Source of the DNA: Aureimonas altamirensis
GTDB lineage: Bacteria > Pseudomonadota > Alphaproteobacteria > Rhizobiales > Rhizobiaceae
Assembly (NCBI RefSeq): GCF_001463885.1
Contig: NZ_BBWQ01000010.1
Coordinates: forward strand, 1-64,000
Length of the DNA: 64,000 nt
Direction: 5' to 3'
Shown here: positions 1-64,000 of the stretch, one piece after another
Layout: each line of letters starts with the position of its first letter
Position numbering within the stretch: position 1 is the first letter of the stretch
Program-made: the position numbers and the translations under genes
The notes under the pieces: model-generated
Told to the model about the DNA's origin: nothing
The model's database searches: none
Seen by the model: the letters and a program-made list of their open reading frames with translations, nothing else

Positions 1-2493
1 GACCTCCGTCTCCAGGATGCCGCCGGCGCCGACATAGTCGCCGAGGATGGTGAGTGTTCCGATGGAGGTGCCCGGCGCGACGGTGCCGGCATTGGTGGTC
101 GGGCCGACGAAGCCGTTGCCCTCCAGCCGGCCGCCGGCCAGGACGTCGACTGTGCCGCCGAGGATACCGTTCACCTGCAGGGCGCCGCCCGATATCGTGC
201 TGATGCCGCCAAAGCCGGCATGGGCGGCGTTGAGGATAGTGCGCCCGGCCAGCACGTCGATCTCGCCATCGCCCGCAATGGTGCCGACGCCCGTCTGCGG
301 GGCCTGCAGGTCGAACTGGTAGCCGCTGCTGGAATGGTTGAACACCAGCCGCCCGTCGCCAGGGCCGAACTGGAGCGTCGGCGTATTGATGGCGCCCGGC
401 GCAACCGGGGCCGTACCTTCCAGCCCGCCGATCACCACCGTGCCGGTGGAGCCGGCCACCGGGCCGACGATGAAGTCGCCGGGCGTCGTCAGCACCGCGC
501 CGGTGGCCAGAAGCAGCGTGCCTGCGCCAGCAGCGCCGGAAGGCGCCTGGCCGACATAGGTGTTGGCAGGAGCAAGCGTTGCGCCCGCGACCATGCCGAA
601 GATGCCGCCCTGCACATAGAGATCGCCGGTAAAGCCATTGCCCGCGCCCCCGGCAAGGTCCAGCCGTCCCGGCCCGATCTGCACGAGGTTGCCGGTGCCG
701 GAGATGGCACCACCCCAGAGCATGTCGTCGGAATGGTTGAAGGCCAGGGTTGCACCGCCGGAGATGAAAGCGTCGCCCGCGATGGAGCCTTCCGTGCCGC
801 CATTGCCGATCTGCAGCGTGCCGGCCGAAACATCGGTCAGGCCCGTATAGACATTGTCGCGGACCAGGATGGTCGTGCCGCTGCCAGTCTGGTTGACGCC
901 GCCCGCGCCGGAAACAAGACCGTCGAAGACGACGACGTCGCTGCGGTTGAATGCCAGGGTGGCATCCTGGTTCACCTGTACATCGCCGACGATGGAGCCG
1001 GACGCACCGCCCGCCCCGAGCGACAGGACCCCGCTGTCGACCAGCGTGTTGCCTGCATAGCTATTCGCGCCGGTCAGGGAAAGCGTGCCGGCGCCCAGCT
1101 TGGCCAACCCGCCAGGCCCGGTGATGCCCTGCGATACAATGGACGAAAATCCGTTGGTATCGATGCCGCCGGCTGTACCGTTGATCGTGATCGGCCGCGT
1201 CCCATCTAGCGTGATGGCATTGTCGAGGCGCAAGGTCGGTATGCCGCCGAAACCTGTATTGTCGAAGGTGATTTCCCCGCCGGCCGCGCCGATGGCAGCG
1301 TCGCGCGTAATGGCCAGTGTCCCCTGACGGATCGTCGTTCCGCCCGAATAGCTGTTGTCGTTTTCGGGATCGAGCACCGTTGTTCCGACGCCGACCTTTT
1401 CGACCGCGCCGGTCCCGACGATCTGCCCGATATAGGTTCCGGTATCCGGTTGGGAAAAGCGCACCAGGCCGTCATTGCTGACATTGCCCGTATTTGAACC
1501 CGGGGCACGGGTGGGTAGGCTCTGCGCCCGTGCTTCGACTGTTCCTGCCGGTTCGACGATGACGGAGCCGGTGTAATTGGCGTTGTCGCCTGTCAGGCCC
1601 AACGTTCCGTCGCGAACGGTAACGGTCGTGAAGCCGGTGAGCGAACCGGTGACATCCCACCTGCCGAGCCCATCCTTCAAGAGGGTGCTGAAATTCGTCA
1701 GGGCCCCCGGCAGCGTATCGTAGGACCCGGTGACCCCATTGAGGGTCAGATCGTTGACGCCGCCCCCGCCATTGATCGAGCCGCTGACGACGGAGCCCGG
1801 GAAAAACGTAAGACTGTCATCGCCGCCGGCGAAGACCAGATCGCCGTTCACGACACCGCCGGTTTGGTTGATGAAGTCGATGCCGCCGCCGACCGCGCCT
1901 TGCGTGCCCATCACGTTGCCGCCCCCGACACGCTCGATGAGGCCGAAATTGTTGACGATGTTTCGGGTTCCGGTGAAAGCTCCTTGATCCTGAAACCAGA
2001 TCGCCGCGGCGCCATTGTAGGAGCGCACAATGCCGTAATTCGTGATGACGTTGCCGTAGCCATGGACGTTGATCGCCTCCCCGCTCGATATTGAGCCGAA
2101 GGACTGCAACAAAGCGTCCGAACCGATCGTGATCGTCGAGCCGCCGTTGAGCTCGATGACATTGGGGCCGGTGCCGAACAGACTGCCGGGCCCCGGACCA
2201 CGATTGCCATTCACGGTGGAGACCGTCGCGGTCGGCCCACCGGCACTGAAAGCGCCGCCTATCGCAATTGCGATGTTGTCGCCAAAGCTGAGTGCCGTTC
2301 CCGGAACGTCGAAGACGCCGCTCGGCAGGTTGACAGTGAGATTGGAATCACCCGGACCGCTTCCGATCCGTGCGCTGGTATCACCCGTGCAGTCGATGAC
2401 GCTTCCTGTGGCGACACACGCGGCCTGCGCGTGGGGTGTGGCAAAGGGCAGCAGGCAGGTGCTGGCAAAAAGGATACTCGTAACCTGTTTCAT
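1..2493 (-). CDS. Autotransporter adhesin-type protein, N-terminal and passenger part (3' end outside window)
   Basis: The frame runs 831 codons from the ATG at 2493 to base 1 without a stop, so only the N-terminal part is present. Residues 1-24 (MKQVTSILFASTCLLP then ending HAQA) are a Sec signal peptide, followed by two cysteines about ten residues apart. The rest is Gly/Asn/Thr-rich beta-helix sequence. At least four autotransporter-associated beta-strand (PATR) repeats are visible near residues 361, 462, 532 and 601, of the form GAGTLSLTGANSYAG and GSGTTILVRDNVYTG. The C-terminal barrel expected for type Va secretion is not in the window. Established for the family: a surface-exposed passenger exported through its own barrel. 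The ligand cannot be inferred. The AT-rich 110 bases upstream separate it from the fad operon. Confidence 0.82.
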   Translation of the reverse strand, partial: MKQVTSILFASTCLLPFATPHAQAACVATGSVIDCTGDTSARIGSGPGDSNLTVNLPSGVFDVPGTALSFGDNIAIAIGGAFSAGGPTATVSTVNGNRGPGPGSLFGTGPNVIELNGGSTITIGSDALLQSFGSISSGEAINVHGYGNVITNYGIVRSYNGAAAIWFQDQGAFTGTRNIVNNFGLIERVGGGNVMGTQGAVGGGIDFINQTGGVVNGDLVFAGGDDSLTFFPGSVVSGSINGGGGVNDLTLNGVTGSYDTLPGALTNFSTLLKDGLGRWDVTGSLTGFTTVTVRDGTLGLTGDNANYTGSVIVEPAGTVEARAQSLPTRAPGSNTGNVSNDGLVRFSQPDTGTYIGQIVGTGAVEKVGVGTTVLDPENDNSYSGGTTIRQGTLAITRDAAIGAAGGEITFDNTGFGGIPTLRLDNAITLDGTRPITINGTAGGIDTNGFSSIVSQGITGPGGLAKLGAGTLSLTGANSYAGNTLVDSGVLSLGAGGASGSIVGDVQVNQDATLAFNRSDVVVFDGLVSGAGGVNQTGSGTTILVRDNVYTGLTDVSAGTLQIGNGGTEGSIAGDAFISGGATLAFNHSDDMLWGGAISGTGNLVQIGPGRLDLAGGAGNGFTGDLYVQGGIFGMVAGATLAPANTYVGQAPSGAAGAGTLLLATGAVLTTPGDFIVGPVAGSTGTVVIGGLEGTAPVAPGAINTPTLQFGPGDGRLVFNHSSSGYQFDLQAPQTGVGTIAGDGEIDVLAGRTILNAAHAGFGGISTISGGALQVNGILGGTVDVLAGGRLEGNGFVGPTTNAGTVAPGTSIGTLTILGDYVGAGGILETEV

Positions 2494-2567
2494 CCGCGTT
2501 TCTCTGTGCCAATTGCTATGACTGAGAACACGGATGAAAAGAATTTGGCAACCTAAAATTATCACTC

Positions 2568-2589
2568 GCAACTATAAATTGTTAGTTGC
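2568..2589. promoter_or_regulatory. Inverted repeat between the fad operon end and the autotransporter start
   Basis: GCAACTA (2568-2574) and TAGTTGC (2583-2589) form a perfect 7-bp stem around an 8-base AT-rich loop. It lies just after the fadJ stop and about 75 bases upstream of the autotransporter ATG, in the most AT-rich stretch nearby. It could be a weak terminator for fadJ or an operator within the autotransporter promoter. No clear T-run follows. Confidence 0.4.
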
Positions 2590-2604
2590 AGAATCGCTGC
2601 ATCG

Positions 2605-4698
2605 TCACGTCAGCGCCTGCCACCCCGCATCCGGCCGAAACCGGGGCCCATGCTTTTCGGCAAGCTCTTCCATGCGACGCACGATCGCATCGACGCCGCG
2701 GTCCCGCGCATAGTGCATCGGGCCGCCCCGGAAAGGCGCAAAACCGGTGCCGAACACCATGGCCCCATCCGCCAGGTCCGGGTCGGACACCACGCCCTCG
2801 CGCAGGGCCGCAACCACGGCATTGAGCATCGGCAGGATCAAGCGATCCTCCAGGTCCGCATCGTCTTTCGCGCCATCCGGTATCGCGTCGACATGGATCT
2901 TCTTCGGCTTGCCGCCCTCGTATTCGTAAAGGCCGCCATTCGTCTTGGCGCCGAGACGCCCTTCCCGGACCATCTGCACCAGCCAGGCCGGCGTTTCCGG
3001 GAAGTCGCCATCGAGCCCCTCGCGAAGCGAGGCCGAAACCTCGAGTGCGATATCCAGCCCGACCCGGTCCGCCAGTTCCACCGGCCCCATCGGCATGCCG
3101 AACGCTTCGGCACGTGCGTCTATGCGTTCCTTGGGCACGCCCTCGCCTACCATCAACAGCGCCTCGGCCATGTATGGCGTCAATGCGCGGTTGACGAGGA
3201 AGCCCGGCGCGGAGCGCACAGGCGCCGGAAGGCGCGACAGTTCCACCGCAAAGGCGGTGGCACGGCGCAGCGTCTCGTCTCCGGCGTCCGGATGCGAGAC
3301 GATCTCCACGAGCTGCATCCGGGAAACCGGGTTGAAGAAATGCAGGCCGACGAACCGGCTCGGGTCGGCAAGGCCGTCGGAAAGCTGCTCCAGCGGCAGG
3401 GCCGAGGTGTTGGTAGCCAGAAGGGCCCCGTCCTTCAAACGCGGCTCCACGGTCTGGTAGATGGCGCGCTTGACCTCGATGCGTTCGGGCGCCGCCTCGA
3501 TGACGAGGTCGGCATGGGCAACGCCGATGCCGTCCGGATCGGGGATCAGCCTGTCCAACGCATCGCGGGTCTTCAGATCGTTCTTCAGTGTCGCGGCCAT
3601 CATGCCGGCGCCGGCCTTGATGGCGCGTCCGATGGGCTTCAGGTCGATGTCCTGCAGGGTTACGGTAAAGCCCTGCCGCGCCGCCCATGCGGCGATGTCG
3701 CCGCCCATCGCGCCGGCGCCGATCACATGCACATGTGCGATGGCCGACTTGCCGGACCTCAGGCCGCGCATCTTCTCTCGCAGGAAGAAGACGCGGACAA
3801 GGTTCTGCGCCGTCGGCGTCTCGATCAGTTCGGCGAAGCTGTCCAGCTCCGCCTTGCGCATGGCATCGGCGCTGCCGCCATTGGCTTCCCATATGTCGAT
3901 GAGCTTATAGGGCGCCGGGTAATGCGCCTTCGGCGCGGTTTCCGCCGCCTTCCGGCGCATCTGCTTGGCAAGCAGGCTTCGCGCCGGACGCAAGGAAAAT
4001 GCCCGGCGCCGCAAACCGGCATCGCCTTTGCGCATCTCGCCCGAGCGGATGGCCGCCACCGCATTGGCGACATGGCGCTCCTCAAGTGCGGCATCGGCAA
4101 GCCCGATGCTGCGGGCGCGGCGGGCGTCGACCGGCTTGCCGGTCAGCATCATCGTCATCGCCTCGACCGGGTCGGCCACCTCCAGAGAGCGGAAGGTGCC
4201 CCCAAGCCCGGGATGCAGCCCAAGCATGACCTCCGGGAAGCCGAGCGACGCTCCGTGGACCGCAAGGCGGTAGCGGCAGGCAAGCGCGATCTCGAGCCCC
4301 GCGCCCAGGCAATGGCCATGGATGACGGCGATGGTGGGCATTGAAAGGGCGGCCAGGCGGTCCAGCACGATGTGGCCCTGCCCCAGCATGGAGCGGATGT
4401 CCTGCGTGGATGCGCCGACGAACTGGTTGATATCCGCGCCCGCCGCAAAGCCGGCCGGCTTGGCCGAACGCAGGACGACGGCGGTCGGCCGCTCCTGCTC
4501 GATCCGGTCGATGACGGAGTTGAGCTCTTCCAGCACCTCGCGATCCACGACGTTGACCGACTTGCCCGGCCTGTCCAGCAGCAGCCAGAAGACACGGTCC
4601 GCGTCCATCGCATAACGCCAGTTGCCGTGCGGCTGGGCATCGCGCGCCGCACCCAGCTCGATGATCCGGGGCGCCAACGTTTCGAGCATCTTGTCCAT
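2605..4698 (-). CDS. fadJ: Fatty acid oxidation multifunctional protein (enoyl-CoA hydratase / 3-hydroxyacyl-CoA dehydrogenase)
   Basis: 697 residues from the ATG at 4698. The N-terminal third is a crotonase domain (GFAAGADINQF, then the PGLGGTFR loop). The middle is an NAD-binding 3-hydroxyacyl-CoA dehydrogenase domain beginning VIGAGAMGGDIAAWAARQGF, with the catalytic-His segment GLHFFNPVSRMQLVEIVSH. The C-terminal 3HCDH domain holds GFLVNRALTPYMAEAL. Size and order match FadJ/FadB. It catalyses hydration and oxidation steps of beta-oxidation with the thiolase encoded immediately upstream. An alternative ATG at 4722 overlaps the thiolase stop as ATGA; 4698 was chosen because homologues begin near MDKMLETL and GGGAGGT lies upstream, but the longer form is possible. 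Confidence 0.93.
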   Translation of the reverse strand: MDKMLETLAPRIIELGAARDAQPHGNWRYAMDADRVFWLLLDRPGKSVNVVDREVLEELNSVIDRIEQERPTAVVLRSAKPAGFAAGADINQFVGASTQDIRSMLGQGHIVLDRLAALSMPTIAVIHGHCLGAGLEIALACRYRLAVHGASLGFPEVMLGLHPGLGGTFRSLEVADPVEAMTMMLTGKPVDARRARSIGLADAALEERHVANAVAAIRSGEMRKGDAGLRRRAFSLRPARSLLAKQMRRKAAETAPKAHYPAPYKLIDIWEANGGSADAMRKAELDSFAELIETPTAQNLVRVFFLREKMRGLRSGKSAIAHVHVIGAGAMGGDIAAWAARQGFTVTLQDIDLKPIGRAIKAGAGMMAATLKNDLKTRDALDRLIPDPDGIGVAHADLVIEAAPERIEVKRAIYQTVEPRLKDGALLATNTSALPLEQLSDGLADPSRFVGLHFFNPVSRMQLVEIVSHPDAGDETLRRATAFAVELSRLPAPVRSAPGFLVNRALTPYMAEALLMVGEGVPKERIDARAEAFGMPMGPVELADRVGLDIALEVSASLREGLDGDFPETPAWLVQMVREGRLGAKTNGGLYEYEGGKPKKIHVDAIPDGAKDDADLEDRLILPMLNAVVAALREGVVSDPDLADGAMVFGTGFAPFRGGPMHYARDRGVDAIVRRMEELAEKHGPRFRPDAGWQALT

Positions 4699-4718
4699 GT
4701 AAGCCGTCTTACCTCCCG

Positions 4719-6002
4719 TCATGCCGCTTCCAGCAGCATGGCGCCGCCCTGTCCGCCGCCGATGCATTCCGTTGCGATGCCCTGCTTCAGGCCACGCTGG
4801 CGCATGGCATTGGCCAGGTGCAGTGCGATGCGCGTGCCGCTGGTGCCTACCGGGTGTCCAAGCGAGATCGCCCCGCCATCGACGTTCAGCCGCTCGCGGT
4901 CGATCGTGCCGGCCGCGCCGTCGAAGCCCAGCACATCACGGCAGACCTGCGCGTCCTCGAACGCCGCAAGGCACGCCAGCACCTGGGCGGCAAAGGCCTC
5001 GTTCAATTCCCAAAGGTCGATATCGCCGATCGAAAGATTGCGCCGCCGCAGGATGGGCGCGGTCGCCATGACGGGCCCGAGCCCCATGATGGACGGATCG
5101 AGCGCCCCCCAGTGAGAGTCGACGATCCGCGCCAGCGGCTTCAACCCGTGCTTTTGCACGGCATCTTCGCTGGCCAGGATCGTCCAGGCTGCCCCATCCG
5201 TGATCTGCGACGAGTTGCCGGCCGTGACATTGCCATAGGGCTTCTCGAAAACCGGCTTCAGCGTCGACAGGCTTTTCACCGAGCTGTCGGGCCGCACGCC
5301 ATCATCATGGTCGAATACCTGCCCCTCGCGGGAGATTGCGGGCAGCAATTCGCCGGCAAACCGCCCCTCGGCCTGCGCCGCGGCCAGCCTGCGGTGGCTT
5401 TCGGCGGCATAGGCATCGGCGTCGCGGCGCGTGACGCCGAATATGTGGCCGATCTTTTCCGCCGTCTGCCCCATGCCGAGGTCGGTGATGGGGTCGGTCA
5501 GGCCGCGCTCCAGGCCGATCTCAGGCTTGAGGAACCCGGGCTTCAGGCCGGCCAGCACCTTGAGCCTGTCGGCGGTGCCGCGCGCGCCGTTGAGCCGGGC
5601 GAACCAGTCCACCGCCTCGCGCCGCAGCACCAGGGGCGAATGGCTGAGCGATTCCGCCCCGCCGGCCAGCACGATATCGGCATGGCCGCCCTCGATGGTG
5701 CGGAAGGCGGTATCCATGGATTGCATCCCGGAACCGCAATTGATCTGCACGGTAAAGGCGGGTGTGGATTCCGGCAGGCCAAGCCGCAGCCCAGCGACAC
5801 GCGCGGGGTTCATCTCGTCGGCGATGACGTTGACGCAGCCAAGGATGACAAGGTCGATCAGCGCCTTGTCGAAATCCTGCCGCAGCAGCAGCGGCCGCCC
5901 GCACTGAACGGCAAGATCGACGGGCGTGAACGGGCCGGGCCTGCCGCGTGCCTTCAGGAAGGGCGTGCGCGCCCCATCCACCAGATAGACGGGACGGCTC
6001 AT
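4719..6002 (-). CDS. fadI: Acetyl-CoA C-acyltransferase (beta-oxidation thiolase)
   Basis: 427 residues, thiolytic cleavage of 3-ketoacyl-CoA. The nucleophilic cysteine is in NCGSGMQSMD. The C-terminal catalytic motifs GHPVGTSGTR and CIGGGQGGA are intact. Start MSRPVYLVDGARTPFLKARG is typical of thiolases (VDGxRTPF). The ATG overlaps the fadE stop in an ATGA junction and the 3' end overlaps or abuts fadJ, so the three genes are translationally coupled. Length and partner size resemble the FadI/FadJ pair more than FadA/FadB, but the I/A distinction is by inference. Acts in the cytosol in complex with FadJ. Confidence 0.93.
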   Translation of the reverse strand: MSRPVYLVDGARTPFLKARGRPGPFTPVDLAVQCGRPLLLRQDFDKALIDLVILGCVNVIADEMNPARVAGLRLGLPESTPAFTVQINCGSGMQSMDTAFRTIEGGHADIVLAGGAESLSHSPLVLRREAVDWFARLNGARGTADRLKVLAGLKPGFLKPEIGLERGLTDPITDLGMGQTAEKIGHIFGVTRRDADAYAAESHRRLAAAQAEGRFAGELLPAISREGQVFDHDDGVRPDSSVKSLSTLKPVFEKPYGNVTAGNSSQITDGAAWTILASEDAVQKHGLKPLARIVDSHWGALDPSIMGLGPVMATAPILRRRNLSIGDIDLWELNEAFAAQVLACLAAFEDAQVCRDVLGFDGAAGTIDRERLNVDGGAISLGHPVGTSGTRIALHLANAMRQRGLKQGIATECIGGGQGGAMLLEAA

Positions 6003-8260
6003 TCTGCCGCCTCGGCACGGGCTGCATCGGCGCTCCGCCGGGCCAGGTGCGATACGTCTTCGGCCGGAAAGGCATCCACGGCGACGACCCGTTCGGTTGC
6101 CGCGCGCGCCTGCATCAGCAGCGCATGCTCGTCGGTGGTGATCAGCGCCTGCTCCAGCGCCTTGTCGGCATCCTTCACCCTTGCCTCCTTCATCTTGCGC
6201 AGGGCCGGCTCGGCCCTGGTGACGAGGTCGAGCGCTTCCTCCAGCTCGGCGATGGCGTAGGATTCCCGCCCGGCGCCAAGGTAGAGGTCGGCCGTCAGCC
6301 TGTCCCGCTGGGATGTGGGGCGCATCAGCAATTCGGCCACCTCGCTTACCAGATCGTCGCGCACAGCCACGCGGGGCGCCCCCGCCGGAAAGGCGATGGC
6401 GCGGATCACAAAGGCCGCCGAACGTGACGGAAGATTGGCGATGATACCGTCGAAGGCTTCGCCGATGCGGTTGATGCCACGGCGCATGACATACTCGATA
6501 AGGGGTTTGTCGGCCTCGGGCCGGCCCTCCGTCTCGAAGCGCTTCAGGCACGCGGCCAACAGGTACAACTCGCTCAGAATGTCGCCCAGCCGGCCCGACA
6601 GCATCTCCTTGCGCTTCAGCGCGCCGCCGAGGCTGAGAAGCGCCATGTCCGCCGTCAGCGCGAACGCGGCGGACAGGCGGGACAATTGCCGCCAATGGCC
6701 GGTCAACTCCGCGTTATCGGGCGCGGGCGCGGCGATGCCGCCCGTCCAGCCGCGCAGGAAGGCGCGCCCGGCATTGCGGAAGGCGTGGCCAACATGCCCC
6801 CAGAAATGCTTGTCGAAGGCATCCAGCCCGGCTTCCTTGTCCGGATCGGACAGGGCCTTCATCTCTTTCAGCATGTAGGGGTGTGCGCGGATCGCGCCCT
6901 GCCCGAAGATCATCAGGCTGCGCGTCAGGATGTTGGCGCCCTCCACCGTGATGCCGATGGGGATCGACCGGTATTGCGGGGCCATGTAGTTGCGCGGGCC
7001 CTCCACGATGCCCTTGCCGCCATGGATATCCATGGCAAGGTTGACGGACTGGCGCATCCTTTCGGTCGCATTGGCCTTCATGATGGCCGAGATCACCGAA
7101 GGGCGATGGCCCTGGTCCAGCGCGGCCAGCGTCAGCCGGCGCGCCGCATCCACCTGATAGGCATTGGCGGCGATTTCGGCCAACGGCTCCTGGATGCCCT
7201 CGAACTTGCCGATGGGCAGGCCGAACTGGTGCCGCACCCGCGCGTATGCGCCGGACGCACGCGCCGACATGGCGCAGGCGGCGGCGGACTGCGATGGCAA
7301 AGAGATGCTGCGCCCGGCGGCCAGCGCCGTCATCAGCATGGTCCAGCCTTCGCCGATCTGCGCCTGCCCGCCGAGAATCCAGTCCATGGGAATGAAGACG
7401 TCGCGGCCGTGCAGCGGGCCGTTCTGGAAATGCGTGGCCAGCGGCACATGCCGCTCGCCATAGGTGACGCCCTTGGTTGCGGTCGGCAGCAGCGCCACCG
7501 TGATGCCGAGGTTCTCACCGCGCCCAAGATGGTTCTGCGGGTCCTGCATCTTGAAGGCAAGGCCCATGACGGTGGCCACCGGCCCCAGCGTTATATAGCG
7601 CTTGTCGAAGTTCAGCCGGATGCCGAGTACCTCGCGCCCCTCGTGCTCGCCATATTCCACGATGCCCGTATCGCGCATGGAGGCGGCGTCGGAGCCCGCA
7701 TCCGGCGAGGTCAGGCCGAAGCACGGAATTTCGCGCCCGTCGGCAAGGCGCGGCAGCCAATGGTTCTTCTGCTCCTCGGTGCCGAAATGCAGCATCAGTT
7801 CGCCGGGCCCGAGCGAATTGGGCACCATCACCGTCACACCGGCGACGACGCTGACCGACGATACCTTGCGCACCACCTCGGAATGGGCGGTGTTGGAGAA
7901 ACCGAGGCCGCCATATTGCTTCGGAATGATCATCCCGAAAAACTTTTCGCGGCGCAGGAAGTCCCATACCTCGGGCGGCAGGTCGTGATCGACGGAGGTG
8001 ATCTTCCAATCGTCGACCATGGCGCAAAGCTGCTCGACCGGCCCGTCCATGAACGCCCGCTCCTCGGCGGACAGCTCTGCCGGCGGCATGGCGACGAGCT
8101 TTTCCCAGTCGGGAGAGCCGCCGAACAGTTCGCCGTCCCACCAGACGGTGCCGGCGTCGATGGCCTTGGCTTCCGTTTCGGAGATCGAGGGCATCGCCTT
8201 CTGTGCCCAGCGGAAGATCGGGCGTGTCAGCTTCTCGCGCCGAAATGAACCTTTTGCCAT
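5999..8260 (-). CDS. fadE: Long-chain acyl-CoA dehydrogenase, FadE family
   Basis: 753 residues, first gene of the beta-oxidation operon. It introduces the alpha-beta double bond of acyl-CoA using FAD. The N-terminal acyl-CoA dehydrogenase domains are clear (PKQYGGLGFSNTAHSE, GLTSPDAGSDAASM, then DIHGGKGIVEGPRNYM). The extra C-terminal region of about 250 residues (from roughly residue 500) is the FadE-specific extension that makes this family about 750-815 residues, against about 380 in ordinary acyl-CoA dehydrogenases. A good GGGAGG Shine-Dalgarno sits 7 bases before the ATG. A palindromic operator candidate lies about 40 bases upstream. Confidence 0.93.
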   Translation of the reverse strand: MAKGSFRREKLTRPIFRWAQKAMPSISETEAKAIDAGTVWWDGELFGGSPDWEKLVAMPPAELSAEERAFMDGPVEQLCAMVDDWKITSVDHDLPPEVWDFLRREKFFGMIIPKQYGGLGFSNTAHSEVVRKVSSVSVVAGVTVMVPNSLGPGELMLHFGTEEQKNHWLPRLADGREIPCFGLTSPDAGSDAASMRDTGIVEYGEHEGREVLGIRLNFDKRYITLGPVATVMGLAFKMQDPQNHLGRGENLGITVALLPTATKGVTYGERHVPLATHFQNGPLHGRDVFIPMDWILGGQAQIGEGWTMLMTALAAGRSISLPSQSAAACAMSARASGAYARVRHQFGLPIGKFEGIQEPLAEIAANAYQVDAARRLTLAALDQGHRPSVISAIMKANATERMRQSVNLAMDIHGGKGIVEGPRNYMAPQYRSIPIGITVEGANILTRSLMIFGQGAIRAHPYMLKEMKALSDPDKEAGLDAFDKHFWGHVGHAFRNAGRAFLRGWTGGIAAPAPDNAELTGHWRQLSRLSAAFALTADMALLSLGGALKRKEMLSGRLGDILSELYLLAACLKRFETEGRPEADKPLIEYVMRRGINRIGEAFDGIIANLPSRSAAFVIRAIAFPAGAPRVAVRDDLVSEVAELLMRPTSQRDRLTADLYLGAGRESYAIAELEEALDLVTRAEPALRKMKEARVKDADKALEQALITTDEHALLMQARAATERVVAVDAFPAEDVSHLARRSADAARAEAAE

Positions 8261-8301
8261 GTCGCAGCCTCCCGTTAGCAGAGCTCAAGCAAGGAATGCT
8301 T

Positions 8302-8315
8302 TTACGCTAACGTAA
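8302..8315 (-). promoter_or_regulatory. Operator candidate TTACG-N4-CGTAA upstream of fadE
   Basis: On the coding strand the site reads CTTACGTTAGCGTAAAA, an inverted repeat of 5 bp around 4 bases, 41 bases before the fadE start. Its form resembles operators of MerR-family LiuR-type regulators of acyl-CoA and branched-chain catabolism, whose motif as I recall it is a TTACGTNNACGTAA-like palindrome. The assignment is by resemblance; no regulator gene is present in the window. Confidence 0.5.
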
Positions 8316-8370
8316 GATGCGGCAGAAGTCCTGCCACCCGGCAAGAACGATATTTTCTGTAAATTCCCCG

Positions 8371-9624
8371 TCAGCCGCGCGCCCGGTGGGCGATATCGGT
8401 GCGGTAGAAGCCGTTGGGCCAATCGATTTCGGCCACCAGACGATAAGCCCGGTCGGCCGCTTCGCCGACATCCGCGCCGGTTGCCGTTACGTTCAGCACC
8501 CGTCCGCCCGTGGCCGTCAGCTCGCCATCCTGCTCTGCCGTACCGGCATGGAAGATCGCCTCTCCCCGCTCCGTCTGCGGCAGATGAAGGATCGGCGTTC
8601 CCTTGTCGTAGGCGCCGGGGTAACCATTGCTGGCCATGACGACGGTCACGGCGGCGTCGGCGCTCCATTGCGGCTCGGCGGCGGAAAGGTCGCCATGCGC
8701 GGCCGCTTCCAGCAGCGGAACGATATCGCTTTCCAGCCGCATCATCAGCACCTGCGCCTCGGGGTCGCCGAAGCGGACATTGTACTCGATCAGCTTCGGC
8801 CCCTCGTCCGTCAGCATCAACCCGGCATAGAGCACGCCCTTGAACGGCATTCCGGCATCGGCCATCCCCTTCAAGGTCGGCTCCACAATGTCGCGCATGG
8901 TGCGGCCGAGGAGCTCCGGCGTCATCAGAAGCGACGGCGAATAGGCGCCCATGCCGCCCGTATTCGGACCCTTGTCTCCGTCGTAGGCGCGCTTGTGGTC
9001 TTCCGCGGTTCCGAAGGGCACCGCTTTTGTGCCGTCGCACAGGCAGAAAAAACTGGCCTCGGGCCCGGTCATGCATTCCTCTATGACCACGCTTGCGCCC
9101 GGCGTCGAAAAACAGGCATCCACGGCGTCGAGCGCCTCGGCTACGGTTGCGGCAACCGTCACGCCCTTGCCGGCCGCCAGCCCGTCGGCCTTGACGACGA
9201 TCGGCGCGCCCGAAGCCTCGATATAGGCGCGTGCCGGCCCGGCGGCATCGAACCGCCGGAAGCGCGCCGTCGGGATGTCCATCCGCGCGCACAGTTCCTT
9301 GGTGAAACCCTTCGACCCTTCAAGCTGCGCGGCGGCGCGGCTGGGGCCGAAAACGGCGATCCCATGTGCCTCAAGCGCGTCGGCGATACCGTCGACCAAC
9401 GGCACCTCGGGCCCGACGACGACAAGCCCGATGGCCTTTTCCTGCACGAAGGCGACAATGGCCGCATGGTCGGCCGGGTCCAGATCCACGCATTGGGCCA
9501 CCGTGGCGATGCCTGGGTTGCCGGGCGCGGCGTAAAGCCGCCCGACACGCGGCGATGTCGCGATCTTGGCGGCCAGCGCATGTTCGCGGCCACCGGAACC
9601 GATCAGGAGAATGTCGATGCTCAT
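8371..9624 (-). CDS. purD: Phosphoribosylamine-glycine ligase
   Basis: 417 residues, second step of purine synthesis (phosphoribosylamine + glycine + ATP to GAR). Begins [20 protein letters not shown], the diagnostic GARS N-domain motif. ATP-grasp segments follow, including [13 protein letters not shown], the family signature around [13 protein letters not shown], and [12 protein letters not shown]. Length is normal for PurD. Divergent from ubiA across about 165 bases. No strong Shine-Dalgarno precedes the ATG (GGAAG about 12 bases away). It is an isolated gene here; purE and purK sit about 50 kb away. Confidence 0.97.
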
Positions 9625-9789
9625 TGGGGACAGGTCTTCCGCAAGAATCCGGGCGATGCGCCATCGTCTAGGGTGGCCGGATGGAAAGGGTCAAGGCCGA
9701 AACGGTTCATATTAACCCAAAAGCGCTTGACGCGGCACGTATTCGGGGCCTTCCTCCGGCCGATGCAGAACGACAGGAAAGATACGGGG

Positions 9790-10764
9790 ATGGTTCAGGG
9801 CCGCGTCGCCGACGCCCCGTCGGAGAACTTCGTCTACCGGATGCTGCCGGCCGCGCTTTGGCCCTATGCACAGCTTGCCCGCTGGGACCGCCCCATCGGG
9901 TGGCAGCTTCTGCTGTGGCCCTGCCTGTGGAGCGCGACGCTGGCCCCGCAATGGGCGGCGCCGTCGGCGGTGCATACCGGCCTGCCGAGCTTCCTTCATC
10001 TGCTGCTGTTTCTGGTCGGCGCCGTCGCGATGCGGGGTGCGGGCTGCACCTACAACGACCTCGTCGACCACGAGATCGACAATCAGGTGGCGCGCACGCG
10101 CTCGCGTCCGCTGCCGTCGGGGCGGGTGTCCCGCCGTCAGGCCAAGCTGTTTCTGGCGGCGCAGCTTCTGGCCGGCTTCCTGGTGCTCATCCAGTTCAAC
10201 AGCTTCTCCATCCTTCTCGGCATCGCCTCGCTTGCAATCGTGGCGATCTACCCCTTCCTGAAGCGTGTCACGGATTGGCCGCAGCTTGGCCTCGGCCTGG
10301 CCTTCTCATGGGGCGCGCTGATGGGCTGGGCCGGCTATTGGGGCTCGCTCACGCTGGCGCCCGTGCTGCTTTATGCCGGCTCGGTGCTGTGGACGATCGG
10401 CTACGACACGATCTACGCGCACCAGGACAGGGAAGATGACGCGCTGGTTGGCGTACGGTCCACCGCGCGGCTTTTCGGCACCAGAACGCGCCCCGCGCTG
10501 ATCGTCCTGTATGGCGGCGCGATGGCGCTGTTTCTTGCCGCCTTCACCATGACGGGCACCGCCACCACCGGGCCTAGCTGGCCGGCCTATGCGGCTTTGG
10601 CCATCGGCGCGGCGCAGATGCTGTGGCAGATCCTGCGGCTCGACATCGACGATGCAGACGAATGCCTGCGGCTTTTCCGCTCCAACAACGTCTTCGGCTG
10701 GATCCTTTTCCTCGGCCTTCTGGCGTCCGCGCTCTGGACGTTGTCCTTCCCATTCGGCGACTGA
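9790..10764 (+). CDS. ubiA: 4-hydroxybenzoate polyprenyltransferase
   Basis: About 324 residues; integral membrane prenyltransferase that attaches the polyprenyl chain to 4-hydroxybenzoate in ubiquinone synthesis. The first Asp-rich motif lies in RGAGCTYNDLVDHEIDNQVA (NDxxDxxxD) and the second in GYDTIYAHQDREDD (YDxxYAxxDxxDD). Seven to nine hydrophobic helices alternate through the protein. Start taken at the ATG at 9790, with AGGAAA about 10 bases upstream; an in-frame ATG at 9763 would add 9 residues. It converges with the alcohol dehydrogenase with only 3 bases between stop codons. Its polyprenyl donor would come from the synthase at 28119. Confidence 0.95.
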   Translation: MVQGRVADAPSENFVYRMLPAALWPYAQLARWDRPIGWQLLLWPCLWSATLAPQWAAPSAVHTGLPSFLHLLLFLVGAVAMRGAGCTYNDLVDHEIDNQVARTRSRPLPSGRVSRRQAKLFLAAQLLAGFLVLIQFNSFSILLGIASLAIVAIYPFLKRVTDWPQLGLGLAFSWGALMGWAGYWGSLTLAPVLLYAGSVLWTIGYDTIYAHQDREDDALVGVRSTARLFGTRTRPALIVLYGGAMALFLAAFTMTGTATTGPSWPAYAALAIGAAQMLWQILRLDIDDADECLRLFRSNNVFGWILFLGLLASALWTLSFPFGD

Positions 10765-10767
10765 CGG

Positions 10768-11844
10768 TCACGGCGTGATCGCCACCTTCAGCACGCCGTC
10801 CCGCTGGTTGGCGAACAGGTCGTAGGCCGCCTCGATATCGTCCAGCTTGTAACGGTGCGTCACCAGGGGCTTCAGGTCGATGCGGCCAGACCCGCACACC
10901 TCCATCAGGCGGCGCATCCGCTCTTTTCCGCCGGGGCAAAGGGTGGATACGATGGAGTAATCGCCAAGGCCGGCGCCGAAGGCCGACAGCGGAATGGACA
11001 GGTCGCCCGAATAGACGCCGAGGCTGGACAGCGTGCCACCGGGGCGCAGAACCTTCAGCGCCGACCCGAAGGTGGATTGTGTGCCCAGCGCCTCGATGGC
11101 GACATCGACGCCGCGCCCGTCGGTCAGCGCCAAGATCTGCTCCGCCGGGTCGCCGGCCTTGAAATCCACCACATGGTCGGCGCCCAGACGGCGTGCGACA
11201 TCCATACGCGCCGGCACCGTGTCCACGCCGATGATCGTGGTGGCGCCCATCAGCTTGGCACCGGCCACGGCGCACAGGCCGATGGGGCCCAGCGCAAACA
11301 CGGCCACCGTGTCGCCGATGCGGACATTGCCGCGCTCCGCGCCGGAGAAGCCCGTCGACATGATATCGGGGCACATCAGCACTTCGTCGTCGGAGAGATG
11401 GTCGGGAATCGGGCTCAGATTGGCGAGCGCGTCCTTCACCAGCACATATTCGGCCTGGCAGCCGTCGATCGTATTGCCGAACTTCCAGCCGCCGGCCACC
11501 TTGAAGCCGTGCCGCTCTGCCGGGCCGTCCTGCGAACCGCAGCCGCAAAGGCACGCATAGGAATGGCCCGAGGGCGTGATGGCGCCGGCAATGACCCGCT
11601 GGCCTTCCCGATAGCCCTTCACCTCGCTGCCGAGCTTTTCGATGATGCCGACGGGTTCGTGCCCGACGGTCAGGCCCTTGGCGACTGGATACTCGCCCTT
11701 CAAAATATGGACGTCCGTGCCGCAGATTGTGGTGGTGGTTATGCGCATCAGCGCATCCAGCGGCCCGACATCCGGTATCGGCTTTTCGTCCAGGACGATC
11801 CGTCCGTTTTCGACAAAGATCGCCGCCTTCATCCTGCCTGCCAT
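10768..11844 (-). CDS. Zinc-dependent secondary alcohol dehydrogenase-type enzyme
   Basis: 358 residues, medium-chain dehydrogenase/reductase. Catalytic zinc ligands by position are Cys41 (ICGTDVH), His62 (GHEP) and Asp160 (CPDIMSTGF), the Cys/His/Asp set of the Clostridium/Thermoanaerobacter isopropanol dehydrogenases rather than the usual Cys/His/Cys. The structural-zinc lobe is replaced by a short SYACLCGCGSQDG loop. The Rossmann motif ALGPIG is followed by Asp208 in GVDTVP, which favours NAD over NADP. The substrate is unknown; a small secondary alcohol or aldehyde is likely. Starts are possible at 11844 (chosen) or 11832. Convergent with ubiA, so no operon partner is evident. Confidence 0.85.
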   Translation of the reverse strand: MAGRMKAAIFVENGRIVLDEKPIPDVGPLDALMRITTTTICGTDVHILKGEYPVAKGLTVGHEPVGIIEKLGSEVKGYREGQRVIAGAITPSGHSYACLCGCGSQDGPAERHGFKVAGGWKFGNTIDGCQAEYVLVKDALANLSPIPDHLSDDEVLMCPDIMSTGFSGAERGNVRIGDTVAVFALGPIGLCAVAGAKLMGATTIIGVDTVPARMDVARRLGADHVVDFKAGDPAEQILALTDGRGVDVAIEALGTQSTFGSALKVLRPGGTLSSLGVYSGDLSIPLSAFGAGLGDYSIVSTLCPGGKERMRRLMEVCGSGRIDLKPLVTHRYKLDDIEAAYDLFANQRDGVLKVAITP

Positions 11845-11912
11845 GGTCCACGCTCCCAACCGGATTCGACGTCCGCAATCATGGGTCGCTGCCGTGGGAT
11901 GGGCAAGCCTAC

Positions 11913-12488
11913 TTATCGGCGCGCGATGATCTCGCTGCCGGAAATGACCATCCGCATCCCGATGCCGCCGGGCTTGCGGCGCACCAGAAAGCGCGGGCGG
12001 CGGCCCTTGTGGTAGTTGCGGCGACGGTCGGCCGGCGAGGCTGCCTTGAGCTTGCCCAGCGTTTCTTCCAGCGCGGTGACGGTGCCATCCGCCTCGACCA
12101 TCAGCATGGGGATGCCGAACATGTTGGACCAGCTACGCCAGTCCGCCGCCACATCGAACAGGTCGGAAGCCACCAGCAGCGGCACGCTGAGGCGCGGATC
12201 GTCGTGCATCAGCTCCAGCGTCACGGTAACGCGACCGCCCTGCTCTTCCATGGCCCGGGCTGCGACGCCCCGGAAGGCGGCGGGTGCCAGCGGAATGGAA
12301 ACGGGCACCATGCTGCCCTCGTAGCAGCGGCGTACGACGGCGCCCCGGCGATCGACGCGGTAGGAGACGGTCTCTTCGCCATCCTTCACGTCGAAGCTGA
12401 CCCGGCGGTCGGCCACGGCGGGATCGAGGCGGATCGGCGTCCGCGTCCAGGCGGGATGCACGGGAACCTTGCCGGAAACGATGCTCAT
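11913..12488 (-). CDS. DUF6101-family conserved protein
   Basis: 191 residues from the ATG at 12488, preceded by AAGAAGG at good spacing; an upstream in-frame ATG at 12515 has no such site. No signal peptide or membrane helix. The sequence is soluble and rich in beta-strand-like stretches (VSYRVDRRGAVVRRCYEGS, VTVTLELMHDDPRL) with a basic C-terminal half (RRRNYHKGRRPRFLVRRKPGG). As I recall it matches a conserved Hyphomicrobiales family of unknown function (DUF6101). The Arg/Lys cluster could bind nucleic acid or polyphosphate, but this is inference. Confidence 0.75.
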   Translation of the reverse strand: MSIVSGKVPVHPAWTRTPIRLDPAVADRRVSFDVKDGEETVSYRVDRRGAVVRRCYEGSMVPVSIPLAPAAFRGVAARAMEEQGGRVTVTLELMHDDPRLSVPLLVASDLFDVAADWRSWSNMFGIPMLMVEADGTVTALEETLGKLKAASPADRRRNYHKGRRPRFLVRRKPGGIGMRMVISGSEIIARR

Positions 12489-12724
12489 CCTGATGTCACC
12501 TTCTTCAGTCGTCACTCAGGCCGGCTTCGATCCGGCCCCTTGTTGCGTCAACTTTTAGGGGCGCCTCGTTGCGAGCCTCTGAAGAAACGGGGTTAAGCGT
12601 TGGTAGCCGAAATCAGGGTTATCGAATGGTGGCCAAAGCCCTGCATTTTAGCGGTTCGGCGGTCAGGTTTCGGTTATCGGCGGGCCGGCCCAGACGCCCG
12701 GCACGACGCCGGAGATCGTCTCGT

Positions 12725-13753
12725 CTACAGACGCCAGGCGCTGGAAATGGACACGGCCATTGCCTGGCCGGCCTCGCGGCGCGTTGCGCTGTAGACCAGC
12801 AGTTCCTGTCCGTCCGGCAGACGCAGCGTCACGCAATAGCGCTCACCCTGGAACACCGCCGTTTCGACGCGGGCGGCGATGCCGTTTGCGTCTTCATGGA
12901 CATGTTCCGGCCGCACCAGGAAGGCCGCCTTCGGCCCCGTGTCTGCGCTCGACAGCATCGCGGCCAGTTGCGGCCAGCCCGGCTGGCGCACCCCGCCCGC
13001 CGGTGCCGACAGATCCAGTATGGCCCCCCGGCCCACCAGATTGCCGACGATGCGCCCTTCGGGCCGCGCATAGAGCGCGTCGGGAGCCGCCACCTGCAGA
13101 AGCCGCCCCTCCGACATCACGGCCACGTCGGTGGCCAGCGCCATCGCTTCCGCCTGATCATGCGTCACATAGATCATGGCGGCTCCGGACCGCTCGTGGA
13201 AAACGCGGAAATTTTCTTCCATCTCGTGGCGCAGATGCCTGTCCAGATTGGCCAGCGGCTCGTCCAGCAGCACCACCGCCGGTTCGGTTACCAGGCAGCG
13301 TGCCAGTGCGACACGCTGGCGCTGGCCGCCCGAAAGGTCTGCCGGGCGCCGGTCCGCCAACTTGTCCAGCCGCACCGCCGCCAGCGCCTCGCCCACCTTC
13401 CGGTCGTATTCGGCGCGCCCGATGCCGCGCACCTTCAGCGGGTATCCGGCATTGTCGGCGACACTCATATGCGGCCACAGCGCATAGGACTGGAACACCA
13501 TCGCCATGCCGCGCCGCTCCGGCGGCACCATGCCGCCCGCATCGGCTAGCCGGCGCTCTCCCAGGAGGATCTCCCCGCCGGTCGGCTGCTCGAAGCCGGC
13601 GATCATGCGCAACACGGTCGTCTTGCCGCATCCGGATGGCCCCAGCAGCGCCAGGAACGCGCCGGGCTTGAGCTCCAGCGACACGCAATCGACGGCCGGG
13701 GGCGCTTCCGGTGAAAACCGCTTGGTGACGCCGTTGAGGATCAGTTTTGCCAT
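12725..13753 (-). CDS. ABC transporter ATP-binding protein (FbpC/PotA-like)
   Basis: 342 residues. Walker A is GPSGCGKTT, the signature LSGGQRQRVALARCL, Walker B VVLLDEPLANLD and the switch His in VTHDQAEAMAL. A C-terminal TOBE-like domain (from about residue 240, AFLVRPEHVHED) is typical of the Fe/polyamine/2-aminoethylphosphonate branch. It energises the permease encoded upstream, whose stop it overlaps by 13 bases. Last gene of the four-gene operon that starts with the phosphohydrolase at 17408. Homology alone suggests ferric iron; the operon context argues for an organophosphorus substrate (see findings). Confidence 0.92.
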   Translation of the reverse strand: MAKLILNGVTKRFSPEAPPAVDCVSLELKPGAFLALLGPSGCGKTTVLRMIAGFEQPTGGEILLGERRLADAGGMVPPERRGMAMVFQSYALWPHMSVADNAGYPLKVRGIGRAEYDRKVGEALAAVRLDKLADRRPADLSGGQRQRVALARCLVTEPAVVLLDEPLANLDRHLRHEMEENFRVFHERSGAAMIYVTHDQAEAMALATDVAVMSEGRLLQVAAPDALYARPEGRIVGNLVGRGAILDLSAPAGGVRQPGWPQLAAMLSSADTGPKAAFLVRPEHVHEDANGIAARVETAVFQGERYCVTLRLPDGQELLVYSATRREAGQAMAVSISSAWRL

Positions 13754-15432
13754 GGAACGGTTCCGCGTGGCAGCCAGCGGCCGCAAAGGTCGAGCAGCAG
13801 CATCAGCGCGGTCACGACGAGGACGACGAGGACAGACAGCGCCGCGGCGAGGTTGAAACTGCCGCTGTCGTCGAGATTGTAGATGACGACGCCGATGGTC
13901 TGCGTGCCCGCCGACCAGAGCAGGGCCGAAACGGTCAGCTCGTTGCAGGCGAACAGGAACACCAGCACCGCGCCCGCCGCCGCCGAAGGCGCGACGAGCG
14001 GCAGGAGGATATCGCGCATCCGGCGGCCGAAGCCGGCGCCCGAAATGCGGGCGGCTTCCTCCAAGACCGGGTCCATCTGGCGGAAGGCGCTGTCCACGGG
14101 TTTCAGCGCCACGGCCAGGAATGACGACAGATAGGCGAGGAGTATGATCCACAAGGTGCCGTAGAGAGACACGCCCAGAAATGGCACGGGCGCCGCGAAC
14201 AGCAGCACGAAGGCGACGGATATGACGATGCCGGGCAACGCATAGGGAACCTCGGTCAGCATGGCCAGAATGCGCGCCAGCGGTCCGCGCCGGCGTGTCA
14301 GAAGATAGGCGGTCAACAGCGCGACGACGCCGAGCGCCACCGCCGCGCCCGCCGCCAGAAGGAACGAGTTGGCAAAGGCCCGCCGGGTTGCCGACTGGCG
14401 AAAGAGCACTTCGCGATAGGCATCGAGCGTCGCCGTGTCCGGCGTCAGCCTGACCCCGTAGGCCGGCGCCAGCGATCCGGCCACGAGCGAGGCGAAGGGC
14501 GCAAACAGCATCAGGGCTACCAGAAGCCACAGGAGTATCTGCAGCGCAAATCCCCAGCGGCCGAGCCTGAATACGGCGCTGGCGCCGGAATGCCCGATGG
14601 TGCGGTAGTCGCGTCCCGCAAGCGCCCGTTCCTGCACCCACAGCCCGGCAAAGGCGATCACCGCGATCAGGGCGGCGATCATGGCGATATCGCCGAAGGT
14701 GCCGGCGCCGAAAGCCGTCAGCCGGCTGTAGATAAGGGTCGGCAAGGTCGCGATCCCGGCGGGCAGCCCCAGAATGGCCGGGATGCCGAAATTGCCGATG
14801 CCCGAAACGAAGGCGATGGCCGCACCGGCCACCAGGCCGGGCGTTGCCAGCGGCAGGACGATATCCCGCAGGACGCGGCCTTTCGAGGCCCCGGACAGAC
14901 GCGCCGCCTCGATGGCATCGCGCGGCAAGGCCAGCAGGCTGGCACGCAAGGTAAGATAGACCAGGGGCGCATGCTGCACCCCGTATAGCAGCGCGATCCC
15001 GCCGACCGAGTAGAGCGGCTGCGGGCTGCCCAGCGGCGGCGCCATGCCGATGGCCTTCAGCAGCGCGCTGGATGGTCCGCTCATGCCGATCCAGGCCAGG
15101 GCCGTCACTTGCGGCGGAATCATCATCGGCAGCATGAAGAGAATGCCGAGGGTGCGCTTGAAGCGCAGGTCGCACAATGTCAGCGCCAGGGCAAAGAGCC
15201 CGCCCAGAAGCACCGAGATCGCCATTCCGCCGGCGGATGTCGTCAGCGTATTGCGGAAGGCGGGCCAAAGCGCCGGGTCCGCCGCCAGCGACGCCAGGCC
15301 GCCACTACCGGCAGAGCGCATGCCAGTTACGCCCAGCCGCAGCAGCGGCAGGGCGCACAGGAACAGGATGGCCCCGGTGACGAAGCCTGTCAGCCAACGC
15401 GGCTCCAGCCGGTTGGCAGGCAATGCGGGCAT
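13741..15432 (-). CDS. ABC transporter permease, fused two-domain FbpB type
   Basis: 563 residues carrying two binding-protein-dependent transport domains in one chain, about six helices each. EAA-type cytoplasmic loops are visible at about residues 195-215 (EAARLSGASKGRVLRDIVLP) and about 460-485 (EEAARISGAGFGRRMRDILL). The tandem arrangement is characteristic of ferric and 2-aminoethylphosphonate importers. Starts 8 bases after the binding-protein stop with AAGGCGC as ribosome-binding site; it overlaps the ATPase gene by 13 bases. Inner-membrane channel of the importer. Confidence 0.93.
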   Translation of the reverse strand: MPALPANRLEPRWLTGFVTGAILFLCALPLLRLGVTGMRSAGSGGLASLAADPALWPAFRNTLTTSAGGMAISVLLGGLFALALTLCDLRFKRTLGILFMLPMMIPPQVTALAWIGMSGPSSALLKAIGMAPPLGSPQPLYSVGGIALLYGVQHAPLVYLTLRASLLALPRDAIEAARLSGASKGRVLRDIVLPLATPGLVAGAAIAFVSGIGNFGIPAILGLPAGIATLPTLIYSRLTAFGAGTFGDIAMIAALIAVIAFAGLWVQERALAGRDYRTIGHSGASAVFRLGRWGFALQILLWLLVALMLFAPFASLVAGSLAPAYGVRLTPDTATLDAYREVLFRQSATRRAFANSFLLAAGAAVALGVVALLTAYLLTRRRGPLARILAMLTEVPYALPGIVISVAFVLLFAAPVPFLGVSLYGTLWIILLAYLSSFLAVALKPVDSAFRQMDPVLEEAARISGAGFGRRMRDILLPLVAPSAAAGAVLVFLFACNELTVSALLWSAGTQTIGVVIYNLDDSGSFNLAAALSVLVVLVVTALMLLLDLCGRWLPRGTVPWQN

Positions 15433-15439
15433 GAGCGCC

Positions 15440-16408
15440 TTACTGGGTTGCGCCGAATATGGCGTTGAATTCCTTCAGATCCTGGTCGGATGCAGCCAGT
15501 GCGGCCGCCGGATCGAACGGCAGGAGCTTGATCTCCTCACGCGCCGGGAAACCCTCCGGCAACGCAATGCCGTCGCGCGCCGGGATGTATCCCAGTTTGG
15601 CCTGCAGCGCCTGCCCCTCCTCCGAGAGGAGATAATCGACGAACTTCTTGGCCGCGTCCACATTGCGCGCGGTGGACAGGATCGCAACCGGCTCGGTCAC
15701 GGCGGAGACGCCCTCCTGCGGGAAGACGAAAGCGACGGGCGCCCCCTTGGCGGCTTCGCGGATCGGCAGATAGTCGACCACCATTCCGTAGGCCTTCTCA
15801 CCGGAGGCAACGGATTTCAGCACCGCGCCGTTGCCGCCGGCCGCCACCGCGCCGTTGTCCTTCAGGCTGCGATAATAATCCCAGCCCAGCTCTGGAACGC
15901 CGGTCAGCGTCTGCGCGTGGATCAGCGCCGCGCCGGACGTGGCCGGGCTCGGCATCGCCACCAGCCCCTTGGCCTCCGGCTTGGCCAGATCAGCCCAGCT
16001 TTGCGGCGTCATTCCGGCGGCCGTGTTGTAGACGATGCCGGTCGTGATCAGCTTGGTGGAGTGGTAGGCGCCATCCGGGTCGTGCAGGCCTTCCGCGTAG
16101 CCCTCGGCCTGCGGCGAAGGATAGGCAAGAAGCTGGCCCGCTTGCTTCATCCGCTCCAGCGTCACGCTGTCGGCGATCAGCAGCACGTCCGGCGCCGGGT
16201 TTCCGGCTTCGATCTCGGCCATCAGGCGCGCCATCAGCTTCGGCGTGCCGTCGCGCACCCACTCGACCTCCAGCCCGGTGGCTTCCTTGAAACCATCGGC
16301 GGTCGCCTGCGCGTCTTCATTGGGCTGGCTCGTATAGAGAACGAGGTCGGCGGCGGAGGCCGCCCCACTCAGGAGGCAGAGCGCCAAGGCGGCGAGAATG
16401 CGGGTCAT
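15440..16408 (-). CDS. Periplasmic substrate-binding protein, Fbp-like but lacking the dityrosine iron site
   Basis: 322 residues from the ATG at 16408 (GGAAG 7 bases upstream). Residues 1-19 are a Sec signal ending AASA, then ADLVLYTSQPNED, the normal start of the FbpA/PF13343 fold. Ferric-binding members coordinate Fe3+ with two adjacent tyrosines just before the PVAF strand; here that stretch is GMVVDYLPIREAAKGAPV (residues 208-224) with a single tyrosine. This weakens an iron assignment. A Pho-box-like repeat lies 49 bases upstream. The phosphohydrolase is the preceding gene and the permease follows by 8 bases. Confidence 0.88.
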   Translation of the reverse strand: MTRILAALALCLLSGAASAADLVLYTSQPNEDAQATADGFKEATGLEVEWVRDGTPKLMARLMAEIEAGNPAPDVLLIADSVTLERMKQAGQLLAYPSPQAEGYAEGLHDPDGAYHSTKLITTGIVYNTAAGMTPQSWADLAKPEAKGLVAMPSPATSGAALIHAQTLTGVPELGWDYYRSLKDNGAVAAGGNGAVLKSVASGEKAYGMVVDYLPIREAAKGAPVAFVFPQEGVSAVTEPVAILSTARNVDAAKKFVDYLLSEEGQALQAKLGYIPARDGIALPEGFPAREEIKLLPFDPAAALAASDQDLKEFNAIFGATQ

Positions 16409-16456
16409 GTCGAACTTCCAGTGCGGTTTCGCGTGGCTGGCAACAACCACAGATCA

Positions 16457-16474
16457 ATGACAGTCATGTAACAG
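16457..16474 (-). promoter_or_regulatory. Pho-box-like direct repeat upstream of the binding-protein gene
   Basis: Read on the minus strand the site is CTGTTAC-ATGA-CTGTCAT, two 7-mers separated by 4 bases, the exact geometry of a PhoB box (consensus CTGTCAT-N4-CTGTCAY). The second half is a perfect match and the first differs at two positions. It spans the stop codon of the phosphohydrolase gene and ends 48 bases before the binding-protein ATG, a normal position for an activator-dependent internal promoter. A clear -10 is not obvious. Confidence 0.6.
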
Positions 16475-17408
16475 CGGTCAGCCGCAATGTCCGCTTTTCC
16501 TCGCGGCCGAAACCGGCAATCTCCATCCGGTCGGCGTGCAGCGTGACGATGGCGTAGGCGCTCGTGTCCGGCGTATCCACCATGCCGCGAAACGTAACGA
16601 AGTGCCGTCCGTCCAGTTCGCCGTAATTGCCGGCATGGTTATGGCCGTTCATCCAGACGGCAAAGCTGCGATGCGACAAGGCGAGGTCGACGAGCTCTTC
16701 GGCGTTCCAGAGATTATGGTCGTTTGGCGGATAGACGGGGTAATGGCAAAGGACGATGGCGCGCTCGCCTGCGGCATCGGCCGCGCCCAGACGCTCGTCC
16801 AGCCAGCGTGTCTGCTCCTCCCCCACCGAGCCGTTCCAGGCTTGCGCGTTCGGTGCGCCGCTTTGCCGCAACCGCGCCAGCCTTTCTGACGCCAGTGCCC
16901 GGCGTTCGCTGCCAGCCGGTGTCGAGAACAGGCTGATGTCGTTGCCGTCCAACACGATGAAGCGCGTACTGCCCTTCGCAAAATCGTACCAGGGGGCGTC
17001 CATGCGCGCCGCCGGGACGACAGAGCCGAGATCGTCTTCCGCAACAGCGAAATCGTGATTGCCAAGGACGAAGCGCGTCTCATGCCGCAGCGCGTCATAG
17101 AGCGGCATGATGGCGCCGAAGCTGTCCCAGTGCCGGTCGATGACATCGCCGAGCGTCGCCACGAACGACAGGTCCTGCGTGTTGAACGACTCGACCGCCT
17201 GTCGAAGCTTGCGCAGCGAGTTGGCATAGTAGCGGCCGGACCGCAGATTCGGCTCGATCGGCGCATATTGCGGATCGGCGACGATACCGAAACGCAGGGG
17301 CTCTGCCCCGGACAGATGCCGTCTGGTAGAGCCGTCCGATACGGCCAGCGCCGGCCCCGCTGCCAGAAGCGTGCCGCCGCCCACCATCAGGTCGCGCCTC
17401 GTTACCAT
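16464..17408 (-). CDS. Exported metallophosphoesterase, ADPRibase-Mn / CDP-alcohol phosphohydrolase-like
   Basis: 314 residues. The N-terminus VTRRDLMVGGG followed by a hydrophobic run and ALA is a Tat-type signal, so the enzyme probably folds in the cytoplasm and acts in the periplasm. Metallophosphatase motifs are complete: FGIVADPQY (D-x-Q), LGDVIDRH, GNHD, CHYPVYP and GHNH. The segment after the first motif, RSGRYYANSLRKL, matches the manganese-dependent ADP-ribose/CDP-alcohol diphosphatase subfamily. First gene of the operon with the ABC importer, 55 bases before the binding-protein start. The likely role is releasing an importable product from a phosphodiester or nucleotide-linked alcohol; the substrate is unknown. 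Confidence 0.85.
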   Translation of the reverse strand: MVTRRDLMVGGGTLLAAGPALAVSDGSTRRHLSGAEPLRFGIVADPQYAPIEPNLRSGRYYANSLRKLRQAVESFNTQDLSFVATLGDVIDRHWDSFGAIMPLYDALRHETRFVLGNHDFAVAEDDLGSVVPAARMDAPWYDFAKGSTRFIVLDGNDISLFSTPAGSERRALASERLARLRQSGAPNAQAWNGSVGEEQTRWLDERLGAADAAGERAIVLCHYPVYPPNDHNLWNAEELVDLALSHRSFAVWMNGHNHAGNYGELDGRHFVTFRGMVDTPDTSAYAIVTLHADRMEIAGFGREEKRTLRLTAVT

Positions 17409-17460
17409 TGCTGCCTGCCCTTGGCTGATTCTCGATTGTGGGCCCTGTTATCGAAGCGCG

Positions 17461-17478
17461 GTGACAGGCAGGTGACGC
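17461..17478 (-). promoter_or_regulatory. Pho-box-like direct repeat upstream of the phosphohydrolase gene
   Basis: On the minus strand the site is GCGTCAC-CTGC-CTGTCAC, two 7-mers with a 4-base spacer. The second is a full match to the PhoB half-site and the first keeps GTCA. It ends 53 bases before the ATG at 17408, and GATAAC lies 8 bases further on as a possible -10. The same bases can also pair weakly as a hairpin, so a terminator role for the upstream oxidase gene cannot be excluded. Confidence 0.5.
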
Positions 17479-17492
17479 CTGCGACCTGAAAT

Positions 17493-18926
17493 CTAAAGCA
17501 GCTTTCCGGGGTTCATGATGCCCTTGGGGTCGAACACCTGTTTGATCCCGTGCATCAGGCCCATCTCCAGCCCCGCTTTGGTGCGGGCGAGTTCGGCGCG
17601 CTTGAGCTGGCCGATACCATGCTCGGCCGAGAAGCTGCCGCCGAGGTCTGCGACGATGCCATGGACGATGGTGTTCATCTCGCCCCAGCGGGCCAGGAAG
17701 GCCTCCCGGTCCGCGCCGACGGGCTGCGAGATGTTGTAGTGGATATTGCCGTCGCCCATATGGCCGAACGAGACGATCCGCGCACCCGGCATCGCCGCCT
17801 CGACCGCCGCCCCCGCCTCGGCCAGAAACTGCGGCACCAGGGCCACCGGCACGGAAACGTCGTGCTTGATGGAGCCGCCTTCCGGCTTCTGCGCCCAGCT
17901 CATCTCCTCGCGCATGCGCCAGAAGTCGGCGGCATCCGACAGGGATTGCGCGATGGCCGCGTCTTCCACGGTGCCGTCCTCGAAAGCCGCTTCCAGGATG
18001 TGCTCCATCGTCTCGCGGGCATCCTCGGCGGAACGGCCAGACGATATCTCCATCAGCACGTACCAGGCGTGCGGCCCGGCCAGCGGATCGCGCGCCCCTT
18101 GCGTATGGCGGATGGTGAATTCCATGCCGATGCGCGGCATCAGCTCGAACGCGGTCAACTGCCCGCCTGCGCGGCCTTCCGCCAGCTTCAGAAGGCCCAG
18201 CGCCGCTTCGGGCGACGGCAGGCCGACATAGGCCACCTCACGTCCCGCCGGCCGGGGGAACAACTTCAGCACCGCCGCGGTGATGATGGCAAGCGTACCC
18301 TCCGAGCCGATCAGAAGATCCTTCAGGTCGTAGCCCCGATTATCCTTTTTCAGGCGGCGCAAACCGTGGAAGATCTCGCCGCCCGGCAGCACCGCCTCGA
18401 TCCCGAGGCACAATTCCCGCGCATTGCCATAGGCGAGCACATTGGTGCCGCCGGCATTCGAGGCGAGATTGCCGCCGATCTCGCAAGAGCCCTCCGACCC
18501 CAGCGACAGCGGAAAGAGCAGCCCCGCCTCGGCTGCCGCTTCCTGCGCCCTCTGCAGCACCACGCCGGCTTCCACCACCATGGTGCGCCCGGCCGGGTCC
18601 ACGTCGCGGATGCGGTCCAGCCGCGAGAGCGACAAGACAACCTCCGCCTCGGAACGCGGCGATTGCGCACCGACCAGACCGGTATTGCCGCCCTGGGGCA
18701 CGATGGGCGTTCCGGTTTCCTGCGCCAGCGCCATGATGGCGGAAACCTCATCCACCGTGCCGGGGCGCAGCACCAGCCGCGTGCTGCCGGCAAAGAGATC
18801 GCGCTCTTCCCGGATATAGGGTGCGATCCGGTCGGCTTCCGTCAGCGCATTGGCCGCGCCGACGATGGCGGAGAAGCGTTCGATCAGCGCATCCGGCAGA
18901 GCCTTGGCGGTGATGGGCGTATCCAT
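17493..18926 (-). CDS. FAD-binding oxidoreductase, GlcD / D-2-hydroxyglutarate dehydrogenase family
   Basis: 477 residues. The N-terminal FAD_binding_4 (PCMH) domain has VPQGGNTGLVGAQ and GEIGGNLASN-type motifs (CEIGGNLASNAGGTNVLAYGN). The C-terminal FAD-oxidase domain has FGHMGDGNIHYNIS (His/Asp metal-substrate site) and AEHGIGQLKR. Such enzymes oxidise D-2-hydroxy acids (D-lactate, D-2-hydroxyglutarate, glycolate); which one is not decidable here. A strong AAGGAGGAA site precedes the ATG, 12 bases after the tsaC stop, so the pair is probably co-transcribed. Confidence 0.9.
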   Translation of the reverse strand: MDTPITAKALPDALIERFSAIVGAANALTEADRIAPYIREERDLFAGSTRLVLRPGTVDEVSAIMALAQETGTPIVPQGGNTGLVGAQSPRSEAEVVLSLSRLDRIRDVDPAGRTMVVEAGVVLQRAQEAAAEAGLLFPLSLGSEGSCEIGGNLASNAGGTNVLAYGNARELCLGIEAVLPGGEIFHGLRRLKKDNRGYDLKDLLIGSEGTLAIITAAVLKLFPRPAGREVAYVGLPSPEAALGLLKLAEGRAGGQLTAFELMPRIGMEFTIRHTQGARDPLAGPHAWYVLMEISSGRSAEDARETMEHILEAAFEDGTVEDAAIAQSLSDAADFWRMREEMSWAQKPEGGSIKHDVSVPVALVPQFLAEAGAAVEAAMPGARIVSFGHMGDGNIHYNISQPVGADREAFLARWGEMNTIVHGIVADLGGSFSAEHGIGQLKRAELARTKAGLEMGLMHGIKQVFDPKGIMNPGKLL

Positions 18927-18938
18927 GTCTGTTCCTCC

Positions 18939-19898
18939 TTATCGCGGGGCGGCCGCGCGGCGAAGCCTGTCGTTGATGGCGATGCCAAGTCCGCGCTCCG
19001 GTATCGGAGCCACGGCGATCCGCGTGATGTCCGCACGGTCGAGCGCCGTCAGCGCGGCAAAAAGATTGCCCGCGGCCTCGGCAAGATCGCCGGTCGGGCT
19101 GAGATCGAACACGCTTGCGGCCTCCGCCGCCCCGGCCATGCGGGCGCTGCCGAAGGCGATCAGATGCTCTCCGGGCTCGACATGCGTGGCGTTGAGGCGC
19201 ACCGAACCTTCGGGCGCATAATGCGATTGCATCTGGCCCGGCGCCTCGATGCTCGTGCCCTGCCCCGATACGACCGGCAGGCCGATGGCCTCACTGACCG
19301 CCTCGACCGTCAAACCGCCCGGCCGAAGCAGATACAGCGTGCCGCCTTCGGGTTTGAGGATCGTCGATTCCAGCCCCACCTTGGCCGGACCGGCATCGAG
19401 GATCAGGTCGACGCGGTTGCCGAGGCTGCGCGCGACATGCGCCGCGCTGGTGGGCGAAACCTTGCCCGAGCGGTTGGCGCTGGGCGCCGCAAGCGGGCGT
19501 CCCAGCCTGTCCACGATCTCGGCCATGGGGCCGCGCGGCATGCGCAAGGCCAGCGTCGGCAGCCCGGCGGTCACCAGCGGATGCACGGGCGATCCGTCGG
19601 CCAGCGGCAGCACGAGAGTCAGCGGGCCAGGCCAGAAGCGTTCGGCAAGCGCAAGCGCAAGCGGCTCGAAACGCGCCAGGCGCTGCGCCATGTCCATGCT
19701 CGACACATGCGCGATCAGCGGGTTGAAGGACGGGCGGCCCTTGGCCTCGTAGATGCGGGCAACGGCGCGGCCCGAGGTCGCGTCGGCTGCAAGGCCATAG
19801 ACGGTTTCGGTGGGAAGGCCCACGAGCCCGCCATCCGCAAGGCAGGCAACCGCCTGCGCCATGCTGTCTTCCGAAGTGTCGAGGATGCGGCCTGCCAT
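18939..19898 (-). CDS. tsaC: Threonylcarbamoyl-AMP synthase, Sua5/YrdC/YciO family
   Basis: 319 residues, makes threonylcarbamoyl-AMP from threonine, bicarbonate and ATP for the t6A37 modification of ANN-decoding tRNAs. The YrdC domain occupies about residues 12-200 (LVGLPTETVYGLAADATSG, KGRPSFNPLIAHV, RMPRGP, PSANRSGKVSPTSA). The extra C-terminal Sua5 domain follows (about residues 235-319), so this is the long Sua5 form rather than the 190-residue TsaC form. AGGGG precedes the ATG. Apparently the first gene of a two-gene unit with the FAD oxidase. Confidence 0.94.
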   Translation of the reverse strand: MAGRILDTSEDSMAQAVACLADGGLVGLPTETVYGLAADATSGRAVARIYEAKGRPSFNPLIAHVSSMDMAQRLARFEPLALALAERFWPGPLTLVLPLADGSPVHPLVTAGLPTLALRMPRGPMAEIVDRLGRPLAAPSANRSGKVSPTSAAHVARSLGNRVDLILDAGPAKVGLESTILKPEGGTLYLLRPGGLTVEAVSEAIGLPVVSGQGTSIEAPGQMQSHYAPEGSVRLNATHVEPGEHLIAFGSARMAGAAEAASVFDLSPTGDLAEAAGNLFAALTALDRADITRIAVAPIPERGLGIAINDRLRRAAAPR

Positions 19899-19967
19899 AT
19901 GCCCCTGCCCGTTTTACCGCGTGCATCTATCGCGAAGCGGCAGGCAAAGGAAAGATGCAGCGCGTGT

Positions 19968-21410
19968 TCAGCGCGTCAGGTCGAAGGCTTGCGCCACCCG
20001 GCCGCCGCTTGCGGCAAGGGCCTGAACCGCCACCGCGGCGCCGGTCAGCCGGCCGCCGCGCTCCGTATCGCTGTCGACGAGTGCCGCGACGGCGGAGGCG
20101 TCGTCGGCGATGCCGGCCTTCTTTTCGGGCGCATCCTGCACCTTGCGCATCTGCTCGATGATGAAGGAGCGGGCCTCGGCGGGAATGCGCGGAGCAGCGT
20201 CCCCGGCAGACGACGCGACGGGATGGCGGTACTGCCCGCGCATCGGCACGTCAGCCGTATCGTCGTCGGCCAGCACGGCCCACACCCGTTGCATCTTGGT
20301 GCCGAGCTTCTGGAACGTCTCGGCCATCGCGTCGACCGGGCCGCCATGCCTGTCGCCCGGCATATCCGGGTCGGTCCGGGGCGAACCGGTCAGCGATGAC
20401 AGGATCGGCTGGCGCTCCTGCCCGGCATGTTCGCGGCGGGCAACCGCCGTCAGCAGTGCCAGCGGATCGGGCCGCGCGATGTCGTCCGACGGGCCGAAGG
20501 CGTTGACCACCGGCGACGGGCTTGCCGCCTGCGCCATCAACGTTCCCTCGTCGGCCGGCAGATCGCGGACGAGTTCGGGGAAAGGCCAGGCCTTCTTGAG
20601 TTCGGCAACCGACAGCGGCGAAACGTTGACGTCGATATCCGTCTGCGCGCCCTGCACGCGGTAGGGGCAGGAGCGTTCGGAGCAGTTATGCATGGAGGAA
20701 AACTGCCACAGCGCATAATCCGGCCAGGTATTTTCGGGGAACAGGCCGGTGATGTCGTCGCGGTAGCGCGCATACCAGAGCGGCAGCCGCGACAGCAGCG
20801 GATAGGCTTTCTGGTTCTTGTCGATATAGGCCGCGGTATTGCCGTTCGTATACAGGACGGGGTAGCGGCCGGTGCGCAGCTTGATCTGGTCGGCGAAGAT
20901 TTCCGCGTCGGCCAGCGACATCCATTCAGGCGAGATATCCTCGATATCGAGGGCGATCAGATCGTCCTCTGTCGGCTCGGCGAAATCGAGGAAATGGTCG
21001 GCCTGCTCACGCGGATTGCCCGGCCGGGCCAGATGGTAGGCGCCCCATTTCAGGCCCAGTTGCTTGGCCATGGCACGGCGGGTCTGGTACAGCTCACGCG
21101 TGACGGAGTACTTCCACCAGCGGTTCTTGCACAGCTTTTCGTCGTCGCCCGACAGGCCCCGGCACGACCATGACGGAGGCAGCCCGTCCGACGCCTTGTT
21201 GATGAAACCGGCGATGCGCTCGTCGGAGGTCAGCTCGACCCAGTCGATAGGATTGAATTCATAGGCGTCGATGACGAGGGCGCGATCCTCGTTCTTCCAG
21301 GGCTGGTTCCATGCGGCGGAAGCCGGCGTCGTGGCAATGACCACAAGGCTCGCCGCAATGGCGGCAGTCCAGTGCATTGCGGCCTTGAGCGCCGCAGCCG
21401 GCTTTCGCAT
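19968..21410 (-). CDS. Secreted GH25 (lysozyme-type) protein with long C-terminal extension
   Basis: 480 residues. The signal peptide ends near residue 32 (TTPASA). Residues 40-270 resemble glycoside hydrolase 25: an opening strand ALVIDAYEFNPIDW, the YHLARPGNPREQADHFL segment, the catalytic acidic pair region LIALDIEDISPEW, GRYPVLYTNGNT, and DYALWQFSS before the closing DIDVNVSPLS. From about residue 275 to 480 there is an Ala/Asp-rich, probably disordered or helical tail without recognised domains. Expected role: muramidase acting on peptidoglycan in the periplasm. The first Asp motif is less canonical than in phage lysozymes, so activity should be treated as likely, not certain. Confidence 0.75.
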   Translation of the reverse strand: MRKPAAALKAAMHWTAAIAASLVVIATTPASAAWNQPWKNEDRALVIDAYEFNPIDWVELTSDERIAGFINKASDGLPPSWSCRGLSGDDEKLCKNRWWKYSVTRELYQTRRAMAKQLGLKWGAYHLARPGNPREQADHFLDFAEPTEDDLIALDIEDISPEWMSLADAEIFADQIKLRTGRYPVLYTNGNTAAYIDKNQKAYPLLSRLPLWYARYRDDITGLFPENTWPDYALWQFSSMHNCSERSCPYRVQGAQTDIDVNVSPLSVAELKKAWPFPELVRDLPADEGTLMAQAASPSPVVNAFGPSDDIARPDPLALLTAVARREHAGQERQPILSSLTGSPRTDPDMPGDRHGGPVDAMAETFQKLGTKMQRVWAVLADDDTADVPMRGQYRHPVASSAGDAAPRIPAEARSFIIEQMRKVQDAPEKKAGIADDASAVAALVDSDTERGGRLTGAAVAVQALAASGGRVAQAFDLTR

Positions 21411-21614
21411 TCGGTATGCCCCCTCAATCGTCGCGATGGCGCGCAGCCAGGCGACCGCATCGATATCCGCACTTTGCTTTTCGCGGCGCTTTCTGCCGCT
21501 ATTTCAAGCCCTTGTGCCAGTGCAATCAGGCAAGTTGGCGGCAGGATACGGGCACAAACGTATTTTTTTCCTTAATGAATCATTGCGAAGGACGGCTGCA
21601 TTGTAACGGATGCG

Positions 21615-23744
21615 TCATCCGGCAATGCGCGAAAAGTCGGCAACGCGGGTAGTGGCCTGCCGAATGCGTGCCAGAAGCGCCAGGCGATTGGCGCGTATGG
21701 CGGCGTCATCGGCATTCACCAGCACCGTTTCGAAGAAGGCGTCGGCCGGGGCACGAAGCGTGGCCAATGCCGCCGCCGCCGCGCCATAATCCTCGGCGCC
21801 GAGCGCGTCGGAGAACGCCCGCTCCGCATCGACGATGGCCGTCAGCAGCGCCTGTTCCTCTGCCTGCTCGAAACGGGCGGGGTCGACCGCATCGGCAACC
21901 GCAGTTCCCTTCTTTTCCTCAGCCGCGAGGATATTGGCGGCGCGGCGATAGGCCGCCAAAAGGTTGCGGCCGTCTTCCGTCTCCAGAAGCTGTCCAAGCG
22001 CCGCGACACGCGCGGCGATATCCACGACATCGTCGGTGCGCGCGCCTTCGCCCCCGCCCGACAGCACGGCGTCGACGAGGTCGTGCCGCGCTCCGCTGTC
22101 GCGCAACTGCACCTTGAGCCTGTCGTGGAAAAAGGAGATCAGGTCGCCCGCCGGCACGAACTGGCCAAGCGGCAAGCGGATCGCATTGTCAATCAGGATG
22201 CGGATCACGCCCAGCGCCGCCCGGCGCAGCGCATACGGGTCTTTCGATCCGGTCGGCTTTTCGTCGATGGACCAGAAGCCGGCCAGCGTATCCAGCTTGT
22301 CGGCCAGCGCGACGGCTATGGCCACCGCATCCACCGGAACCCGGTCGGTCGGGCCAAGCGGCTTGTAATGATCTTCCAGCGCGGCCTGTACCGCGGCGCT
22401 CTCGCCCTGCAGGCCGGCATATTTGCGGCCCATCAGGCCCTGCAATTCGGGAAACTCGCCGACGGCTTCCGTCGTCAGGTCGGCCTTGGCCAGGATGGCG
22501 GCGCGGCGCGCCTCTGCCGGGTCGGCGCCGACGATCGGCGCCAGCACTTGTGCCAGATCGGCAATGCGGCGTACGCGCTGGCCCTGGGTGCCGAGCTTTG
22601 CATGAAAGGTAACGCCGAGCGCCTCCAGCTTGGCCATGCGCTGGTCCAGCGGACGGGTTATATCCAGCCCGAAAGCGGCGGCGATATCGCCATAGGCCGC
22701 AACGTCGGGCAGGTCGCCCTGGTCGGTCCGCCAGAAGTAGAGGGCGTCGGACAGACGCGCGCGCACCACCTTGCCGTTGCCGCGCATGATCTCGCGCCCA
22801 CCGTCGGCGGCCTCTATATTGGCCACCAGCAGAAAGCGGTTCGCCAGCCCATCCTGCCCGCGGCGGCGGGTGACGAAGCATTTCTGGTTGGTCCGGATGG
22901 TGAGCTGGATCATCTCGGCCGGAATGGCGAGGAAGGCTTCCTCGAATTCGCCCATCAGCACGACGGGCCATTCCACCAGGCCGCTGACTTCTTCCAGCAG
23001 CCCGTCGTCCGCCACGACCTCGAGCCCTTGCGCGAAGGCGAGTGTCTCGGCGTCGGTCCGGATGATGTCCTTCCGCCGTTCGGCATCCAGCACCACATGC
23101 GCCTTCTCGAGCTTGTGGGCATAATCTTCAAAACGACGCACGGTGAAGGGCTCCGGCGCATGGAAGCGATGGCCCACCGTCTGGTTGCCGGAGCGGATGC
23201 CCGATACCTCGAAGGGCACCACCACCGTCTCGCCCTGCTCGGGTCCGAACAGGCAGATGATGGATTGCAGCGGCCGCACCCAGCGCAGGCTGCCTGCCTC
23301 CCGCGAGGCCGGGCCCCAGCGCATGGATTTCGGCCAGGGAAAATCGCGGATGATGCCGGGCATCATTTCGGCCACGATGTCCTCGGCGGGGCGGCCCGGC
23401 TTCTGGATCACGGCGACGTAGAATTCGCCCTTGCGGCCATCGGAGCGCACCTCGGCCTCGTCGATGGACGACAGGCCCGCCCCGCGCAGGAAGCCCTCGA
23501 TCGCCTTTTCCGGCGCGTCGGTGCGCGGCCCCTTGCGCTCTTCGCGCACATCGCGCGAGCGGGCGTCGACCCCCCTGATGTCCAGCGTCAGGCGGCGCGG
23601 GGTCCAGTATTCGCGCGCGCCCTCATAGGTCAGCCCGGCGGCCACGAGTGCATCCGTGACGAGCTTCTTCAAATCGCCCGCCGCCTTGCGCTGCATGCGG
23701 GCGGGGATCTCCTCCGAACGGAGTTCTAGAAGCAGGTCTGGCAT
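21615..23744 (-). CDS. glyS: Glycyl-tRNA synthetase beta subunit
   Basis: 709 residues starting [20 protein letters not shown], the conserved GlyS N-terminus. The ATG at 23744 is used; a GTG two codons upstream would be equally open. The middle shows [24 protein letters not shown] and [13 protein letters not shown], typical of the family. The C-terminal anticodon-binding-like DALR region ends the protein. With GlyQ it forms the bacterial alpha2beta2 glycyl-tRNA synthetase. The two subunit genes are separated here by a zinc-protease gene on the same strand, an order I recall as common in Hyphomicrobiales. Confidence 0.97.
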
Positions 23745-23810
23745 GGTCACGTTCCGGCGTTGGGACTTCCCCCGGCTCCTTCCGACACCATGCCCGGCCT
23801 GTCAAGGCCG

Positions 23811-24695
23811 CTACAGCCGTCCCTCGAAGGTATCGCACGCGGCCATGTCGCCACTTTCGTAGCCACGCTTGAACCATTGCTGCCGCTGTGCCGACGTGCC
23901 GTGGGTGAAGCTGTCCGGCACGACAGTGCCCTGGCTGCGGCGCTGCAGCGTATCGTCGCCGATCTGCGAGGCGGCGTTGAGCGCCTCGTCGATGTCTCCC
24001 GGCTCCAGGAAGCCCGCCTGATAGGTATCGTGCGCCCAGATGCCGGCGTAGCAATCGGCCTGCAGCTCAACCAGCACCGAAACCGCATTGGCGTCGGCTT
24101 GCGACATCTGCCGGCGCATCTGCGTGGTGCGCGGCAGGATGCCGGTCACGTTCTGCACGTGATGGCCGACTTCGTGTGCGATCACGTAGGCCTGCGCAAA
24201 ATCGCCCGGAGAGTTGAGCTGCCCGGCAAGCTGCCGGAAGAAGGACAGGTCGATGTACACCTTCTGGTCGGCCGGGCAGTAGAAGGGCCCCGTCGCCGCC
24301 CCGGCCTGGCCGCAGGCCGAGGATACGCTGCCGGAAAACATGACAAGCGTCGGTTCCGGATAGGTTTCACCCGCATCGGAGAAGCGACGGTTCCAGACGT
24401 CTTCCGTATCGGCCAGCACCGTGGCGACGAAATCATCCGTCTCGTCTGCGGTGCCCTGCGGTCCGGGGCCGCGCGCCACCTGGCTCTGGCCGCCTCCGCC
24501 GCCCTGGTCCATGCCCAGCAGCGCAAGCGGGTTGATGCCGAAGCCCAACCACAGGATAGCCATGATGATAAGGAGGCCAATTCCGCCACCGCCGCCGGCA
24601 CGTACCGGAATGCGCATGCCGCCGCCGCCGAAGCCGCCGCCCGACCCGCGCTGGTCCGACACATTGGTGCTTTGCCTGCGACCCTTCCACTGCAT
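23811..24695 (-). CDS. ypfJ: YpfJ-type neutral zinc metallopeptidase
   Basis: 294 residues. The N-terminus is Arg/Gly-rich (WKGRRQSTNVSDQRG, GGGFGGGGMR), followed by one membrane helix (about residues 37-55, IGLLIIMAILWLGFG) and a Gly/Gln-rich linker. The globular domain carries the zinc-protease motif AHEVGHHVQN with a downstream acidic ligand region (ELQADCYAGIWAH), as in the KPN_02809/YpfJ family. It is probably anchored in the inner membrane with the domain outside. Lies between glyS and glyQ on the same strand; a functional link to the synthetase is not implied. Physiological substrate unknown. Confidence 0.9.
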   Translation of the reverse strand: MQWKGRRQSTNVSDQRGSGGGFGGGGMRIPVRAGGGGGIGLLIIMAILWLGFGINPLALLGMDQGGGGGQSQVARGPGPQGTADETDDFVATVLADTEDVWNRRFSDAGETYPEPTLVMFSGSVSSACGQAGAATGPFYCPADQKVYIDLSFFRQLAGQLNSPGDFAQAYVIAHEVGHHVQNVTGILPRTTQMRRQMSQADANAVSVLVELQADCYAGIWAHDTYQAGFLEPGDIDEALNAASQIGDDTLQRRSQGTVVPDSFTHGTSAQRQQWFKRGYESGDMAACDTFEGRL

Positions 24696-24770
24696 GGGAA
24701 CCCTCCACTGCTACATGCACGGAAGGATAGGGCAGATCACCGAATAATCACCAGTTGTTTATTCGGCTTG

Positions 24771-25712
24771 TCAGGCGGCCCTGACCGCACCGCCGGCATC
24801 GGTCAGAAGGAAGGCTTCGCCGCAAGCCTTGGCCAGCGTGCGGACGCGCAGGATGTAGCTCTGCCGTTCGGTGACCGAAATGACGCCGCGCGCATCCAGA
24901 AGGTTGAAGACATGGCTGGCCTTGATCGCCTGGTCGTAGGCCGGCAGCACGCAGCGGTGCAGCATGCCGGGCGCATCGGGGGCGCCGGCCGCCAGCAGCG
25001 CGGCGCATTCGGCCTCGGCATCCTCGAAATGCTTCAACAGCATCGCGGTGTTGGCAAACTCGAAATTGTAGCGGGAGTATTCCTGCTCGGCCTGCAGGAA
25101 GACGTCGCCATAGGTTACCTTTTCCGCGCCCTCGCGGCCGTTGAAGTTCAGGTCGTAGACATTGTCCACGTTCTGCACATACATCGCCAGGCGCTCCAGA
25201 CCATAGGTAAGCTCGCCGGCTACCGGCGCGCATTCGATGCCGCAGACCTGCTGGAAATAGGTGAACTGCGATACTTCCATGCCGTCGCACCAGCATTCCC
25301 AGCCAAGGCCCCAGGCGCCCAGCGTCGGGCTTTCCCAGTCGTCCTCCACGAAGCGGATATCGTGCGTCAGCGGGTCGAGGCCGATTGCCCTGAGCGACCC
25401 GAGATACAGCTCCTGCAGGTTGGACGGGTTCGGCTTCAGCAGCACCTGATACTGGTAATAATGCTGGAGGCGATTGGGGTTTTCGCCGTAGCGCCCGTCC
25501 TTGGGGCGGCGCGACGGCTGGACATAGGCGGCGTTCCAGCTTTTCGGCCCCAGCGCCCGCAGGGTCGTTGCCGGGTGGAAGGTGCCGGCGCCGACTTCCA
25601 TGTCATAGGGCTGCAGCACGACGCAGCCGTAATCGGCCCAATAGCGATGAAGCGCAAGGATCAGGCCCTGAAAGGACCGCTCGGGGCGCATATGCGGGGC
25701 AAGTTCGGACAT
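24771..25712 (-). CDS. glyQ: Glycyl-tRNA synthetase alpha subunit
   Basis: 313 residues from the ATG at 25712 ([25 protein letters not shown]). The open frame continues upstream but homologues begin here. The class II catalytic core is visible: [54 protein letters not shown] and the motif 3-like [15 protein letters not shown]. Only GAGAG is seen as a ribosome-binding site. Catalyses glycine activation and, with GlyS, charging of tRNA-Gly, for example the CCC isoacceptor encoded at 45114. Confidence 0.97.
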
Positions 25713-25791
25713 GGTGCTACAGGCTCTCGGACACGACCGGCGGGCAGGCCCCGCCACGGCAGCGTCAGTTGCCATGGGCAAGCGTGCCCGG

Positions 25792-25986
25792 TCAATCCCG
25801 CTCCAGGCGGTAGACGCCGTCGTCGCCGCGCACCAGCGTGCCCTGGGCCTTGTTGCGCGCCTCCATCTCGGCGCGGCGATTGCGCGCGCTGACGCGCGTC
25901 GCCTCTTTCTTCATCTGCTGCACGCCCAGATAGGCGGCTGCGCCGAGAAGACCGAGTAGTATGAGCGGCGGCATAAGGCTTTCCAT
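25792..25986 (-). CDS. Small single-helix membrane protein between glyQ and the S49 peptidase gene
   Basis: 64 residues from the ATG at 25986; a second ATG at 25974 has GGAAAG before it and would give 60 residues. One hydrophobic segment ([19 protein letters not shown]) is followed by a charged helix ([22 protein letters not shown]) and a short tail ending [15 protein letters not shown] recall similar short proteins between glyQ and the peptidase gene in related genomes, which supports a real gene. Function unknown. Confidence 0.7.
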
Positions 25987-26061
25987 ATCCGTGAAGGGCC
26001 CTTTCGCGAGGTATCTTGCGCGCAACCGGAGCGAAAGCAAGGCAACGCAGCGAATTACCCT

Positions 26062-26913
26062 TTAAAGGCCATAACGCGCCCACAAGGCGCGCTCCTCTGC
26101 CACGCCGGCAAGCCGCTCGGCCGCCGCGCCGGCAGCGTCCGCACCAAAGCCGATACGCCCGCCCAGAAGGCCGCGCCTGGGCCGGATACGCTCCAGCTCG
26201 ACTTCGGGGCCGAAGCGTTCCGCCAGAACCTCGTGCAGGGTGCCGAGCCTGTCGACAAGGCCAAGCTCCATCCCCCGCCGGGCCGACCAGAACTGGCCGG
26301 AGAACAGGTCCGGCTCGTCTTCCTTGAGGCGGCCGGCGCGCCGCTCCCGGACGAGTTCGATGAACGTCTCGTGCACGTCGAGCTGCAGCGACTTCAGATG
26401 CTCCACGTCTTCCGGCTTTTCCGGCGAAAACGGGTCCAGCGTCGCCTTGTTGCGCCCGGCCGTATACAGGCGCCGCTCCACGCCGATGCGCCGGATCAGG
26501 TCGACGAAGCCGAAGCCGCCCGACACGACGCCGATCGAGCCCACGATACTGGACGGATCGGCAATGATCTCGTCGCCGGCGCAGGCGATCATGTAACCGC
26601 CGGAGGCGGCCACATCCTCGCAGAACACCAGAACCTTGCGATCGTGCTTCTCGGCCAGTTCGCGGATGCGGCGGAAGATCAGCCGCGACTGCACGGGCGA
26701 ACCGCCGGGCGAATTGACCTCGATGGCTACGACCGGCGCATCCTTGATCTCGAATGCCTTGTCCAGCAGCGGCTCGACGGTGGCCATCGACAGGGCCTTG
26801 CGCCCGATGCCGCCGCTTTCGGCGGCGATCATGCCCGTCAGCCGGACCACCGGCACGACGGTGCGCTGTTTGCGGAAACGCTTGGGAAGAAAACGCTGCA
26901 AGGCCTTGGCCAC
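26062..26913 (-). CDS. S49 family serine peptidase (SppA/SohB-like)
   Basis: 283 residues. The peptidase_S49 core shows VVAIEVNSPGGSPVQSRLIF (oxyanion region), CEDVAASGGYMIACAGDEIIADPSSIVGSIGV (nucleophile Ser in ASGGY) and GLVDRLGTLHEVL. The N-terminus has basic residues but no clear membrane helix, so it may be a cytoplasmic or peripherally bound short form. It probably degrades signal peptides or membrane-protein fragments. On the same strand and just upstream of the small membrane protein and glyQ. Confidence 0.9.
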   Translation of the reverse strand: MAKALQRFLPKRFRKQRTVVPVVRLTGMIAAESGGIGRKALSMATVEPLLDKAFEIKDAPVVAIEVNSPGGSPVQSRLIFRRIRELAEKHDRKVLVFCEDVAASGGYMIACAGDEIIADPSSIVGSIGVVSGGFGFVDLIRRIGVERRLYTAGRNKATLDPFSPEKPEDVEHLKSLQLDVHETFIELVRERRAGRLKEDEPDLFSGQFWSARRGMELGLVDRLGTLHEVLAERFGPEVELERIRPRRGLLGGRIGFGADAAGAAAERLAGVAEERALWARYGL

Positions 26914-26985
26914 CCGGAATCACTCTTCTCGTCTGACTCGTATCGCGCACACAGATAGGCACCGGACACCCGATCCGCCAAGGGT

Positions 26986-27762
26986 CTACAAATCAAGGTG
27001 AAGCGTTCCGTCCGACAACATGTCCGCCTGTGCCGTGGCCGCGCCGTCGGCATCGGCAAGGGTCAGCGCCGGCAGCATCCGCAACGGCGCGCGCGAGCCG
27101 CGGCGTGCCGCAACCAGCAGCCGCGTCGCCGGCCTGCCTGCCCGCGCATGGACCGGCAGCAGCCCGACGGCGCCGAAACGCCCGTCCATCGCCGACATCA
27201 GCGACGGCAGGCAGGCGGGCGCGACGATGCAAAGGAAGCTGGCGCCATGGCGTGACAATGCCGATGCCACATGCAGCCACCGCGCCAGAAACGCATCGTC
27301 CGGCATGGACAGCGCCTCGCGGCGCAGCGGCGCCGGCGAAGCGCGATGCCCATGCGGATAGAAGGGCGGGTTGCTCAGCACATGGTCGAAGCTGCCGTCG
27401 CTCAACCCCGCGGCCTCGCGCGCGGCACGCGGCGCCAGAAGATCTGCCTCGATGATGGAGATGCGCCCGGCCAGCCCGCGATTTTCGCCGAGCGCCAGCC
27501 CGGCCCGTGCACAGGATGTCATCTCGGCCGTCTTTTCAGCCAGCACGACGCGCAGGGCCGGCGCCCGCGCAGCCACGGCGAAGCCGATGGCGCCCGCCCC
27601 TGCCCCCATGTCCAGCGCATGACCCGAGGCGTCGGCGGCTACGCCGGACGCCACCAGCAGCGCATCCATGCCCGAGCGGTATGCGCCCTTTCGCGGCTGC
27701 ACCAGATGAAAGGCGCCGCGCCAGAAGGCGTCCTGCGACAGGGATGGCTCAGGACAGCTCAT
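26986..27762 (-). CDS. TrmN6-like SAM-dependent methyltransferase
   Basis: 258 residues. The SAM-binding motif I is ALDMGAGAGAIGFAVAAR (about residue 48), an acidic residue follows in VLAEKTAEM, and the catalytic NPPFY (residues ~129-133) marks an N6-adenine or amino methyltransferase. The N-terminal FHLVQPRKGAYRSGMDALLVA matches tRNA1(Val) A37-N6 methyltransferases (TrmN6/YfiC). The RNA target is assumed from the family. It overlaps the 3' end of the DUF2007 gene by 14 bases, so the two are coupled. Confidence 0.88.
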   Translation of the reverse strand: MSCPEPSLSQDAFWRGAFHLVQPRKGAYRSGMDALLVASGVAADASGHALDMGAGAGAIGFAVAARAPALRVVLAEKTAEMTSCARAGLALGENRGLAGRISIIEADLLAPRAAREAAGLSDGSFDHVLSNPPFYPHGHRASPAPLRREALSMPDDAFLARWLHVASALSRHGASFLCIVAPACLPSLMSAMDGRFGAVGLLPVHARAGRPATRLLVAARRGSRAPLRMLPALTLADADGAATAQADMLSDGTLHLDL

Positions 27763-27967
27763 GGCCGAGCCCGGCCTCCCGCATCAGCGCGCGGGCGGAG
27801 TCCACCTCGTCGGCATCCACCATCAGGCGGCGCGGAAGCGCGCCGATGGAGCCGTCGAGGATGCTCATGTGCGAATCCGCGATGAAATGGCCGATGCCGG
27901 CCTCCTTGAGGAGGGATTCCACGAAGGATATGAGGACGGCGTCGTTGGATCGGATGAGTTCCAGCAT
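27749..27967 (-). CDS. DUF2007 domain protein
   Basis: 72 residues from the ATG at 27967 (MLELIRSNDAVLISFVESLLKEAGI). The whole length is one DUF2007 domain, a small ferredoxin-like alpha/beta fold resembling the C-terminus of PII-linked signal proteins; IADSHMSILDGSIGALPRRLMV is typical. Function undefined in the literature I know. It overlaps the methyltransferase gene and diverges from the polyprenyl synthase gene at 28119, an arrangement common in alphaproteobacteria. Upstream in-frame codons to 28057 are not needed for the domain. Confidence 0.85.
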   Translation of the reverse strand: MLELIRSNDAVLISFVESLLKEAGIGHFIADSHMSILDGSIGALPRRLMVDADEVDSARALMREAGLGHELS

Positions 27968-28118
27968 GATGTCATCTCGGCACGAATCAGGCGCCTGTCG
28001 CAAGGCGGGAGCATCGCAATCGGGCAAATCGCTTTCATTTGGCCGTGCGAGGGCCATCTAACACCTTGCCGCTGGCCGCGCCGAAGTTTATTCCCGGCGT
28101 GTCGAACGGAGTGACATC

Positions 28119-29132
28119 GTGAGCCTTGCAAATTCCGTCAGCGCGCTTTCGCCGCGGCCGTCCATCGAGGCGATACTGGATCTGACCCGGTCCGATATGG
28201 ACCGCGTGAACGCGCTGATCCTTTCCATGGCGGGTTCCAACGTCGAGCTGATCCCCGAGATCGCCGACCATCTGATCTCGTCGGGCGGCAAGCGCCTGCG
28301 CCCGATGCTGACGCTGGCGTCGGCACAGGCGTTCGGCTATCGCGGCGACGCGCATGTCAAGCTGGCGGCCAGTGTCGAGTTTCTTCACACCGCGACGCTG
28401 CTGCACGATGACGTCGTGGATGAAAGCGACATGCGGCGCGGTCGTCGCACCGCGCGGACGATCTGGGGCAACCAGGCCAGCGTGCTGGTGGGTGATTTCC
28501 TGCTTGGGCAGGCTTTCAAGATGATGGTCGAGGTGGGCTCGATGCGCGCCCTCGCCATCCTGTCGAACGCCTCCGCCGTGATCGCCGAGGGCGAGGTCTG
28601 GCAATTGTCCGCCGCCAAGAAGATGTCCACCGGCGAGTCCGACTACCTTGCCGTGATCGAGGCCAAGACGGCGGCGCTGTTTGCTGCGGCGGCCGAGGTT
28701 GGCCCGGTCATCGCGCAAGCGTCCGAGGCCGACATCGCCGCCATGCGCCGCTACGGCATGGCGCTCGGCCTCGCCTTCCAGCTCGTCGACGACGTGCTCG
28801 ATTATGGCGGGTCGGCCGATGCGCTTGGCAAGAATGTCGGCGACGATTTCCGCGAGGGCAAGATAACCCTGCCGGTCATCTTCGCCCATGCCCGCGCCGA
28901 CGAGGCCGAGCGCGTCTTCTGGCGCGCCGCCATGGAAGACGGCCGCAACGACGACGCGGCGTTGGCGCAGGCCATGGAATTGATGCAGAAGCACGGCGCC
29001 CTCGAGGAAACAAAAGAGCGGGCCCGGCGCTATGGCGCGGAGGCGCTGGACGCCCTGTCCGGCCTGCCGGCATCGCCGGTGCGCGCCGCCCTGGCCGACG
29101 TGGTCGATTTCTGCATCGACAGGATCAATTGA
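28119..29132 (+). CDS. ispB: Polyprenyl (octa-/decaprenyl) diphosphate synthase
   Basis: 337 residues from a GTG at 28119, supported by CGGAG 8 bases upstream. The first Asp-rich motif is LLHDDVVDESDMRRGRRT and the second FQLVDDVLDYGG, as in trans-prenyltransferases making long chains. GGKRLRPML and GDFLLGQAF are also conserved. The product is the C40-C50 side chain used by UbiA (9790) for ubiquinone; chain length cannot be read reliably here, although alphaproteobacteria commonly make Q10. Divergent from the DUF2007/methyltransferase pair. Confidence 0.94.
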   Translation: MSLANSVSALSPRPSIEAILDLTRSDMDRVNALILSMAGSNVELIPEIADHLISSGGKRLRPMLTLASAQAFGYRGDAHVKLAASVEFLHTATLLHDDVVDESDMRRGRRTARTIWGNQASVLVGDFLLGQAFKMMVEVGSMRALAILSNASAVIAEGEVWQLSAAKKMSTGESDYLAVIEAKTAALFAAAAEVGPVIAQASEADIAAMRRYGMALGLAFQLVDDVLDYGGSADALGKNVGDDFREGKITLPVIFAHARADEAERVFWRAAMEDGRNDDAALAQAMELMQKHGALEETKERARRYGAEALDALSGLPASPVRAALADVVDFCIDRIN

Positions 29133-29221
29133 TCTCGGCCCCAAAAACGTCATGCTGGTTCCGGACATTGCGCCGGATCAATTCTCTTTCTTTCGGATCG
29201 ATGCTCCAGGGGGCGTGACAC

Positions 29222-31075
29222 GTGCAGAAATACGGTAGCCGCAAATTCGCACTCGCCACGGCACTTGCGAGCTTCACCCTGTTTCTCCCGCCGGCCTTCG
29301 CCGCCTCCACGCAGGACGACATGCGGTTGGTCCGCAGCCTGCCCGAAGTCAACGTCCAGTCTCTTTCGGGCGCCTATCTTGCGGCCAAGTCCGCACAGGC
29401 CGCCGGGGCGCTCGGTGTCGCCAGCGACTACTACGAAAAGGCGCTGACCATCGATCCATCGTCGCTGCCCCTGCAGCGCGAAGCGATGTTCACCTTCCTT
29501 GCCGACGGTCGCTTCGATCGCGGCGTCGAGCTGGCCGCGAAGCTACGCGACGATGACGATGCCGGAAAGGTGGCGCGGATCGCGCTGGGCATGGAAGCGT
29601 TGCGCACCGGCGATTTCGACGCGGCGATAGACAATCTGAACCTCCCCGATTCAAGCGAGCTCGACACGCTGCTGCTCGGCCAGCTTTCGGCCTGGGCGGA
29701 TGCAGGCAAGGGCGATGCCGGCGCCGCCATCGAGCGGCTGGACGAGATTTCCGGGCCGCCATGGTTCGCCATCTTCAACCTGTACCAGAAGGGCCTGATC
29801 TTCATGCAGGCCGGCCAGCCCGACGAGGCGCGCCGCGTGCTGAAAGTGCTGCTGGACGACAGGGCCTCGGTGCAGACCTCGCCCGATGCCTATCTGGCCG
29901 CAGTCGAAGCGCTGGCGCGGCTGGAAATGCAGGCCGGCAACAAGGATGCCGCCGAGGAGGCCCTGGCCTACGGGCTTCAGGTTGCCCCGACCTACGATCC
30001 GATCCTGTTTCTGGAGCGCCAGCTCGACGCGGGGGAAGCGGCGGCCCCTGCGGTGCAGACGCCCCAGCAGGGCGCGTCCGAAGTGCTTTACACGCTTGGA
30101 CAGGCGATCAACCGGGGTGACGGGCGCGATGTCGCGCTTCTGTATTTCCAGCTTGCGGATGCCGTCAGCGAAACCACCTCCGACAAGCTCGTCACGGCGC
30201 TGGCCGGCGTTGCCGAGCAGGGCGAGCGCGTGGACCAGGCCATCGCCTATTACGACCGCATCCCGGACGATTCGCCCTATCGGCGCACCGCCACGTTGCA
30301 GAAGGGGCTGGACCTGTGGTTCGCCGACCGCAAGGACGAGGCAACCACCGTTCTGGAAACCGCAATACGGACCTATCCCGACGACCTGCAGGCGCACCTG
30401 GCTTTTGCCGACGTGCTGACCGCCGGCAAGAACTACAGCCGTGCCGCCGAGGTTCTGGAAAAGGCGGTCGAACTGGCTCCGGACGAGGGGCCGCAGAACT
30501 GGAACATCTACTACCAGCGCGGCATCGCCTATGAGCGCCTCAAGGAGTGGGACAAGGCAGAGCCGAACTTCCGCAAGGCGCTGGAGCTTTCGCCCGACCA
30601 GCCGCAGGTGCTGAACTATCTGGGCTACTCCTGGGTCGACATGAACCGCAACCTCGACGAAGGGCTGGATCTCATCCGCAAGGCCGTCGAGCTGCGACCG
30701 AACGATGGCTACATCATCGATTCGCTCGGCTGGGCCTATTATCGGCTGGAGCGGTTCGACGACGCGGTCGAGCAGTTGGAGCGCGCGGTGCTCATCACGC
30801 CCGCCGATCCGACCATCAACGACCATCTCGGCGATGCCTACTGGCGCGTCGGCCGCGAGCGCGAGGCCCGCTTCCAGTGGCAGCGTGCGCTGGACGGCAA
30901 TCCGGCCCCGGAAGAGGACCTCGTGGCCAAGATCGAAAAGAAGCTCGATGATGGCCTGCCCAGCGTCGCGGACGATCCGGAACTGAACCACACGCCGAAG
31001 TCCGCCCCCGGCGACCGCGCTTCCGCCGACGCACCCGGGGCACCGGCATCCAGCGAAGACGCCAAGCCGAACTAA
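29222..31075 (+). CDS. Exported TPR-repeat protein
   Basis: 617 residues from a GTG at 29222 with AGGGGG upstream. Residues 1-27 are a signal peptide (FALATALASFTLFLPPAFA). The rest is TPR solenoid: early repeats around residues 50-110, and clear tandem repeats at about 405-570 (YYQRGIAYERLKEWDKAEPN, VLNYLGYSWVDMNRNLDEGL, IDSLGWAYYRLERFDDAVEQ, INDHLGDAYWRVGREREARF). The last 40 residues are Pro/Ala-rich and disordered. A periplasmic scaffold or assembly factor is the natural reading; no partner is identified. The ispE gene begins 4 bases after its stop, so they are co-transcribed. Confidence 0.85.
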   Translation: MQKYGSRKFALATALASFTLFLPPAFAASTQDDMRLVRSLPEVNVQSLSGAYLAAKSAQAAGALGVASDYYEKALTIDPSSLPLQREAMFTFLADGRFDRGVELAAKLRDDDDAGKVARIALGMEALRTGDFDAAIDNLNLPDSSELDTLLLGQLSAWADAGKGDAGAAIERLDEISGPPWFAIFNLYQKGLIFMQAGQPDEARRVLKVLLDDRASVQTSPDAYLAAVEALARLEMQAGNKDAAEEALAYGLQVAPTYDPILFLERQLDAGEAAAPAVQTPQQGASEVLYTLGQAINRGDGRDVALLYFQLADAVSETTSDKLVTALAGVAEQGERVDQAIAYYDRIPDDSPYRRTATLQKGLDLWFADRKDEATTVLETAIRTYPDDLQAHLAFADVLTAGKNYSRAAEVLEKAVELAPDEGPQNWNIYYQRGIAYERLKEWDKAEPNFRKALELSPDQPQVLNYLGYSWVDMNRNLDEGLDLIRKAVELRPNDGYIIDSLGWAYYRLERFDDAVEQLERAVLITPADPTINDHLGDAYWRVGREREARFQWQRALDGNPAPEEDLVAKIEKKLDDGLPSVADDPELNHTPKSAPGDRASADAPGAPASSEDAKPN

Positions 31076-31079
31076 AGCC

Positions 31080-31979
31080 ATGGCGGCGGATGCGGCCACA
31101 GGGGCGAGCGCCCATGCCAAGATAAACCTTGCGCTTCATGTCGTCGGCAAACGTGCCGACGGCTATCATCTGCTGGACAGCCTCGTCGCCTTTGCCGATG
31201 TCGGCGACCGCCTCACCCTGACACCCGCCGACGCCGATGCCCTGCATCTGTCGGGGCCTTTCGGGCCCGGGCTGGAAGGGCACGACAATATCGTCGCGCG
31301 CGCGCTGGCGCTGGCGCGCCGGGTTGCAGCGGCGCGTGGCCACACGATCGGCCCACTCTCCATCGAGCTGGAAAAGAACCTGCCGGTCGCCTCCGGCATC
31401 GGTGGCGGTTCCGCCGATGCGGCGGCGGTTCTGCGGGCGCTTATGCCGGGCCTGCCGCGTGCCGCCCAGGATGACCTTGTGGCAGCGGCGCTCGGCCTTG
31501 GCGCCGATGTGCCCATGTGCCTCGATGGGCGCGCACTTGTGGCGCGCGGCATCGGCGAAATGCTGTCGCCCCTGCCGCAGTTTCCCGCTTTGCCGATGGT
31601 GCTGGCCAATCCCGGCGTGGCCATTTCTACCCCCGCCATCTTCAAGGCGTTGCCGACGGCCTGCAACGGCCCCCTGCCCGAGGGGCCGGTGCAGGGCTTC
31701 GACACCGTGGGCAGCGTCGTCTCTTATCTGCGCCTGTGTCGCAACGATCTCGCAGCGCCGGCGATAAGTGTGGAGCCGGTCATCGGCGCCTGTCTCAAGG
31801 CGTTGCAGGCGGCCGGTGCGGCACGGTCTGCCATGTCCGGCTCCGGCGCCACGTGCTACGGCGTGTTCGAGGATGCATCGCAGGCGCAATGCGCCGCCGG
31901 CGCCATCGCCGCCGCCAACCCCGGCTGGTGGGTGCGCGCCACCGTTGCCCGCCCCACACATGACAGGAGCGCCGCATGA
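31080..31979 (+). CDS. ispE: 4-diphosphocytidyl-2-C-methyl-D-erythritol kinase
   Basis: 299 residues, ATP-dependent 2-phosphorylation of CDP-ME in the MEP isoprenoid pathway. GHMP-kinase motifs are present: AKINLALHVVGKRADGYHLLDS near the start, the ATP loop PVASGIGGGSADAAAVLRAL, and the C-terminal AMSGSGATCYGVF. Begins 4 bases after the TPR gene and overlaps moaB by 4 bases (ATGA), so it is the middle gene of a three-gene unit. Supplies precursors for the polyprenyl synthase upstream. Confidence 0.96.
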   Translation: MAADAATGASAHAKINLALHVVGKRADGYHLLDSLVAFADVGDRLTLTPADADALHLSGPFGPGLEGHDNIVARALALARRVAAARGHTIGPLSIELEKNLPVASGIGGGSADAAAVLRALMPGLPRAAQDDLVAAALGLGADVPMCLDGRALVARGIGEMLSPLPQFPALPMVLANPGVAISTPAIFKALPTACNGPLPEGPVQGFDTVGSVVSYLRLCRNDLAAPAISVEPVIGACLKALQAAGAARSAMSGSGATCYGVFEDASQAQCAAGAIAAANPGWWVRATVARPTHDRSAA

Positions 31980-32524
31980 CAGCGCAGCATCGCCCGTTCA
32001 TTCCATTGTCGATTGCCGTGCTGACGATCTCGGACACGCGGACGCTTGCCGACGACCGTTCGGGCGATACGCTGCAGGAGCGGCTGGAAGCCGCCGGCCA
32101 TCGCCTCGCCGTGCGCGGCGTCGTTACCGACGACATCGAGGCCATCCGCGCCCGCGTCCTGGAGGCGGTCGGCGATCCCGGCGTCGATGTGGTGATCACC
32201 ACGGGTGGCACAGGGTTTACCGGGCGCGATGTCACGCCCGAGGCAGTCGAACCGCTGTTCGACAAGCGGATGGACGGGTTCTCGACCGTCTTCCACCAGA
32301 TCTCGATGCAAAAGATCGGCGTATCCACCATCCAGTCGCGCGCCGTCGCGGGGCTGGCCGGAACCACCTTCATATTCGCGCTTCCCGGCTCTCCCGGCGC
32401 CTGCCGCGACGCATGGGACGGTATCCTGGCGGCGCAGCTCGATTACCGGCACAGGCCGTGCAATTTCGTTGAGATCATGCCCCGGCTGGACGAGCATCTG
32501 CGACGGGGTGGCCGTTCGGCCTGA
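31976..32524 (+). CDS. moaB: Molybdenum cofactor biosynthesis protein B
   Basis: 182 residues, MoCF-binding fold, molybdopterin adenylyltransferase or related step. The diagnostic loop is VVITTGGTGFTGRDVTPEAV, with LAVLTISDTRTLADDRSGD near the N-terminus and TTFIFALPGSPGACRDAW. Start ATG overlaps the ispE stop as ATGA, indicating translational coupling. No other molybdenum cofactor genes are nearby. Confidence 0.94.
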   Translation: MTAQHRPFIPLSIAVLTISDTRTLADDRSGDTLQERLEAAGHRLAVRGVVTDDIEAIRARVLEAVGDPGVDVVITTGGTGFTGRDVTPEAVEPLFDKRMDGFSTVFHQISMQKIGVSTIQSRAVAGLAGTTFIFALPGSPGACRDAWDGILAAQLDYRHRPCNFVEIMPRLDEHLRRGGRSA

Positions 32525-32528
32525 CACA

Positions 32529-33071
32529 CTACCGGCGGCGTTGCGGCTCGCCATCCGGCGGCCTCGGCCGCATATCGGCGGACAGCACCATCGGGCGCAG
32601 AGACCGGACCAGCCCGACCATTCCACGATCCGGCGTCATGGCGGCCATCGCATCGGATTTGCGGGCAATGAGACCCCCTGCCATCAGGGACCGTCTGAAC
32701 GTCAGCCCTGCCCACAGAAGCGGTCTGTCCTGCCGCGCCACGCGGAAACGCGCCGCCTTGGCGCGGGCCCGACCTTCGGTAACGTCGCCCAGAAAACCCG
32801 CCACCTCATCCACCCAACCGGGCGTCGGACGCGCTCCGGCTTCCAGGAACATGATCCAGTCGCCCTTGGCAGCGGCGATGCAGGTCGCAAGCGGCTCCTG
32901 GCGGACACGGCAACCGGCATGGTCGGCCACACGGTGCGCTTCCTTGCCCATCCCCTCGTCCACCAGCACCACGTCACCGACCAGCCCCTCGACCGCACCG
33001 GGAACGAGAGAGGCCAGCGTAGAGGCAATCAGGACGGGCTCTTCACGAGCCGCTATCAGCACGGACAACAT
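32529..33071 (-). CDS. Short glycosyltransferase family 2-like protein with degenerate DxD motif
   Basis: 180 residues from the ATG at 33071. The first half has a GT-A opening (MLSVLIAAREEPVLIASTLASLVPGAV, DVVLVDEGMG, AAAKGDWIMFLEAGARPTPGW). The DxD position reads FLEAGARP, so metal-nucleotide coordination may be lost. The chain is also shorter than active GT2 enzymes. The C-terminal half is basic and ends in Arg/Pro. Convergent with moaB (4 bases between stops); its upstream region overlaps the 5' leader of the radical SAM gene. Either a minimal transferase or a non-catalytic derivative. Confidence 0.65.
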   Translation of the reverse strand: MLSVLIAAREEPVLIASTLASLVPGAVEGLVGDVVLVDEGMGKEAHRVADHAGCRVRQEPLATCIAAAKGDWIMFLEAGARPTPGWVDEVAGFLGDVTEGRARAKAARFRVARQDRPLLWAGLTFRRSLMAGGLIARKSDAMAAMTPDRGMVGLVRSLRPMVLSADMRPRPPDGEPQRRR

Positions 33072-33208
33072 GTCACACCGATAGAACATTCCGGCGGTGA
33101 AGGGAATTCCCGGGGGTGCGGCTACATGCCCGCCGTATCGCATCGCTCATGTTCTTGATTTGTTCTCAATGTCCGCCTATCTCTGGAACACGGCAATGGA
33201 GAACCGCC

Positions 33209-34363
33209 ATGCAGCAGATCTCGACGGCAGACAAGGCAGCTTTCGGCCCCGGCGGCGTGGACATGGCGGAGCATCTCGTCCAGCAGTCCGGCCTACGGGT
33301 CGGGTTCGAGCGTCGGCGCGGACGGGGTGCAGGGGTCAATCCTTCGGGTCGTTTCGAGCCCTTCTCCCGGGCAAGCTTCGACGATGGCTGGAACTCGCTG
33401 GAAGAGCTTCCCCCCTTCAAGACGGAAGTCCAGGTCGAGAAGCCGAAGACGATCATCACCCGCAATTCGTCTCCCGACATTTCGTTCGACCGCTCCATCA
33501 ACCCCTATCGTGGTTGCGAGCATGGCTGCATCTATTGCTTCGCGCGGCCCTCGCACGCCTATATGGGCTTGTCGCCCGGCCTCGATTTCGAGTCACGCCT
33601 GTTCGCCAAACCCAACGCGGCCGCCCTGCTGGAGGTCGAGTTGTCGAAGCCGGGCTACGAGGTGCGCTCCATCGCCATCGGCACGAACACCGACCCGTAC
33701 CAGCCCATCGAGAAGAAGATGGGCATCATGCGCGAAATCCTCGAAGTGCTGGAGGCGGCCAACCATCCGGTCGGCATCGTCACCAAGTCGGCTCTGGTGA
33801 CGCGCGATATCGATATCCTGTCGCGCATGGCGGCCAAGGGCCTCGCCAAGGTGGCTCTGTCGGTCACCACGCTGGACAAGACCCTGGCCCGTACGATGGA
33901 GCCTCGCGCCGCCACCCCGGCACGGCGGCTGGAAGCCGTTCGGCAACTCAGCGAGGCCGGCATTCCGACGATGGTCATGACGGCGCCCATCGTGCCGGGC
34001 CTGACCGATTCCGAAATCGAGCGGCTGCTGGACGCGGCGCACGCGGCTGGCGCGCGCGAGGCCGGCTACGTATTGCTGCGGCTGCCGCTGGAGGTATCGC
34101 CCCTCTTCAAGGATTGGCTGCTGCGCCATTATCCGGATCGCTATCGCCATGTCCTGTCGCTGATGCGCTCCATGCGCGACGGCAAGGACTACGATGCCGA
34201 ATGGGGAAAACGCATGCGGGGCACCGGTCCCTATGCCATGCAGATCCGCCGCCGCTTCGAGCTTGCCGCACGCCGCCTCGGGCTGAACGAAAGCCGCACC
34301 GTGCTGCGCACCGACCTGTTCGTGCCGCCGCGCGGCAACGGAGTGCAACTGTCACTTCTCTGA
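33209..34363 (+). CDS. Radical SAM protein, PA0069/SPL-like family
   Basis: 384 residues from the ATG at 33209 (GGAGAA upstream). The [4Fe-4S] motif is GCEHGCIYCFARPSHAY (CxxxCxxC). The N-terminal segment NPSGRFEPFSRASFDDGW and the basic GFERRRGRGAG are typical of the PA0069 family, related to spore photoproduct lyase. SAM-binding downstream segments include GTNTDPYQPIEKKMGIMREIL and VTKSALVTRDIDIL. The substrate is unknown; a nucleic-acid or repair role is a family-based guess. It is followed by rnhB on the same strand after a hairpin. Confidence 0.88.
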   Translation: MQQISTADKAAFGPGGVDMAEHLVQQSGLRVGFERRRGRGAGVNPSGRFEPFSRASFDDGWNSLEELPPFKTEVQVEKPKTIITRNSSPDISFDRSINPYRGCEHGCIYCFARPSHAYMGLSPGLDFESRLFAKPNAAALLEVELSKPGYEVRSIAIGTNTDPYQPIEKKMGIMREILEVLEAANHPVGIVTKSALVTRDIDILSRMAAKGLAKVALSVTTLDKTLARTMEPRAATPARRLEAVRQLSEAGIPTMVMTAPIVPGLTDSEIERLLDAAHAAGAREAGYVLLRLPLEVSPLFKDWLLRHYPDRYRHVLSLMRSMRDGKDYDAEWGKRMRGTGPYAMQIRRRFELAARRLGLNESRTVLRTDLFVPPRGNGVQLSLL

Positions 34364-34369
34364 TCACGG

Positions 34370-34395
34370 CTGCCTCCCCCACCCCCGAGGGAGGC
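34370..34395 (+). terminator. Hairpin between the radical SAM gene and rnhB
   Basis: GCCTCCC (34370-34376) pairs with GGGAGGC (34389-34395) around a 10-base loop, 7 bases after the radical SAM stop. There is no T-run, so it is a weak terminator candidate or an mRNA-processing or stability structure. Confidence 0.35.
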
Positions 34396-34431
34396 TTGCG
34401 GAGGATCGGCTTTTGCGGGATTGCTACCCCG

Positions 34432-35097
34432 ATGGCCTATCGCAAGACCGATTCTCCGCTCCCATCCACGGTCGTCGCCGCACGACCGGACTTCACGCTC
34501 GAGGAAGAGCGCATGGCGCGCGGAGCGCGCTGCGTTGCCGGCGTGGACGAGGCCGGCCGTGGCCCCCTGGCGGGCCCGGTCGTTGCCGCTGCCGTTATCC
34601 TGGATGCGGCCAACATCCCTGACGGCCTGAACGATTCAAAGCAGCTCGACATGGAAGAGCGCGAGCGCCTCTTTGCCGAGATCATGCGCTTTGCCACCGT
34701 CTGCGTCGCATCGTCCAGCGCAGCCGAGATCGACCGTATCAATATCCGCCAGGCGACTTTGCTTGCCATGCGCCGCGCTTTTGACGGCCTGTCCCGGCCG
34801 GCATGCCATGTGCTGGTCGACGGACGCGATGTGCCCCCCAGTTTCGCGTTGCGCGGAACGGCTGTCGTGGGCGGCGATGCGCGCTGCCTGTCCATCGCGG
34901 CAGCCTCCATCATCGCCAAGGTCACGCGGGACAGGATGATGACGCGTCTTTGCGCGACATTCCCCGTATACGGTTTCAGCCGTCATATGGGCTATGCGAC
35001 GCCAACTCATCTTGGCGCCCTACGCGACCATGGCCCCTGCCCCTACCACCGCATGAGTTTTCGGCCGATACGGCAGGACGACCCCGTCCTGTTGTAG
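34432..35097 (+). CDS. rnhB: Ribonuclease HII
   Basis: 221 residues. The catalytic N-motif is CVAGVDEAGRGPLAGPVVAAAVIL, followed by LNDSKQLDMEERERLF, HVLVDGRDVPP and the C-terminal AAASIIAKVTRDRMM and YGFSRHMGYATPTH. Removes RNA primers and misincorporated ribonucleotides from DNA. The start at 34432 is the first in-frame ATG before the domain; the nearest GGAGG is too far upstream to be its ribosome-binding site, so initiation is uncertain by a few codons. Convergent with the ATP synthase F0 operon. Confidence 0.95.
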   Translation: MAYRKTDSPLPSTVVAARPDFTLEEERMARGARCVAGVDEAGRGPLAGPVVAAAVILDAANIPDGLNDSKQLDMEERERLFAEIMRFATVCVASSSAAEIDRINIRQATLLAMRRAFDGLSRPACHVLVDGRDVPPSFALRGTAVVGGDARCLSIAAASIIAKVTRDRMMTRLCATFPVYGFSRHMGYATPTHLGALRDHGPCPYHRMSFRPIRQDDPVLL

Positions 35098-35104
35098 CAC
35101 GCAC

Positions 35105-35134
35105 GAAAAAGGGCGGAGCCGAAGCCCCGCCCTT
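35105..35134 (-). terminator. Rho-independent terminator of the ATP synthase F0 operon
   Basis: On the minus strand AAGGGCGG (35134-35127) pairs with CCGCCCTT (35116-35109), with an inner GC-TTCG-GC tetraloop, and is followed by TTTTT. It lies 55 bases after the atpF stop. On the plus strand the hairpin is the same but the T-run is missing, so it probably works mainly for the F0 operon although it also follows rnhB. Confidence 0.85.
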
Positions 35135-35189
35135 GATAGTCCGCGCCTGTGGATGATGCCCATCCACCGATGCCGGGATGCGGTCGCCC

Positions 35190-35672
35190 TCAGTTGAGGC
35201 GGCGGCGCACTTCCTCGATCGAGCTTTCGGTCAGGCGCGTATCGGAACCAAGATCCTTGTCCCGGATGATGCGCTCTGCCGCTGCCACGGCGATGTTGAC
35301 GGCCGATGCACGGACCTCGGCTATGGCGTCTGCCTCGGCCTGCGAAATCTTCTGTTCGGCGGCCGCTGTCCGGCGCGTCACATAGTCTTCCGTCTTGGTG
35401 CGTGCTTCGGCCACGATGGCATCGGCTTCCCGCTTGGCGGCGGCGACGATGTCCTTGGCCTCGGCTTCCGCCTCGCGGCGGCGGCGCTGATACTCGGCAA
35501 GCTGCTGCTTGGCCTCTTCCTTGAGTTCGCGCGCTTCGTCGATCTCGGCCTGGATACGTGCCGCGCGATCGTCCAGCGACTTGGCGATGGTGCGATGCGT
35601 GTTCAGGTACCACAGCAGCACGAAGAACAGGATGAGGGCGACGAGTGCGAAGAAAGTTGCGTCGAATGCCAT
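35190..35672 (-). CDS. atpF: ATP synthase F0 subunit b
   Basis: 160 residues: an N-terminal membrane helix (ATFFALVALILFFVLLWYL), then a long charged amphipathic helix (residues ~30-145, Lys/Glu/Ala-rich) forming the peripheral stalk, ending VRRRLN. A strong TGAGGAGG precedes the ATG; only 13 bases separate it from the b' stop. Last gene of the F0 operon, followed by the terminator. Pairs with b' as a heterodimer, as in other alphaproteobacteria. Confidence 0.95.
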   Translation of the reverse strand: MAFDATFFALVALILFFVLLWYLNTHRTIAKSLDDRAARIQAEIDEARELKEEAKQQLAEYQRRRREAEAEAKDIVAAAKREADAIVAEARTKTEDYVTRRTAAAEQKISQAEADAIAEVRASAVNIAVAAAERIIRDKDLGSDTRLTESSIEEVRRRLN

Positions 35673-35685
35673 TGGTCAGCCCTCC

Positions 35686-36297
35686 TCAGCGCGATTCGCG
35701 CACGGCGTTCGCGACATCCTCGCGCGAGACATCCTTGCCCGTCAGTTCGGTCAGGATAGCCTCGGCGGCGTCCTCGGCGATGGCGCCGACATCGGCAAGC
35801 GCCTTGGCCTTGATATCGGCGATCCGGGCCTGTGCGGCGTCCAGCTTCGCTTCCAGTTCCGACTCGTTGCGGCGGCGTTCGGTTTCGGCGCTCTGGCGCG
35901 CTTCGTCACGGGCCGTATGGCCGATGGCGTGGGCACGCTCGCGCGCTTCCGCCAATTCCTGCTCGTAGGCGGCCTGCGCCTCATCGGCGTCGGTGCGCAT
36001 GCGCTCCGCGGCCTCGAGGTCGGCTGCGATCCGGTCGCGGCGGCCCTCGATGATGCCGGCAAGGCGCGGCACGATGGTGCGCGACAGAATGAGATAAAGA
36101 ATGCCGAAGGAGATCGCCAGCCACAGGATCTGCGAGGCGAAGAACTCCGTCTCGAGCGGTGGGAAGCCGGCGCTTTCATGCACCTCGTGGCCTTCCAGGA
36201 ATTCGGCTTCCGGCGTAGGCGGAACAACTCCGGGCACTAGCGGAGCGCTGCCGGTCGAATGGTCCTGGACCTGCGCGTGGGCTTGGCTGATGAACAT
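35686..36297 (-). CDS. atpF': ATP synthase F0 subunit b'
   Basis: 203 residues. An N-terminal soluble stretch (FISQAHAQVQDHSTG to about residue 48) precedes the membrane helix SQILWLAISFGILYLILSR. A long coiled-coil-forming region follows, with many Glu/Ala/Arg and the segment REDVANAVRESR at the end. The extended N-terminus distinguishes b' from b (160 residues). GGGGTGAGAG sits before the ATG. Peripheral stalk subunit, second b-type gene as in photosynthetic and alphaproteobacterial ATP synthases. Confidence 0.93.
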   Translation of the reverse strand: MFISQAHAQVQDHSTGSAPLVPGVVPPTPEAEFLEGHEVHESAGFPPLETEFFASQILWLAISFGILYLILSRTIVPRLAGIIEGRRDRIAADLEAAERMRTDADEAQAAYEQELAEARERAHAIGHTARDEARQSAETERRRNESELEAKLDAAQARIADIKAKALADVGAIAEDAAEAILTELTGKDVSREDVANAVRESR

Positions 36298-36376
36298 CTC
36301 TCACCCCGGTCTATACAAGGCCGGCCGCCTCGATTGTCCAAGGCGGCCGGAAGCACAATCCTCGTTCAGACTGAAC

Positions 36377-36601
36377 TTAGACGAAGAGGAGGAGAAGAGC
36401 GACGAGGAGCGAGAAGATGCCCAGCGCTTCCGTCACGGCGAAGCCGAACACGAGGCGGCCGAACTGGCCGTCGGCTGCCGACGGGTTGCGAAGAGCGCCC
36501 GAAAGGAAGCTCGAGAAGATGTTGCCGAGTGCAAGGGCCGTTCCGGCCATGCCGAAGCAAGCGAGACCAGCACCGATGTAGCGAGCGGCTTCCGCGTCCA
36601 T
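36377..36601 (-). CDS. atpE: ATP synthase F0 subunit c
   Basis: 74 residues, two-helix hairpin proteolipid of the c-ring. The first helix is Gly/Ala-rich (IGAGLACFGMAGTALALGNIF), the polar loop is SGALRNPSAADGQ, and the second helix carries the proton-binding Glu58 (GFAVTEALGIFSLLVALLL). A strong ACAGGAG lies 6 bases before the ATG, consistent with the high synthesis needed for a ring subunit. The 161-base gap to atpB is longer than elsewhere in the operon. Confidence 0.96.
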   Translation of the reverse strand: MDAEAARYIGAGLACFGMAGTALALGNIFSSFLSGALRNPSAADGQFGRLVFGFAVTEALGIFSLLVALLLLFV

Positions 36602-36762
36602 GTGAAACTCCTGTTTTGGATCGTGCGGGAAGAATCCGCGACCAAGGCCGCGAAAGTCGAAGGCGTTCTAGACCATCCGAGGCTCTAGGTGAACAGCCGG
36701 ATGATCCTTATTCTCAAAGTTTCCTCAACCTGATCATCGCGATCATGTGAAGACGATCAACC

Positions 36763-37512
36763 TCAGTGATGCGGATGCACCGCATCGTTGAGATACATGC
36801 AGGTCAGCACCGCGAACACATAGGCCTGCAGGAAGGCGACCAGGAATTCGAAGGCCGTCAGGCCCATCGTCATCAGCAGCGGCAGGATGGCGCCGGCAAT
36901 GCCGATGGCGCCGAGCGAGCCGAGAGAGACGACGAAGCCGGCGAAGACCTTGAGCGCGATGTGCCCCGACAGCAGGTTCGCGAAAAGACGAATCGACAGC
37001 GAGATCGGCCGGGACAGGAAGGAGATGACCTCGATCACCACCACGAAGGGCACGACCGCCGCGGGCACGCCCGACGGAACGAAGACCTTGAACCAGGACA
37101 GGCCGTGCTTGGCTATGCCGTAGGCAACCACCGTGCCGATGACCAGCATCGCCAGCCCGAAGGTGACGATGAGATGGCTGGTGACCGTGAAGAAGTAGGG
37201 GAACATGCCGAGCAGGTTGGCCACCAGCACGAACATGAAGAGCGAGAACACCAGCGGGAAGAAGACCATGCCCTTGGCGCCGGCCGAATCCCGCAACATG
37301 TTTGCGATGAACTCGTAGGCCATCTCGGCAACGGACTGGGTACGCGTCGGGATCTGGCCCCGGCCGCTGGTGGCCACCCACAGGAAGCCGGAAGCGGCAA
37401 CGACCGTGACCGCCATGAACAACGACGAATTGGTGAAGGAAAGGTCCAGGCCGCCGATCTCGATCGGCACAAGCCGAGAGATCACGAATTGATGAAGCGG
37501 ATCGTTCGCCAA
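36763..37512 (-). CDS. atpB: ATP synthase F0 subunit a, TTG start
   Basis: 249 residues from a TTG at 37512: (M)[20 protein letters not shown]. This matches the usual alphaproteobacterial start, and AGAGGA lies 8 bases upstream. The ATG seven codons earlier (37533) has no ribosome-binding site. Six hydrophobic segments; the essential Arg is in the late helix [20 protein letters not shown]. Forms the proton half-channels against the c-ring. Length 249 agrees with rhizobial AtpB as I recall it. Confidence 0.93.
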
Positions 37513-37683
37513 GCGTCTGGTCCTCTGTCGCATGGGTTGCCGGCAATTGCTGCCGGTCGACCCCAGTCCTTCGATATGAACACGGATCAGGCGATACGAA
37601 GACAGGAAGTCTGCGTCGTCATTCGCCTGAAGCTCCGTGCGGGCGACACTGCCATAGCGTCACAAGGACCGCTTCGCAACTCC

Positions 37684-38055
37684 CTAAGGGCGATCAAGAG
37701 GGTCTTGTTGGCTGGAATCGGGCGACTTTTTATCCTTCGAGACCGATCTGACGACATTCGTCACGCCGGCGGCGAAGCCGAACAGCAGAAACACGATCAA
37801 TCCGAAAGGCCGTGTATCGAAAGCGACATCGATTCCGTAGCCGATCAACGCGCCGACGACGATGCCCGCGATGAACTCCGAGGCGATCTTCAGCCCGGCA
37901 GCCATTCCGGACAGGCCGCCTTTCGGCTGCAGTGCCGAGGGCGGCGGCGCCTGGCGGGCACGCGCCGCGTCGAGCCGCTCGTTCAGGCGGGCGCGCCGTG
38001 CCAAGAATTCGGGATCCTGCGAGGGGCCATCCGGCTCCTCATCGTGCACAGCCAT
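37684..38055 (-). CDS. atpI: ATP synthase-associated protein AtpI
   Basis: 123 residues. A long hydrophilic N-terminal region (to about 48) precedes two membrane helices (GLKIASEFIAGIVVGALIGYGID and GLIVFLLFGFAAGVTNVV) and a charged C-terminus. It is an F0 assembly or c-ring chaperone protein of the AtpI/AtpQ family, the usual first gene of the alphaproteobacterial F0 cluster. CGGAAGG lies before the ATG, only 15 bases after the stop of the cell-wall hydrolase gene, so both are probably on one transcript. Confidence 0.9.
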   Translation of the reverse strand: MAVHDEEPDGPSQDPEFLARRARLNERLDAARARQAPPPSALQPKGGLSGMAAGLKIASEFIAGIVVGALIGYGIDVAFDTRPFGLIVFLLFGFAAGVTNVVRSVSKDKKSPDSSQQDPLDRP

Positions 38056-38070
38056 GCCCTCGGCCTTCCG

Positions 38071-39162
38071 TCAGTTCCATCCGCCATTATAGGTGCGATA
38101 GAAGACATGGAGCCCGATCTTGTCCACCTTTTCCATCGTGCGCGCCCAGCGCGGACGAACATAGGTGGCATGATAATGCGTGGCCGACCCCACATCCGCC
38201 AGCCACTCGCGGCCGGTCGTCACATCCATGGCGATGCGTTGGGCCCGCTCGTAGGCGCGCTTGTTGGTGATGCGGTCGGCGCGCCCGTCGCAGGCAAAGG
38301 AAAACTGGCAGCGATTGCGCCAGGTCCGGTTCTGGTACACCACCCCGCAGATCGTGTCCGGGTAGGTCGGGTTGCGCACCCTGTTCAGGATCACCTGCGC
38401 GACAGCCGCCTGGCCGCGCTCCGATTCCCCGCGCGCCTCGAAATAGATGCCCGTCGCCAGGCATGTCTGCTCGGCCTCGCCGAATGCTTCCGCCGGAAGG
38501 GGCGTCGCCGCCCAGGCATGGTCCTTCTCGCCGATCGGCGGCACGAAGGATGGCCCCTCGCCGCCCAGTACCGAGTCGAACCGGCTGGATGCGGCCGGGC
38601 CCGTGGCGGGGGCATAACCGAGCTCCATCGTGCCGGCATCGGCCTTCGCCTCGCGCAGCAGCGGCTTGTCCGACGCGCCCGCATCGGCGATGGCCATGGT
38701 GTCCTCGACCGTATCCTTGAAGGGGTTTGCACGCTCGAAGCGCGCCAGGCGTTCGGTGCTGGCCTCGAAGCTGGCCGGCAGTCCCGAAAGGGCGGTCAGC
38801 ATGATGGCGTCGCCGCCGGCGATCTCGGCGGCAAGACGTGGGCCCTTGCGGGCGATTCGCCCGGTGGAGAAACGCTTGAGCAGGGTGTACTGGCTGACGA
38901 CCCGGCCGCCTCGGTCCGCCAGTTCGGAAACGGGCCGCAGCGAAGCGAGCTCTTCCCGCTCCAGCGCGAGCGCGCCCTGCATCAGGCCGGCGGCGATTTC
39001 CAGCTCAAGCTCGGGGCGCTCCGAGATGGCGGTCGGGGAGTGCTGATAAAGCACGGCGCCCGTTGCCAGGATCAGCGATGCGACAAGGCTGCCGGTACGC
39101 CGGGCAAGACCGCCGGAGCGTCTAGGAACGGGCTGTCGAGCAGCTCTTCTGGTGACGCTCAT
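38071..39162 (-). CDS. sleB: SleB-type cell wall hydrolase
   Basis: 363 residues from the ATG at 39162 (MSVTRRAARQPVPRRSG). A basic N-terminus precedes one membrane helix (TGSLVASLILATGAVLYQ). Residues ~240-363 are a Hydrolase_2 (SleB) domain with CLATGIYFEARGESERGQAA (catalytic Glu region), AQVILNRVRNPTYPDTICGVVYQ and ATHYHATYV. Peptidoglycan hydrolase anchored in the inner membrane facing the periplasm. Ends 15 bases before atpI. A CtrA-like motif lies in its 74-base upstream region. The middle part (about residues 50-230) has no recognised domain. Confidence 0.87.
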   Translation of the reverse strand: MSVTRRAARQPVPRRSGGLARRTGSLVASLILATGAVLYQHSPTAISERPELELEIAAGLMQGALALEREELASLRPVSELADRGGRVVSQYTLLKRFSTGRIARKGPRLAAEIAGGDAIMLTALSGLPASFEASTERLARFERANPFKDTVEDTMAIADAGASDKPLLREAKADAGTMELGYAPATGPAASSRFDSVLGGEGPSFVPPIGEKDHAWAATPLPAEAFGEAEQTCLATGIYFEARGESERGQAAVAQVILNRVRNPTYPDTICGVVYQNRTWRNRCQFSFACDGRADRITNKRAYERAQRIAMDVTTGREWLADVGSATHYHATYVRPRWARTMEKVDKIGLHVFYRTYNGGWN

Positions 39163-39205
39163 AATCGGCATCCAAATCATTTCGATGGATGTCGATCATG
39201 TTTCA

Positions 39206-39227
39206 TTAACCTTAGCGCTTGGTTAAC
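39206..39227. promoter_or_regulatory. CtrA-like site / TTAACC-N9-GGTTAA dyad upstream of sleB
   Basis: TTAACC (39206-39211) and GGTTAA (39221-39226) form an inverted repeat. Within it TTAG-CGCTTGG-TTAAC (39212-39227) has the TTAA-N7-TTAAC spacing of a CtrA site with one mismatch. It lies about 45-65 bases upstream of the sleB ATG, in a short gap after der, which is on the same strand. Confidence 0.4.
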
Positions 39228-39236
39228 GCGGCGCTA

Positions 39237-40643
39237 CTAATACTTCTTGCGGCGGGACGCATAGGGGTTGTCGGGCTTGCGCAGATGCAGCCGTATCGGC
39301 ACGCCGCGCAGGCCGAACGTCTCGCGCAGCCCGTTGACGAGGTAGCGCGTGTAGGACGCCCCAAGCGACTCCGGCCGCGAGGTCGACACGATGAAGGTCG
39401 GCGGACGCGTCTTGATCTGCGTCATGTATTTCACGTTGATGCGGCGGCCGGCCACGGCCGGCGGCGGATGATGCGTGACCACGCGCTCCAGCCACTGGTT
39501 GAGCTTGGAGGTGGAGATCCGCCGGTTCCATGTCTCGTGCGTTTCGACGATCGCCCGCATGAGGCGGTCCATGCCCTCGCCCGTCTCGCCCGAAATCGGG
39601 ATAGCCTTCACGCCCCGCATCTGCGGCAGAAGCCTCTCGGTCTTTTCCAGAAGGTCTTCCAGGGCCTCCTGCCGGTCCTCGATCATGTCCCATTTGTTGA
39701 AGGCGATGACCGGGGCCCGGCCCTCGCGCTCGATCAGGTCGGCGATCTGCAGGTCCTGCCTTTCGAAGGGCACGGTGGCGTCCAGCACGACGACGACCAC
39801 CTCGGCAAACTTGATGGCGCGGATGGCGTCGGCGACGGACAGTTTTTCCAGCTTCTCCTGCACCTTAGCCTTGCGACGCAGGCCGGCCGTGTCGAACATC
39901 TTGATCTGGCGGCCGCGCCAGGACCACGACACGGATATGGAATCGCGCGTGATGCCCGCCTCCGGGCCCGTCAGAAGACGATCTTCGCCCAGAAACCGGT
40001 TCACCAGCGTGGACTTGCCAGCGTTCGGCCGCCCCACGATGGCGATGTTGAGCGGCTTGGTGGCGTCGTAGGTGTCGACCGGCTCGCCATTCTCGTCGAG
40101 CTCGACAGGCACGTCGGCCTCGGCCTCCGGCGTATCGAGGAGGAAAGCCTCCTCCCCCAACGCCGCCACGATCGCATCGCGAAGGTCGCCCATGCCCTCG
40201 CCATGCTCGGCCGAAATGGCGACCGGCTCGCCGAGGCCAAGCGAGAACGCATCGTAGAAGCCCACATCCGAGCCGCGCGCCTCGGCCTTGTTGGCCACCA
40301 GCACGACCGGTCGGCCAGAGCGGCGCAGCAGCTCTCCGAAATGGGAGTCCTGCGGGGTCATGCCCGTCTTGGCGTCCACCACGAAGAGCGACAGGTCGGC
40401 CATTGCGATGGCCGCCTCCGTCTGGGCGCGCATACGGCCTTCCAGGGTCTCGCCGCCGGCCTCTTCCAGACCGGCGGTATCCAGAACCTGAAACTCGATG
40501 TCGAAGAGGTGCGCGTCACCCTCGCGCCGGTCGCGCGTTACGCCCGGCCTGTCGTCGACAAGCGCCAGACGCTTGCCGACGAGGCGGTTGAACAAGGTGG
40601 ACTTGCCGACATTGGGCCGTCCGATAATGGCGATGGAAACCAT
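39237..40643 (-). CDS. der: Ribosome assembly GTPase Der (EngA)
   Basis: 468 residues with two tandem GTPase domains and a C-terminal KH-like domain. First G1 is [20 protein letters not shown] (residue ~4) and the second [19 protein letters not shown] (residue ~190). NKWD (G4 of domain 2) is present; the linker between domains is acidic ([19 protein letters not shown]). Needed for 50S subunit maturation. GGAAGG lies before the ATG. It starts 20 bases after the stop of the YfgM-like gene, a typical alphaproteobacterial pair. Confidence 0.96.
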
Positions 40644-40663
40644 GAGCGTACCCCTTCCGCCGG

Positions 40664-41383
40664 TCAGGACGGATCGGGCTCGCCGGCCGCGTCGGGCGCC
40701 GCGGGCGCCTCCTCGGCGGGGGCGGACCCGGTTTGGGCTGCGATCAGCTCCTGCATCATGCGGGCCCGTTCGGCCATGCCGGCCGGGGTCGAGAAATCGT
40801 CCACCAACTGGCCGAAGAAGGGCGCGGCGCCGGCATAGTCGCCGGCCTTCCAGAGAGCCAGGCCGATGGCCTCCAGCGCCGGATGGCGAAGCGGCTCTCC
40901 CTCGCCGGTCAGGGCTTCGGCGCGCTGGCGCACATCTTCGGCGGTTCCGTGGTCGACCAGGATGTAGGCCGCGCGTATCGAGGCGATGTCGCGCAGGGCG
41001 CGCGGCGCCGAGCCATTGGCGGCCACGGCGTCGTAGGTTGCGACGGCGGCCGTCGGATTGCCCGCCTGCAACTGCGCGCCGGCAAGGTGCATGCGTGCGA
41101 TGACGGGATACTGGGAGGTTCCGTCATCGGCCAGCGCGGCAAGCGCCGTTTCGGCCCCGGCGAAATCTCCGTTCGCAACCAGCTCCTGGGCGGCGATCAG
41201 CCGGTCGCCGTCGACGGCGGAGCGGCCGGCGGCGATACGCTCCCAGACGACATAGCCGATCGTACCGAGGATGATCAGCGAGATGAGCGCGATGATGATG
41301 ATGCCGTAACGCTTCCAGATCGCGCGGGCCCGCTCCTGGCGGATTTCCTCGTTCACTTCGCGAATGAAAGTGTCGTTGCTCAT
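40664..41383 (-). CDS. YfgM-like membrane-anchored TPR protein
   Basis: 239 residues. A charged cytoplasmic N-terminus ([27 protein letters not shown]) precedes one membrane helix ([20 protein letters not shown]), then a periplasmic helical TPR-like domain ([57 protein letters not shown]) and an Ala/Pro/Glu-rich tail. Matches the TPR_21/YfgM family (ancillary SecYEG/chaperone factor in E. coli) and is linked to der as in many proteobacteria. No good ribosome-binding site is seen. Confidence 0.88.
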
Positions 41384-41518
41384 GGGGCGCGTCGTCCATA
41401 GCGGTGCGAGGCCGCACGGCGACCATCGCAGAATTGCGGCGTTTCCGGCTTTCTAACGATTTTTATGGCGAACGGAAGGGCGCCCGCCCTGTCTGCCGCG
41501 TGAATCTGCGTTGCGGGC

Positions 41519-42244
41519 TCAATCGTAGTTGCGCACGTCGTCCAGTTCCACCGAGCCGAAACCGGGCCGCGCCAGATAGGCCATTACCCGTGTCGCCGCC
41601 TCATCGGCACTTGCAAGCTCTCCCTTGTCCTTGAGCCCCTTGTAGCGAGCCACCGTCGGGAAATCGGTCTCGCGAACCCGTTGCTGCATGGCGGTGTCGA
41701 TAACCCCCGGCGCCAACGCCACGGCGGCGGTGCGCGGCCCGCCGGCCGCCTCGGAGTACTCGGCATTGACCGCGCGCACGAAGCCATCGAGGCCGCTTTT
41801 GCTGGCGGTATACGCGCTCCAGTAAGCGGTGGCGCGGCGCGATGCGCCGGACGAAACGGCAAGGATACGCCGCTCGGCCGCCCACCCTTCCGTCTTTGAA
41901 AGGAATGTCGCGGTCATCGCCATCGGCGCGGTCAGATTGAGAGCCACATGCGCGGCGATGTCTTCGGCCGCAAGCTTGCCCACCGGCCCGATCGGCTCTT
42001 CCGTTCCGGCGTTCAGCACCAGCAGCACCTCGGTCACGTTTGCGCCATCGACAGCGTCCAGCCAATCGAGCGAGCCCGAGGCAGCGTGCACATCGCGCAG
42101 ATCGGCCTGGTGCCACCCGGCCTGCAAACCCTCCGGCTTGGGCGAGCGGGCAATGCCCAGGACATCGTAGCCGGCCTCTGCCAGCTTCCGTGCCAAAGCA
42201 AGCCCAAGCCCCGCCGATGCACCCGATACGATCGCAACTTTCAT
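41519..42244 (-). CDS. Short-chain dehydrogenase/reductase
   Basis: 241 residues from the ATG at 42244 with GGGGAGGA 7 bases upstream. Rossmann motif VSGASAGLGLALARKLAEAG, NAG in LVLNAGTEEPIG, catalytic Ser in LAVSSGASRR and the YxxxK motif AYTASKSG. VALAPGVIDTAMQQRVRE follows, as in the SepR/YueD-like subgroup. Cofactor probably NADP(H) from the small residues after beta2 (IARS). Substrate unknown. Divergent from the ABC importer at 42398, so a shared regulatory region of about 150 bases lies between them. Confidence 0.88.
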   Translation of the reverse strand: MKVAIVSGASAGLGLALARKLAEAGYDVLGIARSPKPEGLQAGWHQADLRDVHAASGSLDWLDAVDGANVTEVLLVLNAGTEEPIGPVGKLAAEDIAAHVALNLTAPMAMTATFLSKTEGWAAERRILAVSSGASRRATAYWSAYTASKSGLDGFVRAVNAEYSEAAGGPRTAAVALAPGVIDTAMQQRVRETDFPTVARYKGLKDKGELASADEAATRVMAYLARPGFGSVELDDVRNYD

Positions 42245-42397
42245 GACGTCCTCCCCTTGCGCGCCCACAGTAAGAGACCAGCCAGCCCGGCACGCAAGAA
42301 AAATGTGCGATCCGGCCGAGAATGCGGCTTTTCATGCATATTATCTGTGGTACGTTTTCCCCAGAGCCCGGAACAACGGGCCAGGGAGGTCAAGATC

Positions 42398-43420
42398 ATG
42401 AAATCGTTCTTTATCGGCATCCGGCCGTTGGCCGGTGCATGCCTTCTTGCGGCCGTGGCCCTGCCGGGCGCCGCGCAGGCTCAGGATCTCAAACCACTGA
42501 CGGTTGTCGTTCCGAACCCGTCGGCGCTCAACATCTTTCCGCTGCACGTCGCCGATGCGGAGGGCTATTTCGCGGCCGAAGGGCTGGACGTGACGGTGGA
42601 GGTGGTGAACGGATCGGCCACGGTGCTGCAGACGCTGGCGGCAGGCCAGGCGCAGATCGGGCAGCCAGGCCCCGGCCCGCTTCTAGCCGCCCGCGAACGC
42701 GGAGAAGACATCGTCTTCCTGTACAATTACTGGCCGAAATCGGTGTTCGGGCTTGTCGTCAAGGAGGGCTCGGAGGTTGCCGCGCCGTCCGACCTGAAGG
42801 GCAAGACCATCGGTGTCGGCACGGCCGACGGCGCGGAAGTGGGCTTCACACGGGCGATCCTGTCCAAGGATGGGCTCGAGGAAGGGCGTGATTACGAGTT
42901 CCTGACCGTCGGCGACGGCGGCACCGCGGTCGCCGCCTTCATGAGCGACGAGATCGACGCCTATGCCGCCGCCGTGGCCGACGCCGCCATCATCGAGGCG
43001 CGCGGCATTCCGTTGACCGAGATCACGCCCGACGAGTTCCTGGCCTATTTCGGCAATGGCTGGGCAGCGACCCGCAGCTATATCGACGCCAATCCGGACG
43101 TGATCGAAGGGTTCGGCCGCGCCATGGTCAAGGGCACGCGCTTCGGGCTGGACCCTGCCAACACAGAAGCCGTACTGGCGCATACCGCCGCAGCCAACCC
43201 GCAGGAAGGCGAGGATGCGGGCCTTGCCGCCGCCATGCTGGAAACGATGCGGGACCGCGTCACCCCGATCGATACCGCCAACGCTTTCGGCTATCAGCCG
43301 CCGGAGCACTGGAAGCTGTGGCAGGATGCCCAGGTGGCGACACAGGCGCTTTCGGCGCCGCTGCCGGACCTGTCCGCCGCCTACACCAACGACTTCGTCG
43401 AACGCTGGAATGCGCAATGA
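42398..43420 (+). CDS. ABC transporter substrate-binding protein, NMT1/SsuA type
   Basis: 340 residues. AGGGAGGT lies 7 bases before the ATG. Residues 1-27 are a signal peptide ending AAQAQ. The mature part begins LKPLTVVVPNPSALNIFPLHVADAEGYFAAEGLDVTVEVVNG, the typical NMT1/THI5-like opening, with GKTIGVGTADGAEVGFTRAIL in the middle. The ligand class in this family is broad (sulfonates, nitrate, riboflavin, pyrimidine precursors). Overlaps the ATPase gene as ATGA. No TPP riboswitch is seen upstream, so thiamine-precursor uptake is not supported. Confidence 0.88.
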   Translation: MKSFFIGIRPLAGACLLAAVALPGAAQAQDLKPLTVVVPNPSALNIFPLHVADAEGYFAAEGLDVTVEVVNGSATVLQTLAAGQAQIGQPGPGPLLAARERGEDIVFLYNYWPKSVFGLVVKEGSEVAAPSDLKGKTIGVGTADGAEVGFTRAILSKDGLEEGRDYEFLTVGDGGTAVAAFMSDEIDAYAAAVADAAIIEARGIPLTEITPDEFLAYFGNGWAATRSYIDANPDVIEGFGRAMVKGTRFGLDPANTEAVLAHTAAANPQEGEDAGLAAAMLETMRDRVTPIDTANAFGYQPPEHWKLWQDAQVATQALSAPLPDLSAAYTNDFVERWNAQ

Positions 43421-44238
43421 TGGCGCTTCGACAGGCGGTGTCCACGCATCCGGCCGCACGGCCCAAGGACGGTGATGCCGTCTACGCGCTGCGCAACGTC
43501 TCAAAGGCCTTCGGCCGGGGCGCCATCCGTGCACTCGACCATATAGACCTGACGCTGGAGCGGGGCACCTTCAGCTCCATCATCGGACCCTCCGGCTGCG
43601 GCAAGTCCACGCTCTTGAAGATCATGGCAGGGCTGACGCCGCCCTCGTCGGGCAGCGTCATGCTGCAGGGGCGGCCGGTCACCGGGCCGCGCCGCGATAT
43701 CGGCATGATGTTCCAGCAGGCGACATTGTTTCCGTGGCGCACGACCATAGAAAACATCCTGCTGCCCATCGCGATCCGCGACGGGAATGCGGCCGCAAAG
43801 GCCAAGGAACCGGCGGCGCGCGCGCTGCTGGACCTCGTTGGCCTGAATGGATTTGCGGAAGTCTATCCCGACAAGCTTTCGGGCGGCATGGCGCAGCGTG
43901 CGGCGATCTGCCGGATGCTGGTGACCGAGCCGTCCGTCCTTCTGCTGGACGAGCCGTTCAGTGCGCTGGACGAGTTGTCGCGCGATTTCATGAACATGGA
44001 ACTCCAGCGCATCTGCCTCGAAAAGCAGGCGACGGCCTTCCTGATCACCCATTCCATTCCCGAAGCCGTCATCCTGTCGGACATCGTCTACGTCATGTCG
44101 AAGCGGCCGGGCCGCTTCGTCGAGACGATCCACATAGAGCTCGATCGTCCCCGCACCCTGGACATGCTCACCTCGCCCGAACTCGGCGATTATGTCCGCC
44201 ATATCCGCGCGCTTCTGGACGAGGGAGGCCAGCATTGA
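43417..44238 (+). CDS. ABC transporter ATP-binding protein (SsuB/TauB-like)
   Basis: 273 residues. Walker A GPSGCGKST, Q-loop MMFQQATLFPWRTTIEN (the PW after the Q-loop is typical of the nitrate/sulfonate branch), signature KLSGGMAQRAAICRML, Walker B VLLLDEPFSALDE, H-switch ITHSIPEAV. The start overlaps the binding-protein stop (ATGA) and the end overlaps the permease start (TTGA), so the three genes are translationally linked. Powers import of the ligand held by the upstream binding protein. Confidence 0.93.
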   Translation: MMALRQAVSTHPAARPKDGDAVYALRNVSKAFGRGAIRALDHIDLTLERGTFSSIIGPSGCGKSTLLKIMAGLTPPSSGSVMLQGRPVTGPRRDIGMMFQQATLFPWRTTIENILLPIAIRDGNAAAKAKEPAARALLDLVGLNGFAEVYPDKLSGGMAQRAAICRMLVTEPSVLLLDEPFSALDELSRDFMNMELQRICLEKQATAFLITHSIPEAVILSDIVYVMSKRPGRFVETIHIELDRPRTLDMLTSPELGDYVRHIRALLDEGGQH

Positions 44239-45095
44239 CCCACGTTCAACTGGAAAGAAGCGAAGCGCCCCCCGAAACGCTGTGGCAGGAAGAGGTGCCG
44301 CTGATCGACCGCATACCGCGCCCGGTCGGCATGGTGCTGCTGGCCGTCGCCTTCATCGCCTTGTGGCAGGGCGTCCATGCAATCGGTCTGTTCTCGCCGA
44401 TCATCCTGCCGCCGCCGGCCGCGGTGTTCCGCGATATCCTGCTGGTCGGAACCAATCTCGCCACGGGCGGCTACATGCTGGCGGCGCTGTGGATCACGCT
44501 TCAGGAAGTCGCGCTTGGATTCGTCATCGCCATCGCGGTCGGTTTCACGCTCGGCGTCATCGTGGGCGAAAGCAGTTTTGGCGAGCGGGTGGTCCTGCCC
44601 TATCTGGTCGCCATCGACACGATGCCCAAGGTTGCCTTCGCGCCGTTGTTTCTGGCGTGGTTCGGCTTCGGCATCTCGTCCAAGGTGGCGCTGGCTGCCT
44701 TCATCGCCACCTTTCCCATCGTCGTGGCGACGGCCGCCGGGCTTCATGCGTCCGACGAGAATGCGCGCATGCTGTTCAAGACCATGGGCGCCACCCGCTG
44801 GCAGACATTGTGGCGCATGAAACTGCCGCTCGGGCTGCCGCACATCTTCACCGGGCTCAAGATCGCCTCGGTGGGCGTCATGGCCGGCGCCATTACGGGC
44901 GAGTTCCTGGGCGGCGGCAAGGGCTTCGGCGAGTTGATCCGCGTGGCGGCGGCGCAACTGAACACGCCGCGCATCTTCTCGCTCATCCTGTTTCTCAGCC
45001 TTGTCGGCCTGACGCTGTTCTGGCTGGTCTCGTTCGTCGAGCGGCGGATCGTCTTCTGGCGTCGGCGTGCCGAAGCCGGTGGCCTCAACGCCTGA
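44235..45095 (+). CDS. ABC transporter permease (SsuC/TauC-like), TTG start
   Basis: 286 residues from a TTG at 44235 that overlaps the ATPase stop, with GGGAGG 6 bases upstream; there is no better ATG. About six helices; the EAA loop is ASDENARMLFKTMGATRWQTLWRMKLPLGLPHIFTGLK. The cytosolic N-terminus (RSEAPPETLWQEEVP) is hydrophilic. Last gene of the importer operon; it converges with tRNA-Gly, whose 3' end is 18 bases away. Confidence 0.92.
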   Translation: MTHVQLERSEAPPETLWQEEVPLIDRIPRPVGMVLLAVAFIALWQGVHAIGLFSPIILPPPAAVFRDILLVGTNLATGGYMLAALWITLQEVALGFVIAIAVGFTLGVIVGESSFGERVVLPYLVAIDTMPKVAFAPLFLAWFGFGISSKVALAAFIATFPIVVATAAGLHASDENARMLFKTMGATRWQTLWRMKLPLGLPHIFTGLKIASVGVMAGAITGEFLGGGKGFGELIRVAAAQLNTPRIFSLILFLSLVGLTLFWLVSFVERRIVFWRRRAEAGGLNA

Positions 45096-45113
45096 CAGGA
45101 ACCGGAAGGAATT

Positions 45114-45188
45114 TGGAGCGGGCGATGGGGATTGAACCCACGACATCAAGCTTGGGAAGCTTGCGTTCTACCACTGAACTACACCCGC
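45114..45188 (-). tRNA. tRNA-Gly (anticodon CCC), CCA encoded
   Basis: The minus strand folds into a full cloverleaf: acceptor GCGGGTG/CGCCCGC (one T-G pair), D-arm GTTC-AGTGGTA-GAAC, anticodon stem CAAGC/GCTTG with loop TTCCCAA (anticodon CCC), variable ATGTC, T-arm GTGGG-TTCAATC-CCCAT. The discriminator base T is followed by an encoded CCA. Reads GGG codons, frequent enough in such a GC-rich genome to need a dedicated isoacceptor. It stands alone between convergent protein genes. Confidence 0.96.
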
Positions 45189-45254
45189 ATCCGTGGGTGA
45201 ATGCACTATAGGAATGGCGGGTGGCGCGCAAGGGGAACTTGCCGCCATCCGCCG

Positions 45255-46337
45255 TCAGGAGAAGTGCTTGGACAGCTTGAGCCGCTGTGCCTGGTAGTTC
45301 GATTTCAGATCGGCGCCGTAGAGCCGCCCCGGGCGGGCGGCCATGCGCTCGTAGATGAGACGGCCGACGATCTGCCCATGCTCCAGAATGAACGGCACTT
45401 CGTGGCTGCGCACCTCCAGCACGGCCCGGCTGCCGGTGCCCCCCGCCCCCGAATGGCCGAAGCCCGGGTCGAAGAAGCCGGCATAATGCACCCGGAACTC
45501 TCCGACCAGGGGGTCGAAGGGGGTCATCTCGGCGGCGAAATCCGGCGGAACGTGCACCGCCTCTTCCGAGACGAGGATGTAGAACTCGTTCGGGTCCAGC
45601 ACCAGAACGCCGCCCTCGCCGCGGTGCAGCGGCTCCCAGAAGTCGAGTATGCGATGGGCGTCCCGCTTGTCGACATCCACCACGCCGGTATGCCGCTTGC
45701 CGCGATAGCCAATCATGCCGTCCGCATCGCCCGTCAGGTCCACCGACAGGGCAATGCCGCCGCCGGAGATATTGGCATCCAGCGCGCTGGTTAGCCCCTC
45801 CCCTTCGTGCAGGGTCGAGATTTCGTCGCTGGTCAGCGTGGCGCGGCCGCGCCGGAAGCGGATCTGGCTGAGCCGCGATCCCTGCCGCACGAGCACCGGG
45901 AAAGTGCGCGGCGAAATCTCCAAATAGAGCTGGCCCTCATAGCCGGCCGGCACCTTGTCGAATTCCTGTGCGCGATCGGTGATGACGCGGGTGAAGATGT
46001 CGAGCCGCCCGGTGGAGGATTTCGGGTTGGCGGCGGCACGCACCTCCGGGGGCAGCGACAGCCGCTCCATCAACGGCACGATGTAGACGCAGCCCGTCTC
46101 CAGCACCGCGCCCTCCGACAGGTCGACGACATGCAGCGAAAAGCGGTTCAATGCCTCTTCCACGCTGCGCTGGCGGCCGGGCAGGAAACTGGCGCGCACC
46201 CGGTGCGCCCGTGCCCCGAGCCGCAGGTCGAGGCTGGCGGGCTGCACCTGGTCGTCATCCAGCGGACGGCTGGAAACGATCCGCCCCGCCTCGTGGAGGG
46301 CCTGGATTTCCCGGTCCGGCAGGATGCCTTCAGTCAT
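45255..46337 (-). CDS. dcd: 2'-deoxycytidine 5'-triphosphate deaminase, double-length form
   Basis: 360 residues from the ATG at 46337, about twice the E. coli Dcd length. The first half has dCTP-deaminase motifs QPASLDLRLG, NPKSSTGRLDIFTR (the SSxGR loop) and catalytic-Glu region GYEGQLYLEISPRTFPVLV. The second half repeats the fold with IALSVDLTGD, GEFRVHYAGFFDPGFG and EVRSHEVPFILEHGQIVGRL. This two-domain arrangement corresponds to the alphaproteobacterial DCD family (PF06559). Produces dUTP from dCTP for dTMP synthesis. Divergent from the SAM-II/metZ unit. Confidence 0.92.
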   Translation of the reverse strand: MTEGILPDREIQALHEAGRIVSSRPLDDDQVQPASLDLRLGARAHRVRASFLPGRQRSVEEALNRFSLHVVDLSEGAVLETGCVYIVPLMERLSLPPEVRAAANPKSSTGRLDIFTRVITDRAQEFDKVPAGYEGQLYLEISPRTFPVLVRQGSRLSQIRFRRGRATLTSDEISTLHEGEGLTSALDANISGGGIALSVDLTGDADGMIGYRGKRHTGVVDVDKRDAHRILDFWEPLHRGEGGVLVLDPNEFYILVSEEAVHVPPDFAAEMTPFDPLVGEFRVHYAGFFDPGFGHSGAGGTGSRAVLEVRSHEVPFILEHGQIVGRLIYERMAARPGRLYGADLKSNYQAQRLKLSKHFS

Positions 46338-46433
46338 TGCGTCAACCCTGTGCGATACGTTGCGTATCGCGCATAAACGAAGGCGCGCCGTTTGGCCAGT
46401 TGACGCCACACCGCGCGCGGGCTTAAGGAACGT

Positions 46434-46490
46434 TCCGTGGTGATTTTGCCGGCCGGCTTGCAGCCACGTTAAACAAGTCGCTAAAGGGCC
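46434..46490 (+). promoter_or_regulatory. SAM-II riboswitch upstream of metZ
   Basis: The region matches the SAM-II (metA motif) pattern. P1 CGTGG (46436-46440) pairs with CCACG (46464-46468). It encloses TGATTT directly after the 5' strand and GGCTTGCAG before the 3' strand. TTAAACAAGTCGCTAAAGGG follows, the conserved pseudoknot tail ending GCTAAA-GGG (46480-46488). The crystallised metX SAM-II RNA has the same order (GCGC-TGATTT...TTGCAAGCGC...GCTAAAAAGGG). It lies 22 bases before the metZ ATG. Binding of S-adenosylmethionine should sequester translation initiation. Confidence 0.9.
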
Positions 46491-46512
46491 GATCTCCTCG
46501 CAAGGACCGGTC

Positions 46513-47742
46513 ATGGACGCGTCGCCCGAAGTCGGCCGCCCCGAGGTTTCGATGTCCGCCAGCGCGAAAAAGCCGTTCCGTCCCGCAACCGCCATGATCC
46601 ACGCCGGAACGGTCCGCTCCGGCTTCGGCGAAACGTCCGAGGCGATCTTCCTGACGCAGGGCTTCGTCTATCCGTCCGCCGAAGCGGCGGAAGCGCGCTT
46701 CAACGGCGAGGACCCCGGTTTCATCTACTCGCGCTATGCCAACCCCACCACCCGCATGTTCGAAGAGCGGATGATGGAGCTGGAAGGCGCCGGCGACGCC
46801 CGCGCGACCGCTTCCGGCATGGCTGCCGTGGCCGCCGCGCTGCAATGCTCGCTGAAGGCCGGCGACCATGTGGTTGCCGCCCGCGCGCTGTTCGGCTCGT
46901 GTACCTATATAATCCAGACGGTGCTTGGACGCGCGGGTGTCGAATCCACCTTCGTCGATGGCCGCAATTTGGAAGAATGGCAGGCTGCCGTCCGGCCGGA
47001 AACGAAGCTCTTCTTCCTGGAAAGCCCCACCAACCCGACGCTGGAAGTCATCGATATCGCCGCCGTCGCCGACATCGCCCACGCGGCGGGCGCCATCCTG
47101 GTGGTCGACAACGTCTTCGCGACGCCGCTGCTGCAGAAGCCGCTGGAACTCGGGGCCGATGTCGTCATCTATTCCGCCACCAAGCACATCGACGGACAGG
47201 GACGATGCCTCGGCGGCGTGATCCTGTCCTCGGCGGAGTGGATCAAGGAGAACCTGCACGACTACTTCCGGCACACCGGCCCGTCACTCTCGCCATTCAA
47301 CGCCTGGGTTCTTCTGAAGGGGCTGGAAACGCTGCCATTGCGGGTTCGCCAGCAGATGGACAACGCCGCCCGGATCGCCGACTTCCTGGCAGGCAGCGAT
47401 AAGGTCGCACGGGTGATCTATCCGGGCCGGGCCGACCACCCCGACGCCGAGATCATCAAGCGTCAGATGAAGGGCGGATCGACGCTCGTCGGCTTCGACA
47501 TGAAGGGCGGCAAGGAGGCGGCATTCAGGCTGTGCAATGCCCTGCACATCGTGAGCATTTCCAACAACCTCGGCGATTCCAAGAGCCTCATCACCCATCC
47601 GGCCACAACCACGCACAAGAGCCTGTCGCCCGAAGCGCAGGTAGCGGCCGGCATCGGCCCCGGCCTGCTGCGCTTTTCGGCCGGCATCGAGGATGTCGAC
47701 GACCTGATCGAGGATTTCCAGGCGGCGCTCGACGCCGCCTGA
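46513..47742 (+). CDS. metZ: O-succinylhomoserine sulfhydrylase
   Basis: 409 residues, PLP enzyme of the Cys/Met metabolism family that makes homocysteine by direct sulfhydrylation. Key stretches: FLTQGFVYPSAEAAEARFNG, IYSRYANPTTRMFEERM, ATASGMAAVAAAL, SPTNPTLEVIDI, VVDNVFATPLLQKPLELGAD and the PLP-lysine segment YSATKHIDGQGR. The ATG at 46513 has AAGGA 6 bases upstream; an internal ATG at 46552 (GAGG before it) gives a start closer to some homologues. Controlled by the SAM-II riboswitch. Followed by apaG 18 bases on. Confidence 0.95.
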   Translation: MDASPEVGRPEVSMSASAKKPFRPATAMIHAGTVRSGFGETSEAIFLTQGFVYPSAEAAEARFNGEDPGFIYSRYANPTTRMFEERMMELEGAGDARATASGMAAVAAALQCSLKAGDHVVAARALFGSCTYIIQTVLGRAGVESTFVDGRNLEEWQAAVRPETKLFFLESPTNPTLEVIDIAAVADIAHAAGAILVVDNVFATPLLQKPLELGADVVIYSATKHIDGQGRCLGGVILSSAEWIKENLHDYFRHTGPSLSPFNAWVLLKGLETLPLRVRQQMDNAARIADFLAGSDKVARVIYPGRADHPDAEIIKRQMKGGSTLVGFDMKGGKEAAFRLCNALHIVSISNNLGDSKSLITHPATTTHKSLSPEAQVAAGIGPGLLRFSAGIEDVDDLIEDFQAALDAA

Positions 47743-47760
47743 TGGAAGCGCACGCAAGCC

Positions 47761-48153
47761 ATGTTCACCTGCACCACACATGACATCACCGTTACGGTGA
47801 CGCCGAGCTACATCGAAGGCCAGTCGGACCCGGAGTCCGGCCGCTGGGCATTCGCCTATCGGGTCGAGATCCTGAACGGTTCGGGCGAGGCCATGCGGCT
47901 GCGCTCCCGCTACTGGCACATAACGGATGCCATGGGCCGCGTTCAGGAAGTGCGCGGACCGGGCGTCGTCGGGGAAGAGCCACTGCTATCGCCCGGCGAC
48001 AGCTTCACCTACACATCCGGGTGCCCGCTGCCGACACCGTCGGGGTTCATGCGCGGCCACTATATCTTCGAAAGGGTGGACGGCTCGATGCTCCAGGTAG
48101 GCATTCCACCCTTCTCGCTCGACGCGCCGGACGGACTGCGCACGTTGAACTGA
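47761..48153 (+). CDS. apaG: ApaG domain protein
   Basis: 130 residues, a single fibronectin-III-like ApaG/CorD domain: ITVTVTPSYIEGQSDPESGRWAFAYRVEI, RYWHITDAMGRVQEVRGPGVVGEEP and the YTSGCPLPTPSGFMRGHYIFE core. Family members bind pyrophosphate-containing ligands and were linked to cobalt/magnesium and diadenosine tetraphosphate phenotypes; the biochemical role is unsettled. Begins 18 bases after metZ, so probably in the same SAM-controlled transcript. Convergent with hslO through a shared hairpin. Confidence 0.94.
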   Translation: MFTCTTHDITVTVTPSYIEGQSDPESGRWAFAYRVEILNGSGEAMRLRSRYWHITDAMGRVQEVRGPGVVGEEPLLSPGDSFTYTSGCPLPTPSGFMRGHYIFERVDGSMLQVGIPPFSLDAPDGLRTLN

Positions 48154-48166
48154 CCTGTCGTGAAGG

Positions 48167-48185
48167 ACCGGGCCTATTGCCCGGT
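48167..48185. terminator. Bidirectional hairpin between apaG and hslO
   Basis: ACCGGGC (48167-48173) and GCCCGGT (48179-48185) form a perfect 7-bp stem with a 5-base loop between convergent genes. It overlaps the last codons of hslO. No T-run of note follows on either strand, so it is a stem-only terminator candidate. Confidence 0.45.
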
Positions 48186-49172
48186 TACTTCCTCTGCCTT
48201 GAACTCGTAGGCCTCGCCGCAGAATTCGCAGGTCACGCGGATCTTGCCGTCATCCTCGACGCTTTCCGCCAGCTCCTCGGGCGTGAAGTTGGCAAGAACC
48301 TCGCGGATACGCTCACGCGAGCAGGAGCAATCGTCCCGCACCGCCGTCGGCGGAAACGCGCGGACGCCGCGCTCGTGGAACAGGCGGAACAGCAGCCGCT
48401 CGACGCCGACTTCGGGATCGGCAAGCTCGGCATCGTCGATGGTATCGACAAGCGCCCGCACTTCCGTCCAGGCGTCATCCGCCTCAAACTCGACCTCTTC
48501 CGCACCCTCGGGCGCATCGCCGCCCGGCAGGTCAGGCATGCGCATGCGCTCCGGCGCATTCGGAAGGAACTGGGCCACAAGGCCGCCGGCGCGCCAGCTT
48601 TCCTTGAAGCCGCCGCCCTCCTGCCGACGCGCTATCTTCGCGACGGCCAGGCGCACCGTGGTGGGGATCTGCTCCGACTGCCGGAAATAGCCTTCCGCTA
48701 CGTCTTCCAGGGAGGCCCCGGCTAGCTCGACGATGCCCTGATAGCGCTGCATCTGCGGTCCCTGATCGACCGTCAGAGCCATGATGCCGCGTCCAAGCAG
48801 GTCTTCCGGGCTGGTCTTGCCGGCGGCTGCGGCCTCGCTCAGGCGTTCGGCATCAAAACGCGCATAGGCGCGGACGCTGGATGGGGTGGAAAAGTCCACG
48901 ACCAGAAGGTCCACCGGGCCGTCCGTCTGCGTCTGCGCCGTAAACTTGCCGTCGAACTTGAGCGAAGTGCCGAGAAGGACCGTCAGCACGATCATCTCCG
49001 CCAGCAGGCGCGAGACGGGCTCCGGATAATCGTGGCGCCCGAGCAGGCTGTCGATCATGTCGCCAAGCTGCACCGCGCGGCCGCGCGCATCCAGCGCCGC
49101 AACCTCGAACGGTACGACCGCATCGTCGCCGGCAAAGCCGAACTCGCCGGGCTGGCGAAGATCCTCAACCAC
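48174..49172 (-). CDS. hslO: Hsp33 redox-regulated chaperone, GTG start inside argF
   Basis: 332 residues from a GTG at 49172 ([24 protein letters not shown]), overlapping the last 8 bases of argF; GGGGAAG lies about 9 bases upstream. The core holds the Hsp33 fold ([38 protein letters not shown]). The C-terminal redox switch is complete: CSC (residues 282 and 284) and CEFC (315 and 318) bind zinc when reduced. An oxidation-activated holdase. No in-frame ATG fits the family start, which supports the GTG. Confidence 0.92.
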
Positions 49173-50097
49173 GAACGTCGACTTCCCCGAAGCACCACGC
49201 AAGCACAGACTTCTGCGCATGCAGGCGGTTTTCCGCTTCGTCGAAGACAACGGATTGCGGGCCATCGATGACACCGTCGCTGACTTCCTCGCCGCGATGG
49301 GCCGGCAGGCAGTGCATGAAGAGCGCGTCGGGCTTGGCATGGGCCATCAAGGCCTCGTCGACCTGATAGGGCAGGAAGACGTTATGTCCGCGGGCCACGT
49401 CTTCGCGGCCCATCGACACCCAGGTGTCCGTCACGACGCAGTCGGCGCCCGACACCGCCTCGACCGGATCGAGCGTGGTCAGGATATCGGCGCCTTCGGC
49501 CCGTGCGCGCTGAAGGAAGCCGGCATCGGCCTCCGATCCCTCGGGCGTCGCGATCCGCAACGAAAAGCCGAAGCGGGCCGATGCCTCGATGAAGGAGTTC
49601 AGCACGTTGTTGCCATCGCCGCTCCAGGCGAAGGTGCGGCCCCGGACGGGGCCTCGCTTCTCCTCGAAGGTCAGAAGGTCGGCCATGATCTGGCAGGGAT
49701 GCGTATCGTCGGTCAGCGCGTTGATGACGGGCACGGTTGCCGCTTCCGCCATTTCGAGAAGGCGCTCGTGCCCCGTGGTACGGATCATGATGGCGTCGAC
49801 GTAGCGCGACAACACGCGGGCCGTGTCGGCGATCGTCTCGGCCCGGCCGAGCTGCATTTCCGTACCCGACAGGAACAGCGTCTCGCCGCCAAGCTGCCGC
49901 ATGGCGACATCGAAGGAAACGCGCGTACGGGTGGACGGCTTCTCGAAGATCATGGCCAGCATGCGCCCCTCGAGCGGGCGCGGAGAGGCACGCCCCTCCG
50001 CCTTGCGGCGTGCGGCGTCGTCCAGGATGGAGCGAAGCTCGTTCGCCTGCATCGCCGAAATATCCAGGAAGTGCCGTCCGGCGGTTCCGCGTGTCAT
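49165..50097 (-). CDS. argF: Ornithine carbamoyltransferase
   Basis: 310 residues. The carbamoyl-phosphate motif is [21 protein letters not shown], with [25 protein letters not shown] and the ornithine-loop [11 protein letters not shown]. Converts ornithine and carbamoyl phosphate to citrulline. The ATG overlaps the argD stop (ATGA) and its 3' end overlaps hslO, so argD-argF-hslO form one coupled unit. Length typical for anabolic ArgF. Confidence 0.96.
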
Positions 50098-51305
50098 GCT
50101 GCACTCTCCTTACGGGTTGCGGCCAGCGCCTGCGCCGCAGCCTCGATACGCTCCAGCCCCTCGCGGACCTCGTCCGAGGTCACGTTCAGGGGCGGCAAGA
50201 TGCGGACGACATTGTCGCCGGCCGGAACGGCCAGCATCAGCCGGTCGCGCAGCGCCGCGATGAAATCCAGATTGGGCACGCGCATCTTCAGGCCGAGCAG
50301 AAGCCCTTCCCCACGCACCTCCTCGAACAGATCCGGGAACCGGTCCGTGACGCTGGCGAGCCCCTGCTTGAACTGCAGGGCCCTGTCGCGCACCTGCGTC
50401 AGGAAGCCGTCTTCCAGCACGACGTCCAGCACGGCGTTGCCGACAGCCATGGCCAGCGGGTTGCCGCCATAGGTGGTGCCATGGGTACCGGCCGTCATGC
50501 CGGCGGAGGCCGCCTCGGTGGCCAGGCAGACGCCAAGGGGGAACCCGCCGCCGATGCCCTTGGCGGATGCCAGGATATCGGGCGCAACACCGCTATGCTC
50601 GTAGGCGTAGAAGGCGCCGGTACGGCCGACGCCCGTCTGGACCTCGTCGTAGATCAGCAGAAGGCCGTGCGCATCGGCCAGTTGCCGAAGGGCCCTCAGG
50701 AATTCGCCGGAGGCGCGGCGAATACCGCCCTCGCCCTGGATCGGCTCGATCAAGAGCGCGGCAGTTTCATCCGTGATCGCCGCCTTCAGCGCCGCGATGT
50801 CGTCGAAGGGAACCTGATCGAACCCCTCCACCTTGGGGCCGAAGCCCTCCAGGTACTTTTTCTGGCCACCGGCGGCGATGGTGGCCAGTGTGCGGCCGTG
50901 GAACGCGCCCTCGAAGGTCACGATGCGGAACCGCTCCGGCCGCCCGTTCACATAATGATAGCGCCGGGCCGTCTTGATGGCGCACTCCAGGGCCTCGGCG
51001 CCGGAATTGGTGAAGAAGGCGCGGTCGGCAAAGCTGGCTTCCGTCAGCCGCCGGGCAAGCTTTTCCTGGCCCGGGATCTGGAACAGGTTGGATACATGCC
51101 ACAGCTTGTGAGCCTGCTCCGTCAAAGCCGAAACCAGATGCGGATGGGCATGCCCCAGCACGTTGACGGCGATGCCGCCGGAAAAGTCCAGGAAGCTGCG
51201 CCCGTCTTCCGTATGAAGCCACACGCCCTCGCCTCGCTCCACGCGAATGTCCGCGCGCGCATAAGTGGCGTACAACGGGGAGTGCGTGTCGGTATCGGGT
51301 GTCAT
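50094..51305 (-). CDS. argD: Acetylornithine aminotransferase
   Basis: 403 residues from the ATG at 51305; the frame remains open upstream but homologues begin near [20 protein letters not shown]. Class III aminotransferase motifs: [53 protein letters not shown] and the PLP lysine in [16 protein letters not shown]. Fourth step of arginine synthesis (and possibly lysine succinyl-DAP step, as in other ArgD/DapC enzymes). No strong ribosome-binding site. First gene of the argD-argF-hslO unit. Confidence 0.95.
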
Positions 51306-51454
51306 GGCGACAAGGTTCCGGAAAAGGTGGGGTTGGAGCTGAAAGACAACGGCCCGCTGCCGTTTGGCGACGTTTTTTGATCTTTCCGCTGCAAAGAACG
51401 GTGTCGCTATACCATGCGGGGGTTGCGCATTGTCAACGAATGAACGACATGAGG

Positions 51455-51494
51455 TGCGCGCAAGGAAATTCCGCGCGCATGCGTGCATGCACGC
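51455..51494. repeat. Nested palindromes between argD and gcrA
   Basis: TGCGCG (51455-51460) and CGCGCA (51474-51479) flank an inner GGAA-A-TTCC dyad. Immediately after, GCGTGCATGCACGC (51481-51494) is a perfect 14-bp palindrome. The two could form adjacent cruciform or hairpin structures or tandem operators. Confidence 0.5.
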
Positions 51495-51543
51495 AAAGAC
51501 TGGGGATATCTCAACTTTCGATTCGCCCACAACCCTGTGTGTC

Positions 51544-51572
51544 TTGTCAGGGCGTTGGCCGTTTTGCTAGTT
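51544..51572 (+). promoter_or_regulatory. Candidate sigma70 promoter of gcrA
   Basis: TTGTCA (51544-51549) and CTAGTT (51567-51572) are separated by 17 bases, giving a plausible -35/-10 pair about 120 bases before the gcrA ATG. A GANTC site lies 20 bases upstream of the -35. The -10 is weak, so this is a candidate only. Confidence 0.4.
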
Positions 51573-51694
51573 TCCTCGACAACACCAGATTTCGTGCGGC
51601 CAGCCCATCAACTCAATAGATGTGGTATGACCCGGCTTGTACCGCCGCCGGTCACCTATGGATTCCGCCGCCGACAGAATTGAAAGGACCCGCG

Positions 51695-52330
51695 ATGAGC
51701 TGGACGGATGAACGGATCGAAACTCTCAAGCGGCTTTGGACGGAAGGGCACAGCGCCAGCCAGATCGCAGGTGAGCTCGGTGGCGTCAGCCGAAATGCCG
51801 TCATAGGCAAGGTTCACCGCCTTAAGCTTGAAAGCCGCATCAAGGCGCCTTCCGCGCCGGCAACGCCTGCCCCTGCCCCTGCTGCACCGACTGCCGTGCC
51901 GGCAGCGCCCGCGGTCGTCGCCCAGGCCAGCCAGCCCGCGCCGACGTCCATCCGCAGCGCACCGGCTGCGGTGGCGGCCGCTCCGCAGCGCGAGGCGGCG
52001 GCGGCTTCGGCACCGCGCGTGCTGCAGCCCACCGCCTCCATCGCCTCCGCGCAGCAGCCCATGGCCCGCACGATGGGCGCGACGGCACTGAAGATGGAGC
52101 CGGAACTGGAGCCGATGCCGCAGCAGCGCGTCAGCGCCGAGGTGGTGCCCATCTCGCGCAATCTGACTTTGGTGCAGTTGTCGGAGCGCACGTGCAAGTG
52201 GCCGATCGGCGATCCGCTGTCGCCGGATTTCCGCTTCTGCGGCAATCACTCCGGCGAGGGCAGCCCTTACTGCCAGTATCATGCGCGTATCGCCTTCCAG
52301 CCTGCGTCGGAGCGTCGGCGCATCCGCTGA
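51695..52330 (+). CDS. gcrA: GcrA cell cycle regulator
   Basis: 211 residues. The N-terminal DNA-binding domain is intact (SWTDERIETLKRLWTEGHSA, SQIAGELGGVSRNAVIGKVH). A long Ala/Pro/Gln-rich linker (about residues 48-145) follows, then the C-terminal Cys-containing domain CKWPIGDPLSPDFRFCGNHS...SPYCQYHARIAF that contacts sigma70 region 2. In Caulobacter GcrA binds methylated GANTC promoters with RNA polymerase and activates cell-cycle genes. AAAGGA precedes the ATG. The linker is longer than in Caulobacter GcrA. A strong terminator follows. Confidence 0.95.
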   Translation: MSWTDERIETLKRLWTEGHSASQIAGELGGVSRNAVIGKVHRLKLESRIKAPSAPATPAPAPAAPTAVPAAPAVVAQASQPAPTSIRSAPAAVAAAPQREAAAASAPRVLQPTASIASAQQPMARTMGATALKMEPELEPMPQQRVSAEVVPISRNLTLVQLSERTCKWPIGDPLSPDFRFCGNHSGEGSPYCQYHARIAFQPASERRRIR

Positions 52331-52361
52331 TCGCCTGAGGCACTCGATTTGAGCTTGAACC

Positions 52362-52387
52362 AGCCCGCCCCACAAGGCGGGCTTTTT
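52362..52387 (+). terminator. Rho-independent terminator of gcrA
   Basis: AGCCCGCC (52362-52369) pairs with GGCGGGCT (52376-52383), 6-base loop, followed by TTTTT. It is 32 bases after the gcrA stop, a textbook intrinsic terminator. Confidence 0.9.
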
Positions 52388-52543
52388 CACGGGCCATAGA
52401 CGGCACCACGGCCCGGAACTGACTTCACGGTAGCTCTATCCGGAAGCTGGACGGCGACCTGTGGAGTGAACGCGTAAGACCGGCGCGGAGGCTCTGTGGA
52501 CGGTACATACCGTTGCCGGTTAGCGTTGCTTTCGGCGTTCGCT

Positions 52544-53572
52544 TCAGCGTTCGGTGAGCTTGAATTCGATACGCCGGTTGCGGGCGCGCGCTTCCGGGCT
52601 GTTACCTTCTTCCAGGGGCTGATACTCGCCGAAGCCCGTCGCGGCCAGCCGGTTGGCCGGCACGCCCTGCGTGATGAGATACTTTACCACCGCCCCGGCG
52701 CGCTCTGTGGAAAGCTGCCAATTGTCGCTGAACCGCCCGCCGGAAATCGGCACATTGTCGGTATGACCGTCGACGCGGATGATCCAGTCGATGTCCGAGG
52801 GAATTTCCCCGTTCAACTCCACGATGGCCTGAGCCAGCTTTGCAAGCTCTTCCTCGCCGATCGACTGAAGGACATCCGACCCGGACGGAAACAGCACCTC
52901 CGACTGGAAGACGAAGCGATCGCCCACGATGCGGATATTGTCGCGGTCGGACAGGATTTCACGCAGACGACCGAAGAAGTCGGATCGGTAGCGGTTCAGC
53001 TCCTGCACCCTTTGCGCCAGCGCAACGTTGAGACGACGGCCGAGATCGGCGATCTGCGTCTGGCTTTCCTGATCACGCGCCTCCGAGGCGTCGAGCGCCT
53101 GCTCCAGCGCCGCGATCTGCTGGCGCAGTGCGGAGAGTTGCTGGTTCAGAAGGGCAACCTGGTTCCGCGCCGCTTCCGATATCTGTTGTTCGCTTTCCAC
53201 CTGTCCCTGAAGATCGCCGATGCGGGCATCGGCAGCGGCGGCGCCGCCAGCGCCGGAGTCAAGAGCCGACTGCAGGCGCGACCGCTCGTTCTCGGCCGAT
53301 TGGAGGGAAGCCTGCAAGGCGGCGATCTCGTCCTGGAAGTCCGAGCTGCTGGAGCGCTCCAGCGCCAGAAGCTGGTTCAACTCCGCGATCTGCGAATTGA
53401 GCTGTTGAAGCACGGTATCCTGTCCGGACAATTCCCGGCTGAGCAGGAACTGCGCGATCACGAACACCGACAAAAGGAACATGATGGCAAGAAGCAGCGT
53501 CGACAGCGCGTCGACGAAGCCGGGCCAGTAATCCACCGGCCGGCGCGATCCGCTTCTGCGCGACAGCCCCAT
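52544..53572 (-). CDS. MotB/ZorB-like stator protein with coiled coil and OmpA domain
   Basis: 342 residues from the ATG at 53572, 4 bases after the MotA-like stop. One membrane helix near the N-terminus (YWPGFVDALSTLLLAIMFLL) carries Asp21 at the place of the proton-binding Asp of MotB. Residues ~45-195 are a long Gln/Glu/Ala/Ser-rich coiled coil. The C-terminus (about 215-342) is an OmpA/MotB peptidoglycan-binding domain: VDGHTDNVPISGGRFSDNW, LSTERAGAVVKYL, RNRRIEFKLTE. No flagellar genes are nearby. It would form a stator-type proton channel with the upstream gene, anchored to peptidoglycan. Confidence 0.87.
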   Translation of the reverse strand: MGLSRRSGSRRPVDYWPGFVDALSTLLLAIMFLLSVFVIAQFLLSRELSGQDTVLQQLNSQIAELNQLLALERSSSSDFQDEIAALQASLQSAENERSRLQSALDSGAGGAAAADARIGDLQGQVESEQQISEAARNQVALLNQQLSALRQQIAALEQALDASEARDQESQTQIADLGRRLNVALAQRVQELNRYRSDFFGRLREILSDRDNIRIVGDRFVFQSEVLFPSGSDVLQSIGEEELAKLAQAIVELNGEIPSDIDWIIRVDGHTDNVPISGGRFSDNWQLSTERAGAVVKYLITQGVPANRLAATGFGEYQPLEEGNSPEARARNRRIEFKLTER

Positions 53573-53576
53573 CGCC

Positions 53577-54620
53577 TCAGTACCTGTCCTGGCGGGGGCC
53601 GAGATGTCCGGCAAGACGGTCGAGCGTGCGCCGCAACTCCTGCTGTTCGCGTGCCTGCGTTTCAACGAAGTCGCGCATCATCTGCTGCTCGGACCGCATG
53701 TGCTGCACCAGCCCCTGGATGCTTTCGGCAAGGCTGGCCATCGCCGCGCCGGAACGCGGTGCGGCGCCCTGGTTTTGCATGAGGCGGGTAATCCTGTCTG
53801 CCAGAACCTCGAGGTCCGCGCCGGACGAAGCCGCAGCCGGGGCCAACGGCATGGGCCCCGTGACCGCGATGGCCTCGCCGCCCGCGTCGGTGACCGTTGC
53901 AAGCCAGTTCTCGACCTCGGTGTAGAAGCGGTTCTGCGCGCGGCCGATCTGCAGGTCGAGAAAGCCGAGGATGAGAGAGCCGGACAAGCCGAAGAGCGAG
54001 GACGAGAAAGCCGTCCCCATGCCGGCCAGCGGCGCGGAAAGGCCCTGCTGCACGGAGTTCAGCACGGTGGCTGCATCGGTTGCCGTCGGATCGAGCGACT
54101 GGATGGTGGACGAGATCGAGCCGATCGTCGTCAACAGGCCCCAGAACGTGCCGAGAAGACCGAGGAAGACGAGAAGGCCGACAAGGTAGCGGGAGATATC
54201 GCGCGTTTCGTCGAGCCGCGAAGCCAGAGAGTCGAGAATGGATCGTACGAGTTGCGTTGGCAGCGGCTGGCCAATGCGCCTTCCGGCCAGCAGGGATTGC
54301 ATGGGCGCCAGCAGCACCGGGGCGCGCACGTCGTCCGCCTCGTCCGAGCCGTCACGATAAAGGTTGATCCAACGAACCTCGCTGGTCAGCCGCAGGATCT
54401 GCGCCAGCGCCAGGATGATGCCCACGGCAAGGACCGCGCCGATCATCCCGTTGAGACCGGGGTTGGACTGGAAAGCGGCAACGATCTGCCGCCCCAGTAT
54501 CAGGGCGACGAAACCGGCAAGCGCCAGAAAGACCGCCATGGTCCAGAAATAGACCATAGGGCTGGAGAGGCGTTCCGGCATGACATGGGCCGGTCGCTTG
54601 TCCTCACGCGGCGTACTCAT
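53577..54620 (-). CDS. MotA/TolQ/ExbB-family proton channel protein
   Basis: 347 residues (ATG at 54620; another at 54635 possible). Two N-terminal hydrophobic helices (MVYFWTMAVFLALAGFVALI, GMIGAVLAVGIILALAQIL) precede a cytoplasmic domain. The conserved MotA_ExbB helices follow (LVGLLVFLGLLGTFWGLLTT and GMGTAFSSSLFGLSGSLILG). A hydrophilic C-terminal tail of about 110 residues is rich in Gln/Arg/Glu (QQMMRDFVETQAREQQELRR). Partner of the MotB-like protein. Neither gene is near flagellar, Tol or Ton genes, so the cellular process driven by this motor is unknown. Confidence 0.87.
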   Translation of the reverse strand: MSTPREDKRPAHVMPERLSSPMVYFWTMAVFLALAGFVALILGRQIVAAFQSNPGLNGMIGAVLAVGIILALAQILRLTSEVRWINLYRDGSDEADDVRAPVLLAPMQSLLAGRRIGQPLPTQLVRSILDSLASRLDETRDISRYLVGLLVFLGLLGTFWGLLTTIGSISSTIQSLDPTATDAATVLNSVQQGLSAPLAGMGTAFSSSLFGLSGSLILGFLDLQIGRAQNRFYTEVENWLATVTDAGGEAIAVTGPMPLAPAAASSGADLEVLADRITRLMQNQGAAPRSGAAMASLAESIQGLVQHMRSEQQMMRDFVETQAREQQELRRTLDRLAGHLGPRQDRY

Positions 54621-54754
54621 CACCTGCATCGGCACGTCATCCGGTGTTGCGCCACGTCGCGTGGCTTATCTTATCTTCCTTGTAACCGGCCTTGGCGGCA
54701 AGCTCCAACCCCCGTCACGAAGCGCTATCCACGCATTTCGGTTCCAGGCGCGGA

Positions 54755-55579
54755 TCAGGCCGAACGCTGGCTGGCCGCGCGGTACGAGTCGTTCGCCTTT
54801 TTCAGCTCGGCCGTCATTGCCCGCAGGATCAGCTCGTTGCCGCAGGCGATTTCGCCCTGCAGATGATCGAACTTGTCGCCATCGACACTGCTGACGAAGC
54901 CGCCGGCCTCGCGGACGACGATCGAGCCTGCCGCGATATCCCAGGGCAGAACGCCGCGCTCCCAGAAGCCGTCGAAGCGCCCTGCGGCGACGTAGCACAG
55001 GTCCAGCGACGCGGCGCCCAGACGGCGTACGCCCGAGCTTTCACCCATGATCTGGCGCATTTCGTAAAGGAAGCGGCCGTGGCCGGCCTTGCCCAGGAAG
55101 GGAATGCCGGTCGCAAACAGCGCCTCGGGCATGCGCTGGCGGTTGGCAACGCGGATGCGCCTGTCGTTGAGGAAGGCGCCGCCGCCCCGCTCTGCGGTAT
55201 ACAGCTCGTCCTGGATGGGGTTGAAAACCACACCCGCGACGATCTGCCCATCGCGCTCCAGGGCAATCGATACGGCGAAGATGGGAATGCCGTGCAGGAA
55301 GTTGGTGGTGCCGTCGAGCGGGTCGACGATCCAGCGATGCTGGCTGTCCTTGCCCTCCAGCTCGCCGCGCTCCTCCATCAGGAAGCCCCAGTCGGGCCGG
55401 GAACGCGAGAGTTCCTGGAACACGATCTCCTCCGCCTTGCGATCGGCGGTGGAGACGAAATCTGCCGGCCCCTTCATGGATACCTGCAGGTTCTGCACCT
55501 CGCCGAAATCGCGGATGAGCGAGCGCCCCGCCTTCATCGCGGCCTGGGTCATCACGTTGAGCAGGGCTGAACGGGCCAT
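54755..55579 (-). CDS. suhB: Inositol-1-monophosphatase family protein
   Basis: 274 residues. Metal-site motifs are complete: EERGELEG (Glu), WIVDPLDGTTNFLHGIP (DPLDGT) and WDIAAGSIVVREAGG. The first segment KGPADFVSTADRKAEE is also conserved. Hydrolyses inositol monophosphate in vitro; E. coli SuhB also acts in rRNA antitermination, which cannot be judged from sequence. AAGGACT precedes the ATG. Lies downstream of efp on the same strand, separated by a strong hairpin. Confidence 0.94.
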   Translation of the reverse strand: MARSALLNVMTQAAMKAGRSLIRDFGEVQNLQVSMKGPADFVSTADRKAEEIVFQELSRSRPDWGFLMEERGELEGKDSQHRWIVDPLDGTTNFLHGIPIFAVSIALERDGQIVAGVVFNPIQDELYTAERGGGAFLNDRRIRVANRQRMPEALFATGIPFLGKAGHGRFLYEMRQIMGESSGVRRLGAASLDLCYVAAGRFDGFWERGVLPWDIAAGSIVVREAGGFVSSVDGDKFDHLQGEIACGNELILRAMTAELKKANDSYRAASQRSA

Positions 55580-55604
55580 GTCTTAGCAGTCCTTGAATGA
55601 TGAG

Positions 55605-55636
55605 GCCGCCGGAACCCGTCTGGCGGGTCCGGCGGC
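55605..55636 (-). terminator. Strong GC hairpin between efp and suhB
   Basis: GCCGCCGG (55605-55612) pairs with CCGGCGGC (55629-55636), extended inside by ACCCG/CGGGT after a single bulged A, giving a 13-bp stem with a 5-base loop. No T-run follows, so it is a stem-only terminator or a processing barrier just after efp. Confidence 0.5.
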
Positions 55637-55665
55637 GCGATTTCGTGTCCGGGGCGGCGACAGCG

Positions 55666-56229
55666 TCAGTCGGCGCGGCGGATGTAGGTGATCTCGTTGG
55701 TGTCGACGAGGATCCTTTCGCCGCTCTCGATGAAGGGGGGCACCATGACGCGAATGCCGTTTTCCATCTTGGCGGGCTTGTAGGACGACGCAGCCGTCTG
55801 GCCCTTCACCACCGGATCGGCTTCCACGATGGTCAGCACGACCTGGTCGGGAAGCGAAATTCCGATGGGGCGCTCTTCGTGGCTTTCGACGGTCACGGTC
55901 ATGCCGTCCTGCAGGAAGGCGGCGCGGTCGCCGACGAAATCCTTCTGCAGCTCGAGCTGCTCGTAGGTCTCGTTATCCATGAAAACCAGCATCTCGCCTT
56001 CGGCGTAGAGGAACTGATAGTCCTTCTGCTCCAGCCGGACGCGCTCGACCGTTTCGGAAGCGCGGAAACGCTCGTTCAGCTTGGTGCCGTCGATGAGGTT
56101 CTTGAGTTCGACCTGGTTGAAGGCACCGCCCTTGCCGGGCTTCACATGGGCCGTCTTGACCGCGGCCCACAGGCCGCCATCGTGCTCGATCACATTGCCT
56201 GGACGGATTTCGTTTCCATTGATCTTCAT
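55666..56229 (-). CDS. efp: Translation elongation factor P
   Basis: 187 residues, three OB-like domains. Begins [29 protein letters not shown]. The domain I loop is KPGKGGAF with Lys33 at the tip, the residue lysylated by EpmA/EpmB in organisms that have them; those genes are not in the window. The C-terminal signature [18 protein letters not shown] is intact. Relieves ribosome stalling at polyproline stretches, which are present in several proteins here (for example the GcrA linker and AtpI). Only a weak GAGCG ribosome-binding site is seen. Confidence 0.97.
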
Positions 56230-56321
56230 GAAGGTCGCTCGACATTTGAAAGAACGAAGGCGGCGCAGATGCGCCCCTTTTTCCCGCTCAAGACCACAAA
56301 ATCCGGTCTGTTACAAGACGT

Positions 56322-57260
56322 TCAGCTTGCGCGGAACCGATTGGCGGCGTCCAGGGCGGCCTTCTGCTCCTCCGGCGAGAGGCCGCGGAAGAAGCTGTCC
56401 AGCGCAGGATCGGCGTTGCGCACACGGCGCGCCAGAACCGTCCATTTGGCGGCCTCTGCCGTGTCGCGGGCAATGCCGATGCCATCCTTGTACAGATGCG
56501 CCACGCGGTTGACGGCAATGGGGTTGCCGCGCTCTGCGGCGCCTTTCAGCCAGCGGAAGCCCTCAGGCGCCTCGGCCGGCCCGCCGCGGCCGTTGATAAG
56601 CCATATCCCCAGTTCGATCTGGGCCGTGTCGTGCCCCTGAAGCGCCGCCTGCCGCAGCCACCAGCGGGCGGTCACGTCGTCGCGGGCCGCAACGCCGCGC
56701 CCGTTGGCGTAGAGCTGGGCCATCGCATATTGCGCATCCGATACCCCGGCATTGCCGGCAACCTCGAAATAGCGCAACGCCTGCTCGAACCCTCCGGTCG
56801 GCGAAGACTGGATCAGCATCTGGCCATAGTTGAAGGCGGCCAGCGGCTGCCCGGCATCGGCCGCCGCGCGCATCAACTCACGAGCACGGGCCGGGTCGCG
56901 CTCCACGTCCTCGCCTTCCAGCAGCATGAGCGCATAGCGGAATTCCGCTTCCGGCCGCCCGGCCTCGGCGCTGAGGCGATACCAGCGCACCGCGCCCGGC
57001 ACGTCGAGCTGGACACCCTGCCCCCGCAAAAGCAGCTCGGCCACGAGCGATTGGGCGGCGGCGTCGCCCATGTGGGCCAACGGCTCGGCGATCCGGAACG
57101 CCGTCAGATAGAAGCCGCGCTGATAGGCGCTGAACGCGGCGGCCATGTCGCCGCCCGCCGGCGCCTCACCGGTGGTTGGATCGGGCAACAGCCTTTCCTG
57201 GGCCTTGGCGGAGCCGGTGGCCAGAAGCGCCGCCAACGCCAGGAGCGCAAGGCGTTTCAT
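56322..57260 (-). CDS. Exported Sel1-repeat protein
   Basis: 312 residues. The signal peptide ends near residue 20 (LALAALLATGSAKAQ). Residues ~55-290 contain about six Sel1-like repeats of 36 residues (VPGAVRWYRLSAEAGRPEAE, PARARELMRAAADAGQPLAA, ALRYFEVAGNAGVSDAQYAM, ARWWLRQAALQGHDTAQIEL, GFRWLKGAAERGNPIAVNRV, AAKWTVLARR). A periplasmic or outer-surface scaffold is likely; no partner is known. Its ATG overlaps the stop of the ThiE-like gene (ATGA), so the two are coupled. Confidence 0.88.
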   Translation of the reverse strand: MKRLALLALAALLATGSAKAQERLLPDPTTGEAPAGGDMAAAFSAYQRGFYLTAFRIAEPLAHMGDAAAQSLVAELLLRGQGVQLDVPGAVRWYRLSAEAGRPEAEFRYALMLLEGEDVERDPARARELMRAAADAGQPLAAFNYGQMLIQSSPTGGFEQALRYFEVAGNAGVSDAQYAMAQLYANGRGVAARDDVTARWWLRQAALQGHDTAQIELGIWLINGRGGPAEAPEGFRWLKGAAERGNPIAVNRVAHLYKDGIGIARDTAEAAKWTVLARRVRNADPALDSFFRGLSPEEQKAALDAANRFRAS

Positions 57261-57928
57261 GCGGCGGCACTCTGCTCGAGCGCGTCGAAGAGGGCGTTAG
57301 CCTCGGCCACGGCCTCGCCTTCGCGGCCCTCGCCGCCGAACACCGCGCGGGACAAAAGGATGAACTCGGCCCCGCTGGCGGCCGCCGCCGGAAGATCCTC
57401 CAGCGCACCGCCGCCGGACAGGATGGCGGGCACCTCTACGATGGCGGCCCACCACGATGCCAGATCGACATCGGCAGGGCTTGCCGCATCGTCCTCGCCG
57501 CCGATCGGACCGAACAGGAGATAGTCGGGCATGCGCTCGCCCGCTTCCAGCGCCTCGTGACGTGTATGGAAACCGGAGGCCCCGACGATGGCCTTGGGCG
57601 AAAAGCGCGCGATGGCCTCTCCCAGCACCTCGAGACTTCCCCCGGTGACATGAATTCCATCGGCACGCACGCGGCCCGCGCAGCGTGTGTCGTCGACGAC
57701 GATGGCGGCTGCGCCGGCTTCCTGGATCAGCGGCACCAGCACTTCGGCAAAAGCCTGGTAGGCGGTGTCGCTGCGCCCGGCCGGGTCCAGGATCACGCTT
57801 GCGACATCGCCGCCGGCAAGGGCCCGCGACAACGCCTCGCGGCCCGCATCGCCATCGGCCAGTAGGGTTGTCGCCAGCATCAGGCGGGGGCGCACGAAAT
57901 CAGCTGTCATCGGGTTCACATCTGTCAT
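57257..57928 (-). CDS. ThiE-like protein lacking catalytic signature
   Basis: 223 residues with a TIM-barrel order resembling thiamine phosphate synthase: AAAIVVDDTRCAGRVRADGIHV, GASGFHTRHEALEAG, PDYLLFGPIGGEDDAAS, and AILSGGGALEDLP. In active ThiE the GPI strand is followed by TxTK, which contacts pyrophosphate, and the GVHLGQ motif binds HMP-PP. Here these read GPIGGEDD and GIHVTGG, so catalysis is doubtful. Coupled to the Sel1 gene. May be a divergent paralogue with another role. No TPP riboswitch precedes it. Confidence 0.75.
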   Translation of the reverse strand: MTDVNPMTADFVRPRLMLATTLLADGDAGREALSRALAGGDVASVILDPAGRSDTAYQAFAEVLVPLIQEAGAAAIVVDDTRCAGRVRADGIHVTGGSLEVLGEAIARFSPKAIVGASGFHTRHEALEAGERMPDYLLFGPIGGEDDAASPADVDLASWWAAIVEVPAILSGGGALEDLPAAAASGAEFILLSRAVFGGEGREGEAVAEANALFDALEQSAAA

Positions 57929-57985
57929 CTGGAAATGGATACGGCGCCTTTCGGCGCCGCATTTTTACATCTTGTCGGAACGTTA

Positions 57986-58162
57986 TCAATTCGGCCGGTT
58001 CGTCCTCAATCTCTCGATCTCGTCCTTCAGCAGAAGCTTCTTGCGCTTCAGCTCCGCGATCTCGCCGTCCGGTGTGGCCGGCTTGGCGCGAAGCGATGCG
58101 ATCTCGCTGTCCAGGGCGCTATGACGCTGTTCCAGCGTCTCGAGATGCGTATCAAGGGACAT
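57986..58162 (-). CDS. DUF465 (YdcH-family) small coiled-coil protein 1
   Basis: 58 residues from the ATG at 58162 with AGAGGAG 8 bases upstream. Entirely helical: MSLDTHLETLEQRHSALDSE, then KRKKLLLKDEIERLR. DUF465/YdcH proteins are short antiparallel coiled coils of unknown function. The second member at 58372 is divergently transcribed 210 bases away. Between them is a GC-rich leader with a GTACCC-GAC-GGGTAT dyad near 58326-58340. Confidence 0.85.
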   Translation of the reverse strand: MSLDTHLETLEQRHSALDSEIASLRAKPATPDGEIAELKRKKLLLKDEIERLRTNRPN

Positions 58163-58371
58163 TCCAGACTCCTCTGTTTGTTTCCTCGAGCTTCCGGCCC
58201 CGCCTCCGACGAAAGCCGTAGGCGCTGCCGGGAAGCTTCCCATAAGCTTGGGTCGTTACGGAAGGGGTGCAAGATCATTCTTTGAGAATTTTGTGACGGC
58301 TGGTATTTGCAGCCGGAAGAACGCGTACCCGACGGGTATGCGGTACGCATTCGTCAGACCCCGGGGGGCAG

Positions 58372-58575
58372 ATGTCGGATCAGGAACAAGCGGCGTTGCG
58401 GCTGCAGGCCGCAAGGCTCAGGCAAGACCACGCCGATTTCGACGCGGCGATCGAGGCGATGGAAGCAACCGGCTGCGACCGGCTGCGCATCCAGCGCATG
58501 AAGAAAAAGAAACTGTCCATCAAGGACCGCCTCCAGGATCTTGAAGACCAGATCCTTCCGGACATCATCGCATGA
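58372..58575 (+). CDS. DUF465 (YdcH-family) small coiled-coil protein 2
   Basis: 67 residues, GGGGGG 5 bases before the ATG. Helical and charged ([40 protein letters not shown]), ending at the purE start with an ATGA overlap. The KKKxLxxKDRL motif is shared with the protein at 57986, so the two are paralogues. Translational coupling to purE is unusual for a protein of unknown function and may only reflect operon compaction. Confidence 0.87.
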
Positions 58576-59069
58576 GCGTTCCCGTCGCCATCATCATGGG
58601 TAGCCAGTCCGACTGGGCTACCATGCGCCACGCCAGCGTGACGCTGGATGCCCTGGGGATCGCCCACGAATCACTCATCGTTTCGGCGCATCGCACGCCG
58701 GCGCGCCTTTACGAATTTGCCTCGGGCGCCCGCGACAAGGGCTTCAAGGTGGTCATCGCGGGCGCCGGCGGCGCCGCGCACCTGCCTGGCATGGCCGCTG
58801 CCATGACGCCCCTTCCGGTGTTCGGCGTCCCTGTCGAAAGCAAGGCCCTGTCCGGGCAGGACAGCCTTCTGTCCATCGTGCAGATGCCGGCCGGCATTCC
58901 GGTGGGCACGCTCGCCATCGGCCGCGCCGGCGCCGTGAACGCGGCGCTGATGGCGGCGGCCGTCCTGGCCCTGTCCGATGCGGCGCTCGCCGACAGGCTG
59001 GACGCCTGGCGGGCGCGGCAGACGGAGGCCGTGGCCACCCACCCCTGCGACGGAGAGCCCGCAAGTTGA
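58572..59069 (+). CDS. purE: N5-carboxyaminoimidazole ribonucleotide mutase
   Basis: 165 residues, class I PurE. The active-site motif is [15 protein letters not shown] with [12 protein letters not shown] and [16 protein letters not shown]. Converts N5-CAIR to CAIR together with PurK. Starts inside the stop of the second DUF465 gene and ends overlapping the purK TTG start, so it is the middle gene of a compact unit. Confidence 0.96.
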
Positions 59070-60151
59070 CCGCCACACCGCGCCCCCTGCCCCCTGGTTC
59101 CACCGTCGGCATCATCGGCGGCGGCCAGCTCGGCCGCATGCTCGCCTCTGCCGCCGCGCGGCTGGGGCTGCGCACGGCGGTGGTGGATCCGGACCCGGAT
59201 TGCCCGGCCGCGCAGGTAACGAACGTCATGGTGCGGGGCGCCTACGACGACCCTGCCGCACTGGCGGAACTGGCCCGCGTCAGCGACGTCATCACCTATG
59301 AATTCGAGAACGTGCCCGTGGCGCCGCTGCGGCGGCTGGCGGCCATCCGCCCGGTGTATCCGCCCGTCGAGGCGCTGGAAGTGTCGCAGGACCGCGTCAC
59401 CGAAAAAGCCTTCCTCAACGGCATCGCCATCGCAACCGCGCCGTGGCGGGCGGTGGACGACGCCGAAGAGCTGGAGCATGCACTGGTCGAGCTGGGCGGC
59501 GACTGCATCCTGAAGACACGGCGATTCGGCTATGACGGCAAGGGCCAGGCCGTGCTGACGCAGGACGCGGCCCCCGGCGACGCCTTTGCCGATCTTGGCG
59601 GCGTCCCCGCCATCCTTGAGAAGAAAGTCGCTTTCGAGCGCGAAATCTCGGTGATCGCGGCGCGAGGGGCCGACGGCGCCGTGCGTGCCTACGACCCGGC
59701 CGAGAACGTCCACAGGACGGGCATTCTGCGGACGAGCACCCTGCCGGCCCGCGTTTCGCCGCAGCAGGCCGACGAGGCGATGCGCATCGCAGGGCTGATT
59801 CTGGACCGCCTCTCCTATGTCGGAGTCATCGGCGTGGAGTTCTTCGTTGCGGCCGACGGGGCGCTGCTGGTCAACGAGATCGCGCCGCGTGTGCATAATT
59901 CCGGCCACTGGACGGAAGCCGCCTGCCTGATCTCGCAGTTCGAGCAGCACATACGCGCCGTCTGCGGCATGCCTCTCGGTGACCCGGCGCGGCACGCGGA
60001 CTGCGTCATGGAAAACCTGATCGGCGACGATGTCGACAAGGCGCCTGCCCTGCTGACCGAGCCGTCGCTGCTGCTGACACTCTACGGCAAGGCGGAAGCC
60101 CGGCCCGGCCGGAAAATGGGTCATTTTACGCGCGTTAACCGCGTCGTGTGA
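59066..60151 (+). CDS. purK: N5-carboxyaminoimidazole ribonucleotide synthase, TTG start
   Basis: 361 residues from a TTG at 59066 that overlaps the purE stop; GGAGAG lies upstream. ATP-grasp enzyme: [20 protein letters not shown] at the N-terminus, [19 protein letters not shown] (ATP loop), [20 protein letters not shown] (metal site). Uses ATP and bicarbonate to make N5-CAIR for PurE. Ends VNRVV before a noncoding stretch that contains a promoter for rpmJ. Confidence 0.96.
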
Positions 60152-60180
60152 TTGACATCGATCACCGCGGCGTCTATGCC
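60152..60180 (+). promoter_or_regulatory. Sigma70-like promoter upstream of rpmJ
   Basis: TTGACA (60152-60157), 17-base spacer, TATGCC (60175-60180). It begins right after the purK stop and is about 100 bases before rpmJ. The -35 is a perfect match and the -10 is moderate. Confidence 0.55.
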
Positions 60181-60277
60181 GTGCCCATCGAAGGGCGCTC
60201 TAGCAATAGGGCGCCATTTTAACGCGACGGCATGATTTTGGATCGTCGCCTGTCCAACATACCGACGGTCGAGTGTC

Positions 60278-60403
60278 ATGAAGATCAAGAATTCCTTGAA
60301 GTCGCTCAAGGGCCGCCACCGGGCCAACCGCATGGTTCGCCGCAAGGGGCGCATCTACATCATCAACAAGCAGGCTCCGCGCTACAAGGCGCGCCAGGGC
60401 TAA
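60278..60403 (+). CDS. rpmJ: 50S ribosomal protein L36, cysteine-free type
   Basis: 41 residues: [20 protein letters not shown] then [20 protein letters not shown] and G. This is the L36 paralogue type (YkgO-like) that lacks the four zinc-ribbon ligands (C-minus form) common as the main L36 in alphaproteobacteria. Very basic and short. A TTGACA promoter lies upstream and a GC hairpin follows the stop, so it is a monocistronic unit. No strong Shine-Dalgarno is visible. Confidence 0.95.
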
Positions 60404-60416
60404 GGCTTGCCGGCAC

Positions 60417-60433
60417 GGGCGCCCCTGGCGCCC
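60417..60433 (+). terminator. Hairpin after rpmJ
   Basis: GGGCGCC (60417-60423) and GGCGCCC (60427-60433) form a perfect 7-bp stem with a CCT loop, 13 bases after the rpmJ stop. No T-run; a stem-only terminator candidate. Confidence 0.5.
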
Positions 60434-60470
60434 GGTCACGCCGGATTGCCATAAACGGCAAGCATTTGAA

Positions 60471-60498
60471 TTGACGAAGCGCATTGGCAGTCTAAACT
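60471..60498 (+). promoter_or_regulatory. Promoter placing the start site at the ATG of the TPR gene
   Basis: TTGACG (60471-60476), 16-base spacer, TAAACT (60493-60498). Transcription would begin about 7 bases after the -10, at or next to the ATG at 60505, so the mRNA would be leaderless. No Shine-Dalgarno precedes that ATG. Confidence 0.55.
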
Positions 60499-60504
60499 CT
60501 GCCG

Positions 60505-61152
60505 ATGCGCTTTTTCTTTGCCCTTCTGCCGACCGTGCTTCTGGCCTTCCCGGCCATGGCCCAGACGATCGCCCCCTCACCCGAGATCGAGGCGATCGCG
60601 CCGGATGCGTTGCTGCCGCCACCCGATTCCGTGCCGGGCGTCAGCCGGACGGACGAGCGGACCCTCAGCCGCGACGAAAGGCTGAACGCGCTTTTCCACG
60701 ATCTGCGGCGGGAGGGCAACCGCGCCCGCGCCGAACGCATCGCCCGGCAGATTCAAACCGTCTGGAACGATAGCGGCAGCGCCACGGTGGATCTGCTTCT
60801 GACATGGTCCGAGAAGGCCATCTCGGACAACAAGCTGCCCGTCGCCTTCGACCTCGTCGAACAGGGCGCGGAGCTGCAACCCGACAACCCCGAGATCTGG
60901 AACCGGCGTGCGATGCTGAATTATCGCAGCGGCGATTTCGGGCGGGCCATCGTCGATGTGACGCAGGTTCTGGCGCGGGAGCCGAGGCACTATCCGGCGC
61001 TGATGGGGCTGGGTGCGATGCTGGAGGAGACGGGGCGCAACGAACAGGCGATGGAGGCCTATCAGCGCGCGCTCGACGTCTATCCGACGCTCAAGGATGC
61101 CCAGGACGCCGTAGCGCGGCTGGCCGACCAGATGGCCGGCCAGCGCGCCTGA
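60505..61152 (+). CDS. Exported TPR protein, possibly from a leaderless mRNA
   Basis: 215 residues. The signal peptide is MRFFFALLPTVLLAFPAMAQ. Residues ~85-205 contain TPR-like repeats (AFDLVEQGAELQPDNPEIWN, RAMLNYRSGDFGRAIVDVTQ, LGAMLEETGRNEQAMEAYQR). Probably a periplasmic helical scaffold; no partner known. No ribosome-binding site is seen and a -10 element ends 6 bases before the ATG. Convergent with pyk through paired hairpins. Confidence 0.88.
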   Translation: MRFFFALLPTVLLAFPAMAQTIAPSPEIEAIAPDALLPPPDSVPGVSRTDERTLSRDERLNALFHDLRREGNRARAERIARQIQTVWNDSGSATVDLLLTWSEKAISDNKLPVAFDLVEQGAELQPDNPEIWNRRAMLNYRSGDFGRAIVDVTQVLAREPRHYPALMGLGAMLEETGRNEQAMEAYQRALDVYPTLKDAQDAVARLADQMAGQRA

Positions 61153-61179
61153 CGCACGTCAGACGGCCGAGAGGCCGTC
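61149..61179. terminator. Two hairpins between the TPR gene and pyk
   Basis: CTGACG-CA-CGTCAG (61149-61162) overlaps the TPR stop. GACGGCC-GAGA-GGCCGTC (61162-61179) overlaps the end of pyk. They share one base and lie between convergent genes, so they may serve as a shared stem-only terminator. No T-runs. Confidence 0.4.
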
Positions 61180-62595
61180 CGAGCCGATATAGGCGATGCG
61201 CAGCATGTTGGTGGCGCCGGGCGTGCCCAAAGGCACACCGGCCGTCACGATGACCCGCTCGCCGGGGCGGGCCTGCTCCTGCTCCACCGCCACGCGGCAG
61301 GCCTTGTCGACCATGCCTTCCAGATCCGTCGCATCTTCGGTCACCACGCAATGCAGGCCCCAGGCGATGCTGAGTCGGCGTGCCGTGGCCACCTTGGGCG
61401 ACAGGGCGATGATCGGAAGCAGCGGACGCTCGCGCGCGGTGCGCAGGCCGGTATTGCCGGTCGACGTATAGGTGACGATCGCCGCGACGCTGAGCGTCTC
61501 GGCCATCTGGCGCGCCGCCAGCGAAACAGCGTCGGCGCCCGTCGCCTCCGGCGTCGAGCGCTGGGCCGATATGATGCTGGCATAGAGCGGGTCCCGCTCC
61601 ACCTGCACGGCGATGCGGTCCATGGTCTCGACCGCCTCGACCGGATAGTCGCCGGCGGCGGATTCGGCCGACAGCATCACCGCGTCTGCGCCCTCATAGA
61701 CGGCGATGGACACGTCCGACACTTCGGCGCGGGTGGGCACCGGGGCGGAAATCATCGATTCCAGCATCTGCGTCGCCACGACCACCGGCTTGCCGGCCTT
61801 GCGCGCCGCGCGGGTGATGCGCTTCTGGATGCCGGGCACGGCTTCGAGCGGCAGTTCGACGCCCAGATCGCCGCGCGCCACCATGATGGCGTCGGAAAGC
61901 TCGATGATCTCGTCGAGGCGCTCGACGGCCTGCGGCTTCTCGATCTTGGACATCAGGCTTGCGCGGCCCCGCGCCACCTTGCGTGCCTCCGCCAGGTCCT
62001 CGGGGCGCTGAATGAAGGACAGCGCTACCCAGTCCACGCCCTCGGCCAGCACGGCATCGAGATCGGCCCTGTCCTTGTCGGTCAAGGCGCCGGTGGCCAG
62101 GATGGTGTCCGGCAGGCTGACGCCCTTGCGGTTGGAGATCCGGTTGCCGGCAACGACCACGCATTCGATATGCCGGCCATCGGTCTTGACGGCACGCAAC
62201 TGAAGGCGCCCGTCATCGATCAGCAGCCGGTGGCCCACCTGCACCGCTTCCAGGATTTCCGGGTGCGGAAGGTAGACACGGCTGGTGTCGCCAGGTGTCG
62301 GATCGTCGTCGAGGGTAAAGGTCTGGCCGACGACCAGTTCTGCCTTGTCGCCGACGAAGGTGCCGACGCGCAGCTTGGGGCCCTGCAGGTCCGCAAGGAT
62401 GCCGATGGGTCGGCCCACCGCCTTCTCGACGTTGCGCAGCCGGACCACCAGCTCGCGCATCATGTCGTGGCTGGTGTGGCTCATATTGATGCGGAAGACG
62501 TCCGCCCCGGCTTCGAAAAGCTTGCGGATCACGGTCTCCTCGGAAGAGGCCGGTCCCAGTGTCGCCAGAATCTTTACACGGCGGTTGCGCTTCAT
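61159..62595 (-). CDS. pyk: Pyruvate kinase
   Basis: 478 residues. The barrel begins MKRNRRVKILATLGPASSEETVIRKLFEAG. The catalytic segment is MSKIEKPQAVERLDEIIELSDAIMVARGDLGVELP, and the effector and C-terminal domain ends IAYIGSDGLSAV. Converts PEP and ADP to pyruvate and ATP. The ATG overlaps the DUF1036 stop (ATGA), so pyk is the second gene of that unit. Isoform regulation (AMP or F1,6BP type) is not decided. Confidence 0.97.
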   Translation of the reverse strand: MKRNRRVKILATLGPASSEETVIRKLFEAGADVFRINMSHTSHDMMRELVVRLRNVEKAVGRPIGILADLQGPKLRVGTFVGDKAELVVGQTFTLDDDPTPGDTSRVYLPHPEILEAVQVGHRLLIDDGRLQLRAVKTDGRHIECVVVAGNRISNRKGVSLPDTILATGALTDKDRADLDAVLAEGVDWVALSFIQRPEDLAEARKVARGRASLMSKIEKPQAVERLDEIIELSDAIMVARGDLGVELPLEAVPGIQKRITRAARKAGKPVVVATQMLESMISAPVPTRAEVSDVSIAVYEGADAVMLSAESAAGDYPVEAVETMDRIAVQVERDPLYASIISAQRSTPEATGADAVSLAARQMAETLSVAAIVTYTSTGNTGLRTARERPLLPIIALSPKVATARRLSIAWGLHCVVTEDATDLEGMVDKACRVAVEQEQARPGERVIVTAGVPLGTPGATNMLRIAYIGSDGLSAV

Positions 62596-63062
62596 TGCTC
62601 TTCGTTGCTCCCGCTCGGGGTTTCGGTCAGCTGAACCATCCAGCTGCCCTGTTGCCCGGTGTCATACTCCCGGAACCCCATTTCCTGAAACCCGCGGGCG
62701 AAACAATCTTTCACGCCCACCACCCGGAATTCGTTTTCGGCGATGCACATCTGAATGTCGCCGGCCCAGCGGCTGCGTCCCTGCTCGTCCTCTGCGTAGA
62801 GGTAATAGAAGCGTGATTTGAGATAGCCCTCGACGACGGACCGGCACGTGGTGGCCGGAATGCGCCACCAACCCTCGCTGACCCAGCCATCGGCATCGCG
62901 ATAGCCGATCGCCACCCCCAGAAGCGCCTGCGTACCGTTGCAGACGCGGAAATCGGCCCTGGCCTCGCCGGGCAAAGCCATCGTTGACAGGAATGCGACC
63001 CCGATAAGCGGCATGCCGGTGCGCATCATGCGCCGCCATGCTTCTGTCACCCGGAAAGACAT
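62592..63062 (-). CDS. DUF1036 exported protein
   Basis: 156 residues from the ATG at 63062 with GGGGG about 8 bases before it. A short basic N-terminus (SFRVTEAWRRMMRTG) precedes a signal segment ending GEARA. The DUF1036 domain then begins DFRVCNGTQALLGVAIGYRD, with GWVSEGWWRIPATTCRSVVE, YYLYAEDEQGRSRWAGDIQM and CIAENEFRVVGVKDCFARGF. Four cysteines in the mature part could form disulfides. Periplasmic, function unknown. Upstream of and coupled to pyk; divergent from the DUF1244 gene. Confidence 0.87.
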   Translation of the reverse strand: MSFRVTEAWRRMMRTGMPLIGVAFLSTMALPGEARADFRVCNGTQALLGVAIGYRDADGWVSEGWWRIPATTCRSVVEGYLKSRFYYLYAEDEQGRSRWAGDIQMCIAENEFRVVGVKDCFARGFQEMGFREYDTGQQGSWMVQLTETPSGSNEEQ

Positions 63063-63179
63063 GGATAAACCCCCACGGTATCGGTACCGGACGGACAGGA
63101 GCCGAAAGCCCCCCGCCGCGTGTTGAACCGGCGTCGGAAAATGCAGATATCGGCACGAGCCGGGAAAGGAAAGAGCGAC

Positions 63180-63482
63180 ATGGACGAAAGCACGAAATCG
63201 CGGATCGAATGGGAGGCCGCCGCCTTCCGCAGGCTGCGGGACCATTTGCGAGAGCGCAGCGACGTACAGAACATCGATCTCATGAACCTTGCCGGATTCT
63301 GCCGGAACTGCCTGTCCGACTGGTATCGGCAGGCAGCGGAAGAATCGGGCGTTCCGATGACGAAAGAGGATGCTCGCGAAGAGTTTTACGGAATGGCCTA
63401 TGACGAGTGGCGCAAACGGCATCAGACCGAGGCGACGCCGGAGGCCGCCGACAGCTTTGCCGCCTCGCACAAAAAAGTCTGA
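63180..63482 (+). CDS. DUF1244 protein
   Basis: 100 residues from the ATG at 63180, GGAAAGGAAAG upstream. The family core is IDLMNLAGFCRNCLSDWYRQ (two Cys, possible metal or redox site), with MTKEDAREEFYGMAYDEWRK after it. Small, charged and soluble. Function unknown. In the genomes I recall it often accompanies DUF1036 or DUF2312 genes, as here. Confidence 0.9.
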   Translation: MDESTKSRIEWEAAAFRRLRDHLRERSDVQNIDLMNLAGFCRNCLSDWYRQAAEESGVPMTKEDAREEFYGMAYDEWRKRHQTEATPEAADSFAASHKKV

Positions 63483-63620
63483 CGTCCGGGCTTAAGGAAA
63501 TTCGTAACCATTCGCCGTCATCGACGGCGTTCTCCCGGCGCGGCTTTTCTGCTATCGCCGGCCTTACGAAATTCGGCGCGGCCCGATCGCGCCAACCCGA
63601 CACGGCTGAATGAGGACTTC

Positions 63621-63875
63621 ATGATGGATTCTCCCGCAGATACCAATGTCGCCGGCGAGGAGCTGCGCTCTTTCGTCGAGCGCATCGAGCGGCTCGAAGA
63701 GGAAAAGAAGACGATCTCCGACGACATCAAGGATGTTTACGGCGAGGCCAAGGGCCGGGGCTACGACGTCAAGGTGTTGCGCAAGATCGTTTCGCTGCGC
63801 AAGCAGGACGCCAACGAGCGGCAGGAGCAGGAAGCCATCCTGGACCTGTATCTCCAGGCGTTGGGCATGAGCTGA
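63621..63875 (+). CDS. gapR: GapR nucleoid-associated protein (DUF2312)
   Basis: 84 residues. [40 protein letters not shown] and [20 protein letters not shown], then DLYLQALGM, match Caulobacter GapR through its coiled coil and DNA-binding parts. GapR binds overtwisted AT-rich DNA ahead of the replication and transcription machinery and is essential for normal growth in Caulobacter. An ATG one codon later (MDSPA) is equally possible. Downstream lie two mutually exclusive stems. Confidence 0.94.
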
Positions 63876-63915
63876 GCTTAGCCCCAGTTACCCCTGCTCC
63901 ACGCAACAGCGCCCT

Positions 63916-63945
63916 GACGTCGCTTTTTCCGACGTCTGAAGCGAC
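63916..63945 (+). terminator. Overlapping alternative hairpins downstream of gapR
   Basis: GACGTCG (63916-63922) can pair with CGACGTC (63930-63936), 7-base loop. GTCGCTT (63919-63925) can instead pair with AAGCGAC (63939-63945). The two cannot form together. Plus-strand GAAAAATAACTTTTC follows. Either stem could help terminate gapR. Confidence 0.45.
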
Positions 63946-63977
63946 GAAAAATAACTTTTCTCATCCCCCGATGCATG

Positions 63978-63993
63978 GTGACCTTTGGGTCAC
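63978..63993. repeat. GTGACC-TTTG-GGTCAC inverted repeat near the window end
   Basis: A perfect 6-bp inverted repeat with a 4-base spacer, 100 bases after gapR. It may be an operator or hairpin belonging to the next gene outside the window. Confidence 0.4.
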
Positions 63994-64000
63994 ATAGCCA

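Follow-up and report, generated by a model that had tools for sequence, protein, structure and literature searches.

A probable PhoB-controlled organophosphate-scavenging operon in Aureimonas altamirensis

AfuABC of Actinobacillus pleuropneumoniae is an importer of hexose and heptose phosphates (PMC4546632), and the P5PA protein of Actinobacillus cages the phosphate of its ligand between three helix ends, T37, G148 and S183 (PMC8427247); in the accessible part of the latter report, P5PA is described from Pasteurellaceae only. In Sinorhizobium meliloti, an importer operon named iron transport, SMc04316-SMc04317, carries a Pho box and is strongly induced by phosphate stress (PMC8829014). ADPRibase-Mn-like phosphoesterases are characterized by a dimetal signature composed of DXX, GDXXD, GNH[D/E], H and GHXH (PMC3407115). 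In Phaeobacter sp., the run MED193_11288 to 11308 includes a phosphate-stress 'predicted phosphodiesterase' which, according to the accessible part of the report, was not detected in a phoB mutant (PMC10132767).

Here we describe four minus-strand genes, at 12725-17408 of a 64,000-nt stretch of the Aureimonas altamirensis contig NZ_BBWQ01000010.1 (the window), that encode a phosphoesterase, a binding protein, a fused permease and an ATPase, as an initial annotation of this DNA had stated. They probably form an organophosphate-scavenging operon controlled by PhoB and most likely induced under phosphate starvation, with an importer whose cargo appears to be an organic phosphorus compound, not iron; the earlier interpretation as a whole is upheld in part. 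The features of the locus are:

17461-17478, minus strand: Pho box of the phosphoesterase gene, GCGTCAC-CTGC-CTGTCAC, 12/14 matches; weak third heptamer at 17450-17456
16464-17408, minus strand: metallophosphoesterase, ADPRibase-Mn-like, 314 aa; Pfam Metallophos, N-terminal Tat-type signal
16457-16474 (16446-16474 with the third heptamer), minus strand: Pho box of the binding-protein gene, CTGTTAC-ATGA-CTGTCAT, 13/14 matches
15440-16408, minus strand: periplasmic binding protein, AfuA/P5PA-like, 322 aa, signal peptide; PDB relatives 8x1a, 4r72-4r75, 6wce
13741-15432, minus strand: fused ABC permease, 563 aa, two BPD_transp_1 stretches (Pfam, NCBIfam)
12725-13753, minus strand: ABC ATPase, 342 aa, ABC_tran and TOBE_2 (Pfam, NCBIfam)

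Pho boxes at the locus and across relatives

We modelled the PhoB box as two CTGTCAY heptamers with an 11-base period, and took a score of at least 11 of 14 as a good box. The window locus carries this arrangement in the two 7-4-7 repeats that the initial annotation had picked out, with the sequences it gave. One is separated by 52 bases (not 53, as first given) from the ATG of the phosphoesterase gene, and the other, as given, by 48 bases from the ATG of the binding-protein gene, where it covers the final codons and the stop codon of the phosphoesterase gene, and its period is extended by a third, weaker heptamer (CTGTGGT, 16446-16452). The binding-protein start was judged by eye: the mechanical ORF begins at a GTG at 16450, and the signal peptide at the ATG at 16408. 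Since 7 bases lie between the binding-protein and permease genes, and the permease and ATPase genes overlap by 13 bases, these three genes look like one transcription unit.

The number of boxes in the window was no higher than chance (11 sites with at most 3 mismatches, compared with 9.4 expected) and was dropped as evidence for PhoB control, so that the case for the boxes rests on their rank and conservation. Only three sites in the 4.19-Mb genome have at most one mismatch; the 16457 site is among them, and another lies before a PhoX gene, spaced from it as the phosphoesterase box is from its own gene. Similar boxes occur in this genome at the PhoX gene and at a phytase-like gene. A PhoB orthologue is encoded in the genome (332.6 bits; curated cut-off 296.2). 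A profile search of the genome with the PstS model TIGR00975 gave no match, and Pst was therefore unusable as a control for the box, PhoX being used instead.

Across relatives, a good box precedes the binding-protein gene in 77 of 80 named loci as compared with 9 of 400 control windows; in a wider set of binding proteins it was found in 33/54 loci (2/108 in-gene windows) and was absent in 21/54. Upstream of the phosphoesterase gene, scanned from the match start of each relative, 26 of 32 loci, unlinked ones included, had a good box, against 1/32 in-gene windows and 18/640 shuffles. This box is conserved in loci L010, L011 and L069, and three of the seven Tat-bearing enzymes (L014, L224 and L214) have no good box. 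An unbiased dyad search, with a threshold of 12 loci and not tuned to iron boxes, ranked GTCA-N7-GTCA first (19/64 upstream regions, 0/192 controls), and the remaining five dyads over the threshold were all in register with the same Pho box. The conserved boxes at both genes and the PhoB orthologue support the PhoB-type control proposed initially, in which PhoB would bind both boxes upon phosphate starvation. Conservation across relatives, put forward then as a check, holds for the boxes and not for the four-gene order, which we found only in four Aureimonas genomes (the window's own, G005, G012 and G014).

The phosphoesterase and its association with the importer

The N-terminus of the phosphoesterase carries a Tat-type signal, MVTRRDLMVGGGTLLAAGPALA, as judged by eye. 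The residues of the dimetal signature are present as D45-x-Q47, G87-D91 (G87-D88), G116-N117-H118-D119, H222 and G255-H256-x-H258. The zebrafish protein 2nxf was the only PDB match in a phmmer search and the top Foldseek match of the predicted structure (pLDDT 89.1; TM 0.80, 30% identity), with the other matches listed reaching at most 0.63. Among 31 phosphoesterase sequences, of which the alignment filter for stops and coverage dropped one (L231), seven bear a Tat signal and 24 have no export signal; the Tat signal marks one subclade, and its state needs two changes on the tree.

Of 297 genomes in a sample of the window's family, 117 have relatives of the importer. The phosphoesterase lies directly upstream of the importer and bears its own Tat signal in three of the four Aureimonas genomes, and at L013 it has none; a Tat-bearing enzyme adjoining the importer was found only in this genus. 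No importer gene was found in the flanks (~1.5 kb) of 28 of the 32 phosphoesterase loci and, since most of the enzymes also have no export signal, the phosphoesterase and the importer need not act in series; the initial suggestion that a compound is hydrolysed in the periplasm and a product then taken up is thus no more than a possibility. It is possible, though we consider it doubtful, that the importer carries an organophosphate while the enzyme acts elsewhere, for example in recycling nucleotides or lipid headgroups made by the cell itself, sharing with the importer only regulation and, in Aureimonas, position. Such separate roles would fit all 28 other family genomes with the enzyme, which have no importer gene within ~1.5 kb (14-kb stretches for three), the 79 of 80 named importer loci with no phosphoesterase in the stretch fetched, and the enzymes with no export signal, most of which are boxed nonetheless. 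They are harder to reconcile with the Tat-bearing enzyme directly upstream of the importer in Aureimonas, and with the co-occurrence of the enzyme with the close importer clade: ignoring phylogeny, it was found in 17 of 25 genomes with this clade as compared with 12 of 272, and by genus in 9/12 as compared with 4/97. Co-occurrence was weak when all importer relatives were taken together (19/117 vs 10/180 genomes; p = 0.003, phylogeny ignored).

Other importer branches sit near other hydrolases: with neighbours picked by a GC3-weighted choice among rough gene calls, SurE was found near the importer in 8/12 group II loci, and an endonuclease/exonuclease/phosphatase protein in 65/141 loci. No Pho box scoring at least 11 was found upstream of the latter gene in 65 loci.

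In the organophosphate-scavenging operon that we favour, the ADPRibase-Mn-like phosphoesterase of Aureimonas would be a member of the same regulon that was placed, with a Tat signal, in front of the importer. A periplasmic enzyme of this kind would most likely split phosphoanhydrides or cyclic diesters, with NDP-X compounds (CDP-alcohols, ADP-ribose) or 2',3'-cyclic nucleotides as candidate substrates, yielding monophosphates for the importer to take up. If so, a Pho enzyme would have gained both an export signal and a place before an importer, and a new phosphorus source would be added to the diet of the Pho regulon.

Ligand class of the importer

Among proteins of solved structure, the binding protein is closest to the organic-phosphate binders VcA0625, AfuA and P5PA, and the initial description of the importer as Fbp-like needs qualification, since these proteins bind sugar phosphates or pyridoxal phosphate. 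The three lead the profile search at 123, 116 and 98 bits, followed by a Campylobacter ferric binder (81 bits), metal-citrate binders and IbpS (74-79 bits) and others (at most 67 bits). Structure prediction, suggested along with that description, gave a model (pLDDT 91.9) whose top Foldseek matches are the same three proteins, although Foldseek sets organic-phosphate apart from ferric binders only weakly, HitA ranking 7th (2.2e-22), above apo AfuA.

T55, S158-G159 and N193-G194 are invariant in 64 family sequences (the alignment filter for stops and coverage dropped two of 65 loci, L163 and L176). Helices of the model start at T55, G159 and N193, at or next to the cage positions T37, G148 and S183 given for P5PA in the accessible part of its report (PMC8427247). 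The phosphate cage, formed by Ser/Thr and Gly at three helix N-termini, is mostly kept, with T150 of AfuA (T149 of P5PA) replaced by A160, an alanine that is G in 1/64 members. The AfuA sugar triad H205, D206 and E229 aligns with V211, D212 and E232 and is incomplete, position 211 being V in 58, I in 5 and A in 1 of the 64 members. Because H205 and T150 are replaced, the ligand cannot simply be equated with that of AfuA, nor can the full cage. The importer probably carries whole organic phosphomonoesters, with a sugar, an alcohol or an amine as the phosphorylated part; the ligand would be gripped by its phosphate end in the three-helix cage, and its phosphate would be freed inside the cell.

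We tentatively consider a narrower scheme, in which an exported ADPRibase-Mn-type enzyme splits NDP-X, the AfuA-like importer takes up X-phosphate whole, and the related 'ferric' importers of Rhizobiaceae all import organophosphates. X-phosphate could be ribose 5-phosphate, phosphocholine or phosphoethanolamine; a literature search gave no direct evidence for the latter two as ligand. Carbon and phosphate would both be imported, unlike with PhoX, which strips phosphate outside, and the organophosphate specificity of these importers would be one not yet described.

Another candidate is a PhnS2/AepX-like importer for 2-aminoethylphosphonate, to which the initial annotation had pointed through the family, or for a different phosphonate. 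In its favour, phnS2 (TIGR03261) is the best NCBIfam match of the binding protein and matches all 64 members; in addition, an amine group might be bound by D212 and E232, both acidic, and a member of the same Pfam family, P. putida AepX, shows PhoBR-dependent induction in the accessible part of its report (PMC8316502). The phnS2 score of 131.8 bits falls far below the cut-off of 392.75, and a profile search of the 99.98% complete genome found neither PhnJ nor, over cut-off, PhnW or PhnX; the initial hint is not supported, and we regard a phosphonate importer as quite unlikely.

FbpA ferric binders hold iron through adjacent tyrosines, and PDB titles among the fold matches include the FbpA mutants Y195A and Y196A. 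The pair is visible as YY in the Campylobacter ferric binder in the profile alignment and is not kept in the family (position 213: F in 33, Y in 29 and A in 2; position 214: M in 45, L in 16 and other residues in 3 of 64 members). PhoX-type phosphatases need iron, a possible reason for a ferric importer to be in the Pho regulon. An FbpA-type ferric importer that happens to belong to this regulon would share the Pfam families, would suit the Foldseek E-values of HitA and FbpA, which are close to that of AfuA, and would match the iron-transport name of the presumed S. meliloti orthologue (PMC8829014), but with the tyrosine pair missing, three organic-phosphate binders on top of the profile search, and only Pho-box dyads passing the 12-locus threshold upstream in a search not tuned to iron boxes, we find it highly improbable; the initial annotation, too, had set iron aside despite the homology.

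The related importers have a wide distribution and are readily confused with iron transporters, and the large group found in the family sample will probably be taken wrongly for iron uptake systems. Such misnaming can mislead physiology: in bean bacteroids of R. leguminosarum, afuA3, a candidate orthologue, was up ~40-fold and placed under iron limitation, and the same bacteroids were found to be phosphate-limited, in the accessible part of that report (PMC6421345).

Comparison with described systems

Vertebrate ADPRibase-Mn (EC 3.6.1.53; PMC3407115) is the closest to the phosphoesterase in both sequence and fold, and the dimetal motifs are common to both; the window enzyme differs in being bacterial and Pho-boxed, with a Tat-type signal in one subclade. 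Traits of the ADPRibase-Mn family are Mn-dependent hydrolysis of ADP-ribose and CDP-alcohols, and three specific structural elements at the active-site entrance; the window enzyme is placed with this family by sequence and fold, its match to 2nxf (TM 0.80) being one of overall fold.

In Phaeobacter, likened here by description, a sugar-type ABC importer belongs to the same locus-number run as the phosphodiesterase; it differs in its sugar-type annotation and, in the accessible part of the report, in a binding protein that rose in the phoB mutant too (PMC10132767). The S. meliloti operon SMc04316-SMc04317, also likened by description, is presumably the orthologue of the window importer, in which case a Pho box at this system is already in print; in Ensifer/Sinorhizobium, unlike in Aureimonas, no phosphoesterase was found within the stretch fetched in 8/8 loci.

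P5PA of Actinobacillus, which binds pyridoxal 5'-phosphate, has the same fold, with phosphate-caging helix ends at the same or adjacent positions in the accessible part of its report (PMC8427247); its H203 aligns with V211, and identity is 24%. AfuABC was also once called ferric, and AfuA and VcA0625, a G6P binder by its PDB title, are the nearest solved binding proteins. Equivalents of S37, D206 and E229 of AfuA are kept as T55, D212 and E232, whereas H205 and T150 are replaced by V and A at ~26% identity, and the window operon differs from AfuABC in its conserved Pho box and in the phosphoesterase in front.

Gene arrangement and Pho boxes

The four genes claimed in the initial annotation are all present and closely spaced on one strand, with the binding-protein, permease and ATPase genes 7 bases apart or overlapping. 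These genes, together with the PhoX gene of the same genome whose box served as a positive control, are:

12725-13753, minus strand, ATPase
13741-15432, minus strand, fused two-domain permease
15440-16408, minus strand, binding protein
16464-17408, minus strand, metallophosphoesterase
L266:1737-3798 (contig C22), PhoX alkaline phosphatase; one-mismatch Pho box, first base 70 bases before the start codon

The nearest named record for the whole set was Aureimonas altamirensis A31 (L069; binding protein 96%, phosphoesterase 81%). The permease match lies ~370 bases past the binding-protein match in the Ensifer/Sinorhizobium loci L134, L137-L140 and L142, as compared with tens of bases in most other rhizobial loci; this gap stems partly from a longer permease frame.

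Both of the 7-4-7 repeats reported earlier were also found. The number of such sites in the window (11 with up to three mismatches; 9.4 expected) was discarded as evidence. Across the whole genome, only three sites carried at most one mismatch: the box preceding the binding-protein gene, the box preceding the PhoX gene, whose spacing equals that of the phosphoesterase box, and a site, probably there by chance, within another open frame. This last frame (L267:8-2440, contig C10) stays open throughout what reads as a two-component sensor kinase and, after it, a binding-protein domain (PF13343), and may represent either a genuine fusion or two separate genes. Sites with up to two mismatches numbered 48, against 30 for the reversed pattern, so that the two-mismatch class is mostly noise; the phosphoesterase box belongs to this class, and its support rests on conservation. 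The genome encodes a PhoB orthologue scoring above the curated cut-off. The PstS model TIGR00975 had no match in this genome (99.98% complete), which likely carries a different PstS family.

Two other loci of this genome carry Pho-like sites. L264:1601-3898 (contig C25) encodes a protein of 736 aa that contains a Phytase-like domain (PF13449); upstream of this gene, likely a further member of the Pho regulon, lies a triple Pho heptamer formed by two overlapping two-mismatch sites (C25:103100-103128). L268:1330-2430 (contig C10, minus strand) encodes an SBP_bac_6 paralogue of the binding protein, with a two-mismatch site ~105 bases upstream.

Among relatives, a site matching at least 11 of 14 positions occurred near the binding-protein start in 77 of 80 named loci, as compared with 9/400 windows elsewhere in the same loci, although many of these loci are closely related and the counts are therefore non-independent events. 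Such a box also preceded 33 of 54 wider binding-protein genes (2/108 in-gene windows) and 26 of 32 phosphoesterase genes (1/32 in-gene windows; 18/640 shuffles). When the regions upstream of 64 binding-protein genes (those of the 54 wider loci plus 10 named ones) were searched for dyads, GTCA-N7-GTCA came first among the 92,556 encountered (19/64 against 0/192), and all six dyads exceeding the threshold of 12 loci were in register with the Pho box. The boxes are conserved among relatives; phosphoesterase-importer adjacency was confined to 4/32 phosphoesterase loci (the window, G005, G012 and G014).

Binding protein and its ligand

Among the genomes sampled, 117/297 from the family (50/109 genera) and 87/397 from the order encoded a relative of the binding protein (E <= 1e-60). 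Judging from the named relatives, this family is probably the Rhizobiaceae as delimited by GTDB. The closest solved proteins by sequence were 8x1a, AfuA (4r72-4r75) and P5PA (6wce). In the fold ranking, VcA0625 (whose title names it a G6P binder), AfuA bound to G6P or F6P, and P5PA preceded the ferric binder HitA at rank 7, followed by apo AfuA and further ferric and metal-citrate binders, with E-values declining slowly.

In P5PA the N-termini of three helices (T37, G148 and S183) cage the phosphate (PMC8427247); the confident model of our protein (pLDDT 91.9) has helix starts at T55, G159 and N193, invariant across 64 sequences. AfuA contacts phosphate through S37 and T150 and holds the sugar by H205, D206 and E229 (PMC4546632). 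Here, T150 is replaced by alanine and H205 by V211 (V, I or A across the family), whereas D206 and E229 correspond to D212 and E232 (D/E and E/D, respectively, across the family). At the two positions of the ferric tyrosine pair, seen in the Campylobacter protein, all but a few family members have F/Y and M/L, respectively. Given these kept and changed positions, the pocket has largely retained its phosphate end, whereas its opposite end is new. The 64 members show at least three sets of pocket residues, that of the window including D53, R217 and E239.

Uptake of 2-aminoethylphosphonate, whose importers the initial annotation placed in the same family, or of another phosphonate is unlikely, because the PhnS2 score was far below the cut-off and a search of the genome did not find PhnJ, nor any match to PhnW or PhnX above cut-off.

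The phosphoesterase and its possible link to the importer

The phosphoesterase carries the dimetal motifs, and zebrafish 2nxf was both its sole PDB phmmer match and its top fold (TM 0.80; others listed, 0.63 or less). It was found in 29/297 family genomes, in 4/21 genomes of the genus and, among 385 genomes sampled from the class, in the window's own genome only. Uncorrected for kinship, it co-occurred with the close importer clade (17/25 against 12/272 genomes, p = 2e-14; by genus, 9/12 against 4/97, p = 3e-8) but only weakly with importer relatives taken as a whole (19/117 against 10/180 genomes, p = 0.003). In the 28 loci lacking adjacency, no importer gene lay within ~1.5 kb of the phosphoesterase; for three of these loci the stretch covered was 14 kb.

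In a tree of 31 phosphoesterases, the seven bearing a Tat signal fell in one starred clade of eight; the other 23 lack a Tat-type N-terminus at their predicted start codons. The eighth member (L013:1471-2334, from the window's genus) adjoins the importer and retains its Metallophos match, but has no Tat signal and stands on a long branch, of 1.11. Export looks like a derived state on this tree, whose root is set by midpoint only. Three of the seven Tat-bearing enzymes lack a good box.

Other genes neighbour importers in relatives. Of the group II loci (~50% identity, n = 12), 8 have a SurE-type gene downstream, 6 have a metallo-beta-lactamase-fold gene, and in 7 a divergently oriented gene upstream encodes a putative sugar-binding regulator domain (PF04198); one representative of each gene type was scanned for domains. 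Downstream of the ATPase gene, 65/141 loci carry a same-strand gene of the endonuclease/exonuclease/phosphatase family; 64 of the 65 are named rhizobial loci, in 34 the gene lies no more than 200 bases away, and in none does it have a Pho box of its own. These are neighbourhood facts, short of proof of joint function.

We propose that upon phosphate starvation PhoB would activate both promoters and the importer would bring in a phosphomonoester intact, two inferences with good support. The exported phosphoesterase would probably supply this phosphomonoester from nucleotide conjugates or cyclic diesters; this step is a proposal, and that the two share regulation and nothing more is a serious rival.

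Relation to known phosphate-stress operons

In S. meliloti, the operon SMc04316-SMc04317 carries a Pho box and counts among the core genes strongly induced by phosphate stress, though still labelled iron transport (PMC8829014, citing Yuan et al. 2006b); we take it, from its description, for the probable orthologue of this importer. The literature listings and passages covered yielded no tested function for Pho-boxed AfuABC importers of alphaproteobacteria. With that operon already in print, the importer kind itself is known, and what is new here is its combination with a phosphoesterase, and the Tat signal. The misreading of such importers as iron transporters is likely wide and worth correcting.
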